DNA of 64,000 nt from the NCBI GenBank assembly GCA_004134985.1, contig REGQ01000059.1:1-64000 (forward strand). The letters run 5' to 3'. Origin of the DNA: Paenibacillaceae bacterium (GTDB taxonomy: Bacteria; Bacillota; Bacilli; Paenibacillales; Paenibacillaceae). Position numbers and translations under genes: made by a program. The notes beneath the pieces were generated by a model. That model saw only the letters and a program-made list of their open reading frames with translations, was not told the DNA's origin and searched no databases. Shown in pieces: positions 1 to 64,000 of the stretch; the stretch's first letter is position 1; each line of letters opens with the position of its first letter.

Positions 1-18
1 CAATGTAATTGTCTCCTG

Positions 19-76
19 TCCCATAGTGACATTATCTCAGAACAGTTATGGGATGACATTATCACAGAAGAACAAC
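19..76. repeat. Imperfect tandem repeat, possible insertion-sequence end
   Basis: Two imperfect copies of a unit containing TGACATTATC followed by CAGAA lie at about 27-46 and 53-74, each near a CCCAT or ATGGG motif. Multiple short terminal repeats are typical of IS21-family ends, so an element may lie just upstream of the window. No transposase is visible here, so this is tentative. Confidence 0.35.
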
Positions 77-95
77 ATGGGCGTGCTTTACTGAA

Positions 96-124
96 TTGAC
101 AGTCAGAGTAGTCAATGTTATTAT
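96..124 (+). promoter_or_regulatory. Promoter of the ABC-F leader transcript
   Basis: A TTGACA box at 96-101 and a TATTAT box at 119-124 are separated by 17 bases. This places the start of transcription near 131, about 400 bases upstream of the ABC-F gene, and leaves a long leader containing both attenuation modules. Confidence 0.6.
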
Positions 125-157
125 AAAGAATATTTTTAAGGAGGAGGCTTGTCATCT

Positions 158-178
158 ATGTACTTTCCAGTCGTTTAA
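158..178 (+). CDS. Putative leader peptide 1 (MYFPVV)
   Basis: A six-codon ORF follows a strong ribosome-binding site (AAGGAGGAGG at 138-147). It ends 15 bases before the terminator-type hairpin at 194-230. Its size and position resemble the six-residue MsrDL leader (MYLIFM) upstream of streptococcal msr(D), where macrolide-dependent ribosome stalling prevents termination. The role here is inferred from that likeness and from position. No homology can be proved for so short a peptide. Confidence 0.5.
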   Translation: MYFPVV

Positions 179-193
179 GATAAGCTAGCAATG

Positions 194-230
194 AAAAAGC
201 GGATTTTTCCACGGATCGTGGGCTTTTTTT
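194..230 (+). terminator. Attenuator terminator upstream of the ABC-F gene
   Basis: An inner stem CCACG/CGTGG (209-213/217-221) sits inside an outer AAAAAGC/GCTTTTT pairing and is followed by seven T. It lies just after leader peptide 1 and well before the ABC-F gene, as expected of a conditional transcription terminator. Confidence 0.6.
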
Positions 231-435
231 GAGCTGCTTATTTTACGCGTGAAGGACATAGATCGCGATTTGGATAGTTTTTTTACTATGCCTTTTCGGC
301 GAGTTCTCTCTCGTGATAAATGCAGATCTAAGCCCACATGGTGGATTTGGACCTGTATTTTTTTATTGCCAAAAAACAATAAATGTCAACCCATTCGAAA
401 CTTAGATGAAATAAAAAGGAAAAGGAGTTATTAAA

Positions 436-468
436 ATGCGATATATGCACTGGTACTTCTTTATATAA
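436..468 (+). CDS. Putative leader peptide 2 (MRYMHWYFFI)
   Basis: A ten-codon ORF has a good ribosome-binding site (AAAGGAG at 421-427). Its stop codon lies one base before the left arm of the stem that covers the ABC-F ribosome-binding site. It is rich in aromatic residues near the C-terminus. The arrangement is that of a translational attenuator in which stalling on the leader would open the downstream stem. The function is inferred from layout only. Confidence 0.5.
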   Translation: MRYMHWYFFI

Positions 469-469
469 T

Positions 470-528
470 CCTCCCTTCTTAAATCGCAGGCTATCCTGCG
501 AACAGAAAACTGCGATTTCTGAAGGAGG
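470..528 (+). promoter_or_regulatory. Stem sequestering the ABC-F ribosome-binding site
   Basis: CCTCCCTTC at 470-478 can pair with GAAGGAGG at 521-528, the ribosome-binding site of the ABC-F gene. AAATCGCAG (481-489) pairs with CTGCGATTT (510-518). A competing hairpin CGCAGG/CCTGCG (485-490/495-500) shares the same left strand. These mutually exclusive pairings suggest that a stalled ribosome on leader 2 switches the fold and exposes the ribosome-binding site. Confidence 0.6.
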
Positions 529-536
529 TTAATATC

Positions 537-2000
537 TTGAATTTATGGATAAAAGCAAAAGATATTTATGTGGAATATATGGGGCGCAATATACTGGATA
601 TCGACGAATTGGAATTCTATGATCACGATCGTATCGGTCTGGTAGGTGCAAACGGAGCAGGAAAGAGTACGTTGTTAAAAATATTACTGGGTGAAATTCC
701 TTTGCCGCACGGTAAAATTGTCCGGGAGGCTGATTTTACTTATATCCCACAGTTGGATGATGTCGTCGTAGACGAGGTAAAGGATTACGCTTTAATGGGC
801 AAATTGGGAATTGACCGTATTCATGCGGAGAATATGAGCGGCGGTGAAGAAACACGGCTAAAAATTGCGCAAGCACTGTCTAGTGAGGTGCATGGTATCT
901 TTGCCGATGAACCGACGTGCCACTTAGATCGCGCAGGCATAGACTTTTTAATTAATCAGCTTAAATATTATTCCGGCGCACTGCTCATTATTAGTCATGA
1001 CCGCTATTTCCTTGATCAGGTCGTCGATAAGATTTGGGAGCTGAAGGATGGAAAGCTGACCGAGTATTGGGGCGGATATTCCGAATACTTGGCGCAAAAG
1101 GAACAAGAACGGCAAACTCAAGCTGCACAATATAAGCAGTTTTCTGCTGAACGAGACAGGTTAGAGAAGGCCATCACCGACAAACGGAATCAGGCTCGGA
1201 AGATGGATCAAAAAGCGAAGGGAGCTTCAGGAAAAAACAGTACTGAAAGCGGAGGACGTCTCGGTCATCAAAAATCGACGGGCAGCAAACAGAAGAAGCT
1301 CCATAATGCCGCTAAAAATATGGAGCATAGAATCGCGGAGCTTGGCGATGTGAAACCGCCCGAAGCGATTCGTTCCGTTCAATTCCGACTAAGCAAAGCA
1401 CTGGAACTTCACAATCCATTTCCTATCACAGGGAAGGAGCTCCGCAAACAGTTTGGAGGCCAGGTCGTTTTTGAAAATGCGGATTTTCAATTTCCATTAG
1501 GCGCCAAGATTGCGATAACAGGTGCAAACGGAACAGGTAAAACGACGCTTTTCAAAATGATACTAGATCGCGAACACGGCATCACCATGTCTCCTAAAGC
1601 GGAAATCGGCTACTTTGCTCAAAACGGTTATAAGTTTGACCGTAATCAGGGTGTGATGGAGTTCATATTGGAAAACTCTGATTATCAGATATCTGAGATT
1701 CGCGCTGTACTGGCATCTATGGGATTTTCTCATCATGATGTACGCAAAGAGTTATCTGTTTTAAGCGGCGGCGAAATCATTAAATTGCAGCTTGCTAAAA
1801 TGCTGCTGGGGCGATATAACATCCTCCTCATGGATGAGCCAAGCAACTTCCTTGATCTTCCTGCTGTGGAAGCACTAGAAAATTTGATGAGGAACTACGC
1901 GGGTACAATCATATTTATCTCGCACGATGTTCGTTTGTTGGAGAACGTAGCTAATAAAGTATTTGAAATTGAGGATAGAAAGATCATTCAAAGGGCTTAG
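537..2000 (+). CDS. Msr(D)-like ABC-F ribosomal protection protein
   Basis: This soluble twin-ATPase of 487 residues has the same length as streptococcal Msr(D) and closely similar blocks. Domain one has Walker [10 protein letters not shown] near residue 37, signature MSGGEE near 100 and DEPTCHLD as Walker B. A charged linker rich in Lys and Gln covers about 190-260. Domain two has GANGTGKTT near 329, signature LSGGE near 409 and MDEPSNFLD. There are no membrane segments. ABC-F proteins of this group dislodge macrolides and related drugs from the ribosome exit tunnel. Translation starts at a TTG eight bases after GAAGGAGG. No mef efflux gene precedes it, unlike the mef/msr(D) operon. The drug spectrum cannot be read from sequence. 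Confidence 0.9.
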
Positions 2001-2431
2001 CGATGTGTGAATAGTGAACAATGAATAAGCTAACCCCCGGTTCCGGCTCAAGAAGCTGGTGCTGTCTATTTCGTGGGTGCTCGTGGGGGGGCTTCTTGCG
2101 CTAACGCTTGCCACAGCTCTTAATTGGCTTAAAATGACCCTTTTGCAACTCTAACGCTTGGCACAGCGCTTATTCCCCCCACGGGCGGGTAAAATCGTGC
2201 GATTTTCTATAAATAAGGTGGCTCAGTTTCCTTAGAGTAATTATGGGGCTGAATTTCCTCAAATAGCGTCGCTCACCAGCGTTAGAATTGCAGGTGTCAG
2301 TATCCGTTCGATCAGGACATTAACCAAATAAAACAGATCAAAACCTACCTAAACTTGGGTCTGACTACCGATCAGGGCTTCATTATATGCCGCTGCACGT
2401 TCGGGCTCGCCGCGGCCGCATCAGCCATCAT

Positions 2432-2478
2432 AAATAACTTAAGTGGTTCAGGTGATACCTGCACAACTTAAGTTATTT
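2432..2478. repeat. Near-perfect 22-bp-arm hairpin
   Basis: The arms at 2432-2453 and 2457-2478 pair at 20 of 22 positions around a GAT loop. A short T run follows. It could be a bidirectional terminator or a small dispersed palindromic element. Its distance from any gene end argues against a simple terminator. Confidence 0.55.
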
Positions 2479-2661
2479 TACTATCCGAAGGGCGATGGCC
2501 CCATGGCACCCCAAGCAACATAAAATAAATCGGGAATGCGCGGAACGTCCCGGTAGCGTTCAGCATGAGGGGCTTCACTTGCCCATTCATACATACGAAA
2601 CACCATCGCATCTGAAACCCTTTCTCAAGAGCACCTTCAAAAGATGGAATTGAAAACCGGC

Positions 2662-2741
2662 TTGACTATCACTGAAAAGCAAGATAATATAATCATTAAA
2701 TTAGTAAATTAGTAAATTAGTAAATTAGTAATTTAGTAAAT
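2662..2741 (+). promoter_or_regulatory. Promoter and AT-rich 8-bp repeat tract
   Basis: TTGACT (2662-2667) and TAATAT (2685-2690) are spaced 17 bases apart. Directly downstream is a tandem repeat of an ATTAGTAA-type unit, about five copies at 2698-2741. A short piece of the same repeat lies before the second gene copy near 3938-3955. Confidence 0.45.
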
Positions 2742-2765
2742 TGTTAAGAGAAAAGAGGGGGAAAA

Positions 2766-3245
2766 ATGAAAGTACCTACCACGTTAAAGCATAAGCCTGT
2801 TGTGGTGTCGGAAAATTATGAGAAGGTTGACGGCCGATTGGCCGGGAATACGGACGCGAAAGGTCTTTCTCTAGGATTGGCCCAGTGGAACGAGCGGGGA
2901 AAGGTCGAAATTTCGGCCAAGGTATGGCGATACACGGGAGAAAAGTGGTCCCGGCAATCAGAGGAACTGCCTCTCCATCGCGTGCTTGATTTGTCCATTC
3001 TGATTTGCCGGTCTTTGGAGCATTTTCAAGAAGCTTATCGCTATGAGCATTTATATGACCCGCAGCAGCCTGTCATCGACCGGGTTGGCCTGCAAGGGGA
3101 TGCCATGACCGTGGGCATTTGTATGGACAATGAGAGAATTAATGAAGATATTAAGCTGTTCAGCCAAGCGCTGAGCTACGACGGTGAAATGATCGGCGAA
3201 CGTTTGAGTACATTATCAAAAATATTAAGGGATTTGGGGTATTAA
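2766..3245 (+). CDS. Conserved hypothetical protein, copy 1 (DUF6530-like)
   Basis: This 159-residue soluble protein has no signal peptide and no recognised catalytic motif. The start follows GAGGGGG. It is about 90 percent identical to the protein encoded at 3978-4457, and the near-identical DNA indicates a recent tandem duplication. From memory it resembles the DUF6530 family of Paenibacillus and Bacillus, but no search was done. The hydrophilic start (KHKPVVVSENYEKVDGR) and the SILICRSL helix are shared with the other copy. The function is unknown. Confidence 0.75.
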   Translation: MKVPTTLKHKPVVVSENYEKVDGRLAGNTDAKGLSLGLAQWNERGKVEISAKVWRYTGEKWSRQSEELPLHRVLDLSILICRSLEHFQEAYRYEHLYDPQQPVIDRVGLQGDAMTVGICMDNERINEDIKLFSQALSYDGEMIGERLSTLSKILRDLGY

Positions 3246-3246
3246 C

Positions 3247-3309
3247 ATGTCGAGAAAGTGGGGAGAAAACCGTTATCACACAAAGTCAGCGAAGAGGAAC
3301 GGAGCATAA
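3247..3309 (+). other. Possible 20-residue ORF
   Basis: A short frame starts one base after the stop of copy 1 and encodes a basic 20-residue peptide (MSRKWGENRYHTKSAKRNGA). No dedicated ribosome-binding site is obvious, although translational coupling is possible. The second gene copy has no counterpart. It is kept only as a possibility. Confidence 0.2.
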
Positions 3310-3439
3310 GTGAAGAAATAAAGTGAAATTGGCATCGCGGCCGAATTTACATGAGTTCCCGGCAAAGTTAGTCCGCATTATCGCTCGGTATTTGTAACTT
3401 CCCTGAATATTCATTAGCCACGATGAGGAGAGAAACTAG

Positions 3440-3799
3440 ATGGACAAGAATAAGCGCAAGGAACTGCTTGAGGAATTCAAGGAAATTAAGGTCTATATGG
3501 GCGTCGCTCAAATCAAGAACAAAGTGAACGGGAAAATCTTCATCGACAGCTATTCCAACTTGAAGAACAAATGGTTCACTCTGCAGATGCAGCTGGATAT
3601 GGGGAGATTTGCAAATGCCCAGTTGCAGAAGGATTGGAAAGAATTCGGAGCCGATGCGTTCACTTATGAGGTGCTGGAGCAGAAGGAAGCTGGCAAGGTG
3701 ACGGACATGCGCTGGGAGCTGAAGCGAATTTTGAAGCCGTGGTTCGAGAAACTGCAGCCCTTCGAAGACAGCGGATATAATAAGCCTCCAAGAAATTAA
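3440..3799 (+). CDS. GIY-YIG nuclease-family protein with degenerate motif
   Basis: This 119-residue protein has the compact fold pattern of small Bacillus GIY-YIG proteins: the segment GVAQIKNKVNGKIFIDS (about 21-37) stands where GIY and YIG are expected, followed by NLKNKW and KDWKEFGADAFTYEVLE. GIY reads GVA and YIG reads FID, so catalytic residues differ from active nucleases. A GAGGAGAG ribosome-binding site precedes the start. It sits between the two copies of the duplicated 159-residue gene, in the same direction. It may bind nucleic acid without cutting it. The biological role is unknown. Confidence 0.75.
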   Translation: MDKNKRKELLEEFKEIKVYMGVAQIKNKVNGKIFIDSYSNLKNKWFTLQMQLDMGRFANAQLQKDWKEFGADAFTYEVLEQKEAGKVTDMRWELKRILKPWFEKLQPFEDSGYNKPPRN

Positions 3800-3968
3800 A
3801 TGAAGATACAATCAACTCGTCAATTGAAAAATTGGCGGGTTTCCATGATTTGTACTCATCTGGATTAGCTTCGCGATTTCGTCTACCCGAAACGGATTTG
3901 ACTAACGCTGTCATCCAAGATAAGATGAAACCGATGTTTAGTAATTTAGTAAATTGGCAAAAGGAATG
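3800..3968 (+). pseudogene. Possible coding remnant between the gene copies
   Basis: One frame stays open from 3800 to 3968 and reads like protein (it includes EKLAGFHDLYSSGLASRFR) but has no start or ribosome-binding site. The end runs into the AT-rich repeat before copy 2. It may be the tail of a deleted gene. The family was not recognised. Confidence 0.25.
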
Positions 3969-3977
3969 AGGGTAAAG

Positions 3978-4457
3978 ATGAAAATACCTACTACGTTAAA
4001 ACATAAGCCTGTTGTGGTGTCGGAAAATTATGAGAAGGTAGACGGCCGAATGGCCGGGAATACGGATGCAAAAGGTCTTTCCCTGGGATTGGCCCAGTGG
4101 AACGATCGAGGAAAGGTTGATATTTCAGCCAAAGTATGGCGATACACGGGAGAAAAATGGTCCAGACAATCAGAGGAGCTGCCTCTCCATCGCGTGCTTG
4201 ATTTGTCCATTCTGATTTGCCGGTCTTTGGCCCATTTTCGTGAAGCCTATCGATATGAGCAATTGTATGATCCGCAGCAGCCTGTCATCGATCGGGTTGG
4301 CCTGCAAGGGGATGCCATGACTGTGGGGATTTGCACGGATAATGAGAGAATTAATGAAGATATTAAGCTGTTCAGCCAAGCGCTGAGCGACGACGATGAA
4401 ATGATCGGCGAACGTTTGCGCACGTTATCCAAAATATTAAAGGATATGGGATATTAA
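3978..4457 (+). CDS. Conserved hypothetical protein, copy 2 (DUF6530-like)
   Basis: This is the second copy of the 159-residue protein at 2766-3245. The ATG at 3978 follows TGAGGG and gives exactly the same length as copy 1. An upstream TTG at 3954 is less likely to be the start. Differences are scattered and conservative, so both copies look functional. A fragment of the same AT-rich repeat precedes it. Only one copy of the GIY-YIG gene is present, so the duplication either did not include it or the second copy was lost. Confidence 0.75.
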   Translation: MKIPTTLKHKPVVVSENYEKVDGRMAGNTDAKGLSLGLAQWNDRGKVDISAKVWRYTGEKWSRQSEELPLHRVLDLSILICRSLAHFREAYRYEQLYDPQQPVIDRVGLQGDAMTVGICTDNERINEDIKLFSQALSDDDEMIGERLRTLSKILKDMGY

Positions 4458-4578
4458 CCGTTGTCCCATCGTTATGTCCACACACGATTATTCTCTCCTG
4501 GTGCAACCGATGATCTACTCATCCTGTTGTTCTGAAGGTAATGTTTGGTTCGCTCAATCGTCGCTAAGGATTAACAGC

Positions 4579-5313
4579 TCAAAGTAGTCTGGATATGTGA
4601 GCACTGCATTCCTTCAATTTTTTACTTACACTACGGTCTCTTTTCCGGCTCAACCGTGCGGCAGGGCCGGATATAGCCAATGCTGCGATGACGTTGCCAT
4701 TATAAAATATTGGTGCAGCAACGCATCGCAAACCCACTTCTGTTTCTTCATCATCAATGGCGTATCCTTGCTGACGTATAACATTTAGATGCTCTTTTAA
4801 CAAGTGGTTGTCGTCAAAGGTATGTTTTGTTGCTTTATGCTGGGTAAGATACGCAAGCATTTTTCTTAGTTGTTCATCATTCAGATGCGCCAGAATCACT
4901 TTTCCAAAGGCACTCAGGTGGGCATAAGCAGAATCGCCTACACGTGTATGGCTACGTATGGCATGATTCCCCTCTACGACTTGCACTGTCATGACTTTCA
5001 TGCCATGCAAAACTCCAATATAGGCGGTTTCGCCAATTTCCTGGGCGAATTGATGCAGGGACGGAACAACTAGCCAATTAAGTCTAGTGTTCGCAGACGA
5101 AGAATGGTGACCCTTTAGATCAGAAGCTTTGTAAGTGTGACCATCTTTTTGAATAAAGCCTGTCTTTTCCAGCGTATAAAGGAGACGAAAGGTTGTCGAT
5201 TTGTTTAAATGAAACCGGTGCATAATCTCAGTCAATCTCATGGGCTCCCCATGCTGCAAAGCGTCAAGAATGAGCAATCCTTTTTTTAGGGTTGCAACCT
5301 CATATGGATCCAT
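4579..5313 (-). CDS. IclR-family transcriptional regulator
   Basis: This protein of about 244 residues has an N-terminal winged helix (LTEIMHRFHLNKSTTFRLLYTLEKTGFI) and a C-terminal IclR effector domain (LHQFAQEIGETAYIGVL, GLRCVAAPIF, AALAISGP). The ATG at 5313 follows AGAGGTGA. An upstream in-frame ATG at 5331 lacks a ribosome-binding site. It lies downstream of the MFS and UPF0303 genes on the same strand, so it probably controls them, perhaps through the palindrome at 7168-7200. The ligand is unknown, though IclR proteins often sense small aromatic or organic acids. Confidence 0.85.
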   Translation of the reverse strand: MDPYEVATLKKGLLILDALQHGEPMRLTEIMHRFHLNKSTTFRLLYTLEKTGFIQKDGHTYKASDLKGHHSSSANTRLNWLVVPSLHQFAQEIGETAYIGVLHGMKVMTVQVVEGNHAIRSHTRVGDSAYAHLSAFGKVILAHLNDEQLRKMLAYLTQHKATKHTFDDNHLLKEHLNVIRQQGYAIDDEETEVGLRCVAAPIFYNGNVIAALAISGPAARLSRKRDRSVSKKLKECSAHISRLL

Positions 5314-5455
5314 TGCTTCACCTCTAAGCATGTAATTAATGTTGTCTCATTACAATAAGTTTATAACAAACTTAACGAAGTAGGAATAAAAAGAGGGCAA
5401 GAGCGATATGCCCATCCCTCTCATGTTTAAAATGGCTTTGTTAGCGCACGGCCAT

Positions 5456-5914
5456 TCATTTGCCTTTCAGAAACAGGCGAATGCCCTCAACTGCATAGGC
5501 ATGATCCAACTCGCCGGTCAATCCTCCGACTGTGACAGAACCGACTACGCCAACACCTTTGACACGGATGGGAATAGAACCGCCTACTGCCTGATAATCT
5601 GCAGCGGCAAGCAGAGAGTGTTCTGCATGAGAAGCACCATTTTGGATAAAGCGCTCATCAATGTAGGCAGAACTGCGGTCATAGTGATCGACAATTCGTT
5701 TTTTGCGAAACAACCATACGTAGTTTTCTTCCGAAGTGCCATCCATCAGGTGCGTAAACACGGGAACTCGGTTACGTTCAATATGCACGGCCACAGCTAC
5801 CTTGTTTTCTTGGGCGTATTGCACAATCCGATTACCGATGGCAAGGGCATCTTGATGGCTAAAACTTGTAAATTCCAATTCTTGCTCCAGTAGGTCTAAT
5901 GCTCTCAAATTCAT
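5456..5914 (-). CDS. UPF0303 family (GlcG/HbpS-like) protein
   Basis: This 152-residue soluble protein of the heme-degrading-domain/UPF0303 type shows the segments FSHQDALAIGNRIVQYA, VAVHIERN and GGSIPIRVKGVGVVGSVTVGGL. The family is related to GlcG and HbpS. Some members bind heme or small ligands, but no enzymatic role is firm. The start codon directly follows the MFS stop, with a GGAGAGA ribosome-binding site inside the MFS gene, so the two are translationally linked. A role beside the efflux pump is inferred only from the operon. Confidence 0.8.
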   Translation of the reverse strand: MNLRALDLLEQELEFTSFSHQDALAIGNRIVQYAQENKVAVAVHIERNRVPVFTHLMDGTSEENYVWLFRKKRIVDHYDRSSAYIDERFIQNGASHAEHSLLAAADYQAVGGSIPIRVKGVGVVGSVTVGGLTGELDHAYAVEGIRLFLKGK

Positions 5915-7108
5915 TTATTCTCTCTCCTCAACAAAAAGATTCTGTTTCTTATCCATTCTGTAGTTTATAGCTGCGAGTAAAAATGCGAATCCAGCCATAA
6001 TTGCACCGATCCAAGCCGTGTCCATGATATGCAAATGGTCTACTGCAAGCCCACCCAATGTGGAGCCAACTGCTATCCCAATATTAAATGCAGAGATATT
6101 TAAAGCAGAAGCGACATCCTTAGCAGAAGGTACCAGCTTTTCTGCAAGCATTAGAATGTAAGCCTGTACGCCCGGAGACATCATAAATGCGAAGAAGCCC
6201 ATTAATATGAGGGACACAATGGTGAGCGTCTTGTTCGGCAGCAGCCATATTTGGAGCAGCAGAGCAATGCCCTGAAGCAGAAATACGACTCGAAGCGCCT
6301 TTACAGGATGTCCATTTGCTAATTTTCCCCCGATAATATTTCCAATTGCCACAGCAACACCGTAAACGAGCAATAGCCAAGAAATAGACGAAGCGGCGTA
6401 TCCGCTGATCTCTTCAAGGATAGGAGAGATGTACGTAAATAAGACGAAGGTTCCGCCGAAACCCAATACCGTCATTAGCAAAGCCGTGATGATATGGGGA
6501 TTGGTAATCAAACTTCCAACATCCCTCAAGCTCGGCGAGTGCATCGAACGCGGGACTTTTTCTACGGCTACAAGACTGACCAACAAAGCGATCAGCGCTA
6601 ATACAGCGACTACGGCAAATGACATCCGCCAACCATATTGCTGTCCGATATAGGTTCCAAGGGGAACACCAAGAATGGTAGCAACGGTTAACCCAGTAAA
6701 CATAATGGAGATGGCGGTGCCTTTTTTGTTACCCGGGACCATATCTGCGGCCACTGTAGCTGCAACAGCGAAAAATACACCATGAGCAACCGCTGTAATT
6801 ATTCTAGATAAGAGCAAAATTGAATAGGTAGAAGCTATTGCTGCCATAGCATTCCCGGCAGTAAACACAATCATGAGGAATACCAAATATCCTTTTTTAG
6901 GAAATCTCCCGGTCATAACTACGACGATCGGGGTTCCAATAGCAAGGGCCACTGCATACCCAGAAACCAGGGTCCCAGCTTGCGTTACCGATATGCCAAG
7001 ATCGGTGGCTACCTCTTGCAGAATCCCGACAATAACAAATTCCGTCGTTCCAATGGCAAAGGCACTAAGTGCAAATGACATTAGTGCTATCAAGATTTTT
7101 GAATTCAT
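5915..7108 (-). CDS. MFS transporter, DHA1 family (AraJ/YdhP-like efflux)
   Basis: This protein of about 397 residues has twelve predicted membrane segments. The first carries the GTTEFVIVGIL motif typical of AraJ/YdhP-type drug or sugar efflux proteins, and segment five carries the VPLGTYIGQ motif. The ATG at 7108 follows GGAGGTGAAAGT, whereas the longer frame start at 7162 has no ribosome-binding site. It heads an operon with the UPF0303 and IclR genes. The substrate is unknown. It is clearly related to the MFS gene at 30883-32091. Confidence 0.85.
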   Translation of the reverse strand: MNSKILIALMSFALSAFAIGTTEFVIVGILQEVATDLGISVTQAGTLVSGYAVALAIGTPIVVVMTGRFPKKGYLVFLMIVFTAGNAMAAIASTYSILLLSRIITAVAHGVFFAVAATVAADMVPGNKKGTAISIMFTGLTVATILGVPLGTYIGQQYGWRMSFAVVAVLALIALLVSLVAVEKVPRSMHSPSLRDVGSLITNPHIITALLMTVLGFGGTFVLFTYISPILEEISGYAASSISWLLLVYGVAVAIGNIIGGKLANGHPVKALRVVFLLQGIALLLQIWLLPNKTLTIVSLILMGFFAFMMSPGVQAYILMLAEKLVPSAKDVASALNISAFNIGIAVGSTLGGLAVDHLHIMDTAWIGAIMAGFAFLLAAINYRMDKKQNLFVEERE

Positions 7109-7167
7109 ACTTTCACCTCCTTTATGTAGGCTAATAGTAAGTAAGAAATTAAAGAAGTTCAAATAAA

Positions 7168-7200
7168 GAGAAAAAGTTTCTATAATAGAAACTCTTTCTC
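7168..7200 (-). promoter_or_regulatory. Palindromic operator over the MFS operon promoter
   Basis: The perfect core palindrome GTTTCTATAATAGAAAC (7176-7192) extends outward to about 33 bases with one mismatch. It contains a minus-strand TATTAT box (7182-7187), so a bound regulator would cover the promoter. The IclR protein of the same operon is the obvious candidate. Confidence 0.55.
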
Positions 7201-7375
7201 TTGAGAAACAATGATAATGCTAGCTTAATAATCGATTCCCGCCCCATACAATGTTGTAATAGAAGCCAAATAGACTTCATGGGTGTTACAGAAGCTGCAA
7301 TTGCATGATAGCGGAATTGAATAATATAGTGAAAAGTCTTAATTAGGTCAAATTAACCATATTTATACTATGATA

Positions 7376-7403
7376 TTGAAATATTATACAGATACATTAT
7401 AAT
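7376..7403 (+). promoter_or_regulatory. Promoter of the GxGYxYP protein gene
   Basis: TTGAAA (7376-7381) and TATAAT (7398-7403) are separated by 16 bases. About 120 bases of untranslated leader follow, containing a cre-like site. Confidence 0.5.
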
Positions 7404-7483
7404 GAATATATCAATAATGCTTTTCCAAAGGATGTGATTGCCCAATGTGACAAGGGAGAGGAGAAAAATTTTTTCCGAGAAAA

Positions 7484-7497
7484 TGATTGCGCTTACA
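7484..7497 (+). promoter_or_regulatory. cre-like CcpA site
   Basis: The minus-strand reading TGTAAGCGCAATCA matches the cre consensus TGWAANCGNTNWCA at 13 of 14 positions. It lies about 80 bases downstream of the predicted transcription start, consistent with a catabolite-repression roadblock of a glycan-related gene. Confidence 0.5.
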
Positions 7498-7534
7498 AAT
7501 TATTAATTCAATTTATTAATGGGAGGAAAGAGGA

Positions 7535-10387
7535 ATGAAAGTTAAAAGAACGCTTTTCATGTTACTCGGCATTATTATGTTAACGTCAACGATTAATTTG
7601 ATGGCATTGGTACCAAAGGCGCAAGCAGCTATTAGTTGGCCATCGGGTCAGGTTCTCCCTTCGTTTCCAGCGCCCGCAGCTACTTTGGATGTGATAGATA
7701 CGACAACTGAATTCAAGTATCAATCCAATGATCCGCGAATATTGCATTCGACAGGACATTTGGATAGGGATAATTGGATCGTGCGGACAGGCATTGATAA
7801 TGAAAATGAATTTATGGTATATGGACCTTATGCGACCGACATTCCTGTAGGGATCAACACAGCATTTTTTGAATTGGCTGTCGATAACAATACAGCGAAT
7901 AACAACGCGATCGTAAGGATTGACGTGAGAGACAATACGAGTGGACAGACATTAGCAGCCAGAGATATTACAAGGATGGAATGGAAGAGCAGTGACTCGA
8001 ATCAATTGCAAACGTTTAACCTTACCTTTGATAATACTACAGCAGGTAATGCGCTGGAATTCAGAGTATTCTGGTACGGCGGTTCCTTTGTCAGGGTAGG
8101 CGCCGTCGGTACGAATCCGAAGGCAATGGAAGATGATGCTGTTCTATTCTCCACTGTTAAAGGCTTGGTTAATAAGACGCAACCTCGAATTTATACCTAT
8201 GACAATGCTGTGCGGGGGGAAGATGGAAAGTATAATTGGTTGAATACGCTTGGCATAGGGCATACGGATGTAACGGATAACTATAGCCTCATTACCAAAT
8301 ACAGAAGCGAGATAAACGGTATTGTGATTTATGATGATGCAGTCCCGGACACTGTGAACTTAGCTACAACCATCGCTTCGTTGAATGGCGGCATAGTAGC
8401 CCCGCCTTCCGTAGTGGAAAAGCTCACATCAGCGCCCTACAACCTGCCTATTCTGAATGACTTGCGTGGGATGTTTACGACGAAAATTCAAGTCTATCAG
8501 TACTTGTATAATAACTACTGGTCACAGGTGACTCACAAGGTTATCGTTGGATTGAATCCGACGATCAAGGGATTCCTCCGTGATTATGCCACTGCAGTGG
8601 GGGCAGCTACGATATGGCTTGATCCGAGCGTACCCGCAGAAGATACGATATTAAGGCAGTTTCTTGCAGATATGCCCCATGATGGAACCGGAACCTATAT
8701 GGGGTGGTGGCCGGATGAAGGGGTAGGCGTTACGAGAACATCAGAATATGGGGTAACTACTATAGCCAGCGATTTCTCATCTAACTTGACCGTATTCGGC
8801 GGCACATCCAGAGCTGTCAATGTTAAACCGTTGGCCAATAAACCAGCTTTGCAAAATAAAATTTACGTATCGTTGATCTTTAGCGACGGGGATAACCTGC
8901 AGTATTTGGAGCATCGTTTTAAAACCTCTAAGTTGTGGGACGCCCCTAATAGAGGGACGATTCCTGTAGGTTGGACGATATCGCCAGCTATGCTCGATGC
9001 CATGCCTGGGGTACTGAATTATTTATACGATTCGGCTACGCCCAATGACAACTTTATAGGGGGACCAACCGGAGTCGGCTATACTTATCCTAACTTTTGG
9101 ACGAATCAGGGATATTTGAATAACTATATAGCGCTCAGTGAAGATTATGCCAAACGGGCAGGGCTGAGAGTGACTACTGTATGGAATGAAATTAACGGAG
9201 GGATTAATCCAAATGTGGGAAATAGCTTTGCTACGTATTCGCCCTCTCTCTTAGGATTGACAGGACAACAAGCGGGTGGAGACATTACGCAATATAACAA
9301 TGTATTGCCTGCTCAAGGGCTTAACGCCACTTATTGTACCTATTATTCCGATATTATTAACAATATCGATTACGCAGTCGGGCAGTGGAACGGGACGGAT
9401 CCGAAGTTTGTCTCTATTCAGGCACAGCCATGGACGGTGACCTACCAAATGTTCGTTGATGCTGTGAATCATTATAGTAGCAACAGCAACATTGTTTTTG
9501 TAACACCGGATAACTACTTTCAACTAATGAGGGAAGAATACAACTTGCCGGTCGATCCGTCTACTGTGCTAGCGACATATGAGGCAGAGGATACGAGTTA
9601 TGCGACTTCGCCGTTTAATCACGATGTAGGACGCGCTGATGGTGATTCCTGGTCAGCGAATGTCAACCAGGACGGTCCTGGATTCATTTTGTGGGGACCC
9701 TATGTTACGTCACTTCCGGCAGGTCCGCTCACGACGACTTTTAAGATCAAGATAGATTCCATTGCCGGAAATAATGATAACGTTATTAGGCTAGATGTGA
9801 GAGATGGTTCAACGGGTCAGGATCTGGCATCCTTTGATGTGTATCGAAATCAATTCAAGGCAAATAACAAATATCAAGATTTCAGTTTGAGTTACACCAA
9901 CGTAGCCGGTCATCCGTTGGAGTTTAGGGTTCGTTACTTGGCTAAGGCGAAAATCAGCATCGATAAGGTGGCAACAACGACCAGAATAGGGAAGTATGAA
10001 GCTGAGGGTACTGTCTTGGGGCATGGAACAGGGCGTGCAGTAGGTGACGGTTGGCAGGCTAATCCTGCTCAAGACAGTCAAAATCATATGGTTTATGGAC
10101 CTTATGATTCGAACGTGCCGATCGGCAATAGAAAAGTTACCTTTGCGATCAAGGTTGACAACAATACGCTTGACAACCAACAAGTAGCGTCTATCGATGT
10201 CTGGGATTCTGTTACCAACACGGTCGTAGCATCGCAGAATATTTTAAGGAATCAGTTTACATCTGCCAATCAGTACCAAAATTTCAGTCTGGAATTTGAT
10301 CAAACGACGATCAACCACCAACTGGAGTACAGGGTCTGGTACAATGATGTTGCAACGGTCACAGTTGATAAGATTACGATCAATTAA
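7535..10387 (+). CDS. Secreted GxGYxYP-family protein with three beta-sandwich domains
   Basis: This 950-residue protein has a signal peptide (about 1-32, ending AQA). The segment GGPTGVGYTYPNFW near residue 510 carries the GxGYxYP signature of a putative glycoside-hydrolase family. Three related domains of about 130 residues lie at roughly 40-190, 682-812 and 820-950. Each contains a GR-DGD-W or similar block, VYGPY, a VRIDVRDN-type strand and a LEFRV-W ending, so they look like carbohydrate-binding beta-sandwiches. There is no sortase motif or S-layer domain. GGGAGG before ATG supports the start. The cre-like site suggests sugar-responsive expression. The substrate is unknown. Confidence 0.85.
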   Translation: MKVKRTLFMLLGIIMLTSTINLMALVPKAQAAISWPSGQVLPSFPAPAATLDVIDTTTEFKYQSNDPRILHSTGHLDRDNWIVRTGIDNENEFMVYGPYATDIPVGINTAFFELAVDNNTANNNAIVRIDVRDNTSGQTLAARDITRMEWKSSDSNQLQTFNLTFDNTTAGNALEFRVFWYGGSFVRVGAVGTNPKAMEDDAVLFSTVKGLVNKTQPRIYTYDNAVRGEDGKYNWLNTLGIGHTDVTDNYSLITKYRSEINGIVIYDDAVPDTVNLATTIASLNGGIVAPPSVVEKLTSAPYNLPILNDLRGMFTTKIQVYQYLYNNYWSQVTHKVIVGLNPTIKGFLRDYATAVGAATIWLDPSVPAEDTILRQFLADMPHDGTGTYMGWWPDEGVGVTRTSEYGVTTIASDFSSNLTVFGGTSRAVNVKPLANKPALQNKIYVSLIFSDGDNLQYLEHRFKTSKLWDAPNRGTIPVGWTISPAMLDAMPGVLNYLYDSATPNDNFIGGPTGVGYTYPNFWTNQGYLNNYIALSEDYAKRAGLRVTTVWNEINGGINPNVGNSFATYSPSLLGLTGQQAGGDITQYNNVLPAQGLNATYCTYYSDIINNIDYAVGQWNGTDPKFVSIQAQPWTVTYQMFVDAVNHYSSNSNIVFVTPDNYFQLMREEYNLPVDPSTVLATYEAEDTSYATSPFNHDVGRADGDSWSANVNQDGPGFILWGPYVTSLPAGPLTTTFKIKIDSIAGNNDNVIRLDVRDGSTGQDLASFDVYRNQFKANNKYQDFSLSYTNVAGHPLEFRVRYLAKAKISIDKVATTTRIGKYEAEGTVLGHGTGRAVGDGWQANPAQDSQNHMVYGPYDSNVPIGNRKVTFAIKVDNNTLDNQQVASIDVWDSVTNTVVASQNILRNQFTSANQYQNFSLEFDQTTINHQLEYRVWYNDVATVTVDKITIN

Positions 10388-10467
10388 TTTAGTCACCGAT
10401 CGGAAGAAGAGATTTTTCAAATATGGGCTGCAAAGCCATCGTTAATGGTTGCCTATGTACTGAACAC

Positions 10468-10499
10468 GCAAGCTAGATTCTCTTTTGAGCTTGCATTTT
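10468..10499 (+). terminator. Terminator-like hairpin after the GxGYxYP gene
   Basis: GCAAGCT (10468-10474) pairs with AGCTTGC (10488-10494) and is followed by ATTTTAT. It is the first of two hairpins after the gene. Confidence 0.5.
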
Positions 10500-10542
10500 A
10501 TGAAGAACGTTGGTTTTAGAAAAATTATATATAATAGGTTGT

Positions 10543-10592
10543 ATATGTCAATGACATAGATTATTCTTAATTTATGGCATTGACATTTTTTT
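10543..10592 (+). terminator. Strong rho-independent terminator
   Basis: Arms around ATGTCAATGACATA and TATGGCATTGACAT pair with one mismatch and end in seven T. It insulates the GxGYxYP gene from the next one. Confidence 0.7.
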
Positions 10593-10628
10593 ATATGGCA
10601 GAGGGAGGTGTTAACTAAGCTAAGTTTG

Positions 10629-10645
10629 TACTGCTGCTAGCAGTA
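10629..10645. promoter_or_regulatory. Palindrome upstream of the crystallin/Vps62 gene
   Basis: TACTGCT and AGCAGTA flank a GCT centre. It lies 50 bases before the start codon and may be an operator or a leader hairpin. No regulator is linked. Confidence 0.3.
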
Positions 10646-10697
10646 AGCGTCCATGTCTACAGGATTGTGGTGCAACTATTGCCAGAGGAGGAGTAAA

Positions 10698-12200
10698 ATG
10701 ATGAGAAAATTCAAACTTTGGATTCTCGTTTCGCTGATTGTGGTGATGTCCGCTTCAGGCACCTTGATAAACTGGGAGGTGGCTTATGCAGAGGATGCTG
10801 CACCTGTTACGGTTTACAGGGATGCGCATTATTCCGGAACGGCGCAGAGCTTTGATGTCGGCTTTTATGATGTGAATGTTCTGAAGTCAGGCGTAGGGAA
10901 TGATACGATTTCTTCAATCCGTATTGCCCCTGGTTATCGGGTGACGCTATATGAAGATGCCATATATTCTGGGAACGGCCATGTGTTGGCGTCGGATACC
11001 GAATGGCTCGATAATTTCAATGATGTGACTTCCAGTCTGAAAGTGGAATTGATTGGCGCCTCTACTTTACCGGTCATTGCATACAGAAATCCTTCGTATA
11101 GAGGTGTAGAGCAGCAGTTTGACGTGGGAATGTATAACTTGAACGAAATCAATCAAGGTGTTGGTAGTGATAGACTTTCTTCCATGCGCGTAAGACCAGG
11201 CTACAAAGTTACATTGTATCAACATCAAAACTTCTCAGGAGCCACCAAGGTCCTGACGGCAGATAACGATTTTATAACCGATTTTGATGATATGATGTCC
11301 AGCATGAAGGTTGAACAAATTTCACCAGTAGATTCCACAAGCGTCGCCGTGCCAGGCAATACTTATAGCGATGTATCCAAGCGTCAATTATTGGAAGCGT
11401 TTGCACCAAAAATTTGGTTTGCACAAGGCGAGGTGTATTTCCCTTCATCCGTGGAATATACGTTCCCGTATGTTGACCGATACTTGAACCCAAGCTCTGG
11501 CAAATATGAATTGAAAACAAAAACACCGCTTGATCCTTACCATCTGAAACTTCCTTATTTCGCTGGAGATTTGGCGAACGCGCCGATCTATGCCTTCTGG
11601 GTGGAGAAGGAGTATCAAAATGTGGACCTGGTATACTACCAATTCAGCCCTTATGATCTGGGCAAAACGGTACTTGGAACGGAGGTGGGCGACCACGTAG
11701 GGGACTGGGAGCGCGTGACGGTTAGATTGGCCAAGTTTGAAGATAACAACACGCAATATGTAAAACCGGTACAGGTGCTGTACGGGGCCCATTTCTTAGC
11801 TACGATCTATTCCTGGGATGAAGTAGATAAGATTGATGGCACGCACCCTGTGGCCTATTCCGCATTTGGGTCGCATGGGATGTGGAAAGATCAGGGCAAT
11901 CATGTATACAAAGACCTGTTCGTCGTCAAATTGATCGACGTTGCAAACCAGGGAACGGCTTGGGATACTTGGCATAACGTGCAGGCTTTCCAATACTTTC
12001 CGAACCAGAAAACAGGCGTAGGGCTGGGGAATCCATTCCCCGACTGGCTGGGTAGGGATTACGAAGATCCGAACAGCGGCGCGATTTATCGCTTTGGCAA
12101 TCCATCACAAGGAACCTTCTTCGGGCAGCCTTTGCTTGCCGGCGGCCCAGGCGGACCACAACAGAAAACCGCATTGCTTAATGATGTGACGTTGGATTAG
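10698..12200 (+). CDS. Secreted beta/gamma-crystallin and Vps62-domain protein
   Basis: This protein of about 500 residues has a signal peptide (about 1-31, ending AYA). Two beta/gamma-crystallin domains follow (about 37-117 and 124-204). Each has paired Greek-key motifs such as VTVYRDAHYSG, VTLYEDAIYSG and VTLYQHQNFSG plus SSIRI or SSMRV strands, which often bind calcium. The remaining part (about 225-480) matches the Vps62 type: GEVYFPSSVEY, GDHVGDWERVTVRL, YSAFGSHGMW and YEDPNSGAIYRFG. The ATG at 10698 follows GAGGAGGAG. Related bacterial proteins are secreted and some act on or adhere to hosts or fungi. The function here is not known. Confidence 0.85.
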   Translation: MMRKFKLWILVSLIVVMSASGTLINWEVAYAEDAAPVTVYRDAHYSGTAQSFDVGFYDVNVLKSGVGNDTISSIRIAPGYRVTLYEDAIYSGNGHVLASDTEWLDNFNDVTSSLKVELIGASTLPVIAYRNPSYRGVEQQFDVGMYNLNEINQGVGSDRLSSMRVRPGYKVTLYQHQNFSGATKVLTADNDFITDFDDMMSSMKVEQISPVDSTSVAVPGNTYSDVSKRQLLEAFAPKIWFAQGEVYFPSSVEYTFPYVDRYLNPSSGKYELKTKTPLDPYHLKLPYFAGDLANAPIYAFWVEKEYQNVDLVYYQFSPYDLGKTVLGTEVGDHVGDWERVTVRLAKFEDNNTQYVKPVQVLYGAHFLATIYSWDEVDKIDGTHPVAYSAFGSHGMWKDQGNHVYKDLFVVKLIDVANQGTAWDTWHNVQAFQYFPNQKTGVGLGNPFPDWLGRDYEDPNSGAIYRFGNPSQGTFFGQPLLAGGPGGPQQKTALLNDVTLD

Positions 12201-12303
12201 GCAGGAAATTAGGCAGGAAGTTTCAATGTGAGCAGGTATGAGTGTTGACCAGAAGCGTTAGTCGAACATGATTTTTGATGGAACTAATGATCGCAGAGAT
12301 CAA

Positions 12304-12338
12304 AAAAAGAACCTGATGGTTTTATCAGGTTCTTTTTT
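12304..12338 (+). terminator. Rho-independent terminator
   Basis: AAAGAACCTGA pairs with TCAGGTTCTTT and is followed by a T run. It ends the crystallin/Vps62 transcript. Confidence 0.8.
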
Positions 12339-12413
12339 ATTGCATATAAACAGACACGATGATATAATCAGATCACGACTCATTAAATTTAGATGGACAT
12401 AATGGTTGTATCT

Positions 12414-12428
12414 TACACTTTAAGTGTA
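12414..12428 (+). promoter_or_regulatory. Palindromic operator candidate upstream of rph
   Basis: TACACTT and AAGTGTA flank one T, a perfect 7-bp-arm palindrome 60 bases before the rph start. The rifamycin-associated element known from actinobacterial rph genes was not seen. The regulator is unknown. Confidence 0.4.
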
Positions 12429-12488
12429 CCATGCCGGTAAACTCTTGTCAAATGGTTTTCTCAATTTAATGAATTGGAGAGATGTTGA

Positions 12489-15104
<2,616 letters not shown>

Positions 15105-15134
15105 TGGCTAAATACGTCATGATAAGAGCCTCTG

Positions 15135-15217
15135 TTAACGGGTTGAAAGGGGACAGTACCTCAAATTTATGAGGCGACTGTTCCTTTTTCTGTATAATTC
15201 AGGAAGATAGTTGAATC
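15135..15217. repeat. Dispersed hairpin repeat, copy 1
   Basis: A unit of about 83 bp starts with TTAACGGG and ends with GATAGTTGAATC. The centre is a nested hairpin (GGACAG/CTGTTCC around CCTCA/TGAGG) followed by a T run. The same unit occurs at 24228-24311. The end motifs resemble the half-sites of the 47-54 kb repeats. It may double as the rph terminator. Confidence 0.65.
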
Positions 15218-15284
15218 GCAGTATAGTGGAATGATGAGCGGCATAGGAGCGTTACCGTATTTCACGCCGAAACGTTACAAATAC

Positions 15285-15338
15285 TTGACAAGAAAACTTG
15301 GCAAGTTTATATTTATAGTATGCCAAGCAAACTTGGCA
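15285..15338 (+). promoter_or_regulatory. Promoter with two operators for the DUF6442-HTH operon
   Basis: TTGACA (15285-15290) and TATATT (15308-15313) are 17 bases apart. A palindrome AACTTGGCAAGTT (15295-15307) fills the spacer. A second, TGCCAAG-CAAA-CTTGGCA (15321-15338), lies just downstream. The shared CTTGGCA core suggests autoregulation by the HTH protein of the operon. Confidence 0.65.
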
Positions 15339-15359
15339 AATACTTAAGGAGGGGTCCTC

Positions 15360-15695
15360 ATTAATAAAGATGAAATTTTGTCCAAAAGCAGAAAAGAAAA
15401 CAAGGACAAAGATTTATATCAAATAGAAGTTCAGATCCAAGCGGGCAGTATCGGTTCTCTTGTGGCGACAATATTAGCTACTTTCTTATTTGTGACGCAA
15501 AGCGTCATTGGCGCTGGGTTTGATTTTGGCTTATATGCCATCATATTTTCTGTATCCGCCGCCGGCTTCATCTACAAAGCAATCCGCATGAAACGCAAAC
15601 GCGATATTGTACTTTCAATTATTTATACCCTTGCGACACTGACTTTATCAGTTGTCCATATTTTTAAATTGATCACAACTTATGCAAGTATATAG
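15360..15695 (+). CDS. DUF6442-like membrane protein, probable ATT start
   Basis: This small protein of about 111 residues has two to three membrane helices after a charged N-terminus. The AAGGAGG at 15346-15352 is correctly spaced from an ATT codon at 15360, giving the N-terminus (M)NKDEILSKSRKENKDKD, which is how I recall this family beginning. The first canonical start is a TTG at 15378, too far from the ribosome-binding site. It precedes a small HTH gene by ten bases, and the pair resembles the common module of small membrane protein plus XRE regulator. The function is unknown. Confidence 0.65.
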   Translation: MNKDEILSKSRKENKDKDLYQIEVQIQAGSIGSLVATILATFLFVTQSVIGAGFDFGLYAIIFSVSAAGFIYKAIRMKRKRDIVLSIIYTLATLTLSVVHIFKLITTYASI

Positions 15696-15704
15696 GGTGA
15701 GCCG

Positions 15705-15911
15705 ATGGAAGATGAATTGATCCTTAGAAACCATTTGAAAGAAGTCCGAACCGAAAAACATTTGTCACAGGCACAGCTTGCAAAATTAGTCGGCGTTTCT
15801 CGAAATACCATTAGTTCCATTGAGACAGGACAATTTAATCCAACAGCAAAACTGGCCTTGATTCTTTGTATTGCTTTGGACAAGAAGTTTGAAGAACTAT
15901 TTTATTTCTGA
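15705..15911 (+). CDS. XRE-family HTH transcriptional regulator
   Basis: This 68-residue protein is almost entirely a Cro/C1 helix-turn-helix (LSQAQLAKLVGVSRNTISSIETGQFNPTAKLALILCIAL), like the short YgzD/YvaO-type regulators. It follows the DUF6442 gene in one operon. The two CTTGGCA palindromes over the promoter are its likely operators. There is no effector domain, so it is probably a constitutive repressor or is controlled by protein contact. Confidence 0.85.
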   Translation: MEDELILRNHLKEVRTEKHLSQAQLAKLVGVSRNTISSIETGQFNPTAKLALILCIALDKKFEELFYF

Positions 15912-15949
15912 TTGAATCTGAATGAATTATACATGAGAGGGGTTTTCAT

Positions 15950-16441
15950 ATGCTGCAACAACTACAAGAAAATTATTTAAGTTTAATACCAGGTCTAGAG
16001 GGAAATTTATTTTTACAATTACTAAGCATCTTTGTTCTTTCTTTAATCCCATTTTTTGAATCCTACGGTGCGATACCATTGGGAATCATTATTTTAGGGT
16101 TCCCCGCCATACCGGTCATTTTAACAGCAGCAGTGGGCAACTGGGTATCTGTAATGGCATTTATATGGATTATTAGTAAACTTCGTTCCAAAGTAGTGAA
16201 AAATAAGATAAATAAAGAACCAAGTAAACGTGCAATAAAAGCAAGACAATATTTCGAAAAGTATGGTGTTCCAGGCGTCTCTTTAGCAGGTATCTTATTA
16301 GCGTTTCACCTTTCAGCTGGTATTGCACTGGCAGCAGGTGCTAAGAAGAGTTATGTAAGTTTATGGATCACAATCTCTATTGCTGTATGGTCTGTTGTTA
16401 TTGGAGGTTTATTGATGCTTGGCGTAGAACACATTTTCTAA
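15950..16441 (+). CDS. Small multidrug export family protein (PF06695 type)
   Basis: This 163-residue protein has four to five hydrophobic helices. It shows family features: FFESYGAIPLGIIILGFP near residue 35-55, ILTAAVGNW, then a basic loop with RQYFEKYGVPGVSLAGILLAFHLSAGIALAAG. Proteins of this family are called small multidrug export proteins, but direct evidence of transport is thin. GAGAGGGG precedes the ATG. Its 3' end overlaps the opposing gene by four bases. Confidence 0.75.
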   Translation: MLQQLQENYLSLIPGLEGNLFLQLLSIFVLSLIPFFESYGAIPLGIIILGFPAIPVILTAAVGNWVSVMAFIWIISKLRSKVVKNKINKEPSKRAIKARQYFEKYGVPGVSLAGILLAFHLSAGIALAAGAKKSYVSLWITISIAVWSVVIGGLLMLGVEHIF

Positions 16442-16806
16442 TCTTGATCATGCTCAAAAAACAGTATCGATATTACGCTCATAATGAAGAAAGAAGAATA
16501 CACATAGATGGCATCGGTCTTTTGCAAGAGCAGCAGCACGCCAACACTAGCTAAACCGATCACATTAAATACAAGCGCGTTTAAGGTTATTTTCTTCAAC
16601 CAAGAACTGATTCCAAAAAATGCAAAACTCAATATGGCATTAATAGGGATGAGCAGTAGTAGATAAATGATAAATAAGAGAAACCAATCGTAACCTAATG
16701 AATATTCCTGTGCGTTCATGGCCAGGTTTGCAGCATAGATCGCTTGAACGATTGATAGAAATGGTGTTGTGATAAATAAGTGAAAAAGTAGTTCCTTCTT
16801 TGGCAT
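16438..16806 (-). CDS. Hypothetical membrane protein
   Basis: This 122-residue protein has four predicted membrane helices and an acidic C-terminus (FFEHDQD). It converges on the small export protein with a four-base overlap. No ribosome-binding site is strong (AGAGAGGAA region). The family was not recognised, and membrane location is the only inference. Confidence 0.55.
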   Translation of the reverse strand: MPKKELLFHLFITTPFLSIVQAIYAANLAMNAQEYSLGYDWFLLFIIYLLLLIPINAILSFAFFGISSWLKKITLNALVFNVIGLASVGVLLLLQKTDAIYVYSSFFIMSVISILFFEHDQD

Positions 16807-16959
16807 TCGTTCCTCTCTTTCCTAACAATTTGCTGTTGCATATTACCATTATAGTATAATCGGTGGCAGATAAACAGGAATCTCCCCGTGTCAAGCTGCC
16901 TCAAGGAGCAGAAGCGAAGATGAAGAGGACTTGCCTGTTGCAGTTAGAAAATGAATAAT

Positions 16960-16991
16960 AAAAGCCGTGATCATTTGATTGCGGCTTTTAT
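16960..16991. terminator. Bidirectional terminator-like hairpin
   Basis: AAAAGCCG pairs with CGGCTTTT, with T-rich DNA on the right and A-rich DNA on the left. It separates the hypothetical membrane protein promoter from the flavoenzyme gene. Confidence 0.5.
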
Positions 16992-17104
16992 TATTTATTT
17001 CAGCAGAAGCCCATACCTGCCAGTTAACCCCTTCATATGATACATGGTATCTGCCTAATAGGTGGCAATAGTGTGCATTTATTTAATGATAGGGAGTTGG
17101 ATAT

Positions 17105-18448
17105 GTGAAATCAATAACGAAACTTACCGGGCGAGTGATCTTTAGGGGAGATCCTGGTTATGAAGCAGCTCGAAAAAACTGGGATCCGCACACCGACAGA
17201 TTTCCTAAAGTTTTTGTTTTTGCTCAAAGAACAGCCGATGTCGCGAACGCTATAAAATGGGGCCGCAAAAATAATGTGCCCATTCGGCCAAGAAGCGGAA
17301 GACACGCCTTGGAAACCAACCTTTCACAGGTTAACGGGGGCATTGTCATCGATGTTAGCGAAATGAAGAAAATCAAGTTGAATAAAAAAAGCAGAACTGC
17401 TGTGGTGGAGACAGGCAATCGGGTAGGGAGAATCGTAGATACACTCGCACGGCAAGGATTTATCGCTCCATTCGGTGACAGTCCTACAGTTGGCATCGGC
17501 GGTATTACACTTGGCGGGGGGATTGGTCCGCTGCAACGGACGACAGGTCTCATCAGTGATAATCTTCTTGAACTCGAGATGGTTGACGCTAAGGGACGAG
17601 TAATCCGGGCAAATAAAAAACACAACTCCGATCTTCTGTGGGCTTCTCGCGGTGGCGGTGGCGGTAACTTCGGCGTATATACGAAATATAAATTCAAAGT
17701 ACTGCGGGCTCCAGCCCAAGCTACTGTATTTCGAGTTGCCTGGCCGTGGGAGCAGTTCGAAAAAGTCGTAAGGAAATGGCAGCTATGGGCACCTAACGCC
17801 AGCACCAAGCTGGGCAGCGAATTAAGCATCGGCCCCAAAAAAGGCGGTAATGTCAGCATGCTTGGGATGTATCTGGGATCTAAAAGGGAAGCGCTCCGCC
17901 AATTAGAGCCTATTCTGAGCGTAGGGACACCTACAGAAAAAACAATCCGCTTGCTGCCGTACAGGGAGGCGACGAAGTTTATGCTGGCTCCCGATCCAGT
18001 TCTTCCCCAAAAATTCAGCAACCAGTTCTCCAGCGGCTTCGGCAGACATCCATTCCCTGACCGAGCCTATAAAGTCATGCGCGAGTTTCTAGAGAAAGCG
18101 GAGGGAGGGACTCCAGCCGGCTTCTTCTTCCTTAACTGGGGTGGTGCCATAAGCCGAATAGCGCCTAGAGACACCGCATTCTACTGGCGTAAAGCACAAT
18201 ATTATGTCGAATGGAACAGCTCATGGGTGAAACCATCACATGCAGCTAGAAATATTGCCTTGACTCGGAACACGAGGAAGAAGCTGCAGCCTTATATCGT
18301 CGGCTCTTATATCAACGTGCCAGACCAAGGCATTAAATGTTCTGGTCCAGTCTATTATGGCAAGAACTTTCCGAGGCTGCGCAGAGTGAAAACAAAGTAT
18401 GACCCGAACAATGTGTTTCATAATCCTCAGAGTATTCCACCCATTTAA
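17105..18448 (+). CDS. FAD-binding oxidoreductase, BBE family
   Basis: This 447-residue protein has an N-terminal PP-loop FAD domain (FVFAQRTADVANAIKWGRKNNVPIRPRSGRH, GITLGGGIG, GGGGGNFGV) and a C-terminal berberine-bridge element (YYGKNFPRLRRVKTKYDPNNVFHNPQSI). The histidine of RSGRH (about residue 67) fits the 8-alpha-histidyl FAD link. The usual cysteine of GxCPTVG is replaced in GDSPTVG, so a bicovalent flavin is unlikely. Relatives oxidise sugars, alkaloids or polyketides with oxygen. It starts at GTG after AGGGAG. No signal peptide is seen, and the substrate is unknown. Confidence 0.85.
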   Translation: MKSITKLTGRVIFRGDPGYEAARKNWDPHTDRFPKVFVFAQRTADVANAIKWGRKNNVPIRPRSGRHALETNLSQVNGGIVIDVSEMKKIKLNKKSRTAVVETGNRVGRIVDTLARQGFIAPFGDSPTVGIGGITLGGGIGPLQRTTGLISDNLLELEMVDAKGRVIRANKKHNSDLLWASRGGGGGNFGVYTKYKFKVLRAPAQATVFRVAWPWEQFEKVVRKWQLWAPNASTKLGSELSIGPKKGGNVSMLGMYLGSKREALRQLEPILSVGTPTEKTIRLLPYREATKFMLAPDPVLPQKFSNQFSSGFGRHPFPDRAYKVMREFLEKAEGGTPAGFFFLNWGGAISRIAPRDTAFYWRKAQYYVEWNSSWVKPSHAARNIALTRNTRKKLQPYIVGSYINVPDQGIKCSGPVYYGKNFPRLRRVKTKYDPNNVFHNPQSIPPI

Positions 18449-18489
18449 AAGAGAGCTAACTAAAGGCGGGCAAAAATCTTAGTTTTAAA

Positions 18490-18562
18490 ACCCATGCTTG
18501 GCGTGGATTTTTTCTTTTATGAAAGCCTGTTCTTGTCAAAGGTCAATGACAAGAACAGGCTT
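18490..18562. repeat. Dispersed hairpin pair, copy 1 (terminator)
   Basis: A remnant CATGC-TTGGCGTGGATTTTTT hairpin is followed by a perfect 16-bp stem (18523-18538 and 18547-18562) containing TTCTTGTC/GACAAGAA. The same two-part arrangement recurs at 36309-36385, and the second stem type recurs at 45825-45873. It serves as a terminator for the flavoenzyme gene. Confidence 0.6.
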
Positions 18563-18650
18563 CCTTAACGACATCGTTCAACAGGTCAATCTATCGGTTT
18601 GTTTGATATATATATTTACATGTATATACACTATAGAGTATATTAAATGC

Positions 18651-18986
18651 ATGAACACATCAGTCATGCAATTAACGTTACTGACTATCGCCGAGCCGAA
18701 CCGCTTCAACATTGTCGAACTGTTAAAAAAAGGACCGCGATCGGTGGGAGAAATCGTTCAAGCACTGGGCATCAGCCAGCCGCATGTGTCTCGTCATTTG
18801 CGCATCTTGGGTGAGGTTGGACTGGTGAAATCCCGTAGCAAGGCACAACAGCGTATATATAGCCTCGAAGCCGGGCCTTTTCAGGAACTGGATCAATGGT
18901 TTGATTCTTTCAGCATCCTATGGGAAGAGCGTCTTGACCATTTTGAGGAATACATGCTGGAATACGAGAAGAAGGAGGACCAATGA
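18651..18986 (+). CDS. ArsR-family regulator (SRPBCC-linked type)
   Basis: This winged-helix protein of about 111 residues (LLTIAEPNRFNIVELLKKGPRSVGEIVQALGISQPHVSRHLRILGEVGLVKSR) has no metal-binding cysteines. This ArsR subtype is usually followed by a SRPBCC (AHSA1) gene, and one does follow at 19083. The ATG at 18651 has no clear ribosome-binding site, so translation may be leaderless from the AT-rich promoter just upstream. A second ATG five codons later is possible. The short frame overlapping its stop (18983-19039) looks like debris. Confidence 0.8.
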   Translation: MNTSVMQLTLLTIAEPNRFNIVELLKKGPRSVGEIVQALGISQPHVSRHLRILGEVGLVKSRSKAQQRIYSLEAGPFQELDQWFDSFSILWEERLDHFEEYMLEYEKKEDQ

Positions 18987-19082
18987 CAGGCATCAACAGC
19001 TTTATCGCAAGCTACATGCTGAACTACCAGGCCATCTGAAACGAGCGCTTTGACGCACTTGAAATTTACCTTAAAAGGATGA

Positions 19083-20396
19083 ATGCAGATGAGAAGTAAA
19101 ACAACCATTCTTAAAAACCTCGAGCGTAGAGAACTCATCGTCGAACGCACTGTTGCCATTGCCGTCAAGCTTGCTTGGGAGGGCTGGACTAAGCCCAAAC
19201 ACATTACACGTTGGTGGGGGCCTAAACGTTGGACGACTACCGTATATGAAATGGATGTAAGGCAAGGCGGCGTTTGGCGATACAGTCTGAAATCGGATGA
19301 CAACAGTGGTGAAGAAGCCTTTTGCAGAGCCATATATGAGGAAGTGGAGGCACCCCACAAACTGGTTTATACGGACTCTTTTGCTGACAGCAACTGGGAT
19401 ATCGTTTCGGATAGCGAGATGTTCACAACAGTGTTGTTTGAGGAAGGAATTGAAGGTACGCGAATCAGCATCGTGACGCGATTCGCTACTAGCGAACAAT
19501 TGGACAATGCTGAAGCCCTGGGAATGATTGAAGGATTCACTGATGCGTATGATCGACTTGAAGAATACTTAGAAACGTTAACAGGAGGCGCTATGGATAC
19601 AGTTATTTCGAAGGACGGAACAAAGATTGCTTATAACAAACAAGGGAATGGTCCTGCGCTCATACTGGTTTCATCAGCTGCTGCGGACCATCAGGATGCT
19701 GCACAATTAGCGGAGCAATTGACCGCTCATTTCACAGTCTACAATTACGATCGTCGTGGACGAGGCAACAGTACAGATACAGCAACATACGACGTTGAGC
19801 GAGAAATGGAAGATATCGAAGCATTAATTGAAATCGCCGGTGGCCAAGCCAGTCTGTTCGGAAGTTCATCCGGAGCCGTATTGGCACTCGAGACGGCAAA
19901 CTTGCTGGGCGATCGAGTTACGACGCTCTATCTGTATGAACCACCGTTCATTGTCAATGACAGCCGTGAGCCTGTGCCCGTTGATTATGTACAGCAATTG
20001 AATTCACTGACTGAAGCGGGTAAAAGAACGGAAGCCGTTGAATATTTCGCAACCGAGGCTCTCGGCATTCCCGGAGAATATATCGGGTACATGAAGGCTG
20101 ATCCTTCCTGGAATAAGATGGAGGCCTTGGCGCACACACTCGCGTATGACGGCATGATTATGGGCACCACGCAGTCAGGCAAGCCGCTGCCAACCGACAG
20201 ATGGGTAGTGAACGCTCCAACGTTGATCATGACAGGGGAAAACAGCGAGCCACTTTTCCATGACGCAGCAAGCGCACTTGTTAAACTTCTGCCTAAGGCC
20301 GCCATTCATACGCTGGCAGGCCAAGATCATTCTGCAGTTATATCGGCACCGGAAGTGGTGACAAAGGCTGTCGTCGACTTCGAATTGCAGGGATAG
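19083..20396 (+). CDS. SRPBCC (AHSA1) domain fused to alpha/beta hydrolase
   Basis: The first 167 or so residues form a SRPBCC/AHSA1 domain (ITRWWGPKRWTT, GGVWRYSL, GFTDAYDRLEEYLETL). From residue 170 an alpha/beta hydrolase begins (MDTVISKDGTKIAYNKQG), with the nucleophile elbow GSSSGA near residue 261 and a His in AGQDHS. The linker DNA still contains a perfect ribosome-binding site (AGGAGG) seven bases before ATG 19592, so the hydrolase may also be made separately. It looks like two cotranslated genes that became fused by loss of a stop codon. The ArsR gene just upstream is the likely regulator. The enzymatic substrate is unknown. Confidence 0.8.
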   Translation: MQMRSKTTILKNLERRELIVERTVAIAVKLAWEGWTKPKHITRWWGPKRWTTTVYEMDVRQGGVWRYSLKSDDNSGEEAFCRAIYEEVEAPHKLVYTDSFADSNWDIVSDSEMFTTVLFEEGIEGTRISIVTRFATSEQLDNAEALGMIEGFTDAYDRLEEYLETLTGGAMDTVISKDGTKIAYNKQGNGPALILVSSAAADHQDAAQLAEQLTAHFTVYNYDRRGRGNSTDTATYDVEREMEDIEALIEIAGGQASLFGSSSGAVLALETANLLGDRVTTLYLYEPPFIVNDSREPVPVDYVQQLNSLTEAGKRTEAVEYFATEALGIPGEYIGYMKADPSWNKMEALAHTLAYDGMIMGTTQSGKPLPTDRWVVNAPTLIMTGENSEPLFHDAASALVKLLPKAAIHTLAGQDHSAVISAPEVVTKAVVDFELQG

Positions 20397-20418
20397 ATTT
20401 CAGAAGGAGAATGTTCAT

Positions 20419-20565
20419 ATGACTGATCTTAAACCGCTGGATCGTTTGGTCGGCACCTGGCATATCAACGACTTAAATGAGGGGGTATGGCGTTACCCCG
20501 GAGGGGGAGGATATGAATCGACGATGACGAGAGTTTCGACTATAGGAGGGATCGGAAGTGGCTAA
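20419..20565 (+). pseudogene. Truncated DUF1579-like gene remnant
   Basis: A good ribosome-binding site (AGAAGGAGA) and ATG start a 48-residue frame beginning MTDLKPLDRLVGTWHI. This is the typical N-terminus of DUF1579-type proteins of about 150 residues. Most of the gene is missing, and the frame runs into the start of the next gene. An internal deletion is the simplest explanation. Confidence 0.5.
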
Positions 20566-21223
20566 ACCGCTAGTCGTTGCAAAACCGGTTACAGTGACCG
20601 CTTCCAAATTCGCGCTTGTGTCCGTCTTCTCTGGAACGCTATTCTTTCTGTTGCTTTGTAGTCTCCATCTTCTGGAGCCTGAATTCGATCCGACATGGCG
20701 ATTTGTCAGTGAATATGCTTTGGGTGGTTTCGGCTGGATGATGCACCTTGCATTCGGATTGTTAGCTGCTGTTCAGATATGTGTCGGCGTGGCGATTTAT
20801 CCCCAAATCCGAACCATTACAGGATATATCGGGCTCGTCATACTTGGTATAAGTGCAATCGGTGTCTTGATCGCGGCTGTCTTCGTCACCGACCCAATAT
20901 CGGTTAGCCCGGATAACGCGACATTCAACGGCAAGATGCATTCCATTGGTGCCATGCTTGATTATACGCCTGTCGCCGCTCTTCTGCTCAGCATTTCGCT
21001 AACACGCAGCAGCGCCTGGAGGCCCATTAGGATTCAGTTGTTCGCAAGCGCGGGCCTTGCACTTGTAGCTATGGTCGTATTTATTCTTCAAATTCCCCAA
21101 GATGGCCGGTTTGGTCCTGAAGTTCTGGCAGGACTGTTTGGACGAATCTTGATCATAGCCGACCTTGTATGGCTTCTGATCGTCGGAATTCATGCAGTAA
21201 AGCTTCGCAAGAAAAATTCGTAG
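20558..21223 (+). CDS. DUF998 membrane protein
   Basis: This 221-residue protein has six predicted membrane helices. It begins at GTG after ATAGGAGGG. The family pattern (FDPTWRFVSEYALGGFGWMMHLAF, KMHSIGAMLDYTPVAALLLS) matches DUF998 proteins, whose function is unknown. The GTG start overlaps the end of the upstream truncated remnant by eight bases. A strong terminator follows. Confidence 0.8.
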   Translation: MAKPLVVAKPVTVTASKFALVSVFSGTLFFLLLCSLHLLEPEFDPTWRFVSEYALGGFGWMMHLAFGLLAAVQICVGVAIYPQIRTITGYIGLVILGISAIGVLIAAVFVTDPISVSPDNATFNGKMHSIGAMLDYTPVAALLLSISLTRSSAWRPIRIQLFASAGLALVAMVVFILQIPQDGRFGPEVLAGLFGRILIIADLVWLLIVGIHAVKLRKKNS

Positions 21224-21263
21224 AAATTTAAATTTTGCCATGACTGGCTGAGATCTTTTATAT

Positions 21264-21295
21264 AAACCGGCTGCAAATCCCTTGCAGCCGGTTTA
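21264..21295 (+). terminator. Strong hairpin terminator after the DUF998 gene
   Basis: AAACCGGCTGCAA pairs perfectly with TTGCAGCCGGTTT around a short loop. The T run is short, so it may act in both directions. Confidence 0.65.
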
Positions 21296-21348
21296 AATCT
21301 GAAATCGGACAATAGCAATCATAATCATGCCCCGTGAATAACCTCCAG

Positions 21349-21411
21349 TTGACGCTTTTCATTTTCGCGAGTATACTCTAACTATCGTTTACAAGTGTAA
21401 ACGATAGTTAG
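21349..21411 (+). promoter_or_regulatory. BlaI-type operator and promoter
   Basis: TTGACG (21349-21354) and TATACT (21372-21377) are 17 bases apart. Immediately downstream, 21378-21411 is a perfect palindrome with 16-bp arms and a two-base centre. Its core TACA-AG-TGTA matches the BlaI/MecI operator. Binding would block transcription initiation of the blaI-like gene. Confidence 0.8.
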
Positions 21412-21434
21412 GAAAATGAAAAGAGGCTAAGACT

Positions 21435-21812
21435 ATGAGTGATTCCCCTCACATTACCGATGCTGAACTTAAAGTCATGAAGCTTCTTTGGCAGAAACAA
21501 CCTTTATCCGCTAATGAGATTGTTTTGAAGCTGACGGAGGAAATGCAGTGGTCTGATCAGACAATTAAAACGTTTCTAAATCGTCTACATAAGAAGAAGG
21601 CAATCTTTTTCGAAAAGACTGGCAGGAATTATCTATATTATCCATTGGTGTCGTATGAAGAATACATAAAAACGGAAAACCGCTCCTTTCTTGACAGAGT
21701 TTATAACGGTGCCGTAGGCATGCTCTTTGCGAAATTTCTTGAGGAAGAGACGCTCTCAGAGAAAGCTATCGAAGAGCTTCAACAACTGCTAGAAGAGAAG
21801 AAAAAATCATGA
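21435..21812 (+). CDS. BlaI/MecI-family repressor
   Basis: This 125-residue protein has an N-terminal winged helix (ITDAELKVMKLLWQKQPLSANEIVLKL, WSDQTIKTFLNRLHKKKAI) and a C-terminal dimerisation helix. BlaI proteins are cleaved or released when the partner M56 protease senses a signal. It overlaps the next gene by four bases (ATGA). The perfect palindrome at its promoter is its expected operator. No beta-lactamase gene is adjacent, so the pair may regulate itself plus distant targets. Confidence 0.9.
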   Translation: MSDSPHITDAELKVMKLLWQKQPLSANEIVLKLTEEMQWSDQTIKTFLNRLHKKKAIFFEKTGRNYLYYPLVSYEEYIKTENRSFLDRVYNGAVGMLFAKFLEEETLSEKAIEELQQLLEEKKKS

Positions 21813-24052
21813 TTGTCTTGGAAACGTTATTCGCTCTTATCTTGAATGCATCGTTGGCAGCGGCGCTAATCGTCTTGCTGCTGCTCTTCATTCGAAAGTG
21901 GTTTCATCTGCGCCTCACACCTAGATTCATTCATGTCTTATGGATGCTGGTATTAATTAAATTGCTTGTTCCTGTCGGTCCGTCAAGTTCGATCAGTTTG
22001 TTTAATCTAGTGCCGCAAACGATAGTAGATACATGGACAACGTATCCAACCCATTCTGCTCACAGTTCCGGATCCGTGAAGCAAAGCGAGGAAAAAGAGG
22101 CGCTTTCCGCTGACACTTCCGAATCCGGCGATGCAACGAAGATAAGCTTGCATCAACGCGCAGAAGAAAAGCTGTCTACCGATGGATCAGCATCCCGCTT
22201 TGAGGATTCTGATTCGATGACAGAGAATCTTCTCTCTCATTCCGAAGAGGAAAATCGGGGTTGGACCAATATACTTAACATCGGATTATATATATGGCTC
22301 GGAGGCTTAGTATTACTCGGAATTTATTATCTGATAGTGACACTAAGATTCAGAAAACAACTCAGGTGTGCCCGCCAGATCAACGATGAAAAGGTGCTTT
22401 CTGTTCTTCATGCATGCAGTGAACGATTGGGCATTAAACCAAACATTCCGGTTTATGAGATTAGCGGTTTTCAGAGCCCTTGGATCTACGGAATGATTAA
22501 GCCGCGCATTTATTTGCCGGAGGATATTGTTGCAATCGCTAATTCCCAGCAGTTGACACATGTTCTTGTACACGAGTTGGCACATTACAAACGCAAAGAC
22601 TTATGGTTCAATTTCTTATGGACGTTAGCAGTATGGCTGCATTGGTTTAATCCTCTGATTTGGGTGGCGTGGCAAAAAATGTCCACTGATAGGGAACTGG
22701 CCTGTGATGCGATTGTGCTTGAGGTGCTAGGTGAGCGGGAATCTTCCGCATACGGCATGACACTTCTGATGCTGTCGCGTTTATTTTCTGGAAGTTCTTC
22801 TCCACCGGTTAATCTTTCCTATTTTTTTAACAACAAGAGCGAGATGAAACGGAGAGTTACGATGATTGCGAAGTTCAAACAAGGTTCATACAGGCTGTCT
22901 GCCATAGCTATATTGTCGATACTAGTCTGGAGTGCAGTTTTGCTTACCAACCCAAATGTCGATTCAAAGGAGAAGAATAGCGTTTCTGCATTTCAGATCG
23001 ACAGACCGATTCCCACGTTCAAATGGTTTCATAATCTGGACCGAGCTCTCGCTTTTTCAAAGTTTGATTTTAAAGTACCTGACTATCTGCCTGAGGGGTA
23101 TCGGCTAAAAAACCTGGATTTAAATGAGAATTTCAGCAAAGCCAATAAAGTAGACCTGATTGAATTCGTATCGATCACTTTCGTGTCAAATTTTGGCCAA
23201 AAAGACGAGAAAAATTTCGAGATATATGCTTCCAAAGGAAACGGAACCTTGCTTGAGCATAATTTATTGTGGGGAGCTTCGTATTCTCAAGAACCGGCTC
23301 GTACTCCTGCCTATCGCCAAAAAGACCTGACATTAGATGCTATAAGAGGTATTGCGTTCACAACTACAAGGTCTAAGTACAAGCAAAAACCTGAAACAGC
23401 CAAAAGTTTTGTATGGCAGGAAAACGGCGTAACGTATGCGATCAATTACTATAGCGCTGATCTTTCAGAAGAAGAGCTGGTGAAGGTTGTGCAATCATTT
23501 GCTTTGCCGGACCAAGTTCAATATATCGACTATGGGGGTGAGGGCAATTCATACCCTTTGTATGATGATACGGATTTGCAAGAAGCAATAAATACTCTTG
23601 GCTTTCCAGTGAAGATCCCGTATACCATCTCAGACTATGGGCTCAAACTTTCGGATTCAGTTTTACTGCAGGCTGGTGATCAGAACACCGGCTTCTCCAT
23701 TAGACCGGACACTGACACCTTGAGGAATACTTATAGCGTCCCTTTCAATTCATCTATCTATGAAATAAATGACAGCATTGATTTTTATCAGAGCAAAGCA
23801 CCTATTGTGGATGTTAACAGGTTGGCGTCCTTACGTAAATTGGAGATTAACGGTATCGAAATATCTGCATATGCAGATATGGATCATTTCTACTTGGAGC
23901 CTGTTCATTCTGATAACAACAAGTTAAAATTCAAAACCCAAACGTATTACGTCTGGGAGCAAGACGGTATTTATTATACGGCGTTTATCCTTGGGGTGGA
24001 CACTCACCAGGAGGAAAACCTTAAAGCCTTAGTACTCGCTCCTGCCGAGTAA
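21809..24052 (+). CDS. BlaR1-like M56 metallopeptidase with DUF4367-type sensor
   Basis: This 747-residue membrane protein has N-terminal helices, the zinc site HELAH near residues 254-258, and the M56 downstream motif DRELACD. After one more helix near residue 370, the extracellular part holds two related DUF4367-like domains (about 405-575, with PDYLPEGYRL, and 585-745). It has no penicillin-binding sensor with SxxK and KTG motifs, so it should not sense beta-lactams the way BlaR1 does. It is cotranscribed with the BlaI repressor and is predicted to inactivate it when the external domain is engaged. The signal is unknown. Confidence 0.85.
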   Translation: MIVLETLFALILNASLAAALIVLLLLFIRKWFHLRLTPRFIHVLWMLVLIKLLVPVGPSSSISLFNLVPQTIVDTWTTYPTHSAHSSGSVKQSEEKEALSADTSESGDATKISLHQRAEEKLSTDGSASRFEDSDSMTENLLSHSEEENRGWTNILNIGLYIWLGGLVLLGIYYLIVTLRFRKQLRCARQINDEKVLSVLHACSERLGIKPNIPVYEISGFQSPWIYGMIKPRIYLPEDIVAIANSQQLTHVLVHELAHYKRKDLWFNFLWTLAVWLHWFNPLIWVAWQKMSTDRELACDAIVLEVLGERESSAYGMTLLMLSRLFSGSSSPPVNLSYFFNNKSEMKRRVTMIAKFKQGSYRLSAIAILSILVWSAVLLTNPNVDSKEKNSVSAFQIDRPIPTFKWFHNLDRALAFSKFDFKVPDYLPEGYRLKNLDLNENFSKANKVDLIEFVSITFVSNFGQKDEKNFEIYASKGNGTLLEHNLLWGASYSQEPARTPAYRQKDLTLDAIRGIAFTTTRSKYKQKPETAKSFVWQENGVTYAINYYSADLSEEELVKVVQSFALPDQVQYIDYGGEGNSYPLYDDTDLQEAINTLGFPVKIPYTISDYGLKLSDSVLLQAGDQNTGFSIRPDTDTLRNTYSVPFNSSIYEINDSIDFYQSKAPIVDVNRLASLRKLEINGIEISAYADMDHFYLEPVHSDNNKLKFKTQTYYVWEQDGIYYTAFILGVDTHQEENLKALVLAPAE

Positions 24053-24641
24053 CTGGTTCTTGTTAAATTAAAATGTACGGGGCACCCGATAGGTGCCCTG
24101 AAGAATACTGAAAAAGCTCCTTTAGCGGTGATCGAACGCGGTCGGATCGTCCAGCAGCAGTTGTATGCATCGGCAGGTTTGTACCGTTCACTCTGGAGCG
24201 AACGCAACCGGGCGAAGAACTGGACATTTAACGGGTTGAAAGGGGACAGGGCCTCAAATTTATGAGGTGGCTGTTCCCTTTTTTTATATAATTCAGGAAG
24301 AAAGTTGAATCAAATTTATTTCGCTCAAATCTTACGGGCGGCCGGTGGGACTTGGCCCATGCCGCTGTAGGCTTCTTGCGAGCAGCTGTGTGCGGTGAGG
24401 ATCTGTTCGACGATGAAGGAGCCATGAAGGCTCATCGAGAGGCTCGGTGCGCATCGTCAGGGTCCGCCACTGTGCGTTCGATCAGCCCTGCTCGCTCCAG
24501 CACTTTGAAGTGAATATATGCTACAATACGTGGTCATGGCAAGCTGCTTGGAAAGGGTTTAGCTGTGATAGGGTACCTATCGAAATACAGTGTTACCCTA
24601 ATGAACGAATACGATTGCTCTGGCAAGAACCTAGAAAAAGA
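24053..24641. other. Intergenic region with remnants
   Basis: A hairpin GGGCACC/GGTGCCC (24080-24098) lies after the M56 gene. The dispersed repeat at 24228-24311 follows. On the minus strand around 24440-24525, one frame reads YIHFKVLERAGLIERTV, like the end of an ArsR-type DNA-binding domain, and is probably a decayed fragment. No intact gene is seen. Confidence 0.4.
24228..24311. repeat. Dispersed hairpin repeat, copy 2
   Basis: An 84-bp unit closely matches 15135-15217: it starts TTAACGGG and has nested stems GGGGACAG/CTGTTCCC and CCTCA/TGAGG, a T run, and an AGTTGAATC end. The two copies flank no common gene, so it is a dispersed element. Confidence 0.65.
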
Positions 24642-24698
24642 TTGACAAATTATCTATGAAGAATATATAGCACAACTTATAAATAATAATAATTACTA
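24642..24698 (+). promoter_or_regulatory. Promoter and Fur-like box of the iron transport operon
   Basis: TTGACA (24642-24647) and TATATA (24664-24669) are 16 bases apart. TAATAATAATTACTA at 24684-24698 matches the Fur 7-1-7 motif TGATAATNATTATCA at 12 of the 15 positions. Iron repression is inferred. Confidence 0.5.
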
Positions 24699-24808
24699 TT
24701 AAGGAGAGGTAGAGAATGACATGAATCGATGCAGTATCCATTGGCGATATTCCCAGTCCAATAAATCGTGATTATTACAAATTAACAGACAGAAGGAGTT
24801 AGTGTATT

Positions 24809-25864
24809 ATGAACGGTATTGCAATGAGATGTATGCTGCTGCTGATTGCTGCAGCCATTGTGCTATCAGCTTGCGGCAAACAATCGACTTCGAAGTTAGA
24901 GAACAATCCTGCCGATAAATCAGTTGGATCTTCACCGCTATCTACGGAAGCGGCGAAGCCATCGGCACCGACCGGCTCGGAGAAGCAGCGTTTTGAGCCT
25001 GTAACAGTCGTGGATGCAACGGGGGAAACCATTGCGTTTACCCATAAAGTTGAAAAGGTGGCATGCATCGTTTCGCAGTGTATTGATGTGTTGGCGGAGC
25101 TGGGGATGGAGCCTATCGCAATTGGTGAGAGCGGTGTCCGGGTAATTGCGACACAGCAAGAGTACTACGGGGACAAAGGAAAAAATTTCTCTTCCATCGG
25201 AGGAAGCTTTTTTGAGCCGAATCTGGAGGATATTGTAACGGCTGCACCGGATCTTGTCATTGGTCTAAAAGGGGCACATGATGGACTGCGAGAAGGACTG
25301 AAGGGCGTGGCTCCCATCTTTTTGACAAATCCTGCTCATTATGAAGAATCGATCGCATTTCTGGAGACGATCGGCAAGCTGACGGGTAAAATGACCGAAG
25401 CCGCAGCAGCAAAGAAGCGCTTTTTAGAAAAGTTGGCGCAAGCGAAGGCGAAGTCGCCGAAAAACAAGAAAGCGGTCATTATATTCGGATCGGATGTGAA
25501 TATTTCGGTCATAACGGCATCCGGACTTGGCGGGTCGGTACTTAAAGAAATTACAATGTATCCTTGGGAGGTCGAAAATGCTGCGGACGATCCTTACGGG
25601 GAAGGAGCCGTTCCCTATTCATTAGAGAAACTTCTTGTAGAAAACCCGGATGTCATTTTCGTAGAAAGTTATTCGTATAGCCCTGGAACGCTTTCAGTAT
25701 CCGAGCAGTTAAAGGCATTACCGATTTGGAGCAAACTGAAGGCGGTGCAGGACAAGCAGGTCCATGAGGTGCGTTCTCCGATCTGGGGGGATGGCAGAGG
25801 GACGCGTTCGCTGGGCATTTTGCTGGACGAGTCGATTCATATCCTGTATCCGGACCTGTTCTAG
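24809..25864 (+). CDS. Iron-siderophore ABC transporter, substrate-binding lipoprotein
   Basis: This 351-residue protein has a lipoprotein signal (lipobox LSAC at about 18-21) and a FepB/FhuD-type periplasmic-binding fold: VEKVACIVSQCIDVLAELGMEPIAIGE, DLVIGLKGAHDG, KKAVIIFG, PDVIFVESY. Its place before two FecCD permeases identifies it as the binding protein for a ferric siderophore or related metal complex. AGAAGGAG precedes the ATG. The cognate siderophore is unknown. Confidence 0.88.
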   Translation: MNGIAMRCMLLLIAAAIVLSACGKQSTSKLENNPADKSVGSSPLSTEAAKPSAPTGSEKQRFEPVTVVDATGETIAFTHKVEKVACIVSQCIDVLAELGMEPIAIGESGVRVIATQQEYYGDKGKNFSSIGGSFFEPNLEDIVTAAPDLVIGLKGAHDGLREGLKGVAPIFLTNPAHYEESIAFLETIGKLTGKMTEAAAAKKRFLEKLAQAKAKSPKNKKAVIIFGSDVNISVITASGLGGSVLKEITMYPWEVENAADDPYGEGAVPYSLEKLLVENPDVIFVESYSYSPGTLSVSEQLKALPIWSKLKAVQDKQVHEVRSPIWGDGRGTRSLGILLDESIHILYPDLF

Positions 25865-25877
25865 GAGGAAGCATCGG

Positions 25878-26903
25878 ATGTCGAATATAGTGCCTTCCAC
25901 CGCAGTCGGAAGAAGAACTGTTCTTCTTCCGACTTTTTCTTTGCTAGTTCTGCTTGTCGTCATTTCCGTCTTTGGGATGAAGCTGGGTACCCCCACACTG
26001 ACTTGGACCAGGCTGGCCAACGTACTGTTCACTAACGCAGGGGAAGAAATTGAACGAATTGTCGTGCTGGAAATCAGGCTTCCCCGATTCGTTTTGGGAC
26101 TTCTGGTCGGTTCGTTGCTTGGTTCCGCAGGTACACTCATGCAAGGCGCATTGAATAACCGACTGGCTGGTCCAGAGCTGCTTGGCGTATCTGCAGGCGC
26201 CTCGTTGTTCATGGCTGCCATAACCGTATTGCATCTTCCGATTTCGTTTCGGTTGCACCCGCTCTTGGCACTAGCGGGCGGATTAGCCGGAGGACTGTTC
26301 GTCGTCCTGTCGGCCAGAGGGAGCAAGGGGACGGCAAGTATGCTGTTGATCGGCATGTCTGTAACGGCTATTCTGAATGGGTTGATGATTATCCTGATTG
26401 CAATGGGAACGAGCAATGATGTGAATATGCTGTATACGTACTTGCTTGGCTCATTGGCTAATCGGAGCTGGGATCATGTACTCCACATATTGCCTTGGTT
26501 TGCTTTGGCGTTTCCTGCGGCATTGCTCTTCTCACGGGCATTAAATGTTCTGCAGCTCGGAGACGAGGCGGCTTCAGGACTTGGTTTGAAAGTCGAACGG
26601 ATTCGGATCTCCATGCTGATCGTCTGCACCGCTCTTGTCTCGATCACGGTGGCGCAGTGCGGACCGATCGGTTATATTTCTTTGCTCGCTCCGCACCTGA
26701 CACGGCTGTTGGCGCGTTCGATCGACGCACGTCTCGTGCTTCCCATCTCTGCACTATGCGGAGCGGGCATACTGACAACGGCTGATCTACTGTCACGGCT
26801 ATTGCTATATCCGATGGAAATACCGGTTGGCATATGGACGACACTTGTTGGAGGAACCGTTTTTCTGCTGTTCTTTCTGCAACGCAAGGGGGGAAACGGG
26901 TGA
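25878..26903 (+). CDS. FecCD-family iron ABC transporter permease 1
   Basis: This protein of about 341 residues has about ten membrane helices. Family motifs include RLPRFVLGLLVGSLLGSAGTLMQGALNNRLAGPELLGVSAGA and GPIGYISLLAPHLTRLL. The ATG at 25878 follows CTAGGAGGAAGC, right after the binding-protein stop; an earlier in-frame start at 25764 would overlap that gene by 100 bases and lacks support. It overlaps the next permease by four bases. Confidence 0.9.
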   Translation: MSNIVPSTAVGRRTVLLPTFSLLVLLVVISVFGMKLGTPTLTWTRLANVLFTNAGEEIERIVVLEIRLPRFVLGLLVGSLLGSAGTLMQGALNNRLAGPELLGVSAGASLFMAAITVLHLPISFRLHPLLALAGGLAGGLFVVLSARGSKGTASMLLIGMSVTAILNGLMIILIAMGTSNDVNMLYTYLLGSLANRSWDHVLHILPWFALAFPAALLFSRALNVLQLGDEAASGLGLKVERIRISMLIVCTALVSITVAQCGPIGYISLLAPHLTRLLARSIDARLVLPISALCGAGILTTADLLSRLLLYPMEIPVGIWTTLVGGTVFLLFFLQRKGGNG

Positions 26904-27961
26904 CTTTAATTCGGAGAAATAGACTCGCTGCATTTATATGCGGGTTTTGGTTGACATTCGTCGTATTGCTGCTCGTTTTAACTATTTTAGTTGTCCTGCA
27001 TATTGCGCTAGGCAAAACAATGATGACACCTGAGCAGGTTGTAAAGGCACTGCTGAATCGATCGGATGACGCCGGAATGCGCCACATCGTCTGGAATTTA
27101 CGGTTGCCACGGGTACTGGTCGCCACCGCTGCTGGTCTGATGCTGGGACTGGCCGGCGCGGTTCTGCAAGTCGTCCTGCGCAATCCGCTGGTAGAACCTG
27201 GACTCGTAGGCGCCACCGCGGGCTGTGTGCTGTTTGTCGTGTTGTGGATGCTTTATGCCCCTGTCAGCTACAATACGCCTAAAAACCTTCCGCTCGTCGC
27301 ACTGATTGGCGGGATCATAACGGTTGCCGCTATCTACTTTCTGAACGGGCACGGTGAGAACGGCAGGGCGCGCCTGGCGTTGACGGGTGTCGTTGCGACC
27401 GCGATCATTCAATCGGTTACTTCACTTTTACTGCTAAAGAACCAGCAGGGGCTATCTGCTATTTTCTTGTGGAATTTCGGTTCCTTGAACGGACGGGTTT
27501 GGCAGCATTGGAATATCGTCTGGCCCTGGTGCCTCACGCTAATCCCGCTGACTCAGCTATATGCCCGCAAGGCGCGGCTGCTGCAGTTGGAGGATGCCGT
27601 TGGCATAGGTCTTGGACTTGCGGTTAACCGAACGCGGCTGACTTTGCTTCTTCTGGCTGCGGCGCTCACCGCGGCCGCGGTTTCGGTCGTAGGAGCGATC
27701 GGTTTTATCGGTCTCGTCGGTCCGCATATCGCGGCGTTGCTTGTTGGACGCAACCCGGTGCATCTGTTCCCGACAAGCGCTCTGTTTACTGCTGTGCTGC
27801 TTGTTGCGGCCGACTGGGCAGCACAAGGAATAACGTTAAAGCTGCCGTTTCCGGGAATGGAACATCATGTCACTAGTTTGCCCGTAGGGGCGGTAACGAC
27901 GATTATGGGTGCGCCTTTTTTCCTTTATTTGCTGCGTAAAACACTGGTTAAAAAAAGGTAG
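26900..27961 (+). CDS. FecCD-family iron ABC transporter permease 2
   Basis: This protein of about 353 residues has the same fold as permease 1 (RLPRVLVATAAGLMLGLAGAVLQVVLRNPLVEPGLVGATAG, GAIGFIGLVGPHIAALLVGR). The GTG at 26900 overlaps the TGA of permease 1 and follows AAGGGGGG, so it is preferred over the upstream frame start at 26834. The pair forms the heterodimeric channel. No ATPase gene follows, so an unlinked FhuC/YusV-type ATPase must energise it. Confidence 0.9.
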   Translation: MTLIRRNRLAAFICGFWLTFVVLLLVLTILVVLHIALGKTMMTPEQVVKALLNRSDDAGMRHIVWNLRLPRVLVATAAGLMLGLAGAVLQVVLRNPLVEPGLVGATAGCVLFVVLWMLYAPVSYNTPKNLPLVALIGGIITVAAIYFLNGHGENGRARLALTGVVATAIIQSVTSLLLLKNQQGLSAIFLWNFGSLNGRVWQHWNIVWPWCLTLIPLTQLYARKARLLQLEDAVGIGLGLAVNRTRLTLLLLAAALTAAAVSVVGAIGFIGLVGPHIAALLVGRNPVHLFPTSALFTAVLLVAADWAAQGITLKLPFPGMEHHVTSLPVGAVTTIMGAPFFLYLLRKTLVKKR

Positions 27962-28310
27962 CCTATGAGTGAAGCTGGTCTATCTCCTTGAAAGGAGCGC
28001 GCCTTACAAAAGTACGATATGCTGAATGTCCCGCAACCGAAAACAAGTAGCTTTTGCGTACCACGTTCAGTCCGTTCTATTCCCGCAGAGGGAGGAGGAA
28101 CGGAACTAACGTGATCATTGAATCACGGACCGTTCTGAATCCGGTCCGTTGATCCATTGAAAAGTACATAAGGCTACTTGCACCCAGCAAGTGGTCCATT
28201 TCTGCGTTCCTAAAGGTTAAGATAGAGCCATAGGGTGAGGGTTATGGCGCGTTAGGCAAGCGGTCTAAGACAAAGGACTTTCGACGTTTGCTTACGCACA
28301 TCTAGCGCTG
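27962..28310. other. Intergenic region with inverted repeats
   Basis: No gene is seen. ACGGACCG and CGGTCCGT form a stem near 28122-28147 with no T run. A short eight-codon frame at 27965 right after the permease stop could be a trace of a lost ATPase gene, but nothing recognisable remains. Confidence 0.3.
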
Positions 28311-28775
28311 CTACTGTTTGTTGGAAGTAACTTTATCAAGAAACTTATCTGCGTCACTATTAAATTTCCAGGAAACCCCAAACTTATCAACCAGCATTCC
28401 AAAGCACGAAGACCAAGGAGTATTGGATATCGGCATCAAAACATGGCCATCTACCGATAAATTATTAAAGTATTCTTCCAGTTTTTGTTTATCATCGATG
28501 ACTAGACTAATCAGTATATTATTTCCCTTCACCAACTCACCTGTTACCACCTTCATTGAAGGCAAAACATCCGACATCATTATTTTCCCGCCTGCGAATT
28601 CTATTGAAGACTCCATAATCATATTCAACTCATTTTCTGGCAGTGGACAATTTGGATCTTGTGGGAAATCGCTAAATTTAACTTTTTTTACTTCATTTGA
28701 ACTTAAAGCCTCCGCATAAAATTCAATCGCTTGTTCTGCAATTCCATCAAAGTTTAAATATGCAATAGCTGACAT
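28311..28775 (-). CDS. VOC-family (PhnB/glyoxalase-like) protein
   Basis: This protein of about 154 residues begins MSAIAYLNFDGIAEQAIEFYAEAL, with a duplicated beta-alpha-beta fold, PENELNMIMESSIEFAGGKIMMSD, and the closing GMLVDKFGVSWKFN. These are marks of the PhnB-like VOC group, whose members include metal-dependent lyases and resistance proteins. AGGAGGTATTGCTTT precedes the ATG at 28775, so the longer frame from 28829 is not used. It is divergent from a WYL regulator that likely controls it. The substrate is unknown. Confidence 0.82.
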   Translation of the reverse strand: MSAIAYLNFDGIAEQAIEFYAEALSSNEVKKVKFSDFPQDPNCPLPENELNMIMESSIEFAGGKIMMSDVLPSMKVVTGELVKGNNILISLVIDDKQKLEEYFNNLSVDGHVLMPISNTPWSSCFGMLVDKFGVSWKFNSDADKFLDKVTSNKQ

Positions 28776-28821
28776 AAAGCAATACCTCCTTCTTGTGATA
28801 AATGTAGTATAATCTATAAAA

Positions 28822-28841
28822 GGTGACAACTGTATGTCACC
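28822..28841. promoter_or_regulatory. Palindromic operator between VOC and WYL genes
   Basis: GGTGACA (28822-28828) and TGTCACC (28835-28841) form a perfect 7-bp-arm inverted repeat with a six-base centre in the 102-bp divergent region. The WYL-type regulator is the likely ligand. Confidence 0.5.
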
Positions 28842-28877
28842 ATTCTCAGAATAAGTAGCGAAATAAGAGGGGGAAAT

Positions 28878-29789
28878 ATGGACAAGGTTGAGAGACTTAT
28901 ATCTATAATAATGATTTTGCTTAAAAAAAATGTCGTTTCAACAAAAGAATTCGCGCAATTATTTAATGTTTCCAAAAGAACGATTCTTCGCGATATGGAA
29001 ACACTGAGCTTATCAAACATCCCGATCTATTCTATCAATGGCGTTTATGGTGGCTACAGTATTATGGATGAGTACAAGGTTGATAAACGTCTTTTAAGCA
29101 GCTCCGACTTAGAGAATATATTAATTGCGCTCAGCGGATTGGAACAGATTCTAATTAGCGAAGAAGTTGAAATTACGATAAAAAAAATAGAAGCGATGGT
29201 TAGCTCATTGTCGCTAAGAAGTTCAATTCAACTGTCATTTTATGATTGGGAGGGTCGGTCGGAGATTCTTCAAACCTTGAAGACGTGTCAAGAATCAATA
29301 TTCAAGAGAAGATTAGTTTCATTTGATTATATAGATAAAAATGGCGCGACGACGAATAGAATTGTCGAGCCATATCAGCTTCATTTTAGCGAAACGAGTT
29401 GGTATCTGAAAGGATTCTGTTTACATCGTATGAGATATAGAACGTTTAAATTATCTCGGATCGATAAGCTTAACATGGATGAAAAAACATTTAACCCTAG
29501 AGAATATTTATTAGAACAAGAACACGAAGCAAGTTATCAACCGCAACTAGTCGCTATTAAGGCATTGATTTCGCCTAGCATAAAAGATCAATTCATTGAA
29601 AGGTACGGTCAAAAGAGTATTGAAAACTATAGTTCTGAATTTTTATTAGCAACCATTTATGTCCCTCAAAACAGTACGGGATTTCAGTTTTTAGCAAGTT
29701 TCGGCACAAATCTAAAAATCGTAGAGCCCAAAACATATGTTGAAGACTTTCGAAATTATTTAATTAAAATGATGGATAAATATTCCTAA
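28878..29789 (+). CDS. WYL-domain HTH transcriptional regulator (YafY type)
   Basis: This 303-residue protein has an N-terminal HTH_11 winged helix (VERLISIIMILLKKNVVSTKEFAQLFNVSKRTILRDMETLSL) followed by a WYL domain (about 140-225; VSFDYIDKNGATTNRIVEPYQLHF, WYLKGFCLHRMRYRTFKLSRI) and a WCX-like tail. GAGGGGG precedes the ATG. Such proteins repress or activate the divergent neighbour in response to a ligand bound by the WYL domain. The ligand is unknown. Confidence 0.85.
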   Translation: MDKVERLISIIMILLKKNVVSTKEFAQLFNVSKRTILRDMETLSLSNIPIYSINGVYGGYSIMDEYKVDKRLLSSSDLENILIALSGLEQILISEEVEITIKKIEAMVSSLSLRSSIQLSFYDWEGRSEILQTLKTCQESIFKRRLVSFDYIDKNGATTNRIVEPYQLHFSETSWYLKGFCLHRMRYRTFKLSRIDKLNMDEKTFNPREYLLEQEHEASYQPQLVAIKALISPSIKDQFIERYGQKSIENYSSEFLLATIYVPQNSTGFQFLASFGTNLKIVEPKTYVEDFRNYLIKMMDKYS

Positions 29790-29911
29790 AAGGGACAATA
29801 GGCTTCTTTCTTTTTCGGAAAGTCAGAGGGTACTAAAGCGGCGCTGCCGGCAAGGGGATAACCGTCAACTGCGAGTGATTTCCATATCGCGCAATTCCAA
29901 TTCCTTTCATG

Positions 29912-30865
29912 CTAATTGTTATGGGACGGAAAATGAGGCAATACGCATTCTCCTAACTCATGAAGGACTTCGTCGGCCGGACGCTGGCTATCAAAGAGGG
30001 CGAAAAAGAGATGGTTTACGCCAATATCTCTATATCTTTTGAGCAAATCTAGTAATTTATTGCGGCCAACCCGATAACCCAGGCGAATCGGCGAAGCTTC
30101 CTCATTGGGATCCTCCGCTAAATCGAGATGCATCGGCATGGAGAAAGGGCGAAACGCTGTTTGGTTTTGACGGGCCGCTGACTCACGCCACGCGTTTATA
30201 GCTTCTGACTGCCGTACTGGTGTTTGCGGGTAATACATCCATCCGTCGCCGTTCAGTCCAAGCCAATCAAAATCTTGCTGCGCAACCCCGGTTACCATAG
30301 TTGGGATTCGCTGCTTCAGTTTCGGCACGAGCGTCGCTTGTTGAATTTGGCCGTAACGGGTGTCGATCGCAGGATAATGCTCATAAAGCGCCTTTTCAAG
30401 ATAGGACAACGCTTCACGGAACTGGGCTCCCCGACTTGGGTGATCGACACCGAGACCTTGAAAATCGGCACGCCTGTCTCCAGAAGAGATACCCATGATG
30501 ATCCTTTCGGGAAAGAGAGCTTCGATAGTAGCGACCTCTTTCGCAAGCCTTAACGGATGGTGAAGAGGAAGCACGAGTGCCGATGTCCCGATCGCGATTT
30601 TGTTTGTCTGACTGAGCAAGTACGTACCGTAGATCAGAATATCGTAAATTTGACCGACTGCCGGATCCCCGAACTGGGGATCTTCCAATATAACGTCTCT
30701 GAGCCATAATGCAGTAAATCCGTAGGCTTCCGCAATCCGCGCTAACTCAACTTGGCCAGCCATCGTCGGTGTCCTCGTACGATAGTTTTCAAGTGGAACG
30801 TGGAGTCCAAGCGTTAACTCGCCTTCTTTATACATGCTTTGAAAAGATTGATGCTGCTCAAACAT
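29912..30865 (-). CDS. LLM-class flavin-dependent oxidoreductase
   Basis: This 317-residue luciferase-like TIM barrel carries AEAYGFTALWLRD near residue 48, TNKIAIGTSALVLPLHHPLRLAKEVATIEALFPERIIMGISSG, and GDGWMYYPQTP. Such enzymes use F420 or reduced FMN. FMN is the likelier cofactor in this lineage. It lies 17 bases downstream of an MFS pump gene in the same operon, with AAGGGGG before its ATG. The pairing suggests oxidation and export of a toxic compound, which is inference. Confidence 0.85.
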   Translation of the reverse strand: MFEQHQSFQSMYKEGELTLGLHVPLENYRTRTPTMAGQVELARIAEAYGFTALWLRDVILEDPQFGDPAVGQIYDILIYGTYLLSQTNKIAIGTSALVLPLHHPLRLAKEVATIEALFPERIIMGISSGDRRADFQGLGVDHPSRGAQFREALSYLEKALYEHYPAIDTRYGQIQQATLVPKLKQRIPTMVTGVAQQDFDWLGLNGDGWMYYPQTPVRQSEAINAWRESAARQNQTAFRPFSMPMHLDLAEDPNEEASPIRLGYRVGRNKLLDLLKRYRDIGVNHLFFALFDSQRPADEVLHELGECVLPHFPSHNN

Positions 30866-30882
30866 GTGAATTCCCCCTTAGT

Positions 30883-32091
30883 TTATTTCCGTTCCAGCTT
30901 GGCAGAGATGCCTGTGAGTAGAATTGCAATGACAACCATAAGGGCACCGATCCATGGCGTATGCACAAGGCCAATGGTGTCGATAACAATTCCGCCCACT
31001 ATCGAGCCGACAGCGATACCGATGTTAAAAGCCGCAATATTAAGAGCTGAAGCAACGTCGACCGCTGAAGGTACATATTTCTCAGCCAGTTGAACAATAT
31101 ATAACTGAAGACCGGGTACATTCATGAAGGCTAGCAGGCCCATTAGAATGACGCCAATCACGCCAGCGATTTTAAATGGAGCTAGGAATGTTAACAGAAT
31201 CAAGACGGCGGCTTGCACGATAAACATCCAAAACAGTGCGCGAAGAGGGTTCTTATTGGCCAGTTTCCCGCCTACAGAGTTGCCGAACGCGACCGCGATC
31301 CCATAAGCAATCAAGAGAACATTAATGACGCCGTGGCTTAGTCCAGTTACGTCGTGCAGAAGCGGTGTTAAATAAGTGAAAGCTACAAATGTACCGCCAT
31401 ATCCTAATGCTGTAATAAGCAAGCCTAAAAGCAAGCGGCCATTTGTAAGCAGACGAAACATGTCCGAAAATTTGGCCGGCGGAGATTGCTTTAGATTTTT
31501 AGGGATGAGTGCGGCGCTGGACACGATAGCAATGACACCCAGTAAGGCAACACCCCAGAAAGTCGCTCTCCACCCGAATGCTTGACCGATAAACGTTCCG
31601 AGCGGTACGCCGGTAACGATAGCGATGGTAAGACCGGTGAACATAAGCGCGATGGCGCTACCCTTTTTTTTCGGCGACACTAATTGAACGGCAATGGTTG
31701 CTCCGATGGAGAAAAAGACGCCATGGGAAAAGGCCGTGATGAAGCGTGCGACAAGCAAGATTTCAAATGTCGGCGATAGTGCAGCGACTACGTTTCCGAC
31801 AATGAAAACAACCATCAGCGTCATCAGCAATGATTTGCGGCTCATATGATTGGTGAGCGCGGTCAGGATAGGCGCACCAACAGCGACGCCGATCGCGTAA
31901 CCTGAAATTAGAAGGCCGGCCAGCGTGATGCCGATATTTAAATCTTCGGCGATAGAGGCAAGCAGACCAACGGGAACAAACTCGGTTGTTCCGATACCGA
32001 ATGCGCTAATCGCAAGGGCAAGAAGCGCCCATGTGCCTGTTTGGGTCTCCGCCTTGCGTTGAGACGCTGAATTTGCAATAGTTTGATCCAT
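30883..32091 (-). CDS. MFS transporter, DHA1 family (AraJ/YdhP-like efflux)
   Basis: This 402-residue protein has twelve membrane helices. GIGTTEFVPVGLLASIA in helix one, GVPLGTFIGQAFGWR in helix five and a hydrophilic central loop mark the AraJ/YdhP subgroup. It is more like the pump at 5915-7108 than the one at 38574-39743. AGGAGGAAATC precedes the ATG. It is first in an operon with the LLM oxidoreductase. The substrate is unknown. Confidence 0.85.
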   Translation of the reverse strand: MDQTIANSASQRKAETQTGTWALLALAISAFGIGTTEFVPVGLLASIAEDLNIGITLAGLLISGYAIGVAVGAPILTALTNHMSRKSLLMTLMVVFIVGNVVAALSPTFEILLVARFITAFSHGVFFSIGATIAVQLVSPKKKGSAIALMFTGLTIAIVTGVPLGTFIGQAFGWRATFWGVALLGVIAIVSSAALIPKNLKQSPPAKFSDMFRLLTNGRLLLGLLITALGYGGTFVAFTYLTPLLHDVTGLSHGVINVLLIAYGIAVAFGNSVGGKLANKNPLRALFWMFIVQAAVLILLTFLAPFKIAGVIGVILMGLLAFMNVPGLQLYIVQLAEKYVPSAVDVASALNIAAFNIGIAVGSIVGGIVIDTIGLVHTPWIGALMVVIAILLTGISAKLERK

Positions 32092-32696
32092 GATTTCCTC
32101 CTGGTGTTAATTTATTTTGAACGGGAGCAGCTTTGCTTTCGGTTTATGGTGCTATTATATAACCATAAATACGATATTGATAAGTAAGTACTTTTAAGTG
32201 ATATAGGAACCAAAAAGTAACTATTACTGATAAGTCCAGCGGTATGCTGTCAAGCCTCTGATTCTGAGAATTGCTGCTTCTTTTTGTTGAAAATGAGTTT
32301 TAATAAGAATAATTGCTTACATTTAGTACTATATAGGCTCATCTGTTGAGGCATGCATTTGCGACACATTCGGTTCGAACCGAGAAAATCCCGGTCGATA
32401 TTGTGAAGACGCTTCTTCACCAAATGACATCTACGTCACTTCTTACTATTCTGCCCCCACCGCTCAACAGGTTTCGGAATCCATTAAATGCTTCATGAAA
32501 ACTGGATCTCATATGTCGATATTCAAGCATGGATTACTTCGTGAAGCTGTATAAATTGTATGTTTTTTATGCGACCGCGACGCAATATGATAAGGTGAGG
32601 AGAGTGAATATTTAAAAATTCCCAAAATTAAAATATATCTGCCTGGATATGAAAAAGAAAAGGCTTCCTTGTTGAAATCTAAGGAGGATATGACAA
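32092..32696. other. Promoter region and decayed intergenic DNA
   Basis: Two short palindromes upstream of the MFS operon, AAGTACTT (32186-32193) and AGTAA-CTA-TTACT (32216-32228), may be operators. From about 32615 to 32731 an open frame without a start reads like protein (IKIYLPGYEKEKASLLKSKED) and is probably the remains of a gene. A 29-bp motif at 32557-32585 recurs at 63320. Confidence 0.35.
32557..32585. repeat. 29-bp motif, copy 1 (CCGCG-centred)
   Basis: The 29 bases beginning TGTATGTT and ending GCGACCGCGACGCAA match 63320-63348 at 27 positions. The end part is near-palindromic (TGCG...CGCA). Both copies precede an open frame, so this could be a shared operator or the edge of a dispersed repeat. 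Confidence 0.45.
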
Positions 32697-33044
32697 TTGC
32701 ATCTTCCTATGAGGAATTCCGTGATCTGTAGCTATCACGAAAAAAACGGATCAATATTTAGATATGTAACAGATCTTTCATATATCCGTTTTTTGACCGA
32801 TACTTCGGATCCTTTATACAAAAATGCAGTGCACATTGATAGTATTGAAGAGCCGCAAATCAAGTTACTTCGAAAAGAATGTGACGATTTGCTTCTGGAT
32901 TCCCCCTATATTGAGGGAATTAGGGCTGAGTTCGGAGATAAGATTATCCAAGATATGAGAACCCGGAAAACATCGCCAGGGGCCGGTTGTTCCAAAGCCA
33001 CCTCGGACAATACATCAGATCTACAATATGTGTATAGCCCATGA
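32697..33044 (+). CDS. Hypothetical protein, possibly a remnant
   Basis: A frame of 115 residues has no recognised family. The middle reads plausibly (RFLTDTSDPLYKNAVHIDSIEEPQIKLLRKECDDLLLDSPYIEG). The AAGGAGG upstream lies about 12 bases from the TTG start. The N-terminal part overlaps a strong hairpin (AAAAAACGGAT ... ATCCGTTTTTT), which is unusual inside a gene. It may be a decayed or chimeric frame. Confidence 0.35.
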   Translation: MHLPMRNSVICSYHEKNGSIFRYVTDLSYIRFLTDTSDPLYKNAVHIDSIEEPQIKLLRKECDDLLLDSPYIEGIRAEFGDKIIQDMRTRKTSPGAGCSKATSDNTSDLQYVYSP

Positions 33045-33109
33045 TTACACGGATACATATAATGGATTTACTGTTAGGAAAATGCTTTAGTATGACGAGA
33101 GTGCCTCTA

Positions 33110-33394
33110 TGTATCCAAGAGGTGTGTTTGGTAGGCTAATTATTGAAGCTAAATGTAACAAGCCTAAATTTTATGATGCTTCTAAAAAGGAAATTTACTT
33201 GGCTGCTCCTACAGGGGGGGAAGAAGTATACGTTTCTTCTACGTTTTGCTGATGCAGATCTGTACAAAGAGGTACAAAAGAGGATTTATGCCAATAAGGA
33301 ATACAAGATTATCGTTGCAGGAGAATGGAAATCGTCAGGAACCTATAATGTATTTTCAACTACAATGAGCAAAGTGGCATCAATTAATAAGTAG
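33110..33394 (+). pseudogene. Frameshifted hypothetical gene
   Basis: One frame reads MYPRGVFGRLIIEAKCNKPKFYDASKKEIYLAAPTGGEE and ends at 33251. The next frame continues sensibly as FADADLYKEVQKRIYANKEYKIIVAGEWKSSGTYNVF to 33394. The change falls near a run of seven G at about 33215-33221. One indel explains it. The family is not recognised. The end abuts the hydrolase fragment. Confidence 0.45.
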
Positions 33395-33395
33395 T

Positions 33396-33660
33396 CCGGA
33401 GAATATATCGGGTACATGAAGGAGGCCTTGGCGCACACACTCGCGTATGACGGCATGATTATGGGCACCACGCAGTCAGGCAAGCCGCTGCCAACCGACA
33501 GATGGGTAGTGAACGCTCCAACGTTGATCATGACAGGGGAAAACAGCGAGCCACTCTTCCATGACGCTGCAAGTGCTCTTGTTAAACTTCTGACTAAGGC
33601 TGCCATTCATACACTGGCAGGCCAAGATCATTCTGCAGTTATATCGGCACCGGAAGTGCT
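33396..33660 (+). pseudogene. Partial duplicate of the alpha/beta hydrolase
   Basis: The DNA is nearly identical to about 20074-20358, the C-terminal hydrolase part of the SRPBCC fusion. It differs by one in-frame 24-base deletion (the ADPSWNKM segment) and a few substitutions. It has no start codon context or nucleophile region, so it is a non-functional duplicate. Its homologue lies 13 kb away in the same orientation. Confidence 0.75.
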
Positions 33661-33684
33661 GGCGAAGTGTCATTGGAGCGTTTA

Positions 33685-34061
33685 GATTTAAAAAGGAGGG
33701 CAAGAGGGTGTATGAGCTGTCATCGATACCGGCCACGCTGGACGGAAGTTCTTCACAATAACAAGCTCAAATTCTCCATTACGATCTCGTGGCTTCTTCG
33801 TGCTGATGAACTGTGATGCACAGTTGCACAGTGGCAGCCATGTGATAAGATGTGGTCAAGCGCAGCATGGATAGGTTCAGCAGCATTTCTGAATGGACCA
33901 TCCCTGCTGGATGTGAGCCGCGGCAAGGTATCAATTGGCGGCGTGGATGGGCGTTAGATGGTATCGCTGGAGTTGGCGAAGTAGGTGTCCCGCGTATTTA
34001 ATGATGTATTCCTATTCAAGTATAAAAAACCACGTTACACGTGGCCCAAAATAAAGAGAAA
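33685..34061. other. Intergenic region, nothing recognised
   Basis: No coding frame or repeat is convincing. A CCACG-TTA-CACGTGG hairpin near 34031-34045 may terminate the minus-strand lipoprotein gene that ends at 34062. Confidence 0.35.
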
Positions 34062-34541
34062 TTAATCAATTTGAGTGATTTTCCATTCTCCTTGTTCGTT
34101 TTTTCCAAAATTATAGGTGTATGATCTCTCTTCGTTATTGCTTTGTTCTTTATATTGGACATTAACGTCTACTCTATCTGGATTATCATCAAATTCAACA
34201 ATGGTGATCTTACCCTGAAAATGCAAGTTATTAAATGGGGGAGCTAGCAAAAAATAATGTTGCTCTGCACTCTCCGCTGTAATAAATCCCTCTGAAAAAT
34301 TCTCTCTATCCAATTCAACCCAAGCTGCTAGATTTTTTTTAAGTTCCGTAATAATTGGCTTATACGCTACGTTATCAGTATACTCTGAGGTGTCGATAGT
34401 TATCTGTTCTGACAATGGTGTTAGTTGGTTATTTTGTTTGGTTTGAGTCACTTCAGGTGTATTTTTATTATTTTGGGCAGAACATCCTACGATAAGAACA
34501 AGGGAGAACAGAATAACGAAAACCACATAAGTCTTTTTCAT
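34062..34541 (-). CDS. Hypothetical lipoprotein
   Basis: This protein of about 159 residues starts MKKTYVVFVILFSLVLIVGC, a classic lipoprotein signal with Cys at 20. The mature part is hydrophilic and ends in beta-rich sequence (RVDVNVQYKEQSNNEERSYTYNFGKNEQGEWKITQID), like DUF4829 or Cpf-like small lipoproteins. GGAGGTTGAAAGTA precedes the ATG at 34541, so the longer frame is not used. The function is unknown. Confidence 0.65.
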   Translation of the reverse strand: MKKTYVVFVILFSLVLIVGCSAQNNKNTPEVTQTKQNNQLTPLSEQITIDTSEYTDNVAYKPIITELKKNLAAWVELDRENFSEGFITAESAEQHYFLLAPPFNNLHFQGKITIVEFDDNPDRVDVNVQYKEQSNNEERSYTYNFGKNEQGEWKITQID

Positions 34542-34880
34542 TACTTTCAACCTCCATAACATGAATTCTCTTTCTTTACAGTGGTAATTTCTGATGTTAA
34601 GCAATTCAATGACCCAAGGAATAGCTCTCAGTTCATTCTCACGTACAATGATCGCCCTTGATTTCCAGCTCTCATAGAGTTGTACCATTTGCTTTTTGAG
34701 TTCGGTTGTAAATGTAAGTCTTTTGTATGTGCTCCTTCATTTAATACTGCATTATACTGTCCTTTATTATCCTATACAACTAAGCGTAGCCATTCCACTA
34801 AATAATTACTAAATAGAAACTTTATAGGGAGTCAAAGCGTCTATAACAAAAAATGGAAATAGCGAAAGGAGAATAAATTA

Positions 34881-35576
34881 GTGAAAAAGAAATTACTGCT
34901 TTCGATGATTTGTACACTTTTATTGGGAAGTGCAGCAATGTTTGGAGTTGCATATGCAAGCGGAAAGATCACAATTTTAGTCAATGGAAAAGCCATTTCA
35001 AGTGATGCTGCGCCTCGTATGATAAACAATAGAGTCATGGTTCCGATCAGCTTTATATCAAAGGCACTGGGAGCAAACGTGGGTTGGGATCAGAAGACAC
35101 AAACCGTTAATGTGAGAAACTATGGAATCACACCAAGAGATTTTTTTAAGGAAACTCCAGAAATGGATATGTTCGCAATGGCTGAAATCAATAATACAAT
35201 TCAGGTGTTTATGACAGGCATAGATACAGGCTTGGAAAGCCTCATTAGTAGAGCTGTGACAAGCGATATAGATGTTAATTTATTCTCGCAAATGCAGAAT
35301 TTTTCGATGGGACAGAGTTTTCTATCCATGGATATCGCTGATATTCGCACTATAAAAGGTACATCACCGAGGGAATACCAAGTCATTGTAGCAGTAAAAA
35401 CGTATGATGTTGACAGCAACCTGCTTGAAGAGTTTTGGGATCTTACGGTGGTTTATAATCAGCTTGGAGGAGATAAGACGTCGTATTTGGTAAAGAAATA
35501 TGACGGCAAGATAAAAAAGGAAATCGTGAACGAACACCGTATGTTTCCGGGATATACATTTAAATTACCCTTCTAA
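34881..35576 (+). CDS. Copper-amine-oxidase-N-like stalk domain protein, copy 1
   Basis: This 231-residue exported protein has a signal peptide (about 1-26, ending AYA) and a copper-amine-oxidase N-terminal-like (stalk) domain: ITILVNGKAISSDAAPRMINNRVMVPISFISKALGANVGWDQKTQTV. The rest is an unassigned domain. It starts at GTG after a GGAG. It is a paralogue of 46303-46962, with the same layout and diverged C-terminal domain. The stalk domain is a common cell-surface module in Paenibacillus. The function is unknown. Confidence 0.8.
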   Translation: MKKKLLLSMICTLLLGSAAMFGVAYASGKITILVNGKAISSDAAPRMINNRVMVPISFISKALGANVGWDQKTQTVNVRNYGITPRDFFKETPEMDMFAMAEINNTIQVFMTGIDTGLESLISRAVTSDIDVNLFSQMQNFSMGQSFLSMDIADIRTIKGTSPREYQVIVAVKTYDVDSNLLEEFWDLTVVYNQLGGDKTSYLVKKYDGKIKKEIVNEHRMFPGYTFKLPF

Positions 35577-35653
35577 TTTAAAGCCATAATGACCTTTATT
35601 TATTGTTTGCTGCAGGGCCTTGTGATTCTCGGGCACCTAATATTTTATACGAA

Positions 35654-35840
35654 TTAGTTTTGGTCTGCAATGCGTTTCCCAACAAACACTATACTGCTGC
35701 TTTCCCCTTTAAAGTCTGAATCGGAATTTACATAGACGGTTTTGCTTTTACCATCTACCAACTCCTGGGGCCCAAAGAGTAGCTTATAGTAGCCAGTTTG
35801 AAACGGTATGTTTTCATCATACGATATCTGATATTGTTAA
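35654..35840 (-). pseudogene. 3' fragment of an unknown gene
   Basis: On the minus strand one frame reads YKLLFGPQELVDGKSKTV and SSIVFVGKRIADQN before a stop at 35654. There is no start, and the upstream part overlaps the methyltransferase fragment on the other strand. It is the tail of a deleted gene. Confidence 0.4.
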
Positions 35841-35958
35841 TGCTATTATAAAAGCTGGGTTTACTATTGAAAAAATGGTTGAATCAAAAGAAGAGGATCA
35901 AAATAATTCATTATTACAAAAGCTACCTGGAGATCTTGCTATCATTGCTAGAAAATAA
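35815..35958 (+). pseudogene. 3' fragment of a SAM methyltransferase
   Basis: The frame reads HHTISDIVNAIIKAGFTIEKMVESKEED and LLQKLPGDLAIIARK before the stop. This is the C-terminal pattern of class I methyltransferases such as the one at 41878-42696. No upstream portion is present. Confidence 0.5.
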
Positions 35959-36200
35959 AACATTAAAAACTAATGTTATAAAAAGATTTGTAAGGGGTTA
36001 AGTGCGATCATGATTTAGGAGTGAGCAGTTCAAAAACTTCTAACAAGAAAGTTATCTATCATGTTCGTCTTGTCCCTTAATGTGAATAGTATTAGTGTAT
36101 AATTCGGGAACGTTCAATGCAGGTTAGCGGCCGCGGCGAACCCCGACCCGCGCGTGGATCATTCAAAAACACTGCCAACTAGACCGTAATACATCAGGTT

Positions 36201-36224
36201 GCCGTAAGCAACAATCAATCGGCA
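36201..36224. repeat. Shared hairpin element, degenerate copy
   Basis: The 24 bases starting GCCGTAAGCAACAATC differ from 63030-63053 at one position. The outer stem seen at 63023-63059 is broken here, so this copy looks decayed. Confidence 0.5.
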
Positions 36225-36308
36225 TCATTGTGTATTTAATCAGTTCTGATAAATATGAGCTGTCACCCAACTTATTATTTGTCGGAGGACAAGAACATTG
36301 CTCTTTTC

Positions 36309-36385
36309 AAATCCACGCCAGGCGTGGATTTTTTATTTTATGAGGGCAAGTTATAGCCCTTAGCCAGAGACAAGAACTTGCCCTC
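36309..36385. repeat. Dispersed hairpin pair, copy 2
   Basis: AATCCACGCC/GGCGTGGATT with a following T run is joined to a second stem, GAGGGCAAGTT/AACTTGCCCTC, with GACAAGAA in its right arm. The order and spacing equal those at 18490-18562. Confidence 0.6.
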
Positions 36386-36938
36386 TTAGCCGGAGCAGGC
36401 GATTGGAGAGCCCAAGTCATTATTCATTTGTGGTCGCTGTTGGCCTGGACGGCATTTGAACTTGTACAACTGGTTTTTGGGCAGCCGTGTCCCTTTGACG
36501 CTTACGGAGGAAGAGATTCGATATAAGCAACGCCATACGGCAAAGCGGATTCATAGCCGTCTCACGCAAGATCTCCCGGCTATTATACTCGTATCCTCTT
36601 GTCCAATGTTATGCACAAACCCATGATTTATCCCTTGAAAGCTCTGCTGGTGTTAGACTGTTCGCCAGCCGAAGCTAAGGAAATGATCGATTGAATAAAA
36701 TAGGGGATTTCATATCCCTTAAATCAACGATTATCCTAAGATCGGTCTGGCCCCCTAATAATGGAGAGTGGTCAGTGAAATAAGCGATATTGCAGCATAG
36801 CATTTTATTTCGTTCAATTGCTCGGATTTACACGCTCGGAATGAAACAAAAGAATCCCCTTTACTTTTGAAAGAGGTGGTGGTAATATTGACTTCGATAG
36901 TTATAGAACTACAGAAGAGATTCGGGGAGGTGATAATA

Positions 36939-37220
36939 ATGGGCGAACATCAAGACGATATGAGGCAAGCGGTTAAAGTATATAAAGCTTTGGGAGAACC
37001 TACCCGACTGAAAATCGCTTTACTGCTCGCGAATGAGAGTAATTTATGCTTCACCGCCATCGGTGAAAAGCTTGAATCGGTTGCTGGCTCGACGCTGTCA
37101 CATCATCTGAAGCAATTGACGGACTCTGGCTTGATTAATTTCCGTAAAAGCGGATCGTTTATTCATTATAACGTCAATCAAGAAATAGCAAAAAAATTTG
37201 CGCCCTATTTGCTGGCGTAA
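36939..37220 (+). CDS. ArsR-family transcriptional regulator
   Basis: This protein of about 93 residues is a compact winged helix (VYKALGEPTRLKIALLLANESNLCFTAIGEKLESVAGSTLSHHLKQLTDSGLINFRKSGSFIHYNVN). The ATG at 36939 follows GGGGAGGTGATAAT, so the longer frame from 36867 is not used. It lacks a CxC metal site, so it may sense a non-metal ligand. It is first in a same-strand run with an LLM oxidoreductase and an MFS pump, which it probably controls. Confidence 0.85.
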   Translation: MGEHQDDMRQAVKVYKALGEPTRLKIALLLANESNLCFTAIGEKLESVAGSTLSHHLKQLTDSGLINFRKSGSFIHYNVNQEIAKKFAPYLLA

Positions 37221-37372
37221 TTTTTTTAATCAAGATTTCTACAGATTTAGAACTGTGGAATTCATAGAGGTTTACATTTATATGAATTACAACGAACGAG
37301 TCGATTTGAATGCTAATTTAACAGTTTTTTACTAATTGTCCCTATTCCATATAAAAAAAGGAGAGAATCACT

Positions 37373-38440
37373 ATGAGCGGTCAAACAAATATGATGGAGA
37401 TTGGAATTAGCACATTCCTCCATGCAAATCCCGGAAATGGTGGTGTTTCGCATGCCGTGAGGCTGCGCCAAGCGATAGAAGAGATACAATTGGCAGATCA
37501 AGTCGGTCTTGACGTCTATGCCATCGGCGAGCATCATCGCATCGACTACACAAGCTCGTCGCCAGCTGTCATTCTGGCAACTGCTGCTGCTACAACGAAG
37601 CGGATCCGGCTCTCAAGCGCAGTGACGGTGCTATCTTCGAATGATCCTGTACGGGTATATCAGGACTTTGCAACGCTGGATGGTCTGTCAAACGGACGAG
37701 CGGAGATCATGGCCGGACGGGGTTCGTTCATCGAATCGTTTCCACTATTTGGATATGATCTGAAAGATTACGAGGAATTGTTCGAAGAGAAACTGGAACT
37801 GCTGTTGAAGATTCGCGACTCCGAAAAGGTGACCTGGAGCGGGGGACATCGCCCGGCGATTGACAACATGGGCATCTATCCCCGTGCACAACAAGAGCCT
37901 TTACCTGTCTGGATCGGCTCAGGCGGCAATCCGGAATCGGCTGTTCGGGCCGGCTTGTTGGGACTTCCAATTGTCTTCTCTATCCTGGGCGGAATGCCGC
38001 AGCGATTCGCACCCTTGGTGGAGCTTTATAAGGAAGCTGCAGTGAAAGCAGGTCACGATCCCAATAAGCTGCAAATCGCTACGCATTCGCATGGCTTTAT
38101 TTCGGATACAACACAAGAGGCAACAGAACGGTATTTCCCAGTCATGGCTGCTCAAATGAACCAGATTGGACGGGAACGATGCTGGGCTCCTTATACACGT
38201 GACTCGTACGATGCAGGCCGCGGCCTTCAAGGCGCTCTTTATGTTGGAGACCCCGAATATGTTGCGGAGAAGATCGTACTGCTGCACAAGAACCTGGGCT
38301 TGACCCGATTCATGATGTACGTCGATTTCAGTTCGTTGCCGCATCGCGATTTGCTGCGGACGATTGAGCTTCTCGGCACCAAAGTAGCACCGATTGTCCG
38401 TAAGGAGCTCGCTCGTCAGATGTCTGGCCGTAACGCTTAA
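37373..38440 (+). CDS. LLM-class flavin-dependent oxidoreductase (CE1758-type)
   Basis: This 355-residue TIM-barrel flavin enzyme carries EIGISTFLHANP, AIGEHHRIDYTSSSPAVILATAAATTKRIRLSSAVTVLSSNDPVRVYQDFATLDGLSNGRAEIMAGRGSF, and PLPVWIGSGGNPESAVRAGLLGLPI. This matches the FMN-dependent CE1758/Atu2307-like group. AAAGGAGAG precedes the ATG. With the ArsR gene and the MFS gene it forms a detoxification-type module. The substrate is unknown. Confidence 0.85.
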   Translation: MSGQTNMMEIGISTFLHANPGNGGVSHAVRLRQAIEEIQLADQVGLDVYAIGEHHRIDYTSSSPAVILATAAATTKRIRLSSAVTVLSSNDPVRVYQDFATLDGLSNGRAEIMAGRGSFIESFPLFGYDLKDYEELFEEKLELLLKIRDSEKVTWSGGHRPAIDNMGIYPRAQQEPLPVWIGSGGNPESAVRAGLLGLPIVFSILGGMPQRFAPLVELYKEAAVKAGHDPNKLQIATHSHGFISDTTQEATERYFPVMAAQMNQIGRERCWAPYTRDSYDAGRGLQGALYVGDPEYVAEKIVLLHKNLGLTRFMMYVDFSSLPHRDLLRTIELLGTKVAPIVRKELARQMSGRNA

Positions 38441-38573
38441 AACATAGGACGGATGTTTGAAACGAGAGGCCCTGATTGGGCCGGGAAATGGCGTTGGTGA
38501 AATTAAAAAGTCTTTTTTTAATATTATTATTTCGATAGATCTAGATATGTAGAATTTATAAGGAGAGAAACGA

Positions 38574-39743
38574 ATGAGAAATTCATGGAAAATTTATATC
38601 CTTGCCATTATCAGCTTTTTAGTCGGAACTTCGGAATTCGTGATTGCTGGTATTTTGGATATGCTTGCAAGTGATGTTGGGGTGTCCTTAGCAGCGGCCG
38701 GACAGTTGATTACGGTCTACTCGCTTGCTTACGCCATCGGTACTCCGATTCTTATCGCACTTACTGCAAGAATGGATCGAAGAAAGCTTATGCTGTCGAC
38801 TTTGGGATTATTTTTCGTAGGGAACTTGATCACTGTCACAACCACAGGCTACGGCATGCTGATCGGAGCAAGAATTATTTTGGCGATAAGCACGGGGGTG
38901 TTTATGGTCGTCGCTTTGACCGTTGCGGCCAAGATATCTCATCCTGAAAGACAGGGCAGTGCTATCGCTAAGGTTCTCTTGGGCTTTAACCTCGCCCTCA
39001 TTCTCGGGGTGCCGCTCGGCAGGATCATTGCGGGCTCGTATGATTGGAAAATCATCTTCACGGGGATCGGAGCACTTAGCTTGATCGCGATGTTGGTTCT
39101 TTTGCTGACGATTCCGAAATCGGAAGGAGAGGCTCCCGTTCCTATTCGGGAACAGCTCGCCTTGTTAAAAAATCCCCGGATCTCTGTCGCGCTTTCCATC
39201 GGTTTTTTCTGGATTTTGGGATATATGATTCTGTACACCTATATAACGCCGTTTCTTCTGACCATTACGGGCATGAGCGAACGGATGGTAAGCATCGGGC
39301 TGTTTGCATTTGGGCTCGCTAGTCTCCTTGGCTCCCAAGTTGGCGGCTATGGTGTAGATAAATGGGGTATCCCCCGTACGATGATTGGAGGCTTGATCTT
39401 TCACTCCGGAATCTTATTTTTACTGGCGGCGTTCTCCCATTCCTCCATGTTCGTTTTACCTTTGCTTATGTTATGGTCGTTTTTCGCTTGGTCAACGGGG
39501 CCGGTTCAACAAGTTTATTTAATCGGTTTGGCTCCTCAGGCTTCGGGGATCATCCTGAGTTTGAACAATTCTATCGTGCAGTTGGGCATGGCCGTAGGGG
39601 CTGTAATCGGGGGGATCATTGTAGAAGGCATCTCCCTAACAGCAGTCGGTTGGCTTGGTGGAGTTGGCGTCGCAATTGGACTCGTCCCCGCTATTTTTTC
39701 TTTATCCATGCGTCGAAGATCCAACATGGTGGAAAAAACGTGA
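38574..39743 (+). CDS. MFS transporter, DHA1 family
   Basis: This 389-residue protein has twelve membrane helices, GTSEFVIAGILDMLASDV in helix one, GVPLGRIIAGSYDWK in helix five and a basic C-terminus. It follows the LLM gene by 133 bases with AAGGAGAG before ATG. It is a more distant relative of the two other MFS pumps in the window. It probably exports a compound linked to the LLM enzyme. Confidence 0.85.
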   Translation: MRNSWKIYILAIISFLVGTSEFVIAGILDMLASDVGVSLAAAGQLITVYSLAYAIGTPILIALTARMDRRKLMLSTLGLFFVGNLITVTTTGYGMLIGARIILAISTGVFMVVALTVAAKISHPERQGSAIAKVLLGFNLALILGVPLGRIIAGSYDWKIIFTGIGALSLIAMLVLLLTIPKSEGEAPVPIREQLALLKNPRISVALSIGFFWILGYMILYTYITPFLLTITGMSERMVSIGLFAFGLASLLGSQVGGYGVDKWGIPRTMIGGLIFHSGILFLLAAFSHSSMFVLPLLMLWSFFAWSTGPVQQVYLIGLAPQASGIILSLNNSIVQLGMAVGAVIGGIIVEGISLTAVGWLGGVGVAIGLVPAIFSLSMRRRSNMVEKT

Positions 39744-39791
39744 GCGTAACCGATAAACCGGGAGTTTGAAAAGATACCCTCCGATTTTTAG

Positions 39792-39815
39792 AGACCCAAC
39801 TTTCTCGGGTCTTTA
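39792..39815 (+). terminator. Terminator after the MFS gene
   Basis: AGACCC (39792-39797) pairs with GGGTCT (39807-39812) and is followed by TTTAAT. It is a weak to moderate terminator. Confidence 0.5.
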
Positions 39816-40134
39816 ATATGGAGGGATATTTTTAATTTAGCACCGATAATGACGGAAGTAATTTGGAGAGCAGCCACGCGAGAGCGATACGGACTGGACT
39901 CACGCCTCTGGATTCCTTACAGTAATTCATCGGCCGCCCTTCTTAAATTGAGCGTTTTTTTTAATTTCGAATGATATTATCCTGTTGACTGTTGAATACA
40001 GTTACAGTAAACTGTACACAATACACTAAACTGTATCGAAAAGAACTTTTTTCGAGCCATCATTACATTAACAAGAATCGGCGCTTTTCTTGAAAAGAAG
40101 TACCAGATGGAATATTAAACAGGAGGGATACATT
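39816..40134. promoter_or_regulatory. Accessory clpP promoter with operator
   Basis: TTGACT (39985-39990) and TAAACT (40008-40013) form a 17-base-spaced promoter. An inverted repeat TACAGTT/AACTGTA (39997-40003/40010-40016) overlaps it, and AAACTGTA is repeated near 40028. These look like operators of an unlinked repressor. Nothing else is seen in this gap. Confidence 0.45.
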
Positions 40135-40716
40135 ATGAATTTAATTCCATATGTTGTTGAACAATCGGCTAGAGGTGAAAGAGCTTACGATATATATTCG
40201 CGGCTTCTTCAAGATCGGATCCTATTTATATCTGGTGAAATTACAGACGAAATGGCAAATAGCATTATCGCGCAGCTTTTATTTTTGGATGCAACAGGCT
40301 CAGACAAGGATATAAGTATGTATATCAATTCCCCTGGGGGCTCCATAACAGCTGGAATGGGTATCTATGATACCATGCAGTTAGTAAAAGCTGATGTATC
40401 TACCTTATGCGTTGGTTTGGCTGCTTCGATGGGAGCCTTCTTATTGGCAAACGGAGCCAAGGGAAAACGACTTGCCCTGCCTAACTGTGAAATTATGATT
40501 CACCAACCTCTCGGTGGAGCACGTGGGCAAGCAAGTGATATTGAAATCAGTGCTAAACGCATTCTGCGGTTACGTGATCATATTAACCAGATATTTGCGC
40601 AACAAACAGGTCAACCAATCGAGCGTATAGCAAAGGATACCGATCGAGATAATTTTATGGATGCCCATGAAGCTGTAAACTACGGGCTCATCGATCAAGT
40701 CATTCATAAAGCTTAA
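40135..40716 (+). CDS. clpP: Accessory ATP-dependent Clp protease proteolytic subunit
   Basis: This protein of about 193 residues has the ClpP fold and a complete catalytic triad: Ser98 (GLAASMGAF), His123 (IMIHQP) and an Asp in the C-terminal [11 protein letters not shown] region. [23 protein letters not shown] is the oligomer core. AGGAGGG precedes ATG 40135; the longer frame start is not supported. It sits among accessory genes rather than in a housekeeping context, so it is likely a second ClpP with an operator-controlled promoter. The Clp ATPase partner cannot be told. Confidence 0.85.
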
Positions 40717-40882
40717 AAAATATACGACAGGTGACAATTATGGAAAACGAACAAACCCGAGTGGCCGAACGGGTTCGAAGTTTGCCAGATGAAGAGTTGT
40801 ATTTAACGTAAATATTTACATAATATCAAGTTATAGCTATAATTTAGGGATATTGAACAAACAGCCAAGGGGTGTTTTTTAA

Positions 40883-41665
40883 TTGGAATTTGGACTTTCC
40901 CATAAAAAGTTTAACACCAAAAGACAAGGCTCTCTTGTTAGTACAATTACCGGAGTCTTAGAACATCTTTCCTCAATGTATGCGAATATTGGAGAGCCTA
41001 GGGACAAAAACGGCATTTGGTCTTTACGAGAAAGCACTTCAACATGCCCTACATGTAACGGCACAGGTACTGTCCTTGGTAATATTGATCCAAGTCGTAT
41101 GGTCGCAACTGAACTCTCGCTTAAAAAAGGAGCTGTGCTTTTATGGGCGGGTACTAACTGTGGACCTGTTGTAAAGATTAAAGAATTGGCTAAAATGATC
41201 GGGATTGACTTTGAAAGGCCACTTGTTGAGCAAGATAAGCAATTTACTGATATTTTACTTTATGGATATGATAAGGAACCTGTAACCTACGTTTACAAGA
41301 AAAGAGAACATAAAAACTATTATCGTGGGTGCGTTTTCGATTTGAAATGTATGCGTGATGCAGGAACAACGAGTAAAGGAAACCTTTGGGCGATAAAACT
41401 ATTCTCCAGACATGATGAGTGCCCAAATTGTACCGAAAGCTTGTTGGAACAGGAACGCTTGGTTATGGGGCATTCCCTTTCAGATGTGTTGCGAATGCCG
41501 ATCTCAGAATCACTATTAGTTGTCCAGAAATTACGTAATTGTCTCGACAAGCAAGTATTAGATAATTATTGCGAATTGATAAATGATCTGGAATTGCGTC
41601 TATCTTATCTAAATAAAATTGGTCTAAAGTCTCTTTCGGCTTTCGATGTTCGCGTCGCACGTTGA
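40883..41665 (+). CDS. UvrA-like protein fragment without ATPase motifs
   Basis: This 260-residue frame starts at TTG after AAGGGGTG. It matches internal UvrA segments: SLVSTITGVLEHLSSMYANIGEP, the zinc module STCPTCNGTG near residue 53, the second module ECPNC near residue 179, and the helical block MGHSLSDVLRMPISESL. It ends at IGLKSLSAFDVR, just where UvrA would continue to its LSGGE signature. Walker A is missing at the other end. Hence it is a truncated UvrA paralogue of the drug-resistance type, or a free DNA-binding/zinc domain. It is probably inactive as an ATPase. Confidence 0.65.
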   Translation: MEFGLSHKKFNTKRQGSLVSTITGVLEHLSSMYANIGEPRDKNGIWSLRESTSTCPTCNGTGTVLGNIDPSRMVATELSLKKGAVLLWAGTNCGPVVKIKELAKMIGIDFERPLVEQDKQFTDILLYGYDKEPVTYVYKKREHKNYYRGCVFDLKCMRDAGTTSKGNLWAIKLFSRHDECPNCTESLLEQERLVMGHSLSDVLRMPISESLLVVQKLRNCLDKQVLDNYCELINDLELRLSYLNKIGLKSLSAFDVRVAR

Positions 41666-41680
41666 AGAGGGAGGTCAAAC

Positions 41681-41866
41681 ATGGATTACACTTCACCGAT
41701 TGAAGCGGCGTTAAAGGTGAAACGGTGGCCTAAAGATACCATAGCGGCGGGTCGTCGTCATAGCGTTGGGCTTAAATCGGACGGCACGGTGGTGGCTGTG
41801 GGTGATAATGAATATGGCCAATGCGATGTAAGCGGCTGGTGCGGCATCCAACTGCCCGTCAATTAA
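41681..41866 (+). CDS. RCC1-repeat protein fragment
   Basis: A frame of 61 residues contains AAGRRHSVGLKSDGTVVAVGDNEYGQCDVSGW, one RCC1 propeller repeat. Full proteins have about seven such repeats, so this is a fragment. The stop codon (41864-41866) lies inside a degenerate half-site repeat. A decayed sister fragment is at 62842-62934. Confidence 0.5.
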   Translation: MDYTSPIEAALKVKRWPKDTIAAGRRHSVGLKSDGTVVAVGDNEYGQCDVSGWCGIQLPVN

Positions 41867-41888
41867 GCTATGGAATACTATAGTTTTC
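41861..41888. repeat. Degenerate half-site of the cassette repeat
   Basis: TTAAGCTA and ATAGTT occur nine bases apart. In the well-kept left half-site at 49479 they are ten bases apart. The central ACGGG is changed to TGGAA. It follows the RCC1 fragment in the same way as the sites at 47-54 kb follow their genes. Confidence 0.35.
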
Positions 41889-42696
41889 TTGCTTTGACTA
41901 CAAAAGTTACAGGGAGCATCTTTGCTTTTTTTGCAAAATCGCTGTTATCGTCCCGCGCTTGCATAATTTCATCATCCGATTGCTCAATCATTTGCTCAAT
42001 TACAAATCCCGCTTTTGCCAACGCATTTACATAGGTTGATAGTTTACGGTCTGATAATGTTAGCGCACCTTCACCTTCATCAAGAGATACCGAATACCAA
42101 GATTCATCGAAATAACATTTTTTAAAAGCAAGCATATTATTTTCTGCAGCAACACATTTGTGTATAGGGTGAGACCAACTGAAAATAAATACACCGTCTT
42201 TTTTAAGATAAGAAGCGATCCGGCAAAAAGTACCCTCAAGGTCGGTGGTCCAGCCTATGGCATAAATCGAATAAACAAAGTCAAAATAATTCACTGGCAG
42301 GCCACATTCTTCTTCCATGGGAGAAACGATCAAGTTTGCCGAAAGACCGCATGCCTTCAAATGTTGTGTTGCCTTTTCAATTTGTTTTTCTGAAATATCT
42401 ACAGCCCATAGTTCAGATGCTTTGCGTTCCCCATGATATTGCAAGGATTGACCGTTTCCACAGCCTATCTCCAGCATCTTTTTCCCTGAAACATTGCCAA
42501 AAAGCTGGCATTTTTCTTCTGAGACAAATGCTCCATAAAAAGGAAGCACGATTGCTCCCAAGAAGTCATTTCCTTTTGTATCCCAATAGAAGCTGTTTGT
42601 ATTATAAACAGCATTCTTGTCCATGTCGACCGAGCTGGCGCAGCCAACTTCGCCAGCTCCTATAATGTTTGTTTTGAAAATAGCATTCTTGTCCAT
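41878..42696 (-). CDS. Class I SAM-dependent methyltransferase
   Basis: This protein of about 272 residues has SAM motif I MLEIGCGNGQSL, acidic LWAVDISEKQIEKA, and FDFVYSIYAIGWTTDLEGTFCRIASYLKKDGVFIFSW as motifs for a Methyltransf_11-type enzyme. The start at 42696 follows GGGGAGTGG. The N-terminus contains a duplicated MDKNA segment, because a 72-bp DNA stretch is partly repeated. The ancestral start may be ATG 42624. A GGAGCTGGCG/CGCCAGCTC hairpin lies between the two ATGs. The target is unknown. Confidence 0.8.
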   Translation of the reverse strand: MDKNAIFKTNIIGAGEVGCASSVDMDKNAVYNTNSFYWDTKGNDFLGAIVLPFYGAFVSEEKCQLFGNVSGKKMLEIGCGNGQSLQYHGERKASELWAVDISEKQIEKATQHLKACGLSANLIVSPMEEECGLPVNYFDFVYSIYAIGWTTDLEGTFCRIASYLKKDGVFIFSWSHPIHKCVAAENNMLAFKKCYFDESWYSVSLDEGEGALTLSDRKLSTYVNALAKAGFVIEQMIEQSDDEIMQARDDNSDFAKKAKMLPVTFVVKARKL

Positions 42697-42890
42697 GTCG
42701 ATGCCACTCCCCAAATATAAATAATGTGAGTCTAAACGTATATCCGACCTACGCATTATTCCAATAACACACATCGAACACGAACAGTCTACGCTATTAA
42801 CTCCAACATAATATACCATTCTTCTATGAACAAAACCAACTAAAATTAACCATAAACCATGGTGACAGGTCAATAATACATTAGTTCCTT

Positions 42891-44762
42891 TTATCCATTC
42901 TTCACTCCAGCGTTCTCCACAATGATACGCGCCTCAGAATGCGCCGCAATTGCGGATTCTAATGTCGCACCGTGAATGAGATGATTATTTTCCAGCGTGA
43001 TGCCCTCCGGCGGTGTTTCATAGCTTTGAGGATGTTGATCCCAATAGTTCATTCTGTACGTAACATCTCGAGCAGGCGGCATAACCTGCAGGACGACAGG
43101 GGCATCACCGCCGTGGATCACATTGTTTTCAATCGTGATCCATTGCGCTCCATAATCCGTATACAAGCTGAAATTGTATGACGTTATCGTATTGTATACC
43201 ACGTTACCCTTGACGAGCGCGGCATCCTGTTCAGAAGTACCTTGGCTTTGTGCGAAATAGATGCCGCCGCCGTCGGCTAACATTTTCATGGTGTTATATA
43301 CCAAGTTATACGTAATTTCAATGCCTTGAGCCATTTCGCCGCCATATACAACGATGCCGCAGTGTGGTACATCGTTGATTTGATTGTGCGAGACGACCGC
43401 AAACTGTGTGTTCATGAGCAAAATGGCGGAGGCGCCATGGTATTCGCAGCCGGTATTTTGAATATGGTTGTTTTCGATGCTGTTATTTGACGTCTCGAGT
43501 GACTCCACCCCAGAAGGGTTTGTGCCCACCATAATTGCCGTAGCCGAGATATCGTCAAACCGATTATGCCCAATGTAATTATGCGAGCATCCTGCAGTAA
43601 ATTCAACCGCACCTGTACCCAGATGAAGAAATTGATTGTGCTGTAATAAAATATTGACTGCCCGTTCAAAACGCAGGGCGCTTGGCGTGATTTCGGGGTT
43701 GCTTGGCACATTCAACGATGCGCCCTCCGCCCATTCTACCGATTGAACATTGCCGCCGGTATAGAAAGTGGCACCATGATAGTGTAAGAAGCCGTCCGCT
43801 CCGCTCGGTCGGCGCCATGCGGCATGGGCAAATGTAAAGCCTTGAAACACAACGTTTTGCAATGGGTTGTCAATTGTCCCTTTACCTTCGATAAGGGTTT
43901 CAAGTACGGGAATAACCGCCTGGATTTGATGCATGTCCTCGCCCTCACACGGTATATAATACAAGGTATGATCTCCGGGCCGTGACGAGTCGACCGCGAA
44001 TGATCCTGGCTTCTTTAGGTAATCGATACTGTTTTCAATCAGGGTGGGGCGGGTAAGGCCATACATTTCGTAGTCCATATCGTTGCCGCCGTCCCAATTG
44101 TCAGTAGCAGCGGACTGCTCGGGCATTCGGGTCTGATACAGTTTGACGGCGTGATCATAAGCAGGCTGTATCATGGTGAATACCGTCTCTTGGCCGTCGA
44201 TTTCAACCGATGCGACGCCAATACGCGCTTCCGACCATGGATAGATGCCCGTATATACGAATTCCATACCTGCGCCATTTGTCTTACTATCGATTTTCAG
44301 ATCTGTCACCCTATAGCCGGTTTCGGTTTGGAGCCATGTTCCCTGCGAACCGCTTAGGGCAGCACGCTCCGCCCGTTTATGATCAATGAACAATTGTCGG
44401 GGGTTGAAATCACCAATCGAAATCTTCCAAATATTATTATCTTCATCATGTAAAGTCCAGCCGGAAAGGGGTTGACCGCCACTAAGTATGACGGGCTCCT
44501 GCTGTTCAGCTCCATAACCGTAGGCCTGATAAACAATGCGATAACCATCTTTGCCGGAATCGCCAGCATCGCTCAGAAATTCAAGTGATTTATCAAGAAA
44601 ATAATGGCCTGCCCGGAAGTTAATCGTGATGTCCGATTTCATTTCGGCACTCCTATTGCGAACGCGCTTTTGTGCTTCTTTAAAGCTTGCCAACGGTTTT
44701 TCAATCGACCCTTGGGCTGCATCGTCCCCATCCATCGCGACAAAAAATTGATTTCCTCTCAT
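42891..44762 (-). CDS. Right-handed beta-helix protein (putative glycosidase or lyase)
   Basis: This 623-residue protein has no signal peptide. The N-terminus (FFVAMDGDDAAQGSIEKPLASFKEAQKRVR, ITINFRAGHYFL) is typical of the pectate-lyase-like and GH141-like fold. PbH1-type repeats run through about 290-560 (NVVFQGFTFAHAAW, NYIGHNRFDDISATAIMVG, NQINDVPHCGIVVYGGE, GIEITYNLVYNTM, GNVVYNTITSYNFSLY). It likely acts on a plant or bacterial glycan. Lack of a signal peptide points to cytoplasmic action on imported oligosaccharides. It is a single gene with its own promoter region. Confidence 0.8.
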   Translation of the reverse strand: MRGNQFFVAMDGDDAAQGSIEKPLASFKEAQKRVRNRSAEMKSDITINFRAGHYFLDKSLEFLSDAGDSGKDGYRIVYQAYGYGAEQQEPVILSGGQPLSGWTLHDEDNNIWKISIGDFNPRQLFIDHKRAERAALSGSQGTWLQTETGYRVTDLKIDSKTNGAGMEFVYTGIYPWSEARIGVASVEIDGQETVFTMIQPAYDHAVKLYQTRMPEQSAATDNWDGGNDMDYEMYGLTRPTLIENSIDYLKKPGSFAVDSSRPGDHTLYYIPCEGEDMHQIQAVIPVLETLIEGKGTIDNPLQNVVFQGFTFAHAAWRRPSGADGFLHYHGATFYTGGNVQSVEWAEGASLNVPSNPEITPSALRFERAVNILLQHNQFLHLGTGAVEFTAGCSHNYIGHNRFDDISATAIMVGTNPSGVESLETSNNSIENNHIQNTGCEYHGASAILLMNTQFAVVSHNQINDVPHCGIVVYGGEMAQGIEITYNLVYNTMKMLADGGGIYFAQSQGTSEQDAALVKGNVVYNTITSYNFSLYTDYGAQWITIENNVIHGGDAPVVLQVMPPARDVTYRMNYWDQHPQSYETPPEGITLENNHLIHGATLESAIAAHSEARIIVENAGVKNG

Positions 44763-45025
44763 TGGTCAACCACCTTTTCTTCATTAATTAAGCTTACTCT
44801 CTAATTGTACAATATTCATGCAAATGCTAATGTTTTATCATTATCCGTCTATGTATAAAAGCAGATTACATCAAAACCCGTCACTATGATTTAAGGATTG
44901 ACAATAAACCAGATCAATTGACAGAGTGGCTTTGTTGTCTAATTGCTACAATAATTGAATATTCTATTTTGTGTTAAATTAAATATGTGTTAAATTAAAT
45001 TTATATGGAAAATGGAGGCGATTTG
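44763..45025. other. Divergent intergenic region
   Basis: This short AT-rich region separates the beta-helix gene (minus) from the aminopeptidase gene (plus). A direct repeat TGTGTTAAATTAAAT lies near 44970-45000. No RNA gene was seen. Confidence 0.35.
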
Positions 45026-45772
45026 ATGACAATAGGATCACAAAACGATATTGATGGTCTAAAGGAAATTGGCAAAATCGTTGCATTGACGATTAGCGAA
45101 ATGAAACGTCACACTCGTGTAGGCATTACGACAAAGGAACTGGATGATATTGGCGGGCAGTTTTTGAAAAGCCATGGGGCTGTGCCGGCACCTAAGACAA
45201 CTTACAATTTCCCTGGCAACACATGTATTAGTATTAACCACGAAGTTGCCCACGGAATACCGGGAAATCGAATCATTCAACCGGGCGATTTAATAAACAT
45301 CGATGTTTCTGCAGAATTGGGGGGCTATTATGCGGATGCGGGACATTCTTTTCCGATAGCTCCATACGAGCCATCATTAATGCGTCTGTGTCAATACACA
45401 CACAATACAATGATGAAAGTAATCTCTTCCCTTAAGCATGGCGTAAAATTGAACGAAATCGGAAGGATTATTGAATTCGAGGCTAAAAAAGGCGGCTATA
45501 ATGTAATTAAGAATCTGTGCAGCCACGGTATTGGAAAATCTCTGCACGAGACCCCAACAGATATTCTACCCACTTATAACAAGCACGATAAACGGGTATT
45601 GAAAGAGGGCTTGGTAATTACAATCGAGCCTTTTTTATCTACAGGTGCAGGGTATGTCGTTGAGCCAACGGATGGATGGACTTTATGTGTACCCGACAAA
45701 AGCTTTGTGGCACAACATGAGCATACCATAATAGTTACAAAGAATCAGCCAATCATCGTGACTGCAGTATAG
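45026..45772 (+). CDS. map: Methionine aminopeptidase, type I (second copy type)
   Basis: This protein of about 248 residues is a complete pita-bread M24A peptidase. The metal ligands are visible: Asp93 (INIDVSAE), Asp104 (YYADAGHSF), His in CSHGIG, Glu in TIEPFLS and Glu in QHEHTIIV. The substrate His is in NHEVAHGIP. The ATG at 45026 follows TGGAGGCGATTTG. It lies outside the usual adk-map-infA context, so it is an accessory copy comparable to B. subtilis YflG. Confidence 0.88.
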   Translation: MTIGSQNDIDGLKEIGKIVALTISEMKRHTRVGITTKELDDIGGQFLKSHGAVPAPKTTYNFPGNTCISINHEVAHGIPGNRIIQPGDLINIDVSAELGGYYADAGHSFPIAPYEPSLMRLCQYTHNTMMKVISSLKHGVKLNEIGRIIEFEAKKGGYNVIKNLCSHGIGKSLHETPTDILPTYNKHDKRVLKEGLVITIEPFLSTGAGYVVEPTDGWTLCVPDKSFVAQHEHTIIVTKNQPIIVTAV

Positions 45773-45824
45773 ACCATTAGAATGAACCCGTTTTTTGTGT
45801 GTTGGTTGCTCGGCTTTATATTTT

Positions 45825-45873
45825 AAGGGATCAAATTCTTGTCTCGTGTCAAAAGACAAGAACTTGATCCCTT
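45825..45873. repeat. Dispersed hairpin, copy 3 (terminator)
   Basis: Arms at 45825-45844 and 45854-45873 pair with one mismatch. The arms contain TTCTTGTC/GACAAGAA as in the hairpins at 18523 and 36342. It terminates the aminopeptidase gene. Confidence 0.6.
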
Positions 45874-46006
45874 TGCCGATTTGGAACAAGAACATGAGTC
45901 CTTAACCTCGCATATTGATACAAAGCATTTTGATCAACGATGAGGAAGTGTTCCACTGTACCTTCCTGTAGAGAAGTTGTATGCGTTTAAGACACGTTCA
46001 TATATT

Positions 46007-46156
46007 ATGGAAACATCATTAAAAGAAACATATGGAGTGAAGTTGTTCGAAATAGGATTAAACATGACTCAAATACACAATGTAATTGCGGATGTAACTT
46101 CAGAAATGCCATTGTTTTCCACCAATGATTTGAATGTTAAAGCTATTTTTTCGTAG
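46007..46156 (+). other. Short unexplained frame
   Basis: A 49-residue frame (METSLKETYGVKLFEIGLNM ...) has no ribosome-binding site and no recognised family. It ends just before the IS200/IS605-like hairpin. It may be a gene tail left by an insertion or deletion. Confidence 0.2.
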
Positions 46157-46158
46157 AT

Positions 46159-46190
46159 GAAGCCCCCTGCCTTTAGGCATGGAAGTAGTG
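46159..46190. mobile_element. IS200/IS605-like right-end hairpin remnant
   Basis: GAAGCCCCCTGCC, a TTTA loop, then GGCATGG and AAGTAGTG have the form of the subterminal hairpin at IS200/IS605-family right ends. No TnpA or TnpB frame lies beside it, so only an end remains. It marks the left border of the cassette-like region. Confidence 0.45.
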
Positions 46191-46302
46191 AAGAATAAGA
46201 AATTAAATATTATGGAATTTAATACTATTTATTTATAACTAAACGAAAAAATGGTGCTATAATGTATGAATATTAAATGAAATATATTAAAGGAGTGAGA
46301 TT

Positions 46303-46962
46303 TTGAAAAAGAAAATAGGTGTTGCGGTACTAGGAGGTCTATTAGCAGTTTCGGTAGGTTTTGGCGTAGCCTTTGCAAATGGAAATATTAAAATTATCGT
46401 GAACGGCAAACAAATCAGTTCAGATGTTGCCCCTAGAATGGTAAACAATCGTGTCATGGTTCCAATCAGTTTTGTCTCCAAAGCATTAGGGGCCAATGTT
46501 AGCTGGGATCAAAAGACCCAAACCGTTCGTATTAATGGAAAAACTTCAGATAATGCCGAAGACATTTGGAAAGAAGAACTCAATCTCCCCAGCAGTAGTT
46601 GGGCATACGTAAAAAATCTTATTGCTGTTTATATAGCTGGCTACGATAATCGAGATGATGAATTAGTAAAATCGGTTGTTGCTGAAGGGTTTGATGAAAA
46701 CACCTATGGGAAGGACGTATATACGCCTATTGGTGGGATTTACCCTGGTATTCTTGACTACAAAATCGTGGATGCTCAATCAACTGAAAATGGTTTAAAA
46801 GTTAGAGTTCAAGTGGTAAGCTATTTGGATGTGGAATTGGAAGGGGAAATATGGGATTTTATAATTAGTCAAAGAAAGATACAAAGCTGGAAAAGAGTCG
46901 AATATATGAAATCTATCGATAGTTATACTATTTTCCCAGGACTTACGTATAAAAAACAATAA
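46303..46962 (+). CDS. Copper-amine-oxidase-N-like stalk domain protein, copy 2
   Basis: This 219-residue exported protein has a signal peptide (about 1-26, ending AFA), then the stalk domain IKIIVNGKQISSDVAPRMVNNRVMVPISFVSKALGANVSWDQKTQTVRI. It is a paralogue of 34881-35576: the stalk domains are very close, and the C-terminal halves share only pattern (for example SSSWAYVKNLIAVYIAGYD against MAEINNTIQVFMTGID). It starts at TTG after AAGGAG. It is the first gene of the same-strand series before the repeat sites. Confidence 0.8.
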   Translation: MKKKIGVAVLGGLLAVSVGFGVAFANGNIKIIVNGKQISSDVAPRMVNNRVMVPISFVSKALGANVSWDQKTQTVRINGKTSDNAEDIWKEELNLPSSSWAYVKNLIAVYIAGYDNRDDELVKSVVAEGFDENTYGKDVYTPIGGIYPGILDYKIVDAQSTENGLKVRVQVVSYLDVELEGEIWDFIISQRKIQSWKRVEYMKSIDSYTIFPGLTYKKQ

Positions 46963-47064
46963 AAAAGTATTAAAAAAGAAAGATGAACTCCAACAATAGA
47001 CTTATTGTAAACAAATGCGATAGATTGAATCCGCTTACATATTTACAAAATACATGTCTGATTA

Positions 47065-47322
47065 ATGTCAATCGACGGCGCGCAATGGGGTGGCGCACAT
47101 TTTATGCATATCGGCTACGGGGACAAGGATCGGCCAGAGGACGGGCATACCGCGGCGAAACCGCCAGTAAGAATCACTTCATGCAACTTGGAGGACGCCG
47201 TCGTGCGTGAAACTAATTTACGAGGCGTCAGTATCGAAGGGTTGACGATAGGCGGCAGCAGCATTGTTGCGGCAGCACAAGGCGGCCCTCGGTTGAGCAC
47301 CTTATTCGCGTTATTACGCTAA
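47065..47322 (+). pseudogene. Pentapeptide-repeat protein fragment
   Basis: The frame ends RITSCNLEDAVVRETNLRGVSIEGLTIGG, which has pentapeptide-repeat periodicity. It lacks a ribosome-binding site and most repeats. Its stop codon is the TAA inside GCTAACGGG of repeat site A (47320-47322). It looks like a truncated gene whose end has been set by the repeat. Confidence 0.45.
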
Positions 47323-47410
47323 CGGGGTACGATAGTTTAACCAAAACAGGGAGCAGACCGTCGCGGGGCTGCTCCCTGTTCTATTGAAGTAACGGGCAGG
47401 CTAGTCGAAC
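47311..47410 (+). repeat. Cassette-type repeat, site A
   Basis: The left half contains CGCTAACGGG and GATAGTTTAA. A perfect 12-bp hairpin (47345-47356/47369-47380) follows. The right half contains TTGAAGTAACGGGCAGG and CTAGTCGAAC. The two halves are related direct copies, and each is an imperfect inverted repeat around GGG. Total length is 100 bp. Confidence 0.75.
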
Positions 47411-47485
47411 AACTCAAAAAACTATTAGCAACCTTTTAATTCCATTTATCGTCTACAGATTAGAGGTTTTAAGGAGGTGATTATT

Positions 47486-47896
47486 GTGAAAAAGTATTTA
47501 CTTACCTTCTTCTTGCTAACTCTTATTATGATCCTTGGATGTAACGAGAAGAACCAGGACTCTATCCAGGAAAACGATGGAGTTTCAGTTAATCTGATAT
47601 GTAGTCGGCAGGACAATACAAATGAATGCACAGACAAGCAATTCAATGATCTCCAATCATTCCAAGTCTTTAAAACTGCTTTAGATAGTGCAGAGAAAAT
47701 GCCGGGTATACTTAATTATATAGCAGAATACAATTTGAAGATTAAATTTCAGGATCAGATAACAAAAGCTTACCATCTTTCATTAGGTACAAATAGGGAT
47801 ATGAAAGGGCTATTGGTAGACCTTGAAAATACTAATCAAGGTTATGAAATTCCTGTAGTAGATGCAAATAAATTAAGGGAATTGATAAAGGGTTAG
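47486..47896 (+). CDS. Hypothetical lipoprotein
   Basis: A protein of about 136 residues starts MKKYLLTFFLLTLIMILGC, a lipoprotein signal with Cys at 19. The mature part is hydrophilic with no recognised domain (ILNYIAEYNLKIKFQDQI). The GTG at 47486 follows a perfect AAGGAGGTGA. Its stop is ten bases before site B. It stands as a single-gene unit between sites A and B. Confidence 0.65.
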   Translation: MKKYLLTFFLLTLIMILGCNEKNQDSIQENDGVSVNLICSRQDNTNECTDKQFNDLQSFQVFKTALDSAEKMPGILNYIAEYNLKIKFQDQITKAYHLSLGTNRDMKGLLVDLENTNQGYEIPVVDANKLRELIKG

Positions 47897-47906
47897 TAAA
47901 TTTTGC

Positions 47907-48007
47907 ATTAAACTAACGGGACACGATAACTCAATGTTACCAAGAAAGCAGCTGATCAACGTGATCGGCTGCTTTTATTCAACTAACCGGCAGGATTGTT
48001 CAATAAC
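47907..48007 (+). repeat. Cassette-type repeat, site B
   Basis: The left half has ACTAACGGGACACGATAACT. The centre is a 14-bp stem (47945-47958/47962-47975) ending in TTTT. The right half has TTCAACTAACCGGCAGG and ATTGTTCAATAAC. The outer arms of the two halves are complementary at 8 of 11 positions, the best dyad of the family. Confidence 0.75.
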
Positions 48008-48104
48008 TTCGCGAATACTTTAAAATGGATAATTTTCGTGAAGTTCGTAAATACAGTATTAGCTGAAAGGTACGCAAAAATAAAATTATGAAAGGCGGAT
48101 TCTA

Positions 48105-48713
48105 TTGAAGCCAGGGATTATAGTTCTTCTTAATGGTACTTCAAGTTCTGGAAAGACGAGCATATCTAATGAATTATTAACTCAAATTGATATCCCATTT
48201 CAACATTTATCATTTGATAATTTTATTAATGGGCTATTTCATAGTTATAAAGATTTCATTAACAGCACATATCCGAGTATGGAAGCAAATGGTGCAGAGG
48301 ATGGACAATTAGTAAATCAAATTCTTGCAGATCCGTTGATTTCATTATACTACTCGACAATAAAACTATTTTCTGCGATGGGAAACAACGTAGTTGTAGA
48401 TTCTGTTATAGGTAATGACAAATGGTTCAATACTTGTATTGAATTATTATCAGATCACTCTGTCATATTCGTAGAAGTTAAATGTTCAAAGGAAGAACTT
48501 GCTAGAAGAGAACAACTTAGAGGAGACAGGGAGATTGGTTTAGCAAATTCACAATACGATAACGTGTATTGCTTTAATGAATATGATCTTGAATTTAATA
48601 CTGAAATAATGAGATCGAGTGAGTGTGCCAATGAGATATTAAATTTTATAAGATCTAATAAAGAATACACTGCTTTTAAGAAGTTGATTAAGGGGAAAAG
48701 TGTAAGTAAGTAG
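48105..48713 (+). CDS. Chloramphenicol-phosphotransferase-like P-loop kinase
   Basis: This 202-residue protein has the P-loop GTSSSGKTS (residues 10-18), LSFDNFINGLF as lid and acceptor region, NNVVVDSVIG and FVEVKCSKEELARREQLRGDREIGLA. This is the CPT family pattern, whose founding member phosphorylates chloramphenicol. Whether chloramphenicol or another small molecule is the substrate cannot be told. It starts at TTG after AAAGGCGG. It sits as a single gene between sites B and C. Confidence 0.8.
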   Translation: MKPGIIVLLNGTSSSGKTSISNELLTQIDIPFQHLSFDNFINGLFHSYKDFINSTYPSMEANGAEDGQLVNQILADPLISLYYSTIKLFSAMGNNVVVDSVIGNDKWFNTCIELLSDHSVIFVEVKCSKEELARREQLRGDREIGLANSQYDNVYCFNEYDLEFNTEIMRSSECANEILNFIRSNKEYTAFKKLIKGKSVSK

Positions 48714-48779
48714 TTCAAAGAAGGCGTATCCATCAGCTAACATCATATTCACGCTTCGGGTCATTCGGCTCTCGGTCCT

Positions 48780-48878
48780 GTTAAGCTAACGAGGAACTAT
48801 AGCTCAACAAGACTTTGACTTGGCCTCACGATCGGCTGCCGTTGTTCGTTGAAGTAACGGGCAGTTTTGCTTAATATC
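48780..48878 (+). repeat. Cassette-type repeat, site C
   Basis: The left half has TTAAGCTAACGAGGAACTAT and AGCTCAA. The centre keeps GGCTGCCGTTGTTCG but lost most of the left hairpin arm. The right half has TTGAAGTAACGGGCAG. The stop of the CPT-like gene lies 67 bases upstream. Confidence 0.7.
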
Positions 48879-48987
48879 CGCCTTCATATGTTATAGGTAA
48901 TTTGAATAAAAATTTAGAATTTAATTATTTAACACTATAATTCGCTTGGTCTATAATTACCATAAACCGGTTAATGGAGGTGTGGAT

Positions 48988-49464
48988 ATGAATGTTTCTT
49001 GTACTGCAGCTGGTTTGATTGTCAAAGATGGTCAAGTCCTTCTTGTAAAAGTTACTTATGGAGCAAATAAGGGACACTGGATGCTACCAGGAGGTTTTGT
49101 TGATGTAGGCGAGACATTTCAAGAAGCAGCAATAAGAGAAGTGCAAGAAGAGAGCGGATTGACTGCTAAAGTAAAAAGCCTTATAGGTGTAAGAGATGGA
49201 ATTAGAGCTCTTCCGAATGGCACTGAACACGGGATATACTTAGTATTTGAAATGGAAGTAATTTCTGGTGCTCTTTGTATTGATGGATATGAGGTAGCTG
49301 AAGCTAGATTCATACCTGTTGAAGAAGCATTGCGAGATCCATTGGTAATCGATTTAACGAAAGAAATGATACTTGCAAATCTTTCGAATAATAATGGGTT
49401 ACATCAACTGCAGAAATCAGTCCAAACTAACAATAGCTGGACTAAATATGAAGTTTTAGCTTGA
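48988..49464 (+). CDS. NUDIX hydrolase
   Basis: This protein of about 158 residues carries a full Nudix box [24 protein letters not shown] (GX5EX7REUXEEXGU) near residue 40. Such enzymes cleave nucleoside diphosphates linked to other groups. The specific substrate is unknown. The ATG at 48988 follows TGGAGGTG, so the frame from 48946 is not used. The stop lies 14 bases before site D. It is a single-gene unit between sites C and D. Confidence 0.87.
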
Positions 49465-49478
49465 AATTCAATTAAGAC

Positions 49479-49585
49479 ATTAAGCTAACGGGAAACGATA
49501 GTTGAATCTACTCATACACCGCGGCAGCCGGCCATACGATCGGCTGCCGTTGTTCGTTGAAGTAACGGGCAGGATACTGAAATTA
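49479..49585 (+). repeat. Cassette-type repeat, site D
   Basis: The best-preserved copy. The left half has TTAAGCTAACGGG and GATAGTTGAATC. The central stem CGGCAGCCG/CGGCTGCCG is at 49522-49530/49541-49549. The right half has TTGAAGTAACGGGCAGGATA. Length is 107 bp. Confidence 0.78.
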
Positions 49586-49685
49586 TATCTTCATTCCTAT
49601 CATTTCAAGATAATGTAGTGACGTAGGCACCCCTCAAAAATCCACCTTCTTTATTCAATCTTTCGTTTGTATCCTCTTAATTACT

Positions 49686-49730
49686 TGACAAAAGGTAACT
49701 AGTTAGATATTTTAATACATAACCAGTTAT
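49686..49730 (+). promoter_or_regulatory. Promoter and MarR-type operators
   Basis: TTGACA (49686-49691) and TATTTT (49709-49714) are 17 bases apart. TAACTAGTTA (49697-49706) is a perfect palindrome in the spacer. TAACCAGTTA (49721-49730) is a one-change copy downstream. They are likely sites for the MarR protein encoded next. Confidence 0.6.
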
Positions 49731-49749
49731 CTATTGTGGAGGTGGAAAA

Positions 49750-50211
49750 ATGAAATTTCCAATCGAAAAAAAAATCACACCTAAAGCATATGTTTATGGA
49801 TCAATTTTCTCATTGTCTAATCGTTTGCAACTTTTAGGCGATAGAAGATATAAGGAGCTTTCATTAAAACAAGCTTTTGTGGTGTGGAATATTTCTCTTT
49901 TTGATGATTACTTTCTTAACCTAAAAGATATTGCTCAAATGGTCGGTACTTCGAGTCAGAATGTGAAAAAAATCATAGATATTCTTGAGAAAAAAGGTTT
50001 TGTAGAAGTAGGAAAAGATGAAACAGACAGAAGGAGTTTGCGTGTCGCTTTATCAGCTAAGGGTAAAGAGTATTACTTGGAAAGAGGTAAGAAGGAAGAA
50101 CAGTATTTGGAGGAGTTATTTTCTGACTTTGATGATGAAATGCTTATGGGATTGTATCAAGGTCTATATAAACTTATGGAAAAAACAGCTCAAGAACAAG
50201 GGGGGAAATAA
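49750..50211 (+). CDS. MarR-family transcriptional regulator
   Basis: This 153-residue winged-helix protein has [58 protein letters not shown], with the conserved DxRxxxV wing. TGGAGGTGG precedes the ATG. It is followed one base later by an IMP dehydrogenase gene, so the two are coregulated. Two palindromes at its promoter suggest autorepression relieved by a ligand, perhaps a purine-pathway inhibitor. That is inference. Confidence 0.87.
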
Positions 50212-50212
50212 T

Positions 50213-51715
50213 ATGGCAGTTTATATGAATGAAGTATCACGCACCTTTGGTGAGTATTTACTAATACCAGGTTACTCATCTGTAGAGTGTATACCGGCAA
50301 ATGTTAGTTTACAGACACCCTTAGTGAAATTTAAAAAAGGAAATAAACCTCCTATGTCTTTGAATATTCCTATGACATCAGCAATTATGCAGTCTGTTTC
50401 TGATCATACAATGGCAATATCTTTAGCAAAAGAAGGTGGACTTTCTTTTATTTACGGATCACAATCTATTGAAAGTCAGGCACAAATGGTTGCTCGTGTT
50501 AAAAGTTATAGAGCTGGTTTTGTTGTTAGTGATTCTAATATATCTCCTGAAGATACTTTAGACGAACTGTTAATGTTAAAGAAGAAGACTAATCATTCGA
50601 CTGTAGCAGTAACAATTGATGGAAGTTCTAGAGGTAAATTATTAGGCATTGTAACTAGCAGAGATTATCGAGTTAGTCGGATGACTTTAGACACTAAAGT
50701 TAAAGATTTTATGACACCATTCGAAGACTTAATCTGTGGTAATAAAGATACCACATTAAAAGAAGCGAATAATATTATATGGGAGCACAAATTAAATTGC
50801 CTTCCAATCATTGATGGTGAACAAAGATTGATTTCTATGGTATTTCGGAAAGATTACAATACTAATAAGGAAAATGAGAATGAGTTGATTGATGAATCAA
50901 AAAGATATATGGTTGGTGCAGGTATTAATACTAGAGATTATGCTGAACGAATTCCAGCATTACTTCAAACTGGAGTTGATGTTCTTTGTATTGACAGTTC
51001 CGAAGGGTTTACAGAATGGCAAAAGATTGTTCTTGAATATGTCCGGAAGAATTATGGTGATACCGTAAAAATTGGGGCAGGAAATATAGTTGATAAAGAA
51101 GGTTTCCGTTTCCTTGCCGAAGCTGGTGCCGATTTTGTAAAAGTAGGAATTGGCGGCGGTGCAATTTGTATTACACGAGAACAAAAAGGCATAGGGAGAG
51201 GTCAAGCTACCGCATTAATTGAGGTAGCGAAGGCTCGTGATGAATATTTTAATGAGACAGGAATCTATGTACCAATTTGTTCTGATGGAGGTATTGTACA
51301 CGATTATCACATTACATTGGCACTAGCTATGGGAGCAGATTTTCTAATGTTAGGAAGATATTTTGCCCGATTTGATGAAAGCCCCACTGAAAAAGTGAAT
51401 ATAAACGGTAATTACATGAAGGAGTATTGGGGAGAAGGAAGTACAAGGGCAAAAAATTGGCAGAGATATGACTTAGGCGGTGACGAAAAGCTTTCTTTTG
51501 AAGAAGGAGTTGATTCGTTTGTACCATATGCAGGAAGTTTAGAAGATAATGTTGGACTTTCTTTAAGCAAAGTACGTTCAACAATGTGTAATTGTGGTTA
51601 CCTGACACTTCCTGAACTACAAAAAAATGCTAAGATAACCTTAGTTTCTTCTACAAGTATTGTTGAGGGTAGTGCACACGATGTTCTACTTAAAGATAGT
51701 CGTCAGATATTTTAA
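50213..51715 (+). CDS. guaB: IMP dehydrogenase family protein with CBS domains
   Basis: This 500-residue TIM-barrel protein has active-site Cys319 in [37 protein letters not shown] beginning the CBS insert (about 98-220), [30 protein letters not shown] and the flap region [20 protein letters not shown] converts IMP to XMP with NAD in GTP synthesis. Its N-terminus ([20 protein letters not shown]) belongs to a divergent branch unlike B. subtilis GuaB. ATG 50213 follows GGGGGG, one base after the MarR stop. It is probably an inducible extra copy that resists an inhibitor. GMP reductase is less likely because the CBS domains are present. Confidence 0.85.
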
Positions 51716-52034
51716 CAAATAATTGTTAGCGAATCCCTTACTGGATATATTAGATTTTTTATATAAATGAACTGTAGCTTTAGTATGTTAAGGAACTGTG
51801 ATTATATAAGTCCCCTGTTTAAGCACTACATGCTACCCGCGTACGTTCTTTAATAGGTAATTGGAAATGGAATATAATGATGAGGACGTAGCCCAAGCGA
51901 AGGCGCGGGAGCGTTCTTTTTATTAAACGGGGAGTTTAAACGCAAAAAAAGAGGCTATATAGTTTTGAATTGCGTGAAGGTCAGTCAGACGTAATAATAG
52001 AAAAGAGGGAAACAAAGTTGGGAGGCAGGAGAAC
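51716..52034. other. Intergenic region, no intact gene
   Basis: A 19-codon frame at 51868-51927 (MEYNDEDVAQAKARERSFY) has no ribosome-binding site and may be a gene remnant. No repeat half-site was found right after the IMPDH gene, unlike the other units. Confidence 0.3.
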
Positions 52035-52301
52035 ATGTCGAACATGGACAAGGAGACAAAGGCTCTGGAGAAATCGACAACGATATATGAAACAGGCGAG
52101 ATCATAACGGCGAAAGTGTACAAGGTCAGCCAGGAGCAGAAAGAGGAACTCGATCGTCTGTCAGCTGAGAGGCACGAAAAGTTACTGGAGGAGGCAATAC
52201 CGAAGACCCGAGAGCGGTACGAGCAGCTAGTCAAGCTCCGGCAGCAACAGCCGCAGACTGACGACGGTGGCAAGCCTCCGAGTGATTCCGCTAACGGGTA
52301 A
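52035..52301 (+). CDS. Small charged hypothetical protein
   Basis: This 88-residue protein is rich in Glu, Lys and Arg and is predicted to form a long helix (VSQEQKEELDRLSAERHEKLLEEAIPKTRERYEQLVKLRQQ). GGGAGGCAGGAGA lies upstream of the ATG. The last residues (SANG) and the stop codon are encoded by half-site E (GCTAACGGGTAA), so the repeat fixes the C-terminus. The function is unknown. Confidence 0.55.
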   Translation: MSNMDKETKALEKSTTIYETGEIITAKVYKVSQEQKEELDRLSAERHEKLLEEAIPKTRERYEQLVKLRQQQPQTDDGGKPPSDSANG

Positions 52302-52319
52302 ATTTAGTTCAATAAAATC
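52285..52319 (+). repeat. Cassette-type repeat, left half of site E
   Basis: CCGCTAACGGG and TTTAGTTCAATAAAATC match the left half-site. Instead of a hairpin and right half at about 60 bases, the right half lies 445 bases further on at 52764-52791, with a RibD fragment in between. Confidence 0.6.
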
Positions 52320-52341
52320 GCTTTTACCACTTTTGAGCAAC

Positions 52342-52767
52342 ATGCTAAAATACATTAGTACCAGTTACCCTATTAACGTATCTTTGGACGGTTACATGAA
52401 GGACGAGCGCTCCAATATCGAGTGGACGATCTCCGATGACGAGGTGTTTGCGTTCTGGACTGACTTCCAGTGTCCGATTGGCACCTACCTATACGGGCGT
52501 CGAATGTACGAGTCGATGGTGTACTGGGAGACGGCGAGCGCCAAAAAAGGCGATCAACCGGAGGTAATGCGGGAACTCGCGCAGATCTGGCGAGCTGCTG
52601 AGAAGATCGTGTATTCCCGGACCCTTCAGGCGGTTTCAAGCGCCAGGACTAGGATCGAGCGCGAATTCGATCCTGATGCGATTCGGAGGCTGAAAGAGTC
52701 TTCAGAAGCCGACATTACGATTGGCGGCCCCGAGCTTGCGGCGTGGCAGCTCTTTTTCGTTTGTTGA
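52342..52767 (+). pseudogene. RibD/dihydrofolate-reductase-like gene fragment
   Basis: The frame starts MLKYISTSYPINVSLDGYMKDERSNIEWTISDDEV and shows YGRRMYESMVYWETA, YSRTLQ and ADITIGGPELAA, the pattern of RibD C-terminal-domain proteins of about 185 residues. After GGPELAA it runs into the right half-site of E and stops at TGA 52765-52767, so the last 45 or so residues are missing. Both edges coincide with half-site boundaries. Confidence 0.65.
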
Positions 52768-52791
52768 AGTAACAAAGCAAGATAGTGAAAC
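52764..52791 (+). repeat. Cassette-type repeat, right half of site E
   Basis: TTGAAGTAAC, then a changed centre AAAGCA, then AGATAGTGAAAC match the right half-site. TTTTTCGTTTG just before it resembles the DNA after the hairpin in sites C and D. Confidence 0.6.
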
Positions 52792-52812
52792 GTATATGAG
52801 GTGAAATCAAGT

Positions 52813-53385
52813 ATGGAATATGATGAACTGATACGTAAAATGAAGGATGCAGGAGTTAGGTTTGCAGAAGGATTATCTGAAGCTGAGTTTGAAGTTGTTG
52901 AGCAAATATACGATATTAAATTTCCTCCTGACTTAAAGCAGTTCTTTTCGATTGCTTTACCTATCTCAGACAAATTTAATAATTGGAGAGATACAACAGA
53001 ACATAATGTTCAATTAATACAGGGAAGATTTAAATGGTGTTTAGAGGGCATGTTGTTTGATGTTAAACATAATAATTTTTGGATAAAAGAATGGGGAAGT
53101 AAGCCCGATGATTTTGAATCAGCCAAGAATATTTGTACTGAGCATTATTTGAGAGCACCAAAACTAATCCCGATTTACTCACACAGATATATTCCTCAGA
53201 CTCCCCTGGAAGCAGGGAATCCAATACTGTCTGTTTATCAAACAGACATCATTTATTATGGTGAAAATTTGAACTCTTACTTATTGGTCGAGTTCAACTT
53301 GAAGAGATATGATGAAATAATATTTGAAAGTATTAAAAGGATACCTTTTTGGAGCGATATTATTGAGATGTGGGAAGTGGAATAA
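52813..53385 (+). CDS. SMI1/KNR4 (SUKH) domain protein
   Basis: This protein of about 190 residues has LSEAEFEVVEQIYDIKFPPDLKQFFSIALPIS near the N-terminus and YLRAPKLIPIYSHRYIPQTPLEAGNPILSVYQTDIIYYGENLNSYLLVEF in the centre. The first is the SUKH opening motif. SUKH proteins often are immunity proteins against contact-dependent toxins, but no toxin gene is linked here. ATG 52813 follows GAGGTG. A GTG at 52801 is a less likely start. It lies between the E right half and site F. Confidence 0.75.
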   Translation: MEYDELIRKMKDAGVRFAEGLSEAEFEVVEQIYDIKFPPDLKQFFSIALPISDKFNNWRDTTEHNVQLIQGRFKWCLEGMLFDVKHNNFWIKEWGSKPDDFESAKNICTEHYLRAPKLIPIYSHRYIPQTPLEAGNPILSVYQTDIIYYGENLNSYLLVEFNLKRYDEIIFESIKRIPFWSDIIEMWEVE

Positions 53386-53405
53386 TACTCCCTTGTCACA
53401 AGACT

Positions 53406-53439
53406 CATTACGCTAACTGGGAACAATAGCGCAATAACC
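53406..53439 (+). repeat. Cassette-type repeat, site F (left half)
   Basis: TTACGCTAACTGGGAACAAT and AGCGCAATAA match the left half-site. A normal right half is not clear; TATCAATAGTAAC near 53456 may be its remnant. The SUKH gene ends 20 bases upstream. Confidence 0.55.
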
Positions 53440-53646
53440 TTTAAGAAAGGCAGTTATCAATAGTAACTAAAATACGGTTGTCCCATTTTTTTGTATAGTG
53501 TAATATGGAAATATCCTTTGAGAAAGCGAGTGATTATTATGAGAACCATTAAATTCGTTGGAGAAACAGTTATTTTTGAGGCACGGAGGGGTTAATTGCT
53601 TTAACTGATCCTTTCCGTACAAATCCAAAACGGAGGGAAAGTATAT

Positions 53647-54423
53647 ATGTCTTTTAGTGAATATGGTGAACTATGCACGGAGGTCTATGACCTAACCAAG
53701 GAAATTGGGCAATCATTCAGCGGAGACGTTGAATATTATCTCGAAAAACTTAAAGATTGTAAGGGGCGCATTCTGGAGGCCATGGTTGGCTCTGGACGTG
53801 TAATCATACCGCTTCTTGAATCTGGGTTGATCGTCGACGGAGTGGACTACTCTCCGAAAATGTTGGCTTCATGCCGTAGACGTTGTGATGAGCGCGGCCT
53901 AACCCCTAACTTATATGAGGCCAACTTACAGGAACTTTCTTTACCGCAAAAGTATGAGGCAATTATCATCCCGGGGGGCTCATTTTTATTAATTGAACAA
54001 CGGGAAGAGTCGCTGCGGGTGCTACATCGATTGTATGATCATTTGGAACCAGGCGGACAGTTGATTCTTGACCTGTTTTTGCCAGATAACAATTACAATA
54101 GTTCTGAGATCGGGCGATGGGGCGGAGCCGCAACTTATCACTTGCCAAACGGCGACCTCATCACAATAGAAGAAAAATGTGTGGAAACTGATTTATTTTA
54201 TAATCAATACCGCATCAGCTACTTGAAATATGAAAAGTGGCGTGACGGCGTGTTGATCCAAACGGAATTGCAGCGCTTTGCATTGCGGTGGTACGGTATC
54301 GAGGAATTCAAGTTCATATTAGAAAGTATTGGGTTTTCTGATGTCAATGTTTGTGCTGACTTTGAGGATGGAAAAAAGCCTACACGCGGTGATCAGAAGT
54401 TCGTTTATCAAGCCATAAAATAA
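53647..54423 (+). CDS. Class I SAM-dependent methyltransferase
   Basis: This 258-residue protein has motif I RILEAMVGSGRVIIPLLESG, acidic VDGVDYSPKMLASCRRR, and YEAIIIPGGSFLLIEQREESLRVLHRLYDHLEPGGQLILDLF. The usual DxGxGxG is EAMVGSG. GGAGGGAAA precedes the ATG. TTTCCGT upstream could pair with ACGGA beside the ribosome-binding site, a weak hint of control. A short 18-codon frame (53539-53595) lies before it. The target is unknown. Confidence 0.82.
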   Translation: MSFSEYGELCTEVYDLTKEIGQSFSGDVEYYLEKLKDCKGRILEAMVGSGRVIIPLLESGLIVDGVDYSPKMLASCRRRCDERGLTPNLYEANLQELSLPQKYEAIIIPGGSFLLIEQREESLRVLHRLYDHLEPGGQLILDLFLPDNNYNSSEIGRWGGAATYHLPNGDLITIEEKCVETDLFYNQYRISYLKYEKWRDGVLIQTELQRFALRWYGIEEFKFILESIGFSDVNVCADFEDGKKPTRGDQKFVYQAIK

Positions 54424-54434
54424 TGATTCGCGCA

Positions 54435-54467
54435 AGCTCCTCGTACTGTAAAGTATGAGGAGCTGTT
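54435..54467 (+). terminator. Terminator after the methyltransferase gene
   Basis: AGCTCCTC pairs with GAGGAGCT (54435-54442/54457-54464) with further GTAC pairing inside, then GTTT. It sits directly before half-site G. Confidence 0.6.
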
Positions 54468-54491
54468 TACGCTAACGGAAGCAGAGCATCC
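54466..54491 (+). repeat. Cassette-type repeat, site G (truncated)
   Basis: TTTACGCTAACGGAAGCAG matches only the first part of the left half-site. The rest is absent. It is the last recognisable site of the series. Confidence 0.4.
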
Positions 54492-54569
54492 GGGGGTTTG
54501 AAAAGACGACATTAACCATTGAGTTAATGGGTCAGCAGCCTGGTCATTCGGGCTACACGCAGCCGCATA

Positions 54570-54725
54570 GATGAGTCAAAGGATGAACAAGGAAAAATCA
54601 TTCGCAGATAACGCAGCCTTGGTGAATTCGGGCGCCGGTTTTATGTGAAAAACATCGAAGAGGACGGTATTTGCGCCAAGCACGAAGATGGGCTTATGCA
54701 GTTGACCGTACCGAAAAAAGTCTAA
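54570..54725 (+). pseudogene. Hsp20 (alpha-crystallin) gene fragment
   Basis: The frame reads DESKDEQGKIIRR, a stop, then RSLGEFGRRFYVKNIEEDGICAKHEDGLMQLTVPKKV. This is the C-terminal part of a small heat-shock protein. It lacks the N-terminal half and has an internal stop, so it is a pseudogene. Confidence 0.65.
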
Positions 54726-54793
54726 CCGGCGGAACAAGTCAGTCGGATCGGAATCGAATAATAACTGCGAATTATTGCGGCTAAAAACAACTC

Positions 54794-54847
54794 AACTAGC
54801 GCGACAGAAGAGGTGATACCATCTGTCACGCTAGTTTACTTTTTTTT
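54794..54847 (+). terminator. Strong rho-independent terminator
   Basis: Arms at 54794-54808 and 54822-54836 pair with one mismatch and are followed by a long T run. It insulates the carbohydrate locus from upstream DNA. Confidence 0.75.
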
Positions 54848-54863
54848 ACATACATTCGACTGA

Positions 54864-54908
54864 TTGACATCATGTTGGAAATCCCCTATTATATACCTGT
54901 CAGATAGG
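54864..54908 (+). promoter_or_regulatory. Promoter and operator of the GntR gene
   Basis: TTGACA (54864-54869) and TATTAT (54887-54892) are 17 bases apart. CCTGTCAGATAGG at 54896-54908 is an inverted repeat at the transcription start. It is the reverse complement, apart from the centre base, of the site at 55810-55822. Confidence 0.75.
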
Positions 54909-54941
54909 TGAAAAGGTCTGAATTTGGAAGGAGCATGCGTT

Positions 54942-55640
54942 GTGGCTAAAATAAAAAAGATACATGTCCATGAACTGGTTTCCAGAGAAATTCAAAACTA
55001 TATACGTGAAAAGGATTTAAAGGAAGGGGATAAGCTTCCGTCTGTGGAAGAAATGACACATATGTTTGGCGTCGGCCGCTCGTCGTTGAGGGAAGCGCTT
55101 CGTTACCTGGAGGCAGTGGATATTGTACGCGTTGTGAACGGCAAAGGCATTTTTGTTTCCGATGTCGATATGTACCGGTTCGCCGGAAAATTTAAAATTG
55201 AGAATGAGAAGCGATTTTTGCTTCATATTCTTGAAGTTCGCCGCGCTATTGAAGGGAAGGCAGTCGAACTTGCAGCCAAAAGGATATCGGATAAACAGAT
55301 TGAGGAACTGGAACTGATTCTCAGGGAATATCGTCATTTGAAGGAGTCTGGAAAAGATACATCGCAGATCGATCTGGCATTCCACAGGTTAATTATTAAG
55401 GCAGCGGGCAATACGATTCTTGACAGTGTCCTTCAGTCCATTTCAGGAATGTATGAACGGTTTTTCAATGATCCGCTCGGAGAGAAGCGTCTTTTTGACG
55501 AAACCTATCCGTTTCATGAAACGATGTATGATGCCATCGCGGCGCATGATCCACAAAGGGCTGTAGCGGAGTTTGACAATATGATGGACTGTATTGAAGC
55601 GCTGATTGTTGCCTATGAGGAGAAGGGTTTTATTGCGTAA
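54942..55640 (+). CDS. FadR-type GntR regulator (FCD domain)
   Basis: This protein of about 232 residues has an N-terminal winged helix (LVSREIQNYIREKDLKEGDKLPSVEEMTHMFGVGRSSLREALRYLEAVDIVRVVNGKGIFV) and a C-terminal FCD domain (HILEVRRAIEGKAVELAAKRI, DLAFHRLIIKAAGN, HETMYDAIAAHDPQRA). The conserved Asp and His residues suggest a metal site for an acidic ligand. The GTG at 54942 follows GGAAGGAGC. An operator occurs at its own promoter and at the transporter promoter, so it should regulate both. Confidence 0.88.
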   Translation: MAKIKKIHVHELVSREIQNYIREKDLKEGDKLPSVEEMTHMFGVGRSSLREALRYLEAVDIVRVVNGKGIFVSDVDMYRFAGKFKIENEKRFLLHILEVRRAIEGKAVELAAKRISDKQIEELELILREYRHLKESGKDTSQIDLAFHRLIIKAAGNTILDSVLQSISGMYERFFNDPLGEKRLFDETYPFHETMYDAIAAHDPQRAVAEFDNMMDCIEALIVAYEEKGFIA

Positions 55641-55776
55641 ATGCACCGGTAATTTCCGTGAAGAAGTAGGTGCGGCTGTCTATCATGTCTAACGGGAGAA
55701 TGTATATTCTGTATTTCCCTTACACAAGCCAGTCCTGCATCCTGCTTCTTCTGGTTTACTAATACGATAAAAATTA

Positions 55777-55822
55777 TTGACATGTGGGAAGGAAACCTCC
55801 TATAATTAACCTATCAGACAGG
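55777..55822 (+). promoter_or_regulatory. Promoter and operator of the ABC transporter operon
   Basis: TTGACA (55777-55782) and TATAAT (55801-55806) are 18 bases apart. CCTATCAGACAGG at 55810-55822 is the partner of the site in front of the GntR gene. Regulation by that GntR protein is inferred. Confidence 0.75.
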
Positions 55823-55867
55823 ATGACTGTATGATGAGAATTCCAATTTACGACAGGGGGAATGGAG

Positions 55868-57202
55868 ATGTTCGCAAAAAAACAAAAAAAAATCGTCGGT
55901 TTACTGGTGTCGACAATTATGCTGGCCGGTATTTTGTCCGGCTGCGGCGGCGGCAAGTCTGACAACGTTGAAAGCGTATCACCAGGAGGCTCAGGAGAGA
56001 AAGTAAAGCTTCGCATGATTGAAAGCTTGACAAGCCCTAAACGGACTGAACTGTTTCAGTCGATGATAAAACAGTTCCAGGATGAAAATCCGAACATTGA
56101 AGTCGAATTAATTTCTCCTCCGTTTGATCAGGCGGACAACAAAATAAGAACGATGCTTGCTGCCAAGCAGGACTTGGATGTAATGGAAATCAGAGATCTT
56201 AATGTATCCGAGTTCGTAAACAACAAATATGCAGAACCGCTAAATGCCTATGCAGAAAAGTGGGAGGATTATCCGACCGTAACAGCTGTAGCCAAGTCGG
56301 TGGGAACGATCGGTGAGAATCTGTACTTCTTACCTAATGGCCTGTATCAGCGTCAAATGTTTTATCGTAAAGACTGGTTTGACGAAAAGGGGCTTAAAGC
56401 GCCGGAAACCTGGCAGGAGTTGTACGAAAGCGGAAAAGCGCTGACAGATTCGGGGAAAAACCGGTTTGGTTTTTCATTTCGCGGCGGCCCGGGATCAAAC
56501 GGAAATTCTGATGCCATGGTACTGAGCTACAACGGGAAAAACGTTTTGCTTGAAGATTCCCAATTCACCAAGGATGGCCAGTCGATCTATGCGACGCCGG
56601 AAGCGAAGCAAGCGATGGAGCTGTACTTTAAAATTTATAAAGAGATCTCTCCTCCAGATTCCATCAACTGGGGCTTTCAAGAGCAGGTACAAGCATTTAC
56701 ATCAGGTGTAACGGCAATTTTATTGCAGGATCCCGATGTTATCCAATCGCTTGAAACGAATATGGCTGAAGGAACATGGGCAAGCGCTCCAATGCCTAAA
56801 GGACCAGACGGTCAGGCATTAATTGCTGCAGGCGGCGCAGGCTGGGGCATACCAACTTATTCTAAACATAAAGAGGAAGCCTGGAAGCTGGTGCAATTCC
56901 TTTCGAGTCCCAAGCAAAATACGGAATTCTCCAAAAATTATGGACTTATCCCGATCCATGCCTCTGCCACAGAGGATGAATTTTTCAAGTCAGGCCCTTA
57001 CAAAACGTTACTGGACATGAGCAATATGCCAGATGTGTACTTGAACTATAAACCGGCGTTTGACTATCCGGGCAATAGCAAATTTGGACAAGTCAGCACA
57101 GATACACAACAAGCGTTCCTGCTCGGCAAGACGACGGTTGACGATTTGCTGAAAACTTGGGACGAGTATTGGGTTAATGAAAAGGATCAATTGAACAAAT
57201 AG
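55868..57202 (+). CDS. Sugar ABC transporter, extracellular binding lipoprotein
   Basis: This protein of about 444 residues has a lipoprotein signal (lipobox LSGC). The family 1 binding fold shows MIESLTSPKRTELFQSMIKQFQDENPNIEVELI, YFLPNGLYQRQMFYRKDWFDEKGLKAPETWQEL and GGAGWGIPTYSKHKEEAWKLVQFLSSP. ATG 55868 is better spaced from the GGGGG ribosome-binding site than ATG 55862. It is the first gene of an importer with two permeases. The sugar is not readable, but the GH76 genes downstream hint at mannan oligosaccharides. Confidence 0.88.
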   Translation: MFAKKQKKIVGLLVSTIMLAGILSGCGGGKSDNVESVSPGGSGEKVKLRMIESLTSPKRTELFQSMIKQFQDENPNIEVELISPPFDQADNKIRTMLAAKQDLDVMEIRDLNVSEFVNNKYAEPLNAYAEKWEDYPTVTAVAKSVGTIGENLYFLPNGLYQRQMFYRKDWFDEKGLKAPETWQELYESGKALTDSGKNRFGFSFRGGPGSNGNSDAMVLSYNGKNVLLEDSQFTKDGQSIYATPEAKQAMELYFKIYKEISPPDSINWGFQEQVQAFTSGVTAILLQDPDVIQSLETNMAEGTWASAPMPKGPDGQALIAAGGAGWGIPTYSKHKEEAWKLVQFLSSPKQNTEFSKNYGLIPIHASATEDEFFKSGPYKTLLDMSNMPDVYLNYKPAFDYPGNSKFGQVSTDTQQAFLLGKTTVDDLLKTWDEYWVNEKDQLNK

Positions 57203-57319
57203 AGAAAAGCCGGCAAGCAGTCTCCAATTTGGCCGGAAAGTTTTTCAAACAGATCGTGATGGGCATTAGGCTTTTACGCAGCCCATCACGATTTTCATTC
57301 GAAGAAGGAGGTGCATCCA

Positions 57320-58201
57320 TTGAATAACCGCAAAATGTTTATCTTTCTTAGTTTGGCGCCGGCGCTGCTGCTTGTCCTAGTCTTCACTTGTTACCCGTTC
57401 CTGAGGGGAATCAGTATGGCTTTTCAGGAATATATGCTGTTCAACCTTAGCAACGTCCGCTTCATCGGTCTTGACAATTTTAAGGCTGCATTTCGTGATC
57501 CAAAGTTTTTACAAGCGTTGACCAATAGCGGATATTGGGTATTCTTCTCGCTTATTTTTCAATTTCTTATCGGATTTGCCCTTGCCATGATGCTGCGCAA
57601 ACCTTTTCGCGGGCGCGGTATCTATCAAGGCTTTGTATTCTATTCCTGGGCACTATCAGGCTTTCTGATCGGTATGATCTGGAAGTGGATGTTCAATTCT
57701 CAGATTGGTCCAGTTAATGATCTGCTGCTTCGCACAGGGCTGATTGATGAACGGATCGGATTTCTGTCTGACCCGAATTGGGCTATGGTTTCTGTCATTG
57801 TCGCTAATGTTTGGTACGGTGTGGCATTTTTCGCCATCATGCTTCTGGCGGCGCTCCAATCGGTGCCAGATGACCTCTATGAGGCTGCGGATATGGATGG
57901 CGCGGGCAAGGTACGCCAACTGTTCAGCGTGACACTTCCTTATATTTTGCCAACAATTATTACTACTACTTTGCTAAGAGCGATCTGGATTTTCAACGAT
58001 CCGACGATTATATACGGGATGACGAACGGCGGACCGGCTGGCTCCACCCATGTCTTGTCCTCCTTTATGTTGGACAAAATTATATATGCGGGCGATTACG
58101 GGGCGGCTTCGGCAGTCGGCGTTGTCATGATTGGTATTCTGCTGCTCTACACCATCTTCTATCTGTCTGTGACGAGGTCGGGGAAAGCGGGGGAATTCTA
58201 A
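57320..58201 (+). CDS. Sugar ABC transporter permease, MalF type
   Basis: This protein of about 293 residues has six membrane helices and the EAA loop YEAADMDGAGKVRQLFSVTLPYILP. The TTG at 57320 follows GAAGGAGG with proper spacing. A GTG at 57311 is too close. It is followed one base later by the MalG-type permease. Confidence 0.9.
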   Translation: MNNRKMFIFLSLAPALLLVLVFTCYPFLRGISMAFQEYMLFNLSNVRFIGLDNFKAAFRDPKFLQALTNSGYWVFFSLIFQFLIGFALAMMLRKPFRGRGIYQGFVFYSWALSGFLIGMIWKWMFNSQIGPVNDLLLRTGLIDERIGFLSDPNWAMVSVIVANVWYGVAFFAIMLLAALQSVPDDLYEAADMDGAGKVRQLFSVTLPYILPTIITTTLLRAIWIFNDPTIIYGMTNGGPAGSTHVLSSFMLDKIIYAGDYGAASAVGVVMIGILLLYTIFYLSVTRSGKAGEF

Positions 58202-58202
58202 A

Positions 58203-59030
58203 ATGAATCGATTACTTATGCTCGCCATGAGAATATTTGTTTTGCTGCTTTATTTTATCGTCATGATTTTTCCGCTTTACTGGATCGTAATCACATCGTT
58301 TAAACCGCAGGGGGATATCTTTTCGCTGCCGCTCCGGTATTGGCCAGAGACGTTTACTTTGGACAACTATGTCAACATTTTTCAAATATCGAAGTTCCAC
58401 ATTTATATGGGCAACAGTTTGCTCATTGCAATCGCAGCGGCATTGATTGTGCTTGTTATTGCAATTATGGGCGCATATGTCATGGCCAGATTCACCTTTC
58501 GCGGCCATCGTCAAATTATGCTCGCTTTTTTCGCAACGCAGATGCTTCCAGGTTTCATATCACTGGCGCCTTTGTACTTAATTATGTCGGATTTGAATTT
58601 AATTAATAACCGGGCCTCGCTTGTATTGATGTATACCGTTGGGCTGATACCGTTTTCGACCATTCTGCTGCGCGGGTTCTTTCAACGCATCCCGACCAGC
58701 CTGGAAGAAGCGGCGATGATTGACGGCTGTTCCCGGTTTACGGCGCTGCTTCGCGTCATTGTGCCCGTCATGTTGCCAGGCATCGCTTCGACGTTCATCT
58801 TTGCTTTCGTGCAAAACTGGAATGAGCTGTTTCTTGCGGTCATGTTCATTGATTCTGAACCTTTAAAAACGCTCCCGATAGCAATGAATTCCTTTGTCAT
58901 GAAGTTTGATGTGAACTGGGGTGCCTTATCAGCGGGAACCGTGCTGTCGGTTATCCCAACCATACTGCTGTTTGCATTTGCGCAGCGATTCATTGTGGCA
59001 GGGTTGACACAGGGCGCGGAGAAAGGGTAA
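58203..59030 (+). CDS. Sugar ABC transporter permease, MalG type
   Basis: This 275-residue protein has six membrane helices, with the EAA loop LEEAAMIDGCSRFTALLRVIVPVMLPG and the N-terminal PLYWIVITSFKPQGDIF typical of MalG. It starts one base after the MalF stop. No ATPase gene is in the operon, so a shared MsmX-type ATPase is expected. Confidence 0.9.
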   Translation: MNRLLMLAMRIFVLLLYFIVMIFPLYWIVITSFKPQGDIFSLPLRYWPETFTLDNYVNIFQISKFHIYMGNSLLIAIAAALIVLVIAIMGAYVMARFTFRGHRQIMLAFFATQMLPGFISLAPLYLIMSDLNLINNRASLVLMYTVGLIPFSTILLRGFFQRIPTSLEEAAMIDGCSRFTALLRVIVPVMLPGIASTFIFAFVQNWNELFLAVMFIDSEPLKTLPIAMNSFVMKFDVNWGALSAGTVLSVIPTILLFAFAQRFIVAGLTQGAEKG

Positions 59031-59057
59031 GCAAGCGATAGAGAGGAAATGAGAATA

Positions 59058-60230
59058 ATGACTAACAAAAGAGAGGACCGGCCGGTATTTACGAGCGTGT
59101 CTCACGATCCGACCGATACCAGACATCACGGCTCGATTTCCATGCCGATTTATCAGAGCAGCCTGTTTGCATTTGAAAGCTATGAGCAATTCGACGAGGC
59201 ATTCAGCGACTTGTTCGGCCATCATGTCTATTCGCGTGGTAATAACCCTACGGTTGAATACTTGGAAAATAAACTTGCCGAGCTGGAAGGGGGCGAAGCG
59301 GCACGCTGCTTCGGCTCAGGCATGGCTGCCATCACTGCTTCTATTCTGTCGATGGTCCGGCATGGCGATCATATCGTATGTGTCAGTCAGGTGTATGGGC
59401 CTACGAAGGAGTTTCTCGGTTCCTATCTCCAGCGCTTTGGAGTTGAGACGACATTCGTCGATGGCAGCCTGCCGGAAGCGTGGCGCGGAGCGATTCGGCC
59501 GAACACGAAGCTGTTCTATTTGGAAAGTCCGACAACGATGATGTTCGAGTTGCAGGATATCGCTGCCTGTGCAGCGCTGGCCAAGAGCATAGGCGCCCGG
59601 ACGATCATCGACGGCACCTGGGCGACGCCTTGCTTCCAGAAGCCGCTGGCCTTGGGCGCTGATTTGGTCGTACATTCGCTGACCAAGTATATTTCCGGAC
59701 ATAGCGATTGTGTCGGTGGTGTTGCAATTGGATCAAAATCGCTCATCAGCTCTTTAAGCAAGAGCGAGTATATGCTGTTCGGGGGTATCATGGCCCCGCA
59801 AATTGCTGCCCTTATGACACGAGGGTTAAGGACGCTGCCACTTCGAATGCAGCGGCATGAAGTGAGCGGACGTATCGTCGCGGAGCATCTGGAAGGCTTG
59901 TCATTCGTTCGCAAAGTCAATTACCCTGGACTTGCATCGCATCCCCAGCATGAATTGGCATTAAACCAGATGTCAGGTTTCAGCAGTCTGTTCTCAATTG
60001 AGTCTGATTGCCCGACGCACATGCTTAAGGAATGGGCAAATCAGCTCCGCTATTTTAAAATTGGCGTAAGTTGGGGCGGTTTCGAAAGTCTTGTCACCGT
60101 CAATCCGCTCGGAAGCGGCTCAATCGCCCGCATTTATGTCGGCCAGGAAGATCCAGCTGATCTGATCGATGACATGAATAGCGCGTGGCAGGCCGTTGAG
60201 CAGCATCAGGAACAGTATGACATAATTTAG
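59058..60230 (+). CDS. PLP-dependent enzyme of the Cys/Met metabolism family
   Basis: This protein of about 390 residues has the trans-sulfuration fold: VYSRGNNPTVEYLENKLAELEGGEAARCFGSGMAA, PLP-binding DGTWATPCFQKPLALGADLVVHSLTKYISGHSD with the Schiff-base Lys near residue 210, and GISWGG-like VSWGGFESL at the C-terminus. Family members are cystathionine gamma-synthase, lyases and O-acetylhomoserine sulfhydrylase. ATG 59058 is better spaced from GAGAGG than 59049. It is last in the sugar-importer operon, an unusual place for a sulfur-amino-acid enzyme. Confidence 0.85.
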   Translation: MTNKREDRPVFTSVSHDPTDTRHHGSISMPIYQSSLFAFESYEQFDEAFSDLFGHHVYSRGNNPTVEYLENKLAELEGGEAARCFGSGMAAITASILSMVRHGDHIVCVSQVYGPTKEFLGSYLQRFGVETTFVDGSLPEAWRGAIRPNTKLFYLESPTTMMFELQDIAACAALAKSIGARTIIDGTWATPCFQKPLALGADLVVHSLTKYISGHSDCVGGVAIGSKSLISSLSKSEYMLFGGIMAPQIAALMTRGLRTLPLRMQRHEVSGRIVAEHLEGLSFVRKVNYPGLASHPQHELALNQMSGFSSLFSIESDCPTHMLKEWANQLRYFKIGVSWGGFESLVTVNPLGSGSIARIYVGQEDPADLIDDMNSAWQAVEQHQEQYDII

Positions 60231-60234
60231 CACA

Positions 60235-60307
60235 GCACGATGCCTGGTATGCATCGTGCAGAATTAGCTGGCCCGTTCCGTCATCAATGACATGACGGGC
60301 TTTTTTA
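60235..60307 (+). terminator. Double hairpin terminator
   Basis: GCACGATGC/GCATCGTGC (about 60236-60258) is followed by GCCCGT/ACGGGC (60271-60276/60295-60300) and six T. It ends the importer operon. Confidence 0.7.
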
Positions 60308-60453
60308 TATTATCAGGTTAGCCAGACACATCTGGTTGGCCTGTTTTTATGTTCGGTATAAGATGGCGGTAGCCAGAAGAACGTCCGAATAACTAGTTCG
60401 GCCTGTTATCTATTTACATTACGAGATATTATGTTGATATATATTATTTTATA

Positions 60454-60502
60454 TTGACATATTAATTTATCGGTATTAATATACTATTTGTAAGCGCTTA
60501 AA
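60454..60502 (+). promoter_or_regulatory. Promoter and cre-like site of the GH76 operon
   Basis: TTGACA (60454-60459) and TAATAT (60477-60482) are 17 bases apart. TGTAAGCGCTTAAA at 60489-60502 matches the cre consensus at 13 of 14 positions and overlaps the start of transcription, so CcpA repression is expected. Confidence 0.7.
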
Positions 60503-60541
60503 GAATGCTTGATAGGGGACTTTCCATAATGAAAAAATGGG

Positions 60542-60673
60542 ATGAGCTTGCTCGTAACCTGCGCTATGATACTTGCGATCTTGGCAGGCTGTAGCGGCAA
60601 CAACAAGAGTAATGGGCCATGTTCAAGCAAGCAATCGAAAATAATGCCAATTGACTATAGGGAGCGGGGATGA
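60542..60673 (+). pseudogene. Vestigial lipoprotein signal, deleted binding-protein gene
   Basis: The 43-residue frame begins MSLLVTCAMILAILAGCSGNNKS, a lipoprotein signal with lipobox LAGC, as in sugar-binding proteins. It then runs through unrelated residues to a stop two bases before the GH76 start. A frameshift separates it from ATGAAAAAATGG just upstream. A binding-protein gene probably once stood between promoter and GH76 genes. Confidence 0.5.
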
Positions 60674-60674
60674 C

Positions 60675-61757
60675 ATGAAACAGAATACGACAACATGGTC
60701 CACTCGGGCGGACTTGGCGCAGCAGGCGCTTCACGAGAAATTCTGGAACCCGAGTACGCGTATGTATGATATCGAGACGCCATGCCCTGGAGGCGCGTGT
60801 AATACGATATTTCATTATTGGTGGATGGCGCACGCAGTTGAGGCATTAGCAGACGGGTTCGACAGAACGCATGATTCCCGTTACTTCGAGACGTTGAGTG
60901 AGCTCTATGAAGGCTTACTGAAACGTAATGGAGGCGCATGGCCGAACACATTGTACGACGATATGGAATGGATGGCGATCGCGTGGCTCCGAGCATACGA
61001 ATCGACGAAAGATGCAAAATACAAGATAGCGGCGATTGAGCTATGGGAGGATATCAAGACCGGCTGGAATGATCATATGGGCGGAGGAATCGCTTGGCAG
61101 AAAAGTCAGTTAGATTACAAGAATACCCCGGCAAATGCTCCTGCGGTGATTCTCGCTACAAGGCTTTACAAGTGTTTCAGAAATGAGGACGATCTAAGCT
61201 GGGCTCTCAAAATTTACGACTGGCAGAAGCGCATGCTGGTTGATCCGGAGAGCGGCTTTGTCTGGGATGGAATGAACCGGCTTGGCGACGGAAACATCGA
61301 CAAGGATTGGACGTTTACCTACTGCCAGGGTGTTTTTATCGGCGCGGCTCAGGAGTTGTATCAGGCGACGGGAGATGAGAGCTTTCTTGCTGATGCAGAC
61401 AGATCAGCTTTGGCTGCCATCGAGAAGCTTACAGATCCGGCAACGAAGCTCCTTCCGGAGGAAGGGAATGGAGACGGTGGTTTATTCAAAGGGATTTTCG
61501 TTCGATATGCGGCGAATCTAGCTTCAGATAACAGTTCCTGCGTAGATGAATTGACCCATGTTCTTCTGAGCAACGTTGAAGCTTTATGGGATGAGGGCAG
61601 GGATAAGGAACGAAACGTGTTCGGTCCGGCTTGGAGTCGCCCCCCAGAAGCAATCGTGGAGCTCGGAACGCAGATTAGTGGCATTATTTTGCTGGAGATG
61701 GCTGCAAAGCTTGAAACTCGAGGCCTTAGGCTTCAAAGTGCGGAGGTTATAGGATGA
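60675..61757 (+). CDS. GH76 family glycoside hydrolase (alpha-1,6-mannanase type), copy 1
   Basis: This protein of about 360 residues has an (alpha/alpha)6 barrel with the catalytic pair Asp95-Asp96 in YDDMEW, WWMAHAVEALADGFDRT, DYKNTPANAPAVILATRLY, and FTYCQGVFIGAAQELY. There is no signal peptide, so it acts in the cytoplasm, unlike secreted GH76 mannanases. It overlaps the second GH76 gene by four bases. The likely substrate is imported alpha-1,6-mannooligosaccharides. Transfer of these sugars through the upstream ABC importer is inference. Confidence 0.85.
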   Translation: MKQNTTTWSTRADLAQQALHEKFWNPSTRMYDIETPCPGGACNTIFHYWWMAHAVEALADGFDRTHDSRYFETLSELYEGLLKRNGGAWPNTLYDDMEWMAIAWLRAYESTKDAKYKIAAIELWEDIKTGWNDHMGGGIAWQKSQLDYKNTPANAPAVILATRLYKCFRNEDDLSWALKIYDWQKRMLVDPESGFVWDGMNRLGDGNIDKDWTFTYCQGVFIGAAQELYQATGDESFLADADRSALAAIEKLTDPATKLLPEEGNGDGGLFKGIFVRYAANLASDNSSCVDELTHVLLSNVEALWDEGRDKERNVFGPAWSRPPEAIVELGTQISGIILLEMAAKLETRGLRLQSAEVIG

Positions 61758-62791
61758 CGAATCAAGCCTACGATTGGGCGGAAATAGCGGAATTTTTCCA
61801 AAATAACGTATACCGAAATTATGCGAACGAGCAAACCTCTATTCTAAATCAATGGTATCCGGTCACGGCAAACACAGCTAACGATAATTTCTATTATTGG
61901 TGGCAGGCTCATGTTATCGACGTTCTTGTCGATGGCTGGGAGCGAAGCGGGGATTCGAAATATCTTGAAAAAATAAACCATTTGGCTCATGGCTTGAAAG
62001 CCTATAACGGCAATACGTTCCGACATAATTATTACGATGATATGGAATGGACAGCGCTTGCGCTTCTAAGGGTTTACGATCATACAGGCGACGAGTGGTA
62101 CAAGCACGAAGTTATGGATCTTTGGACGGATATCCGCACCGCATGGAACGATAATATGGGCGGAGGGATGGCTTGGAAGAAGGATCAATTGGATTACAAG
62201 AACACCCCTGCTAACGCACCAGCTTCTATTCTGGCCGCGAGGCTTTACACGCGGTTCGGGTCGGAAGACGATTTAGCGTGGGCCATCCGAATCTACGAGT
62301 GGAATCGGGAAAATCTTGTTGACCCAGCTACAGGATTCGTTTGGGATGGAATGAATCGTCTAGGAGACGGAGCCATCGACCGGGACTGGGAATTCACGTA
62401 TTGCCAGGGCGTATTCATCGGGGCGGGATTAGAGCTATTCGCGATTACCCAGGATAATCGTTATCTCAGGGATGCCAAGCGAACGGCACAGGCATCGATG
62501 GAACGATTCGTCGATCCGGTTACCGGCTTACTCCCGGATGAAGGGATCGATGATACGGGATTATTCAAGGGAATTTTCGTCAGATACATTAAGCTGCTAA
62601 TTGACAGGAGCCCGGAAGATACGCAGGAGTGGGCCAATATCCTTCAGAGAAATGGTGAAAGGCTGTGGAGCTTCGACAAAGATCCTGCTGCAGCAATCAT
62701 CGGACCTTCATGGGACAAGAAGCCGGAAGGCCCGGTGCAATTAAGCGTTCAGTTAAGCGGACTTATGCTTGTGGAGGCGCTGGCCCGCTGA
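61754..62791 (+). CDS. GH76 family glycoside hydrolase, copy 2
   Basis: This 345-residue protein is a paralogue of the gene just upstream. The catalytic pair is Asp95-Asp96 in YYDDMEW, and the blocks AWNDNMGGGMAWKKDQLDYKNTPANAPASILAARLY and GFVWDGMNRLGDGAIDRDWEFTYCQGVFIGA are shared. There is no signal peptide. The ATGA overlap couples translation with copy 1. The two copies differ throughout (roughly half identical), so the duplication is old and they may differ in chain-length preference. Confidence 0.85.
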   Translation: MTNQAYDWAEIAEFFQNNVYRNYANEQTSILNQWYPVTANTANDNFYYWWQAHVIDVLVDGWERSGDSKYLEKINHLAHGLKAYNGNTFRHNYYDDMEWTALALLRVYDHTGDEWYKHEVMDLWTDIRTAWNDNMGGGMAWKKDQLDYKNTPANAPASILAARLYTRFGSEDDLAWAIRIYEWNRENLVDPATGFVWDGMNRLGDGAIDRDWEFTYCQGVFIGAGLELFAITQDNRYLRDAKRTAQASMERFVDPVTGLLPDEGIDDTGLFKGIFVRYIKLLIDRSPEDTQEWANILQRNGERLWSFDKDPAAAIIGPSWDKKPEGPVQLSVQLSGLMLVEALAR

Positions 62792-62841
62792 AAAGTGAAT
62801 TTGAAAAGTATATCGATGAGTAAACCTAACTTTGGTTTGTT

Positions 62842-62934
62842 AAATCGAACGGTACTGTGGCCGCTGTGGGTGATAATTAATATGGCCAATGCAATGTAAG
62901 CGGCTGGCGCGGTATCCAACTGTCCAGCAATTAG
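62842..62934 (+). pseudogene. Decayed RCC1-repeat fragment
   Basis: The frame reads KSNGTVAAVGDN, a stop, then YGQCNVSGWRGIQLSSN. It parallels LKSDGTVVAVGDNEYGQCDVSGW at 41681-41866, with an internal stop codon. No start or further repeats are present. Confidence 0.55.
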
Positions 62935-63022
62935 TTTGCGAGTATCCGTAAACGTGATTTCAATACGGTATTACGAAGAGCCAATTGATAATTAAACAAA
63001 GACCACAAACCCTAAACATACA

Positions 63023-63059
63023 CAAGGCTGCCGTAATCAACAATCAATCGGCAGCCTTG
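63023..63059. repeat. Dispersed hairpin element, intact copy
   Basis: CAAGGCTGCCG (63023-63033) pairs with CGGCAGCCTTG (63049-63059). The loop is shared with the decayed copy at 36201-36224. Confidence 0.6.
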
Positions 63060-63154
63060 TTGTGCAGCGACACAAAGCAGCTTAAATAAAATGATCAAAA
63101 ACAGTATATCACCGAAACAATTATGCTTGAATAGAGGTCATAGGCTGGTGGGGC

Positions 63155-63182
63155 GTTAAGCTATCGGGCAGATTACGTTAAC
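63155..63182. repeat. Cassette-type right half-site, solitary
   Basis: GTTAAGCTATCGGGCAGATT and ACGTTAAC have the form of the right half-site with CGGGCAG at the centre and GTTAA/TTAAC ends. No left partner is found at the usual distance. Confidence 0.4.
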
Positions 63183-63319
63183 AAAAAAATAAAACCGGCA
63201 CAATTATATGCCGATTAACCAATTGTCAATATGCAAAAAGGGTACCCCTAAAAAAGTCATGGATACATAATAGTATATAAAAAAATTCAACGTAAGTCTA
63301 TTATTTTTTTGGTGAAAAC

Positions 63320-63348
63320 TGTATGTTATTTATGCGACCGCGGCGCAA
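63320..63348. repeat. 29-bp motif, copy 2
   Basis: It matches 32557-32585 at 27 of 29 positions, with TGCGACCGCGGCGCA at its end. It lies about 130 bases before the GNAT gene start. Confidence 0.45.
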
Positions 63349-63476
63349 AAAGGAGAAGACCTGCATGATTACGTTCAGAAAAATTACGTTGGAAAACCGA
63401 CGCTCCATATTTAACTTGGAAGTATGAAAGAACAACGGAGCTTCGTTGCGTCCCCGAAGCGAAAGGAAGGGTAACA

Positions 63477-64000
63477 ATGATTATGACACAAAAAGAAATG
63501 CTGTTCATTGTGCAATCACAACTTGCAATTGACCTGAATTGCTCTATCGATGACCTGAACGGCGAAAAGGATAGCATTATTTTTGTTGAAGCTAAAGAAA
63601 ATCCTGGATGTAGACCATTTCCAAGGAAGGCACGTTATTTCGAAATCCTGTCTATGGGAAAATCAATTGTAGTATCGGCTACACCCGAACGGTTGTTAAT
63701 TGCCAAAACACAGATGCAAGGCAAAAACAGGGATACCGTATTCTCCTTACCATTTATCAGAGGTCTTAACTTGCATTTTTTGCCTGATGTAAAAAGAATT
63801 AAACCAATGTCGCCGCCGAAATTTTTTTCATTTGAACTGATGAAGCGAGAAGAAGTGGTCAGTTTATTTGATGTTACAAGATTCAATGAAGCTATTATAT
63901 ATGATACGAACCTTCCCTGGCAGACGGATCTAGCTGTGCTTGCAAAGCAAGAAGGGGAAATTGTTGGTGTGGCAGGAGCAAGCAAAACCTGTACAAAACT
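63477..64000 (+). CDS. GNAT-family N-acetyltransferase, truncated by the window end
   Basis: The frame starts at ATG 63477 after AAAGGAAGGG and stays open to the last base (174 codons). It reads MIMTQKEMLFIVQSQLAIDL, then KARYFEILSMGKSIVVSATPERL, and ends in DLAVLAKQEGEIVGVAGASKTC, where a GNAT beta-strand and the start of the acetyl-CoA region are expected. The arrangement resembles large Firmicute GNAT proteins with an extra N-terminal domain. The C-terminus is not visible. Confidence 0.7.
   Translation, partial: MIMTQKEMLFIVQSQLAIDLNCSIDDLNGEKDSIIFVEAKENPGCRPFPRKARYFEILSMGKSIVVSATPERLLIAKTQMQGKNRDTVFSLPFIRGLNLHFLPDVKRIKPMSPPKFFSFELMKREEVVSLFDVTRFNEAIIYDTNLPWQTDLAVLAKQEGEIVGVAGASKTCTK

Follow-up and report, generated by a model that had tools for sequence, protein, structure and literature searches.

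Gene modules between Xer-like core sites in Paenibacillaceae: a probable cassette system with a dedicated tyrosine recombinase

The window, by which we mean the whole stretch of 64,000 nucleotides of Paenibacillaceae contig REGQ01000059.1 that was analysed, carries a run of plus-strand genes separated by repeats of about 100 bp, and each repeat consists of a terminator-like hairpin between two directly repeated core sites, LEFT and RIGHT. Sites A (47313-47410), B (47907-48004), C (48780-48875) and D (49479-49583) are full copies. Their LEFT cores (47313-47341, 47907-47935, 48780-48808 and 49479-49507) score 38.6, 40.3, 37.6 and 48.0 bits (range 37.6-48.0) and their RIGHT cores (47383-47410, 47977-48004, 48848-48875 and 49556-49583) 27.8, 32.9, 34.1 and 34.0 bits (range 27.8-34.1) with PWMs whose training set included these four sites. 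The fold z-score is -2.8 for A (as DNA), -3.8 for B and -2.6 for D, and site C as a whole folds no better than its shuffles (z -0.8). The other plus-strand sites are decayed or partial: site E has a LEFT core (52285-52313; 28.4 bits) and, 450 bp away beyond a DHFR-like gene fragment, a decayed RIGHT core read by eye (52763-52790); site F retains LEFT (53407-53435; 28.9 bits) and has lost RIGHT; and only the left arm of LEFT can be read, by eye, at site G (54466-54482). In the PWM scan E RIGHT, F RIGHT and G all fell below 8 bits. A lone plus-strand RIGHT core downstream of the array (63155-63182; 26.2 bits) adds a site to the seven of the sequence-only reading. A RIGHT 16-mer with up to three mismatches matches the window five times (four times in the array and once on the minus strand outside it), where 0.42 matches are expected and none of 100 shuffles reaches five; the 9-mer GCTAACGGG with one mismatch matches 15 times against 8.9 expected, and 2 of 100 shuffles reach 15, so that its enrichment is weak evidence for the repeats. 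The repeats are thus real, on the same strand and clustered, as the sequence-only reading had it.

That reading had also described the two halves as related to each other and each as an imperfect dyad, which agrees with consensus sequences TTaAgCTAAC-GGGnAAC-GATAGtTnAA for LEFT and TTaAgCTAAC-GGGCAG-GATAGttnAA for RIGHT. RIGHT has a 10-6-10 arrangement of arm, spacer and arm, with the spacer GGGCAG in 163 of 210 sites, and LEFT a 10-7-10 arrangement with C as the last spacer base in 202 of 210. The hairpin between them resembles an intrinsic terminator and varies among copies of one gene unit. Judged by sequence, the array appears to be a chain of modules, each running from the right arm of one core to the left arm of the next, in which gene modules would mostly run from RIGHT to LEFT and terminator modules, like the recombinase modules of other genomes, from LEFT to RIGHT.

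Six gene modules can be delimited on the plus strand. Module 1 (47394-47924, ends inferred from the spacers) contains a lipoprotein-like ORF (47477-47896; no Pfam hit), and 47390-47928 is 90% identical in G238 (L330) and 89% in G355 (L334), with core sites near both ends of these copies. Module 2 (47988-48797) encodes a CPT-like kinase (48105-48713; PF07931, 7.9e-39); the segment 47983-48813 is 96% identical in G352 (L318), where it lies between RIGHT and LEFT while the outside arms differ, and its ends bear remnants of a second, attC-like repeat (48046-48065 and 48734-48753). Module 3 (48859-49496) encodes a NUDIX protein (48946-49464; PF00293, 5.3e-20) and has 85-87% identity to G209, G333 and G330 (L327-L329) between 48855 and 49503-49507. 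Module 4 (49567-51804, right end uncertain) has two genes, for a MarR regulator (49750-50211) and an IMPDH-like protein (50213-51715), and is 94-95% identical in G158, G235, G151, G177, G142 and G141, with homology starting at 49575-49606; three of these six relatives have a core no more than 140 bp from one end (L312-L314) and the others have none (L315-L317). An ORF for a small coil protein of 88 aa (52035-52301; no Pfam hit) ends at site E, and its 3' 145 bp are 91% identical in G352, stopping at the site. Module 5 (52777-53424) contains an ORF (52801-53385) labelled SUKH-like in the sequence-only reading and lacking a Pfam match; 52777-53423 is 83% identical in G226 (L333), with a core site near one end there, and this homology begins inside the spacer of the decayed site E RIGHT. 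Module 6 (53494-54478) encodes a methyltransferase (53647-54423; PF13649, 2.8e-12) and is 83% identical in G364 (L323), where each end has a site nearby, and 78-79% identical without sites in L331, L332 and L335. At G000:C65:167513-167904 there is a copy of 54478-54874 with 88% identity, which begins at site G. The genes between the sites (lipoprotein-like, CPT, NUDIX, MarR and IMPDH, coil protein, SUKH-like, methyltransferase) are unrelated, as had been noted from the sequence. Among 29 loci sharing a unit with the window, core sites lie near both ends in 7, near one end in 7 and near neither in 15, which indicates that the genes also occur outside the cassette system, a point against the cassette reading. 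The CPT gene occurs in three settings: between core sites (window, G352), flanked by attC-like repeats (G198, G300) and with no complete site of either kind nearby (G192).

The movement of whole units is recorded in their neighbours. Among 94 homologous pairs of non-recombinase units, some repeated because stretches were included twice, the upstream neighbour was unrelated in 56 of 56 pairs judged and the downstream neighbour in 52 of 55. Several units are 93-99% identical across species beside unrelated neighbours: a 997-bp unit has 98-99% identity in four genomes, and a HisB-like unit of the window's genome (L006:2062-2862) is 96% identical in Paenibacillus sp. RC67, bounded by sites. Within G352 one unit occurs twice, at 97% identity over 792 bp and with neighbours that differ. 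Elsewhere in the comparison, the four copies of one unit are followed by four different sequences. Relative to random sites, the excess of identity starts right after GGGCAG upstream (22 pairs) and stops where the downstream LEFT has its GGG (28 pairs), which places the probable crossover in the GGG spacer of each half, upstream of GATAGTT. Since whole units are shared beside unrelated neighbours and homology stops in the core spacers, the genes moved as units, and the suggestion of a cassette array is borne out, with units that recur whole in other species. No excision product, circle or strain-level gain or loss was seen, which we count against the cassette reading, and among 6 other genomes of the genus we found no syntenic empty locus for the window array.

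At E<=0.001, sites turn up in 331 of the 394 family genomes and in 16 of 19 genera. In the window's own genome (7.71 Mb) a sequence-only model built from 11 of its sites gives 15 matches at E<=1e-7, 11 of them the training sites, and the sites form three clusters (C14:47-49.6k, which is the window, C14:82.7-92.6k and C34:0.8-4.0k). Repeats scattered genome-wide beside core genes without exchange of units, the outcome named beforehand as speaking against an array, are therefore not what is found: there are three clusters, and units are exchanged between species. At a PWM score of at least 14, 868 elements lie on the majority strand and 4 on the minority strand over 128 stretches, a count in which some stretches are included twice and one-element stretches score as pure; in G352, all 122 elements of one 180-kb stretch lie on a single strand.

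The linked tyrosine recombinase that the sequence-only reading had proposed to search for is present in arrays of this type in other genomes, as an Xer-like protein of about 280 aa. It lies within arrays (G352, G329), at the downstream end of an array (G285) and, on one plasmid, divergently beside the array. At 30 recombinase loci a core was found upstream in 25 (24 of LEFT type), RIGHT downstream in 20 and cores on both sides in 18, compared with 0 of 300 control windows; at 12 of the 30, one side or both have no core that can be recognised, which counts against the cassette reading. The catalytic residues R, K, H, R, H and Y are invariant across 18 intact copies. A leader hairpin over the ribosome-binding site appears in the predicted fold of all 30 loci (a count without shuffle control), and in 18 leaders 4 of the 11 pairs show compensatory changes. 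Of the models, XerC (195.4 bits), XerA (194.8) and XerD (194.1) come nearest, the recombinase falling below all their cut-offs, and the best solved relative is XerD 1a0p (6.5e-36). It thus belongs to the family of XerC, XerD and archaeal XerA and has the same catalytic residues, but differs from them in being array-encoded, with core sites of its own and a leader hairpin. At E<=1e-30, 113 of 394 genomes have a match, a count that takes in broken copies and other families, and a single genome may have as many as several copies, complete or partial. Sites are present in every one of the 65 genomes whose match reaches E<=1e-60, against 63 site-less genomes among the 394 (P 4e-6, uncorrected for phylogeny); 6 of the 113, all with matches weaker than 1e-58, lack sites. 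On two plasmids, one labelled Arthrobacter citreus and one of Sporosarcina psychrophila, recombinases 48-52% identical lie near single genes; behind these genes, LEFT cores, RIGHT cores or both can be read by eye, in a type peculiar to the plasmids. With sites in 331 genomes and the recombinase in 113, most site-holding genomes, the window's included, yielded no such enzyme, which also counts against the cassette reading; as our search found no close copy in that genome, the window array may be an orphan.

Combining these data, we suggest that the region probably belongs, as one array, to a gene-cassette system that a dedicated Xer-type tyrosine recombinase drives and in which every repeat half would be an independent double-stranded core site with inverted 10-bp arms around a spacer. 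The sequence-only reading had likened the repeats to attC sites, and the system indeed has much in common with chromosomal integrons, superintegrons and CALINs: long arrays hold single genes that lie on one strand and have no functional relation, a variable hairpin between two simple sites follows each gene, and units are exchanged whole and recur in other species, though one window unit has two genes (MarR, IMPDH). The integron box is G/TTRRRY, and the 3' end of the consensus, GTTnAAT, is compatible with GTTRRRY. In a true integron the repeat of about 100 bp would be an attC site folded single-stranded and moved by an unseen IntI. However, the repeat halves do not covary over 210 unique sites (p 0.77 and 0.998), and neither do the two ends of one unit over 257 units (p 0.17), whereas attC-like arrays of the same family, our positive control, have the own-end signal (16 cassettes, 0/5000 shuffles) and are weakly positive within sites (21 sites, p 0.019). 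The exchange points place the crossover in the GGG spacer and not at a 3' G/TTRRRY box, the hairpin is terminator-like and not bound to a gene, and the recombinase, not fixed at the array end in the cases read (G352, G329), scores 90.8 and 83.2 bits against the IntI model TIGR02249, with its cut-off of 265. We therefore reject integron identity for the window array as highly improbable, and the attC analogy is not supported as regards mechanism. An IntI search matched 0 of 394 genomes at 1e-50, and as no control genome matched either, absence is not established.

Our best guess is an Xer-type cassette system analogous to the dif modules of Acinetobacter, but with its own mobile recombinase. 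Plasmid dif (pdif) modules hold discrete genes between short cores of arm, 6-bp spacer and arm that are recombined by Xer-type enzymes, the host XerC and XerD; two module classes alternate and spacer identity matters (PMC13141974). The window system likewise has genes between cores, alternating module classes and spacers whose identity would matter; RIGHT has the two arms and 6-bp spacer of a dif site, and LEFT departs from it with 7 bp. The same account has neighbouring dif sites in inverse orientation on plasmids, with C and D modules alternating; here sites point in one direction (868 against 4), long arrays lie on chromosome-size contigs (e.g. G285, G322, G233), genes and terminator modules take turns and the recombinase is itself a module. 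The cores and modules could also be served by a host pair of XerC/XerD type or another recombinase, with the Xer-like gene a mere passenger. That sites are commoner than the recombinase, that its nearest models are XerC, XerA and XerD, and that dif modules use host enzymes speak for this; it is nevertheless improbable given the sites in every genome with a strong match, recombinase modules with the same kind of ends as terminator modules and, by eye, correspondingly divergent sites beside the divergent Bacillales-plasmid recombinases. Those shared ends, as of non-autonomous and autonomous forms, together with the terminator-like interior and the 15 of 29 shared genes without sites, would also suit a MITE-like terminator-bearing repeat inserting behind genes that stay put, a view already disfavoured and very improbable in light of units 93-99% identical between species with unrelated neighbours, homology ending in the sites, different modules attached and uniform orientation. 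Extremely improbable is the shuffling of genes by ordinary homologous recombination between dispersed repeats: the repeats are alike and in one orientation, but exchange points are limited to a 6-7-bp spacer within imperfect repeats of about 28 bp, and RecA-dependent exchange normally uses longer homology.

In the Xer-type cassette system that we favor, the recombinase would cut inside the GGG spacer and matching spacers would recombine (RIGHT with RIGHT, LEFT with LEFT), excising circles of gene plus terminator that could reinsert at any matching site. The two kinds of core have different spacers, however, so that a gene module on its own could be moved only by two kinds of exchange, a point against the model. 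The hairpins may end transcription and thereby insulate the cassettes, and the leader hairpin may prevent expression of the recombinase from read-through transcripts. Having no recombinase of its own, the window array would be moved in trans or be an orphan.

More broadly, we consider it likely that most Paenibacillaceae carry an independent cassette platform, the third after integrons and dif modules, made up of a self-mobile cassette for an Xer-like recombinase with a translation-blocking leader, and one-way arrays of genes and interchangeable terminators that also take up integron-type cassettes, the latter suggested by the CPT unit of the window, which keeps both attC-like halves. According to one survey, integrons are very occasional in Firmicutes for unclear reasons, with Limnochorda pilosa its only complete case (PMC9024848). 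If our reading is correct, a cassette system with its own enzyme and sites in 331 of 394 Paenibacillaceae genomes would help to fill this gap and would naturally supply soil bacteria with accessory genes. It would also provide a second system for testing what governs cassette exchange and, a question still open, how cassettes form; for the latter the three contexts of the CPT gene are direct material.

A row of plus-strand genes extends from 47313 to about 54490 in the window, with a repeat after each gene. The repeats A-G that the sequence-only reading had placed behind these genes are confirmed, with A-D complete and E-G decayed. In a complete site, a 29-bp LEFT core and a 28-bp RIGHT core flank about 40 bp that include a hairpin; both cores are directly repeated and built as arm-spacer-arm. 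Because RNAalifold gave no consensus structure for a MAFFT alignment of 11 sites from the window's own genome, the search model was built from the sequence of these sites alone, which leaves the later covariation tests unbiased. In the genome-wide search that the same reading had proposed, this model found 15 sites at E<=1e-7 in 7.71 Mb, grouped in three clusters; the assembly, in draft form, has 66 contigs.

The array also contains, or lies near, other sequences with copies elsewhere. Between the IMPDH and coil protein genes (51806-51939) lies an element of ~130 bp with copies 93-97% identical in four genomes (G284, G259, G109 and G111), and in G109 and G111 it is located directly upstream of a CPT-like match. 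Site E encloses a DHFR-like gene fragment (52366-52739) that has matches with nearly identical ends in many genomes, at 81-97% identity among the matches listed; four of these loci (L336-L339) were fetched and have no core sites near. The stretch 54478-54874 has a copy (G000:C65:167513-167904) that is 88% identical and begins at the truncated site G. Outside the array, Rfam matches above gathering are sRNA_1300 at 167-365 (+) and ncr1015 at 12301-12418 (-).

Across the family, 331 of 394 genomes, from 16 of 19 genera, have a match to the model (E<=0.001), and the numbers of sites per genome are lower bounds, as about ten candidates were scored in each. In the genus of the window's genome, the model has matches in 3 of 7 genomes, including one with a single weak site; no syntenic empty locus for the window's array turned up in the 6 other genomes. 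The arrays are strongly oriented, and some are very long: one genome, G352, holds 122 elements within 180 kb on one strand only, and over 128 fetched stretches the majority strand of the stretch carries 868 elements and the minority strand 4. Because some stretches were fetched both by place and via a named contig, counts contain repeats unless called unique. When the 1.97 Mb of these stretches were shuffled, 2 sites reached 14 bits. The units between sites (n=656) have a median length of 740 bp, and among the unique units that follow a RIGHT site, 359 of 415 have an ORF of at least 60 aa, the longest ORF being sense in 300 of the 359 and antisense in 59. There is no clear support for a promoter of the units' own at their start: in the first 80 bp, -10-like matches are only slightly enriched. 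A blastn search of plasmid and phage collections with one site as query gave no match. Among the matches listed in a literature search of open-access journal papers, none describes this cassette system, so an account may exist elsewhere.

Comparison of homologous units indicates that genes in this system have moved between genomes as whole units. Among 94 pairs of homologous non-recombinase units (some counted twice; pairs above 98% within one genome left out), the neighbours, where judgeable, were unrelated upstream in 56 of 56 cases and downstream in 52 of 55. Individual units display the same behaviour: (i) a 997-bp unit is 98-99% identical from edge to edge in G352, G364, G322 and Paenibacillus sp. 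H1-7, and four different sequences follow its four copies, one of them a recombinase module, (ii) Paenibacillus sp. RC67 has a copy, 96% identical, of a HisB-like unit from another array of the window's genome, and (iii) G352 holds a 792-bp unit twice, 97% identical and with different neighbours. The window's own units are found elsewhere at 78-98% identity. In the 29 fetched loci with such units, core sites lie near both ends in 7 (83-96% identity), near a single end in 7 and near neither end in 15, so several of the genes also exist outside the system. At one locus (L319, G099:C1:4832687-4836479) the CPT unit, the module with the CPT-like kinase, starts with GGGCAG and adjoins DNA that is not site-like, perhaps reflecting use of a secondary target.

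To map the crossover, we used pairs of at least 85% identity with non-homologous neighbours and a shared part within 10 bp of the site, after removal of units fetched twice. At the upstream site, the excess of identity over random sites starts directly after GGGCAG (22 pairs), and at the downstream LEFT core it ends at GGG (28 pairs); the outer arms have no clear excess. Similarly, the CPT unit in the window and in G352 has the common start GGCAGGATTGTTCAAT and the common end GTTAAGCTAACGAGG, and the arms outside differ. The RIGHT spacer is GGGCAG in 163 of 210 unique sites; the LEFT spacer ends in C in 202 of 210 and has CAG at the matching place in 0 of 210. This exchange pattern is the one expected if each half works independently as a tyrosine-recombinase core site.

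On average over 210 unique sites, the interior is 39 nt long and forms 11.3 base pairs, at -16.2 kcal/mol, with an A-rich stretch before it and a T-rich stretch after it. It looks like a terminator and would stop transcription. Site C in the window folds no better than its own shuffles. The aligned examples and the crossover map suggest that hairpins do not travel with the genes; hairpin identity was compared between gene-unit copies in 5 and 10 pairs only.

Could the repeats be integron attC sites? The attC-like pairing between repeat halves that the sequence-only reading had considered was no better than in shuffled sequences. For the ends of one unit, pairing with each other was rejected (257 units, p 0.17). 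The two arms of a single site pair weakly at best: for the downstream site, p is 0.003 in 481 units of all kinds and 0.06 in the 257 units that run from RIGHT to LEFT. A cassette of an attC array is expected to begin with a sequence that matches its own attC's 5' box. This match is seen in a second, attC-like repeat family in G198 and G300 (16 cassettes, 3.44/4 versus 2.32, 0/5000 shuffles), whereas units of the LEFT/RIGHT system have no such match to their own end. A search for IntI across the family gave none at 1e-50, but control genomes were also without a match, so this is not evidence of absence. By these pairing tests, the LEFT/RIGHT system is not an integron. The second family occurs in two loci, L345 (G198:C29:126001-146000) and L346 (G300:C10:1066001-1082468), in which repeats of 147-195 bp with attC architecture, NNNNTAAC...ATTCACG ... 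CGTGAAT...GTTANNNN, lie between single genes and the cassette start is complementary to its own 5' box; these look like true integron/CALIN arrays in the family. The CPT unit carries half of this attC-like repeat at each end (48046-48065 and 48734-48753), as though it were a cassette that one system had captured from the other.

The linked tyrosine recombinase for which the sequence-only reading had proposed a search is present inside or beside arrays of other genomes and has no match at 1e-30 in the window's own. A Pfam phage-integrase model identified it, at ~280 aa, in G352, G285, G329 and others. Its closest families are XerC, XerA and XerD, each below cut-off, with IntI far weaker, and the nearest solved structure is XerD. 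In an alignment of 18 of 30 loci, from which L136, L145, L151 and L156 (stop codons) and eight others were excluded, the 18 intact copies are highly conserved, also at the residues that we take to have catalytic roles. In 25 of 30 loci a core site (LEFT-type in 24) begins 89-106 bp ahead of the coding match, in 20 a RIGHT core begins 20-51 bp past the end of this match, and 18 have cores on both sides, so that the gene occupies the place of the hairpin of other sites; among the other loci, some lie at a contig end, some have a core with a small insertion or deletion, and some are decayed copies. A leader hairpin over the ribosome-binding site is predicted in 30 of 30 loci, from folds without a shuffle control, and in a leader alignment of 18 of the 30 loci, 4 of 11 pairs show compensatory changes.

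Matches at E<=1e-60 occur in 65 genomes, all 65 of which have sites. At E<=1e-30 there are matches in 113 of 394 genomes, distant families and broken copies counted; of the weaker matches, 6 come from genomes that lack sites (63 in all). In most site-bearing genomes the recombinase was not found, and none of the 19 phage-integrase matches of the window's genome is on C14 or C34, the contigs of its strong sites. Sites without the recombinase may be explained by host Xer enzymes acting on them, or by copies lost or unassembled. Recombinases from viral contigs were not counted as family members (25-53% identity, the best over its full length 45%).

Beyond the family, plasmids of Sporosarcina psychrophila and Arthrobacter citreus NEB 577 (as labelled) encode a recombinase 48-52% identical. 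On both, as judged by eye, the recombinase has single genes nearby, and these are followed by LEFT cores, RIGHT cores or both, of a type particular to the plasmids; some gaps hold complete LEFT-terminator-RIGHT sites. On the Arthrobacter citreus plasmid the recombinase lies in antisense between a LEFT and a RIGHT core, and eight single genes on the opposite strand come after it. This comparison suggests that the enzyme and its site evolved together.
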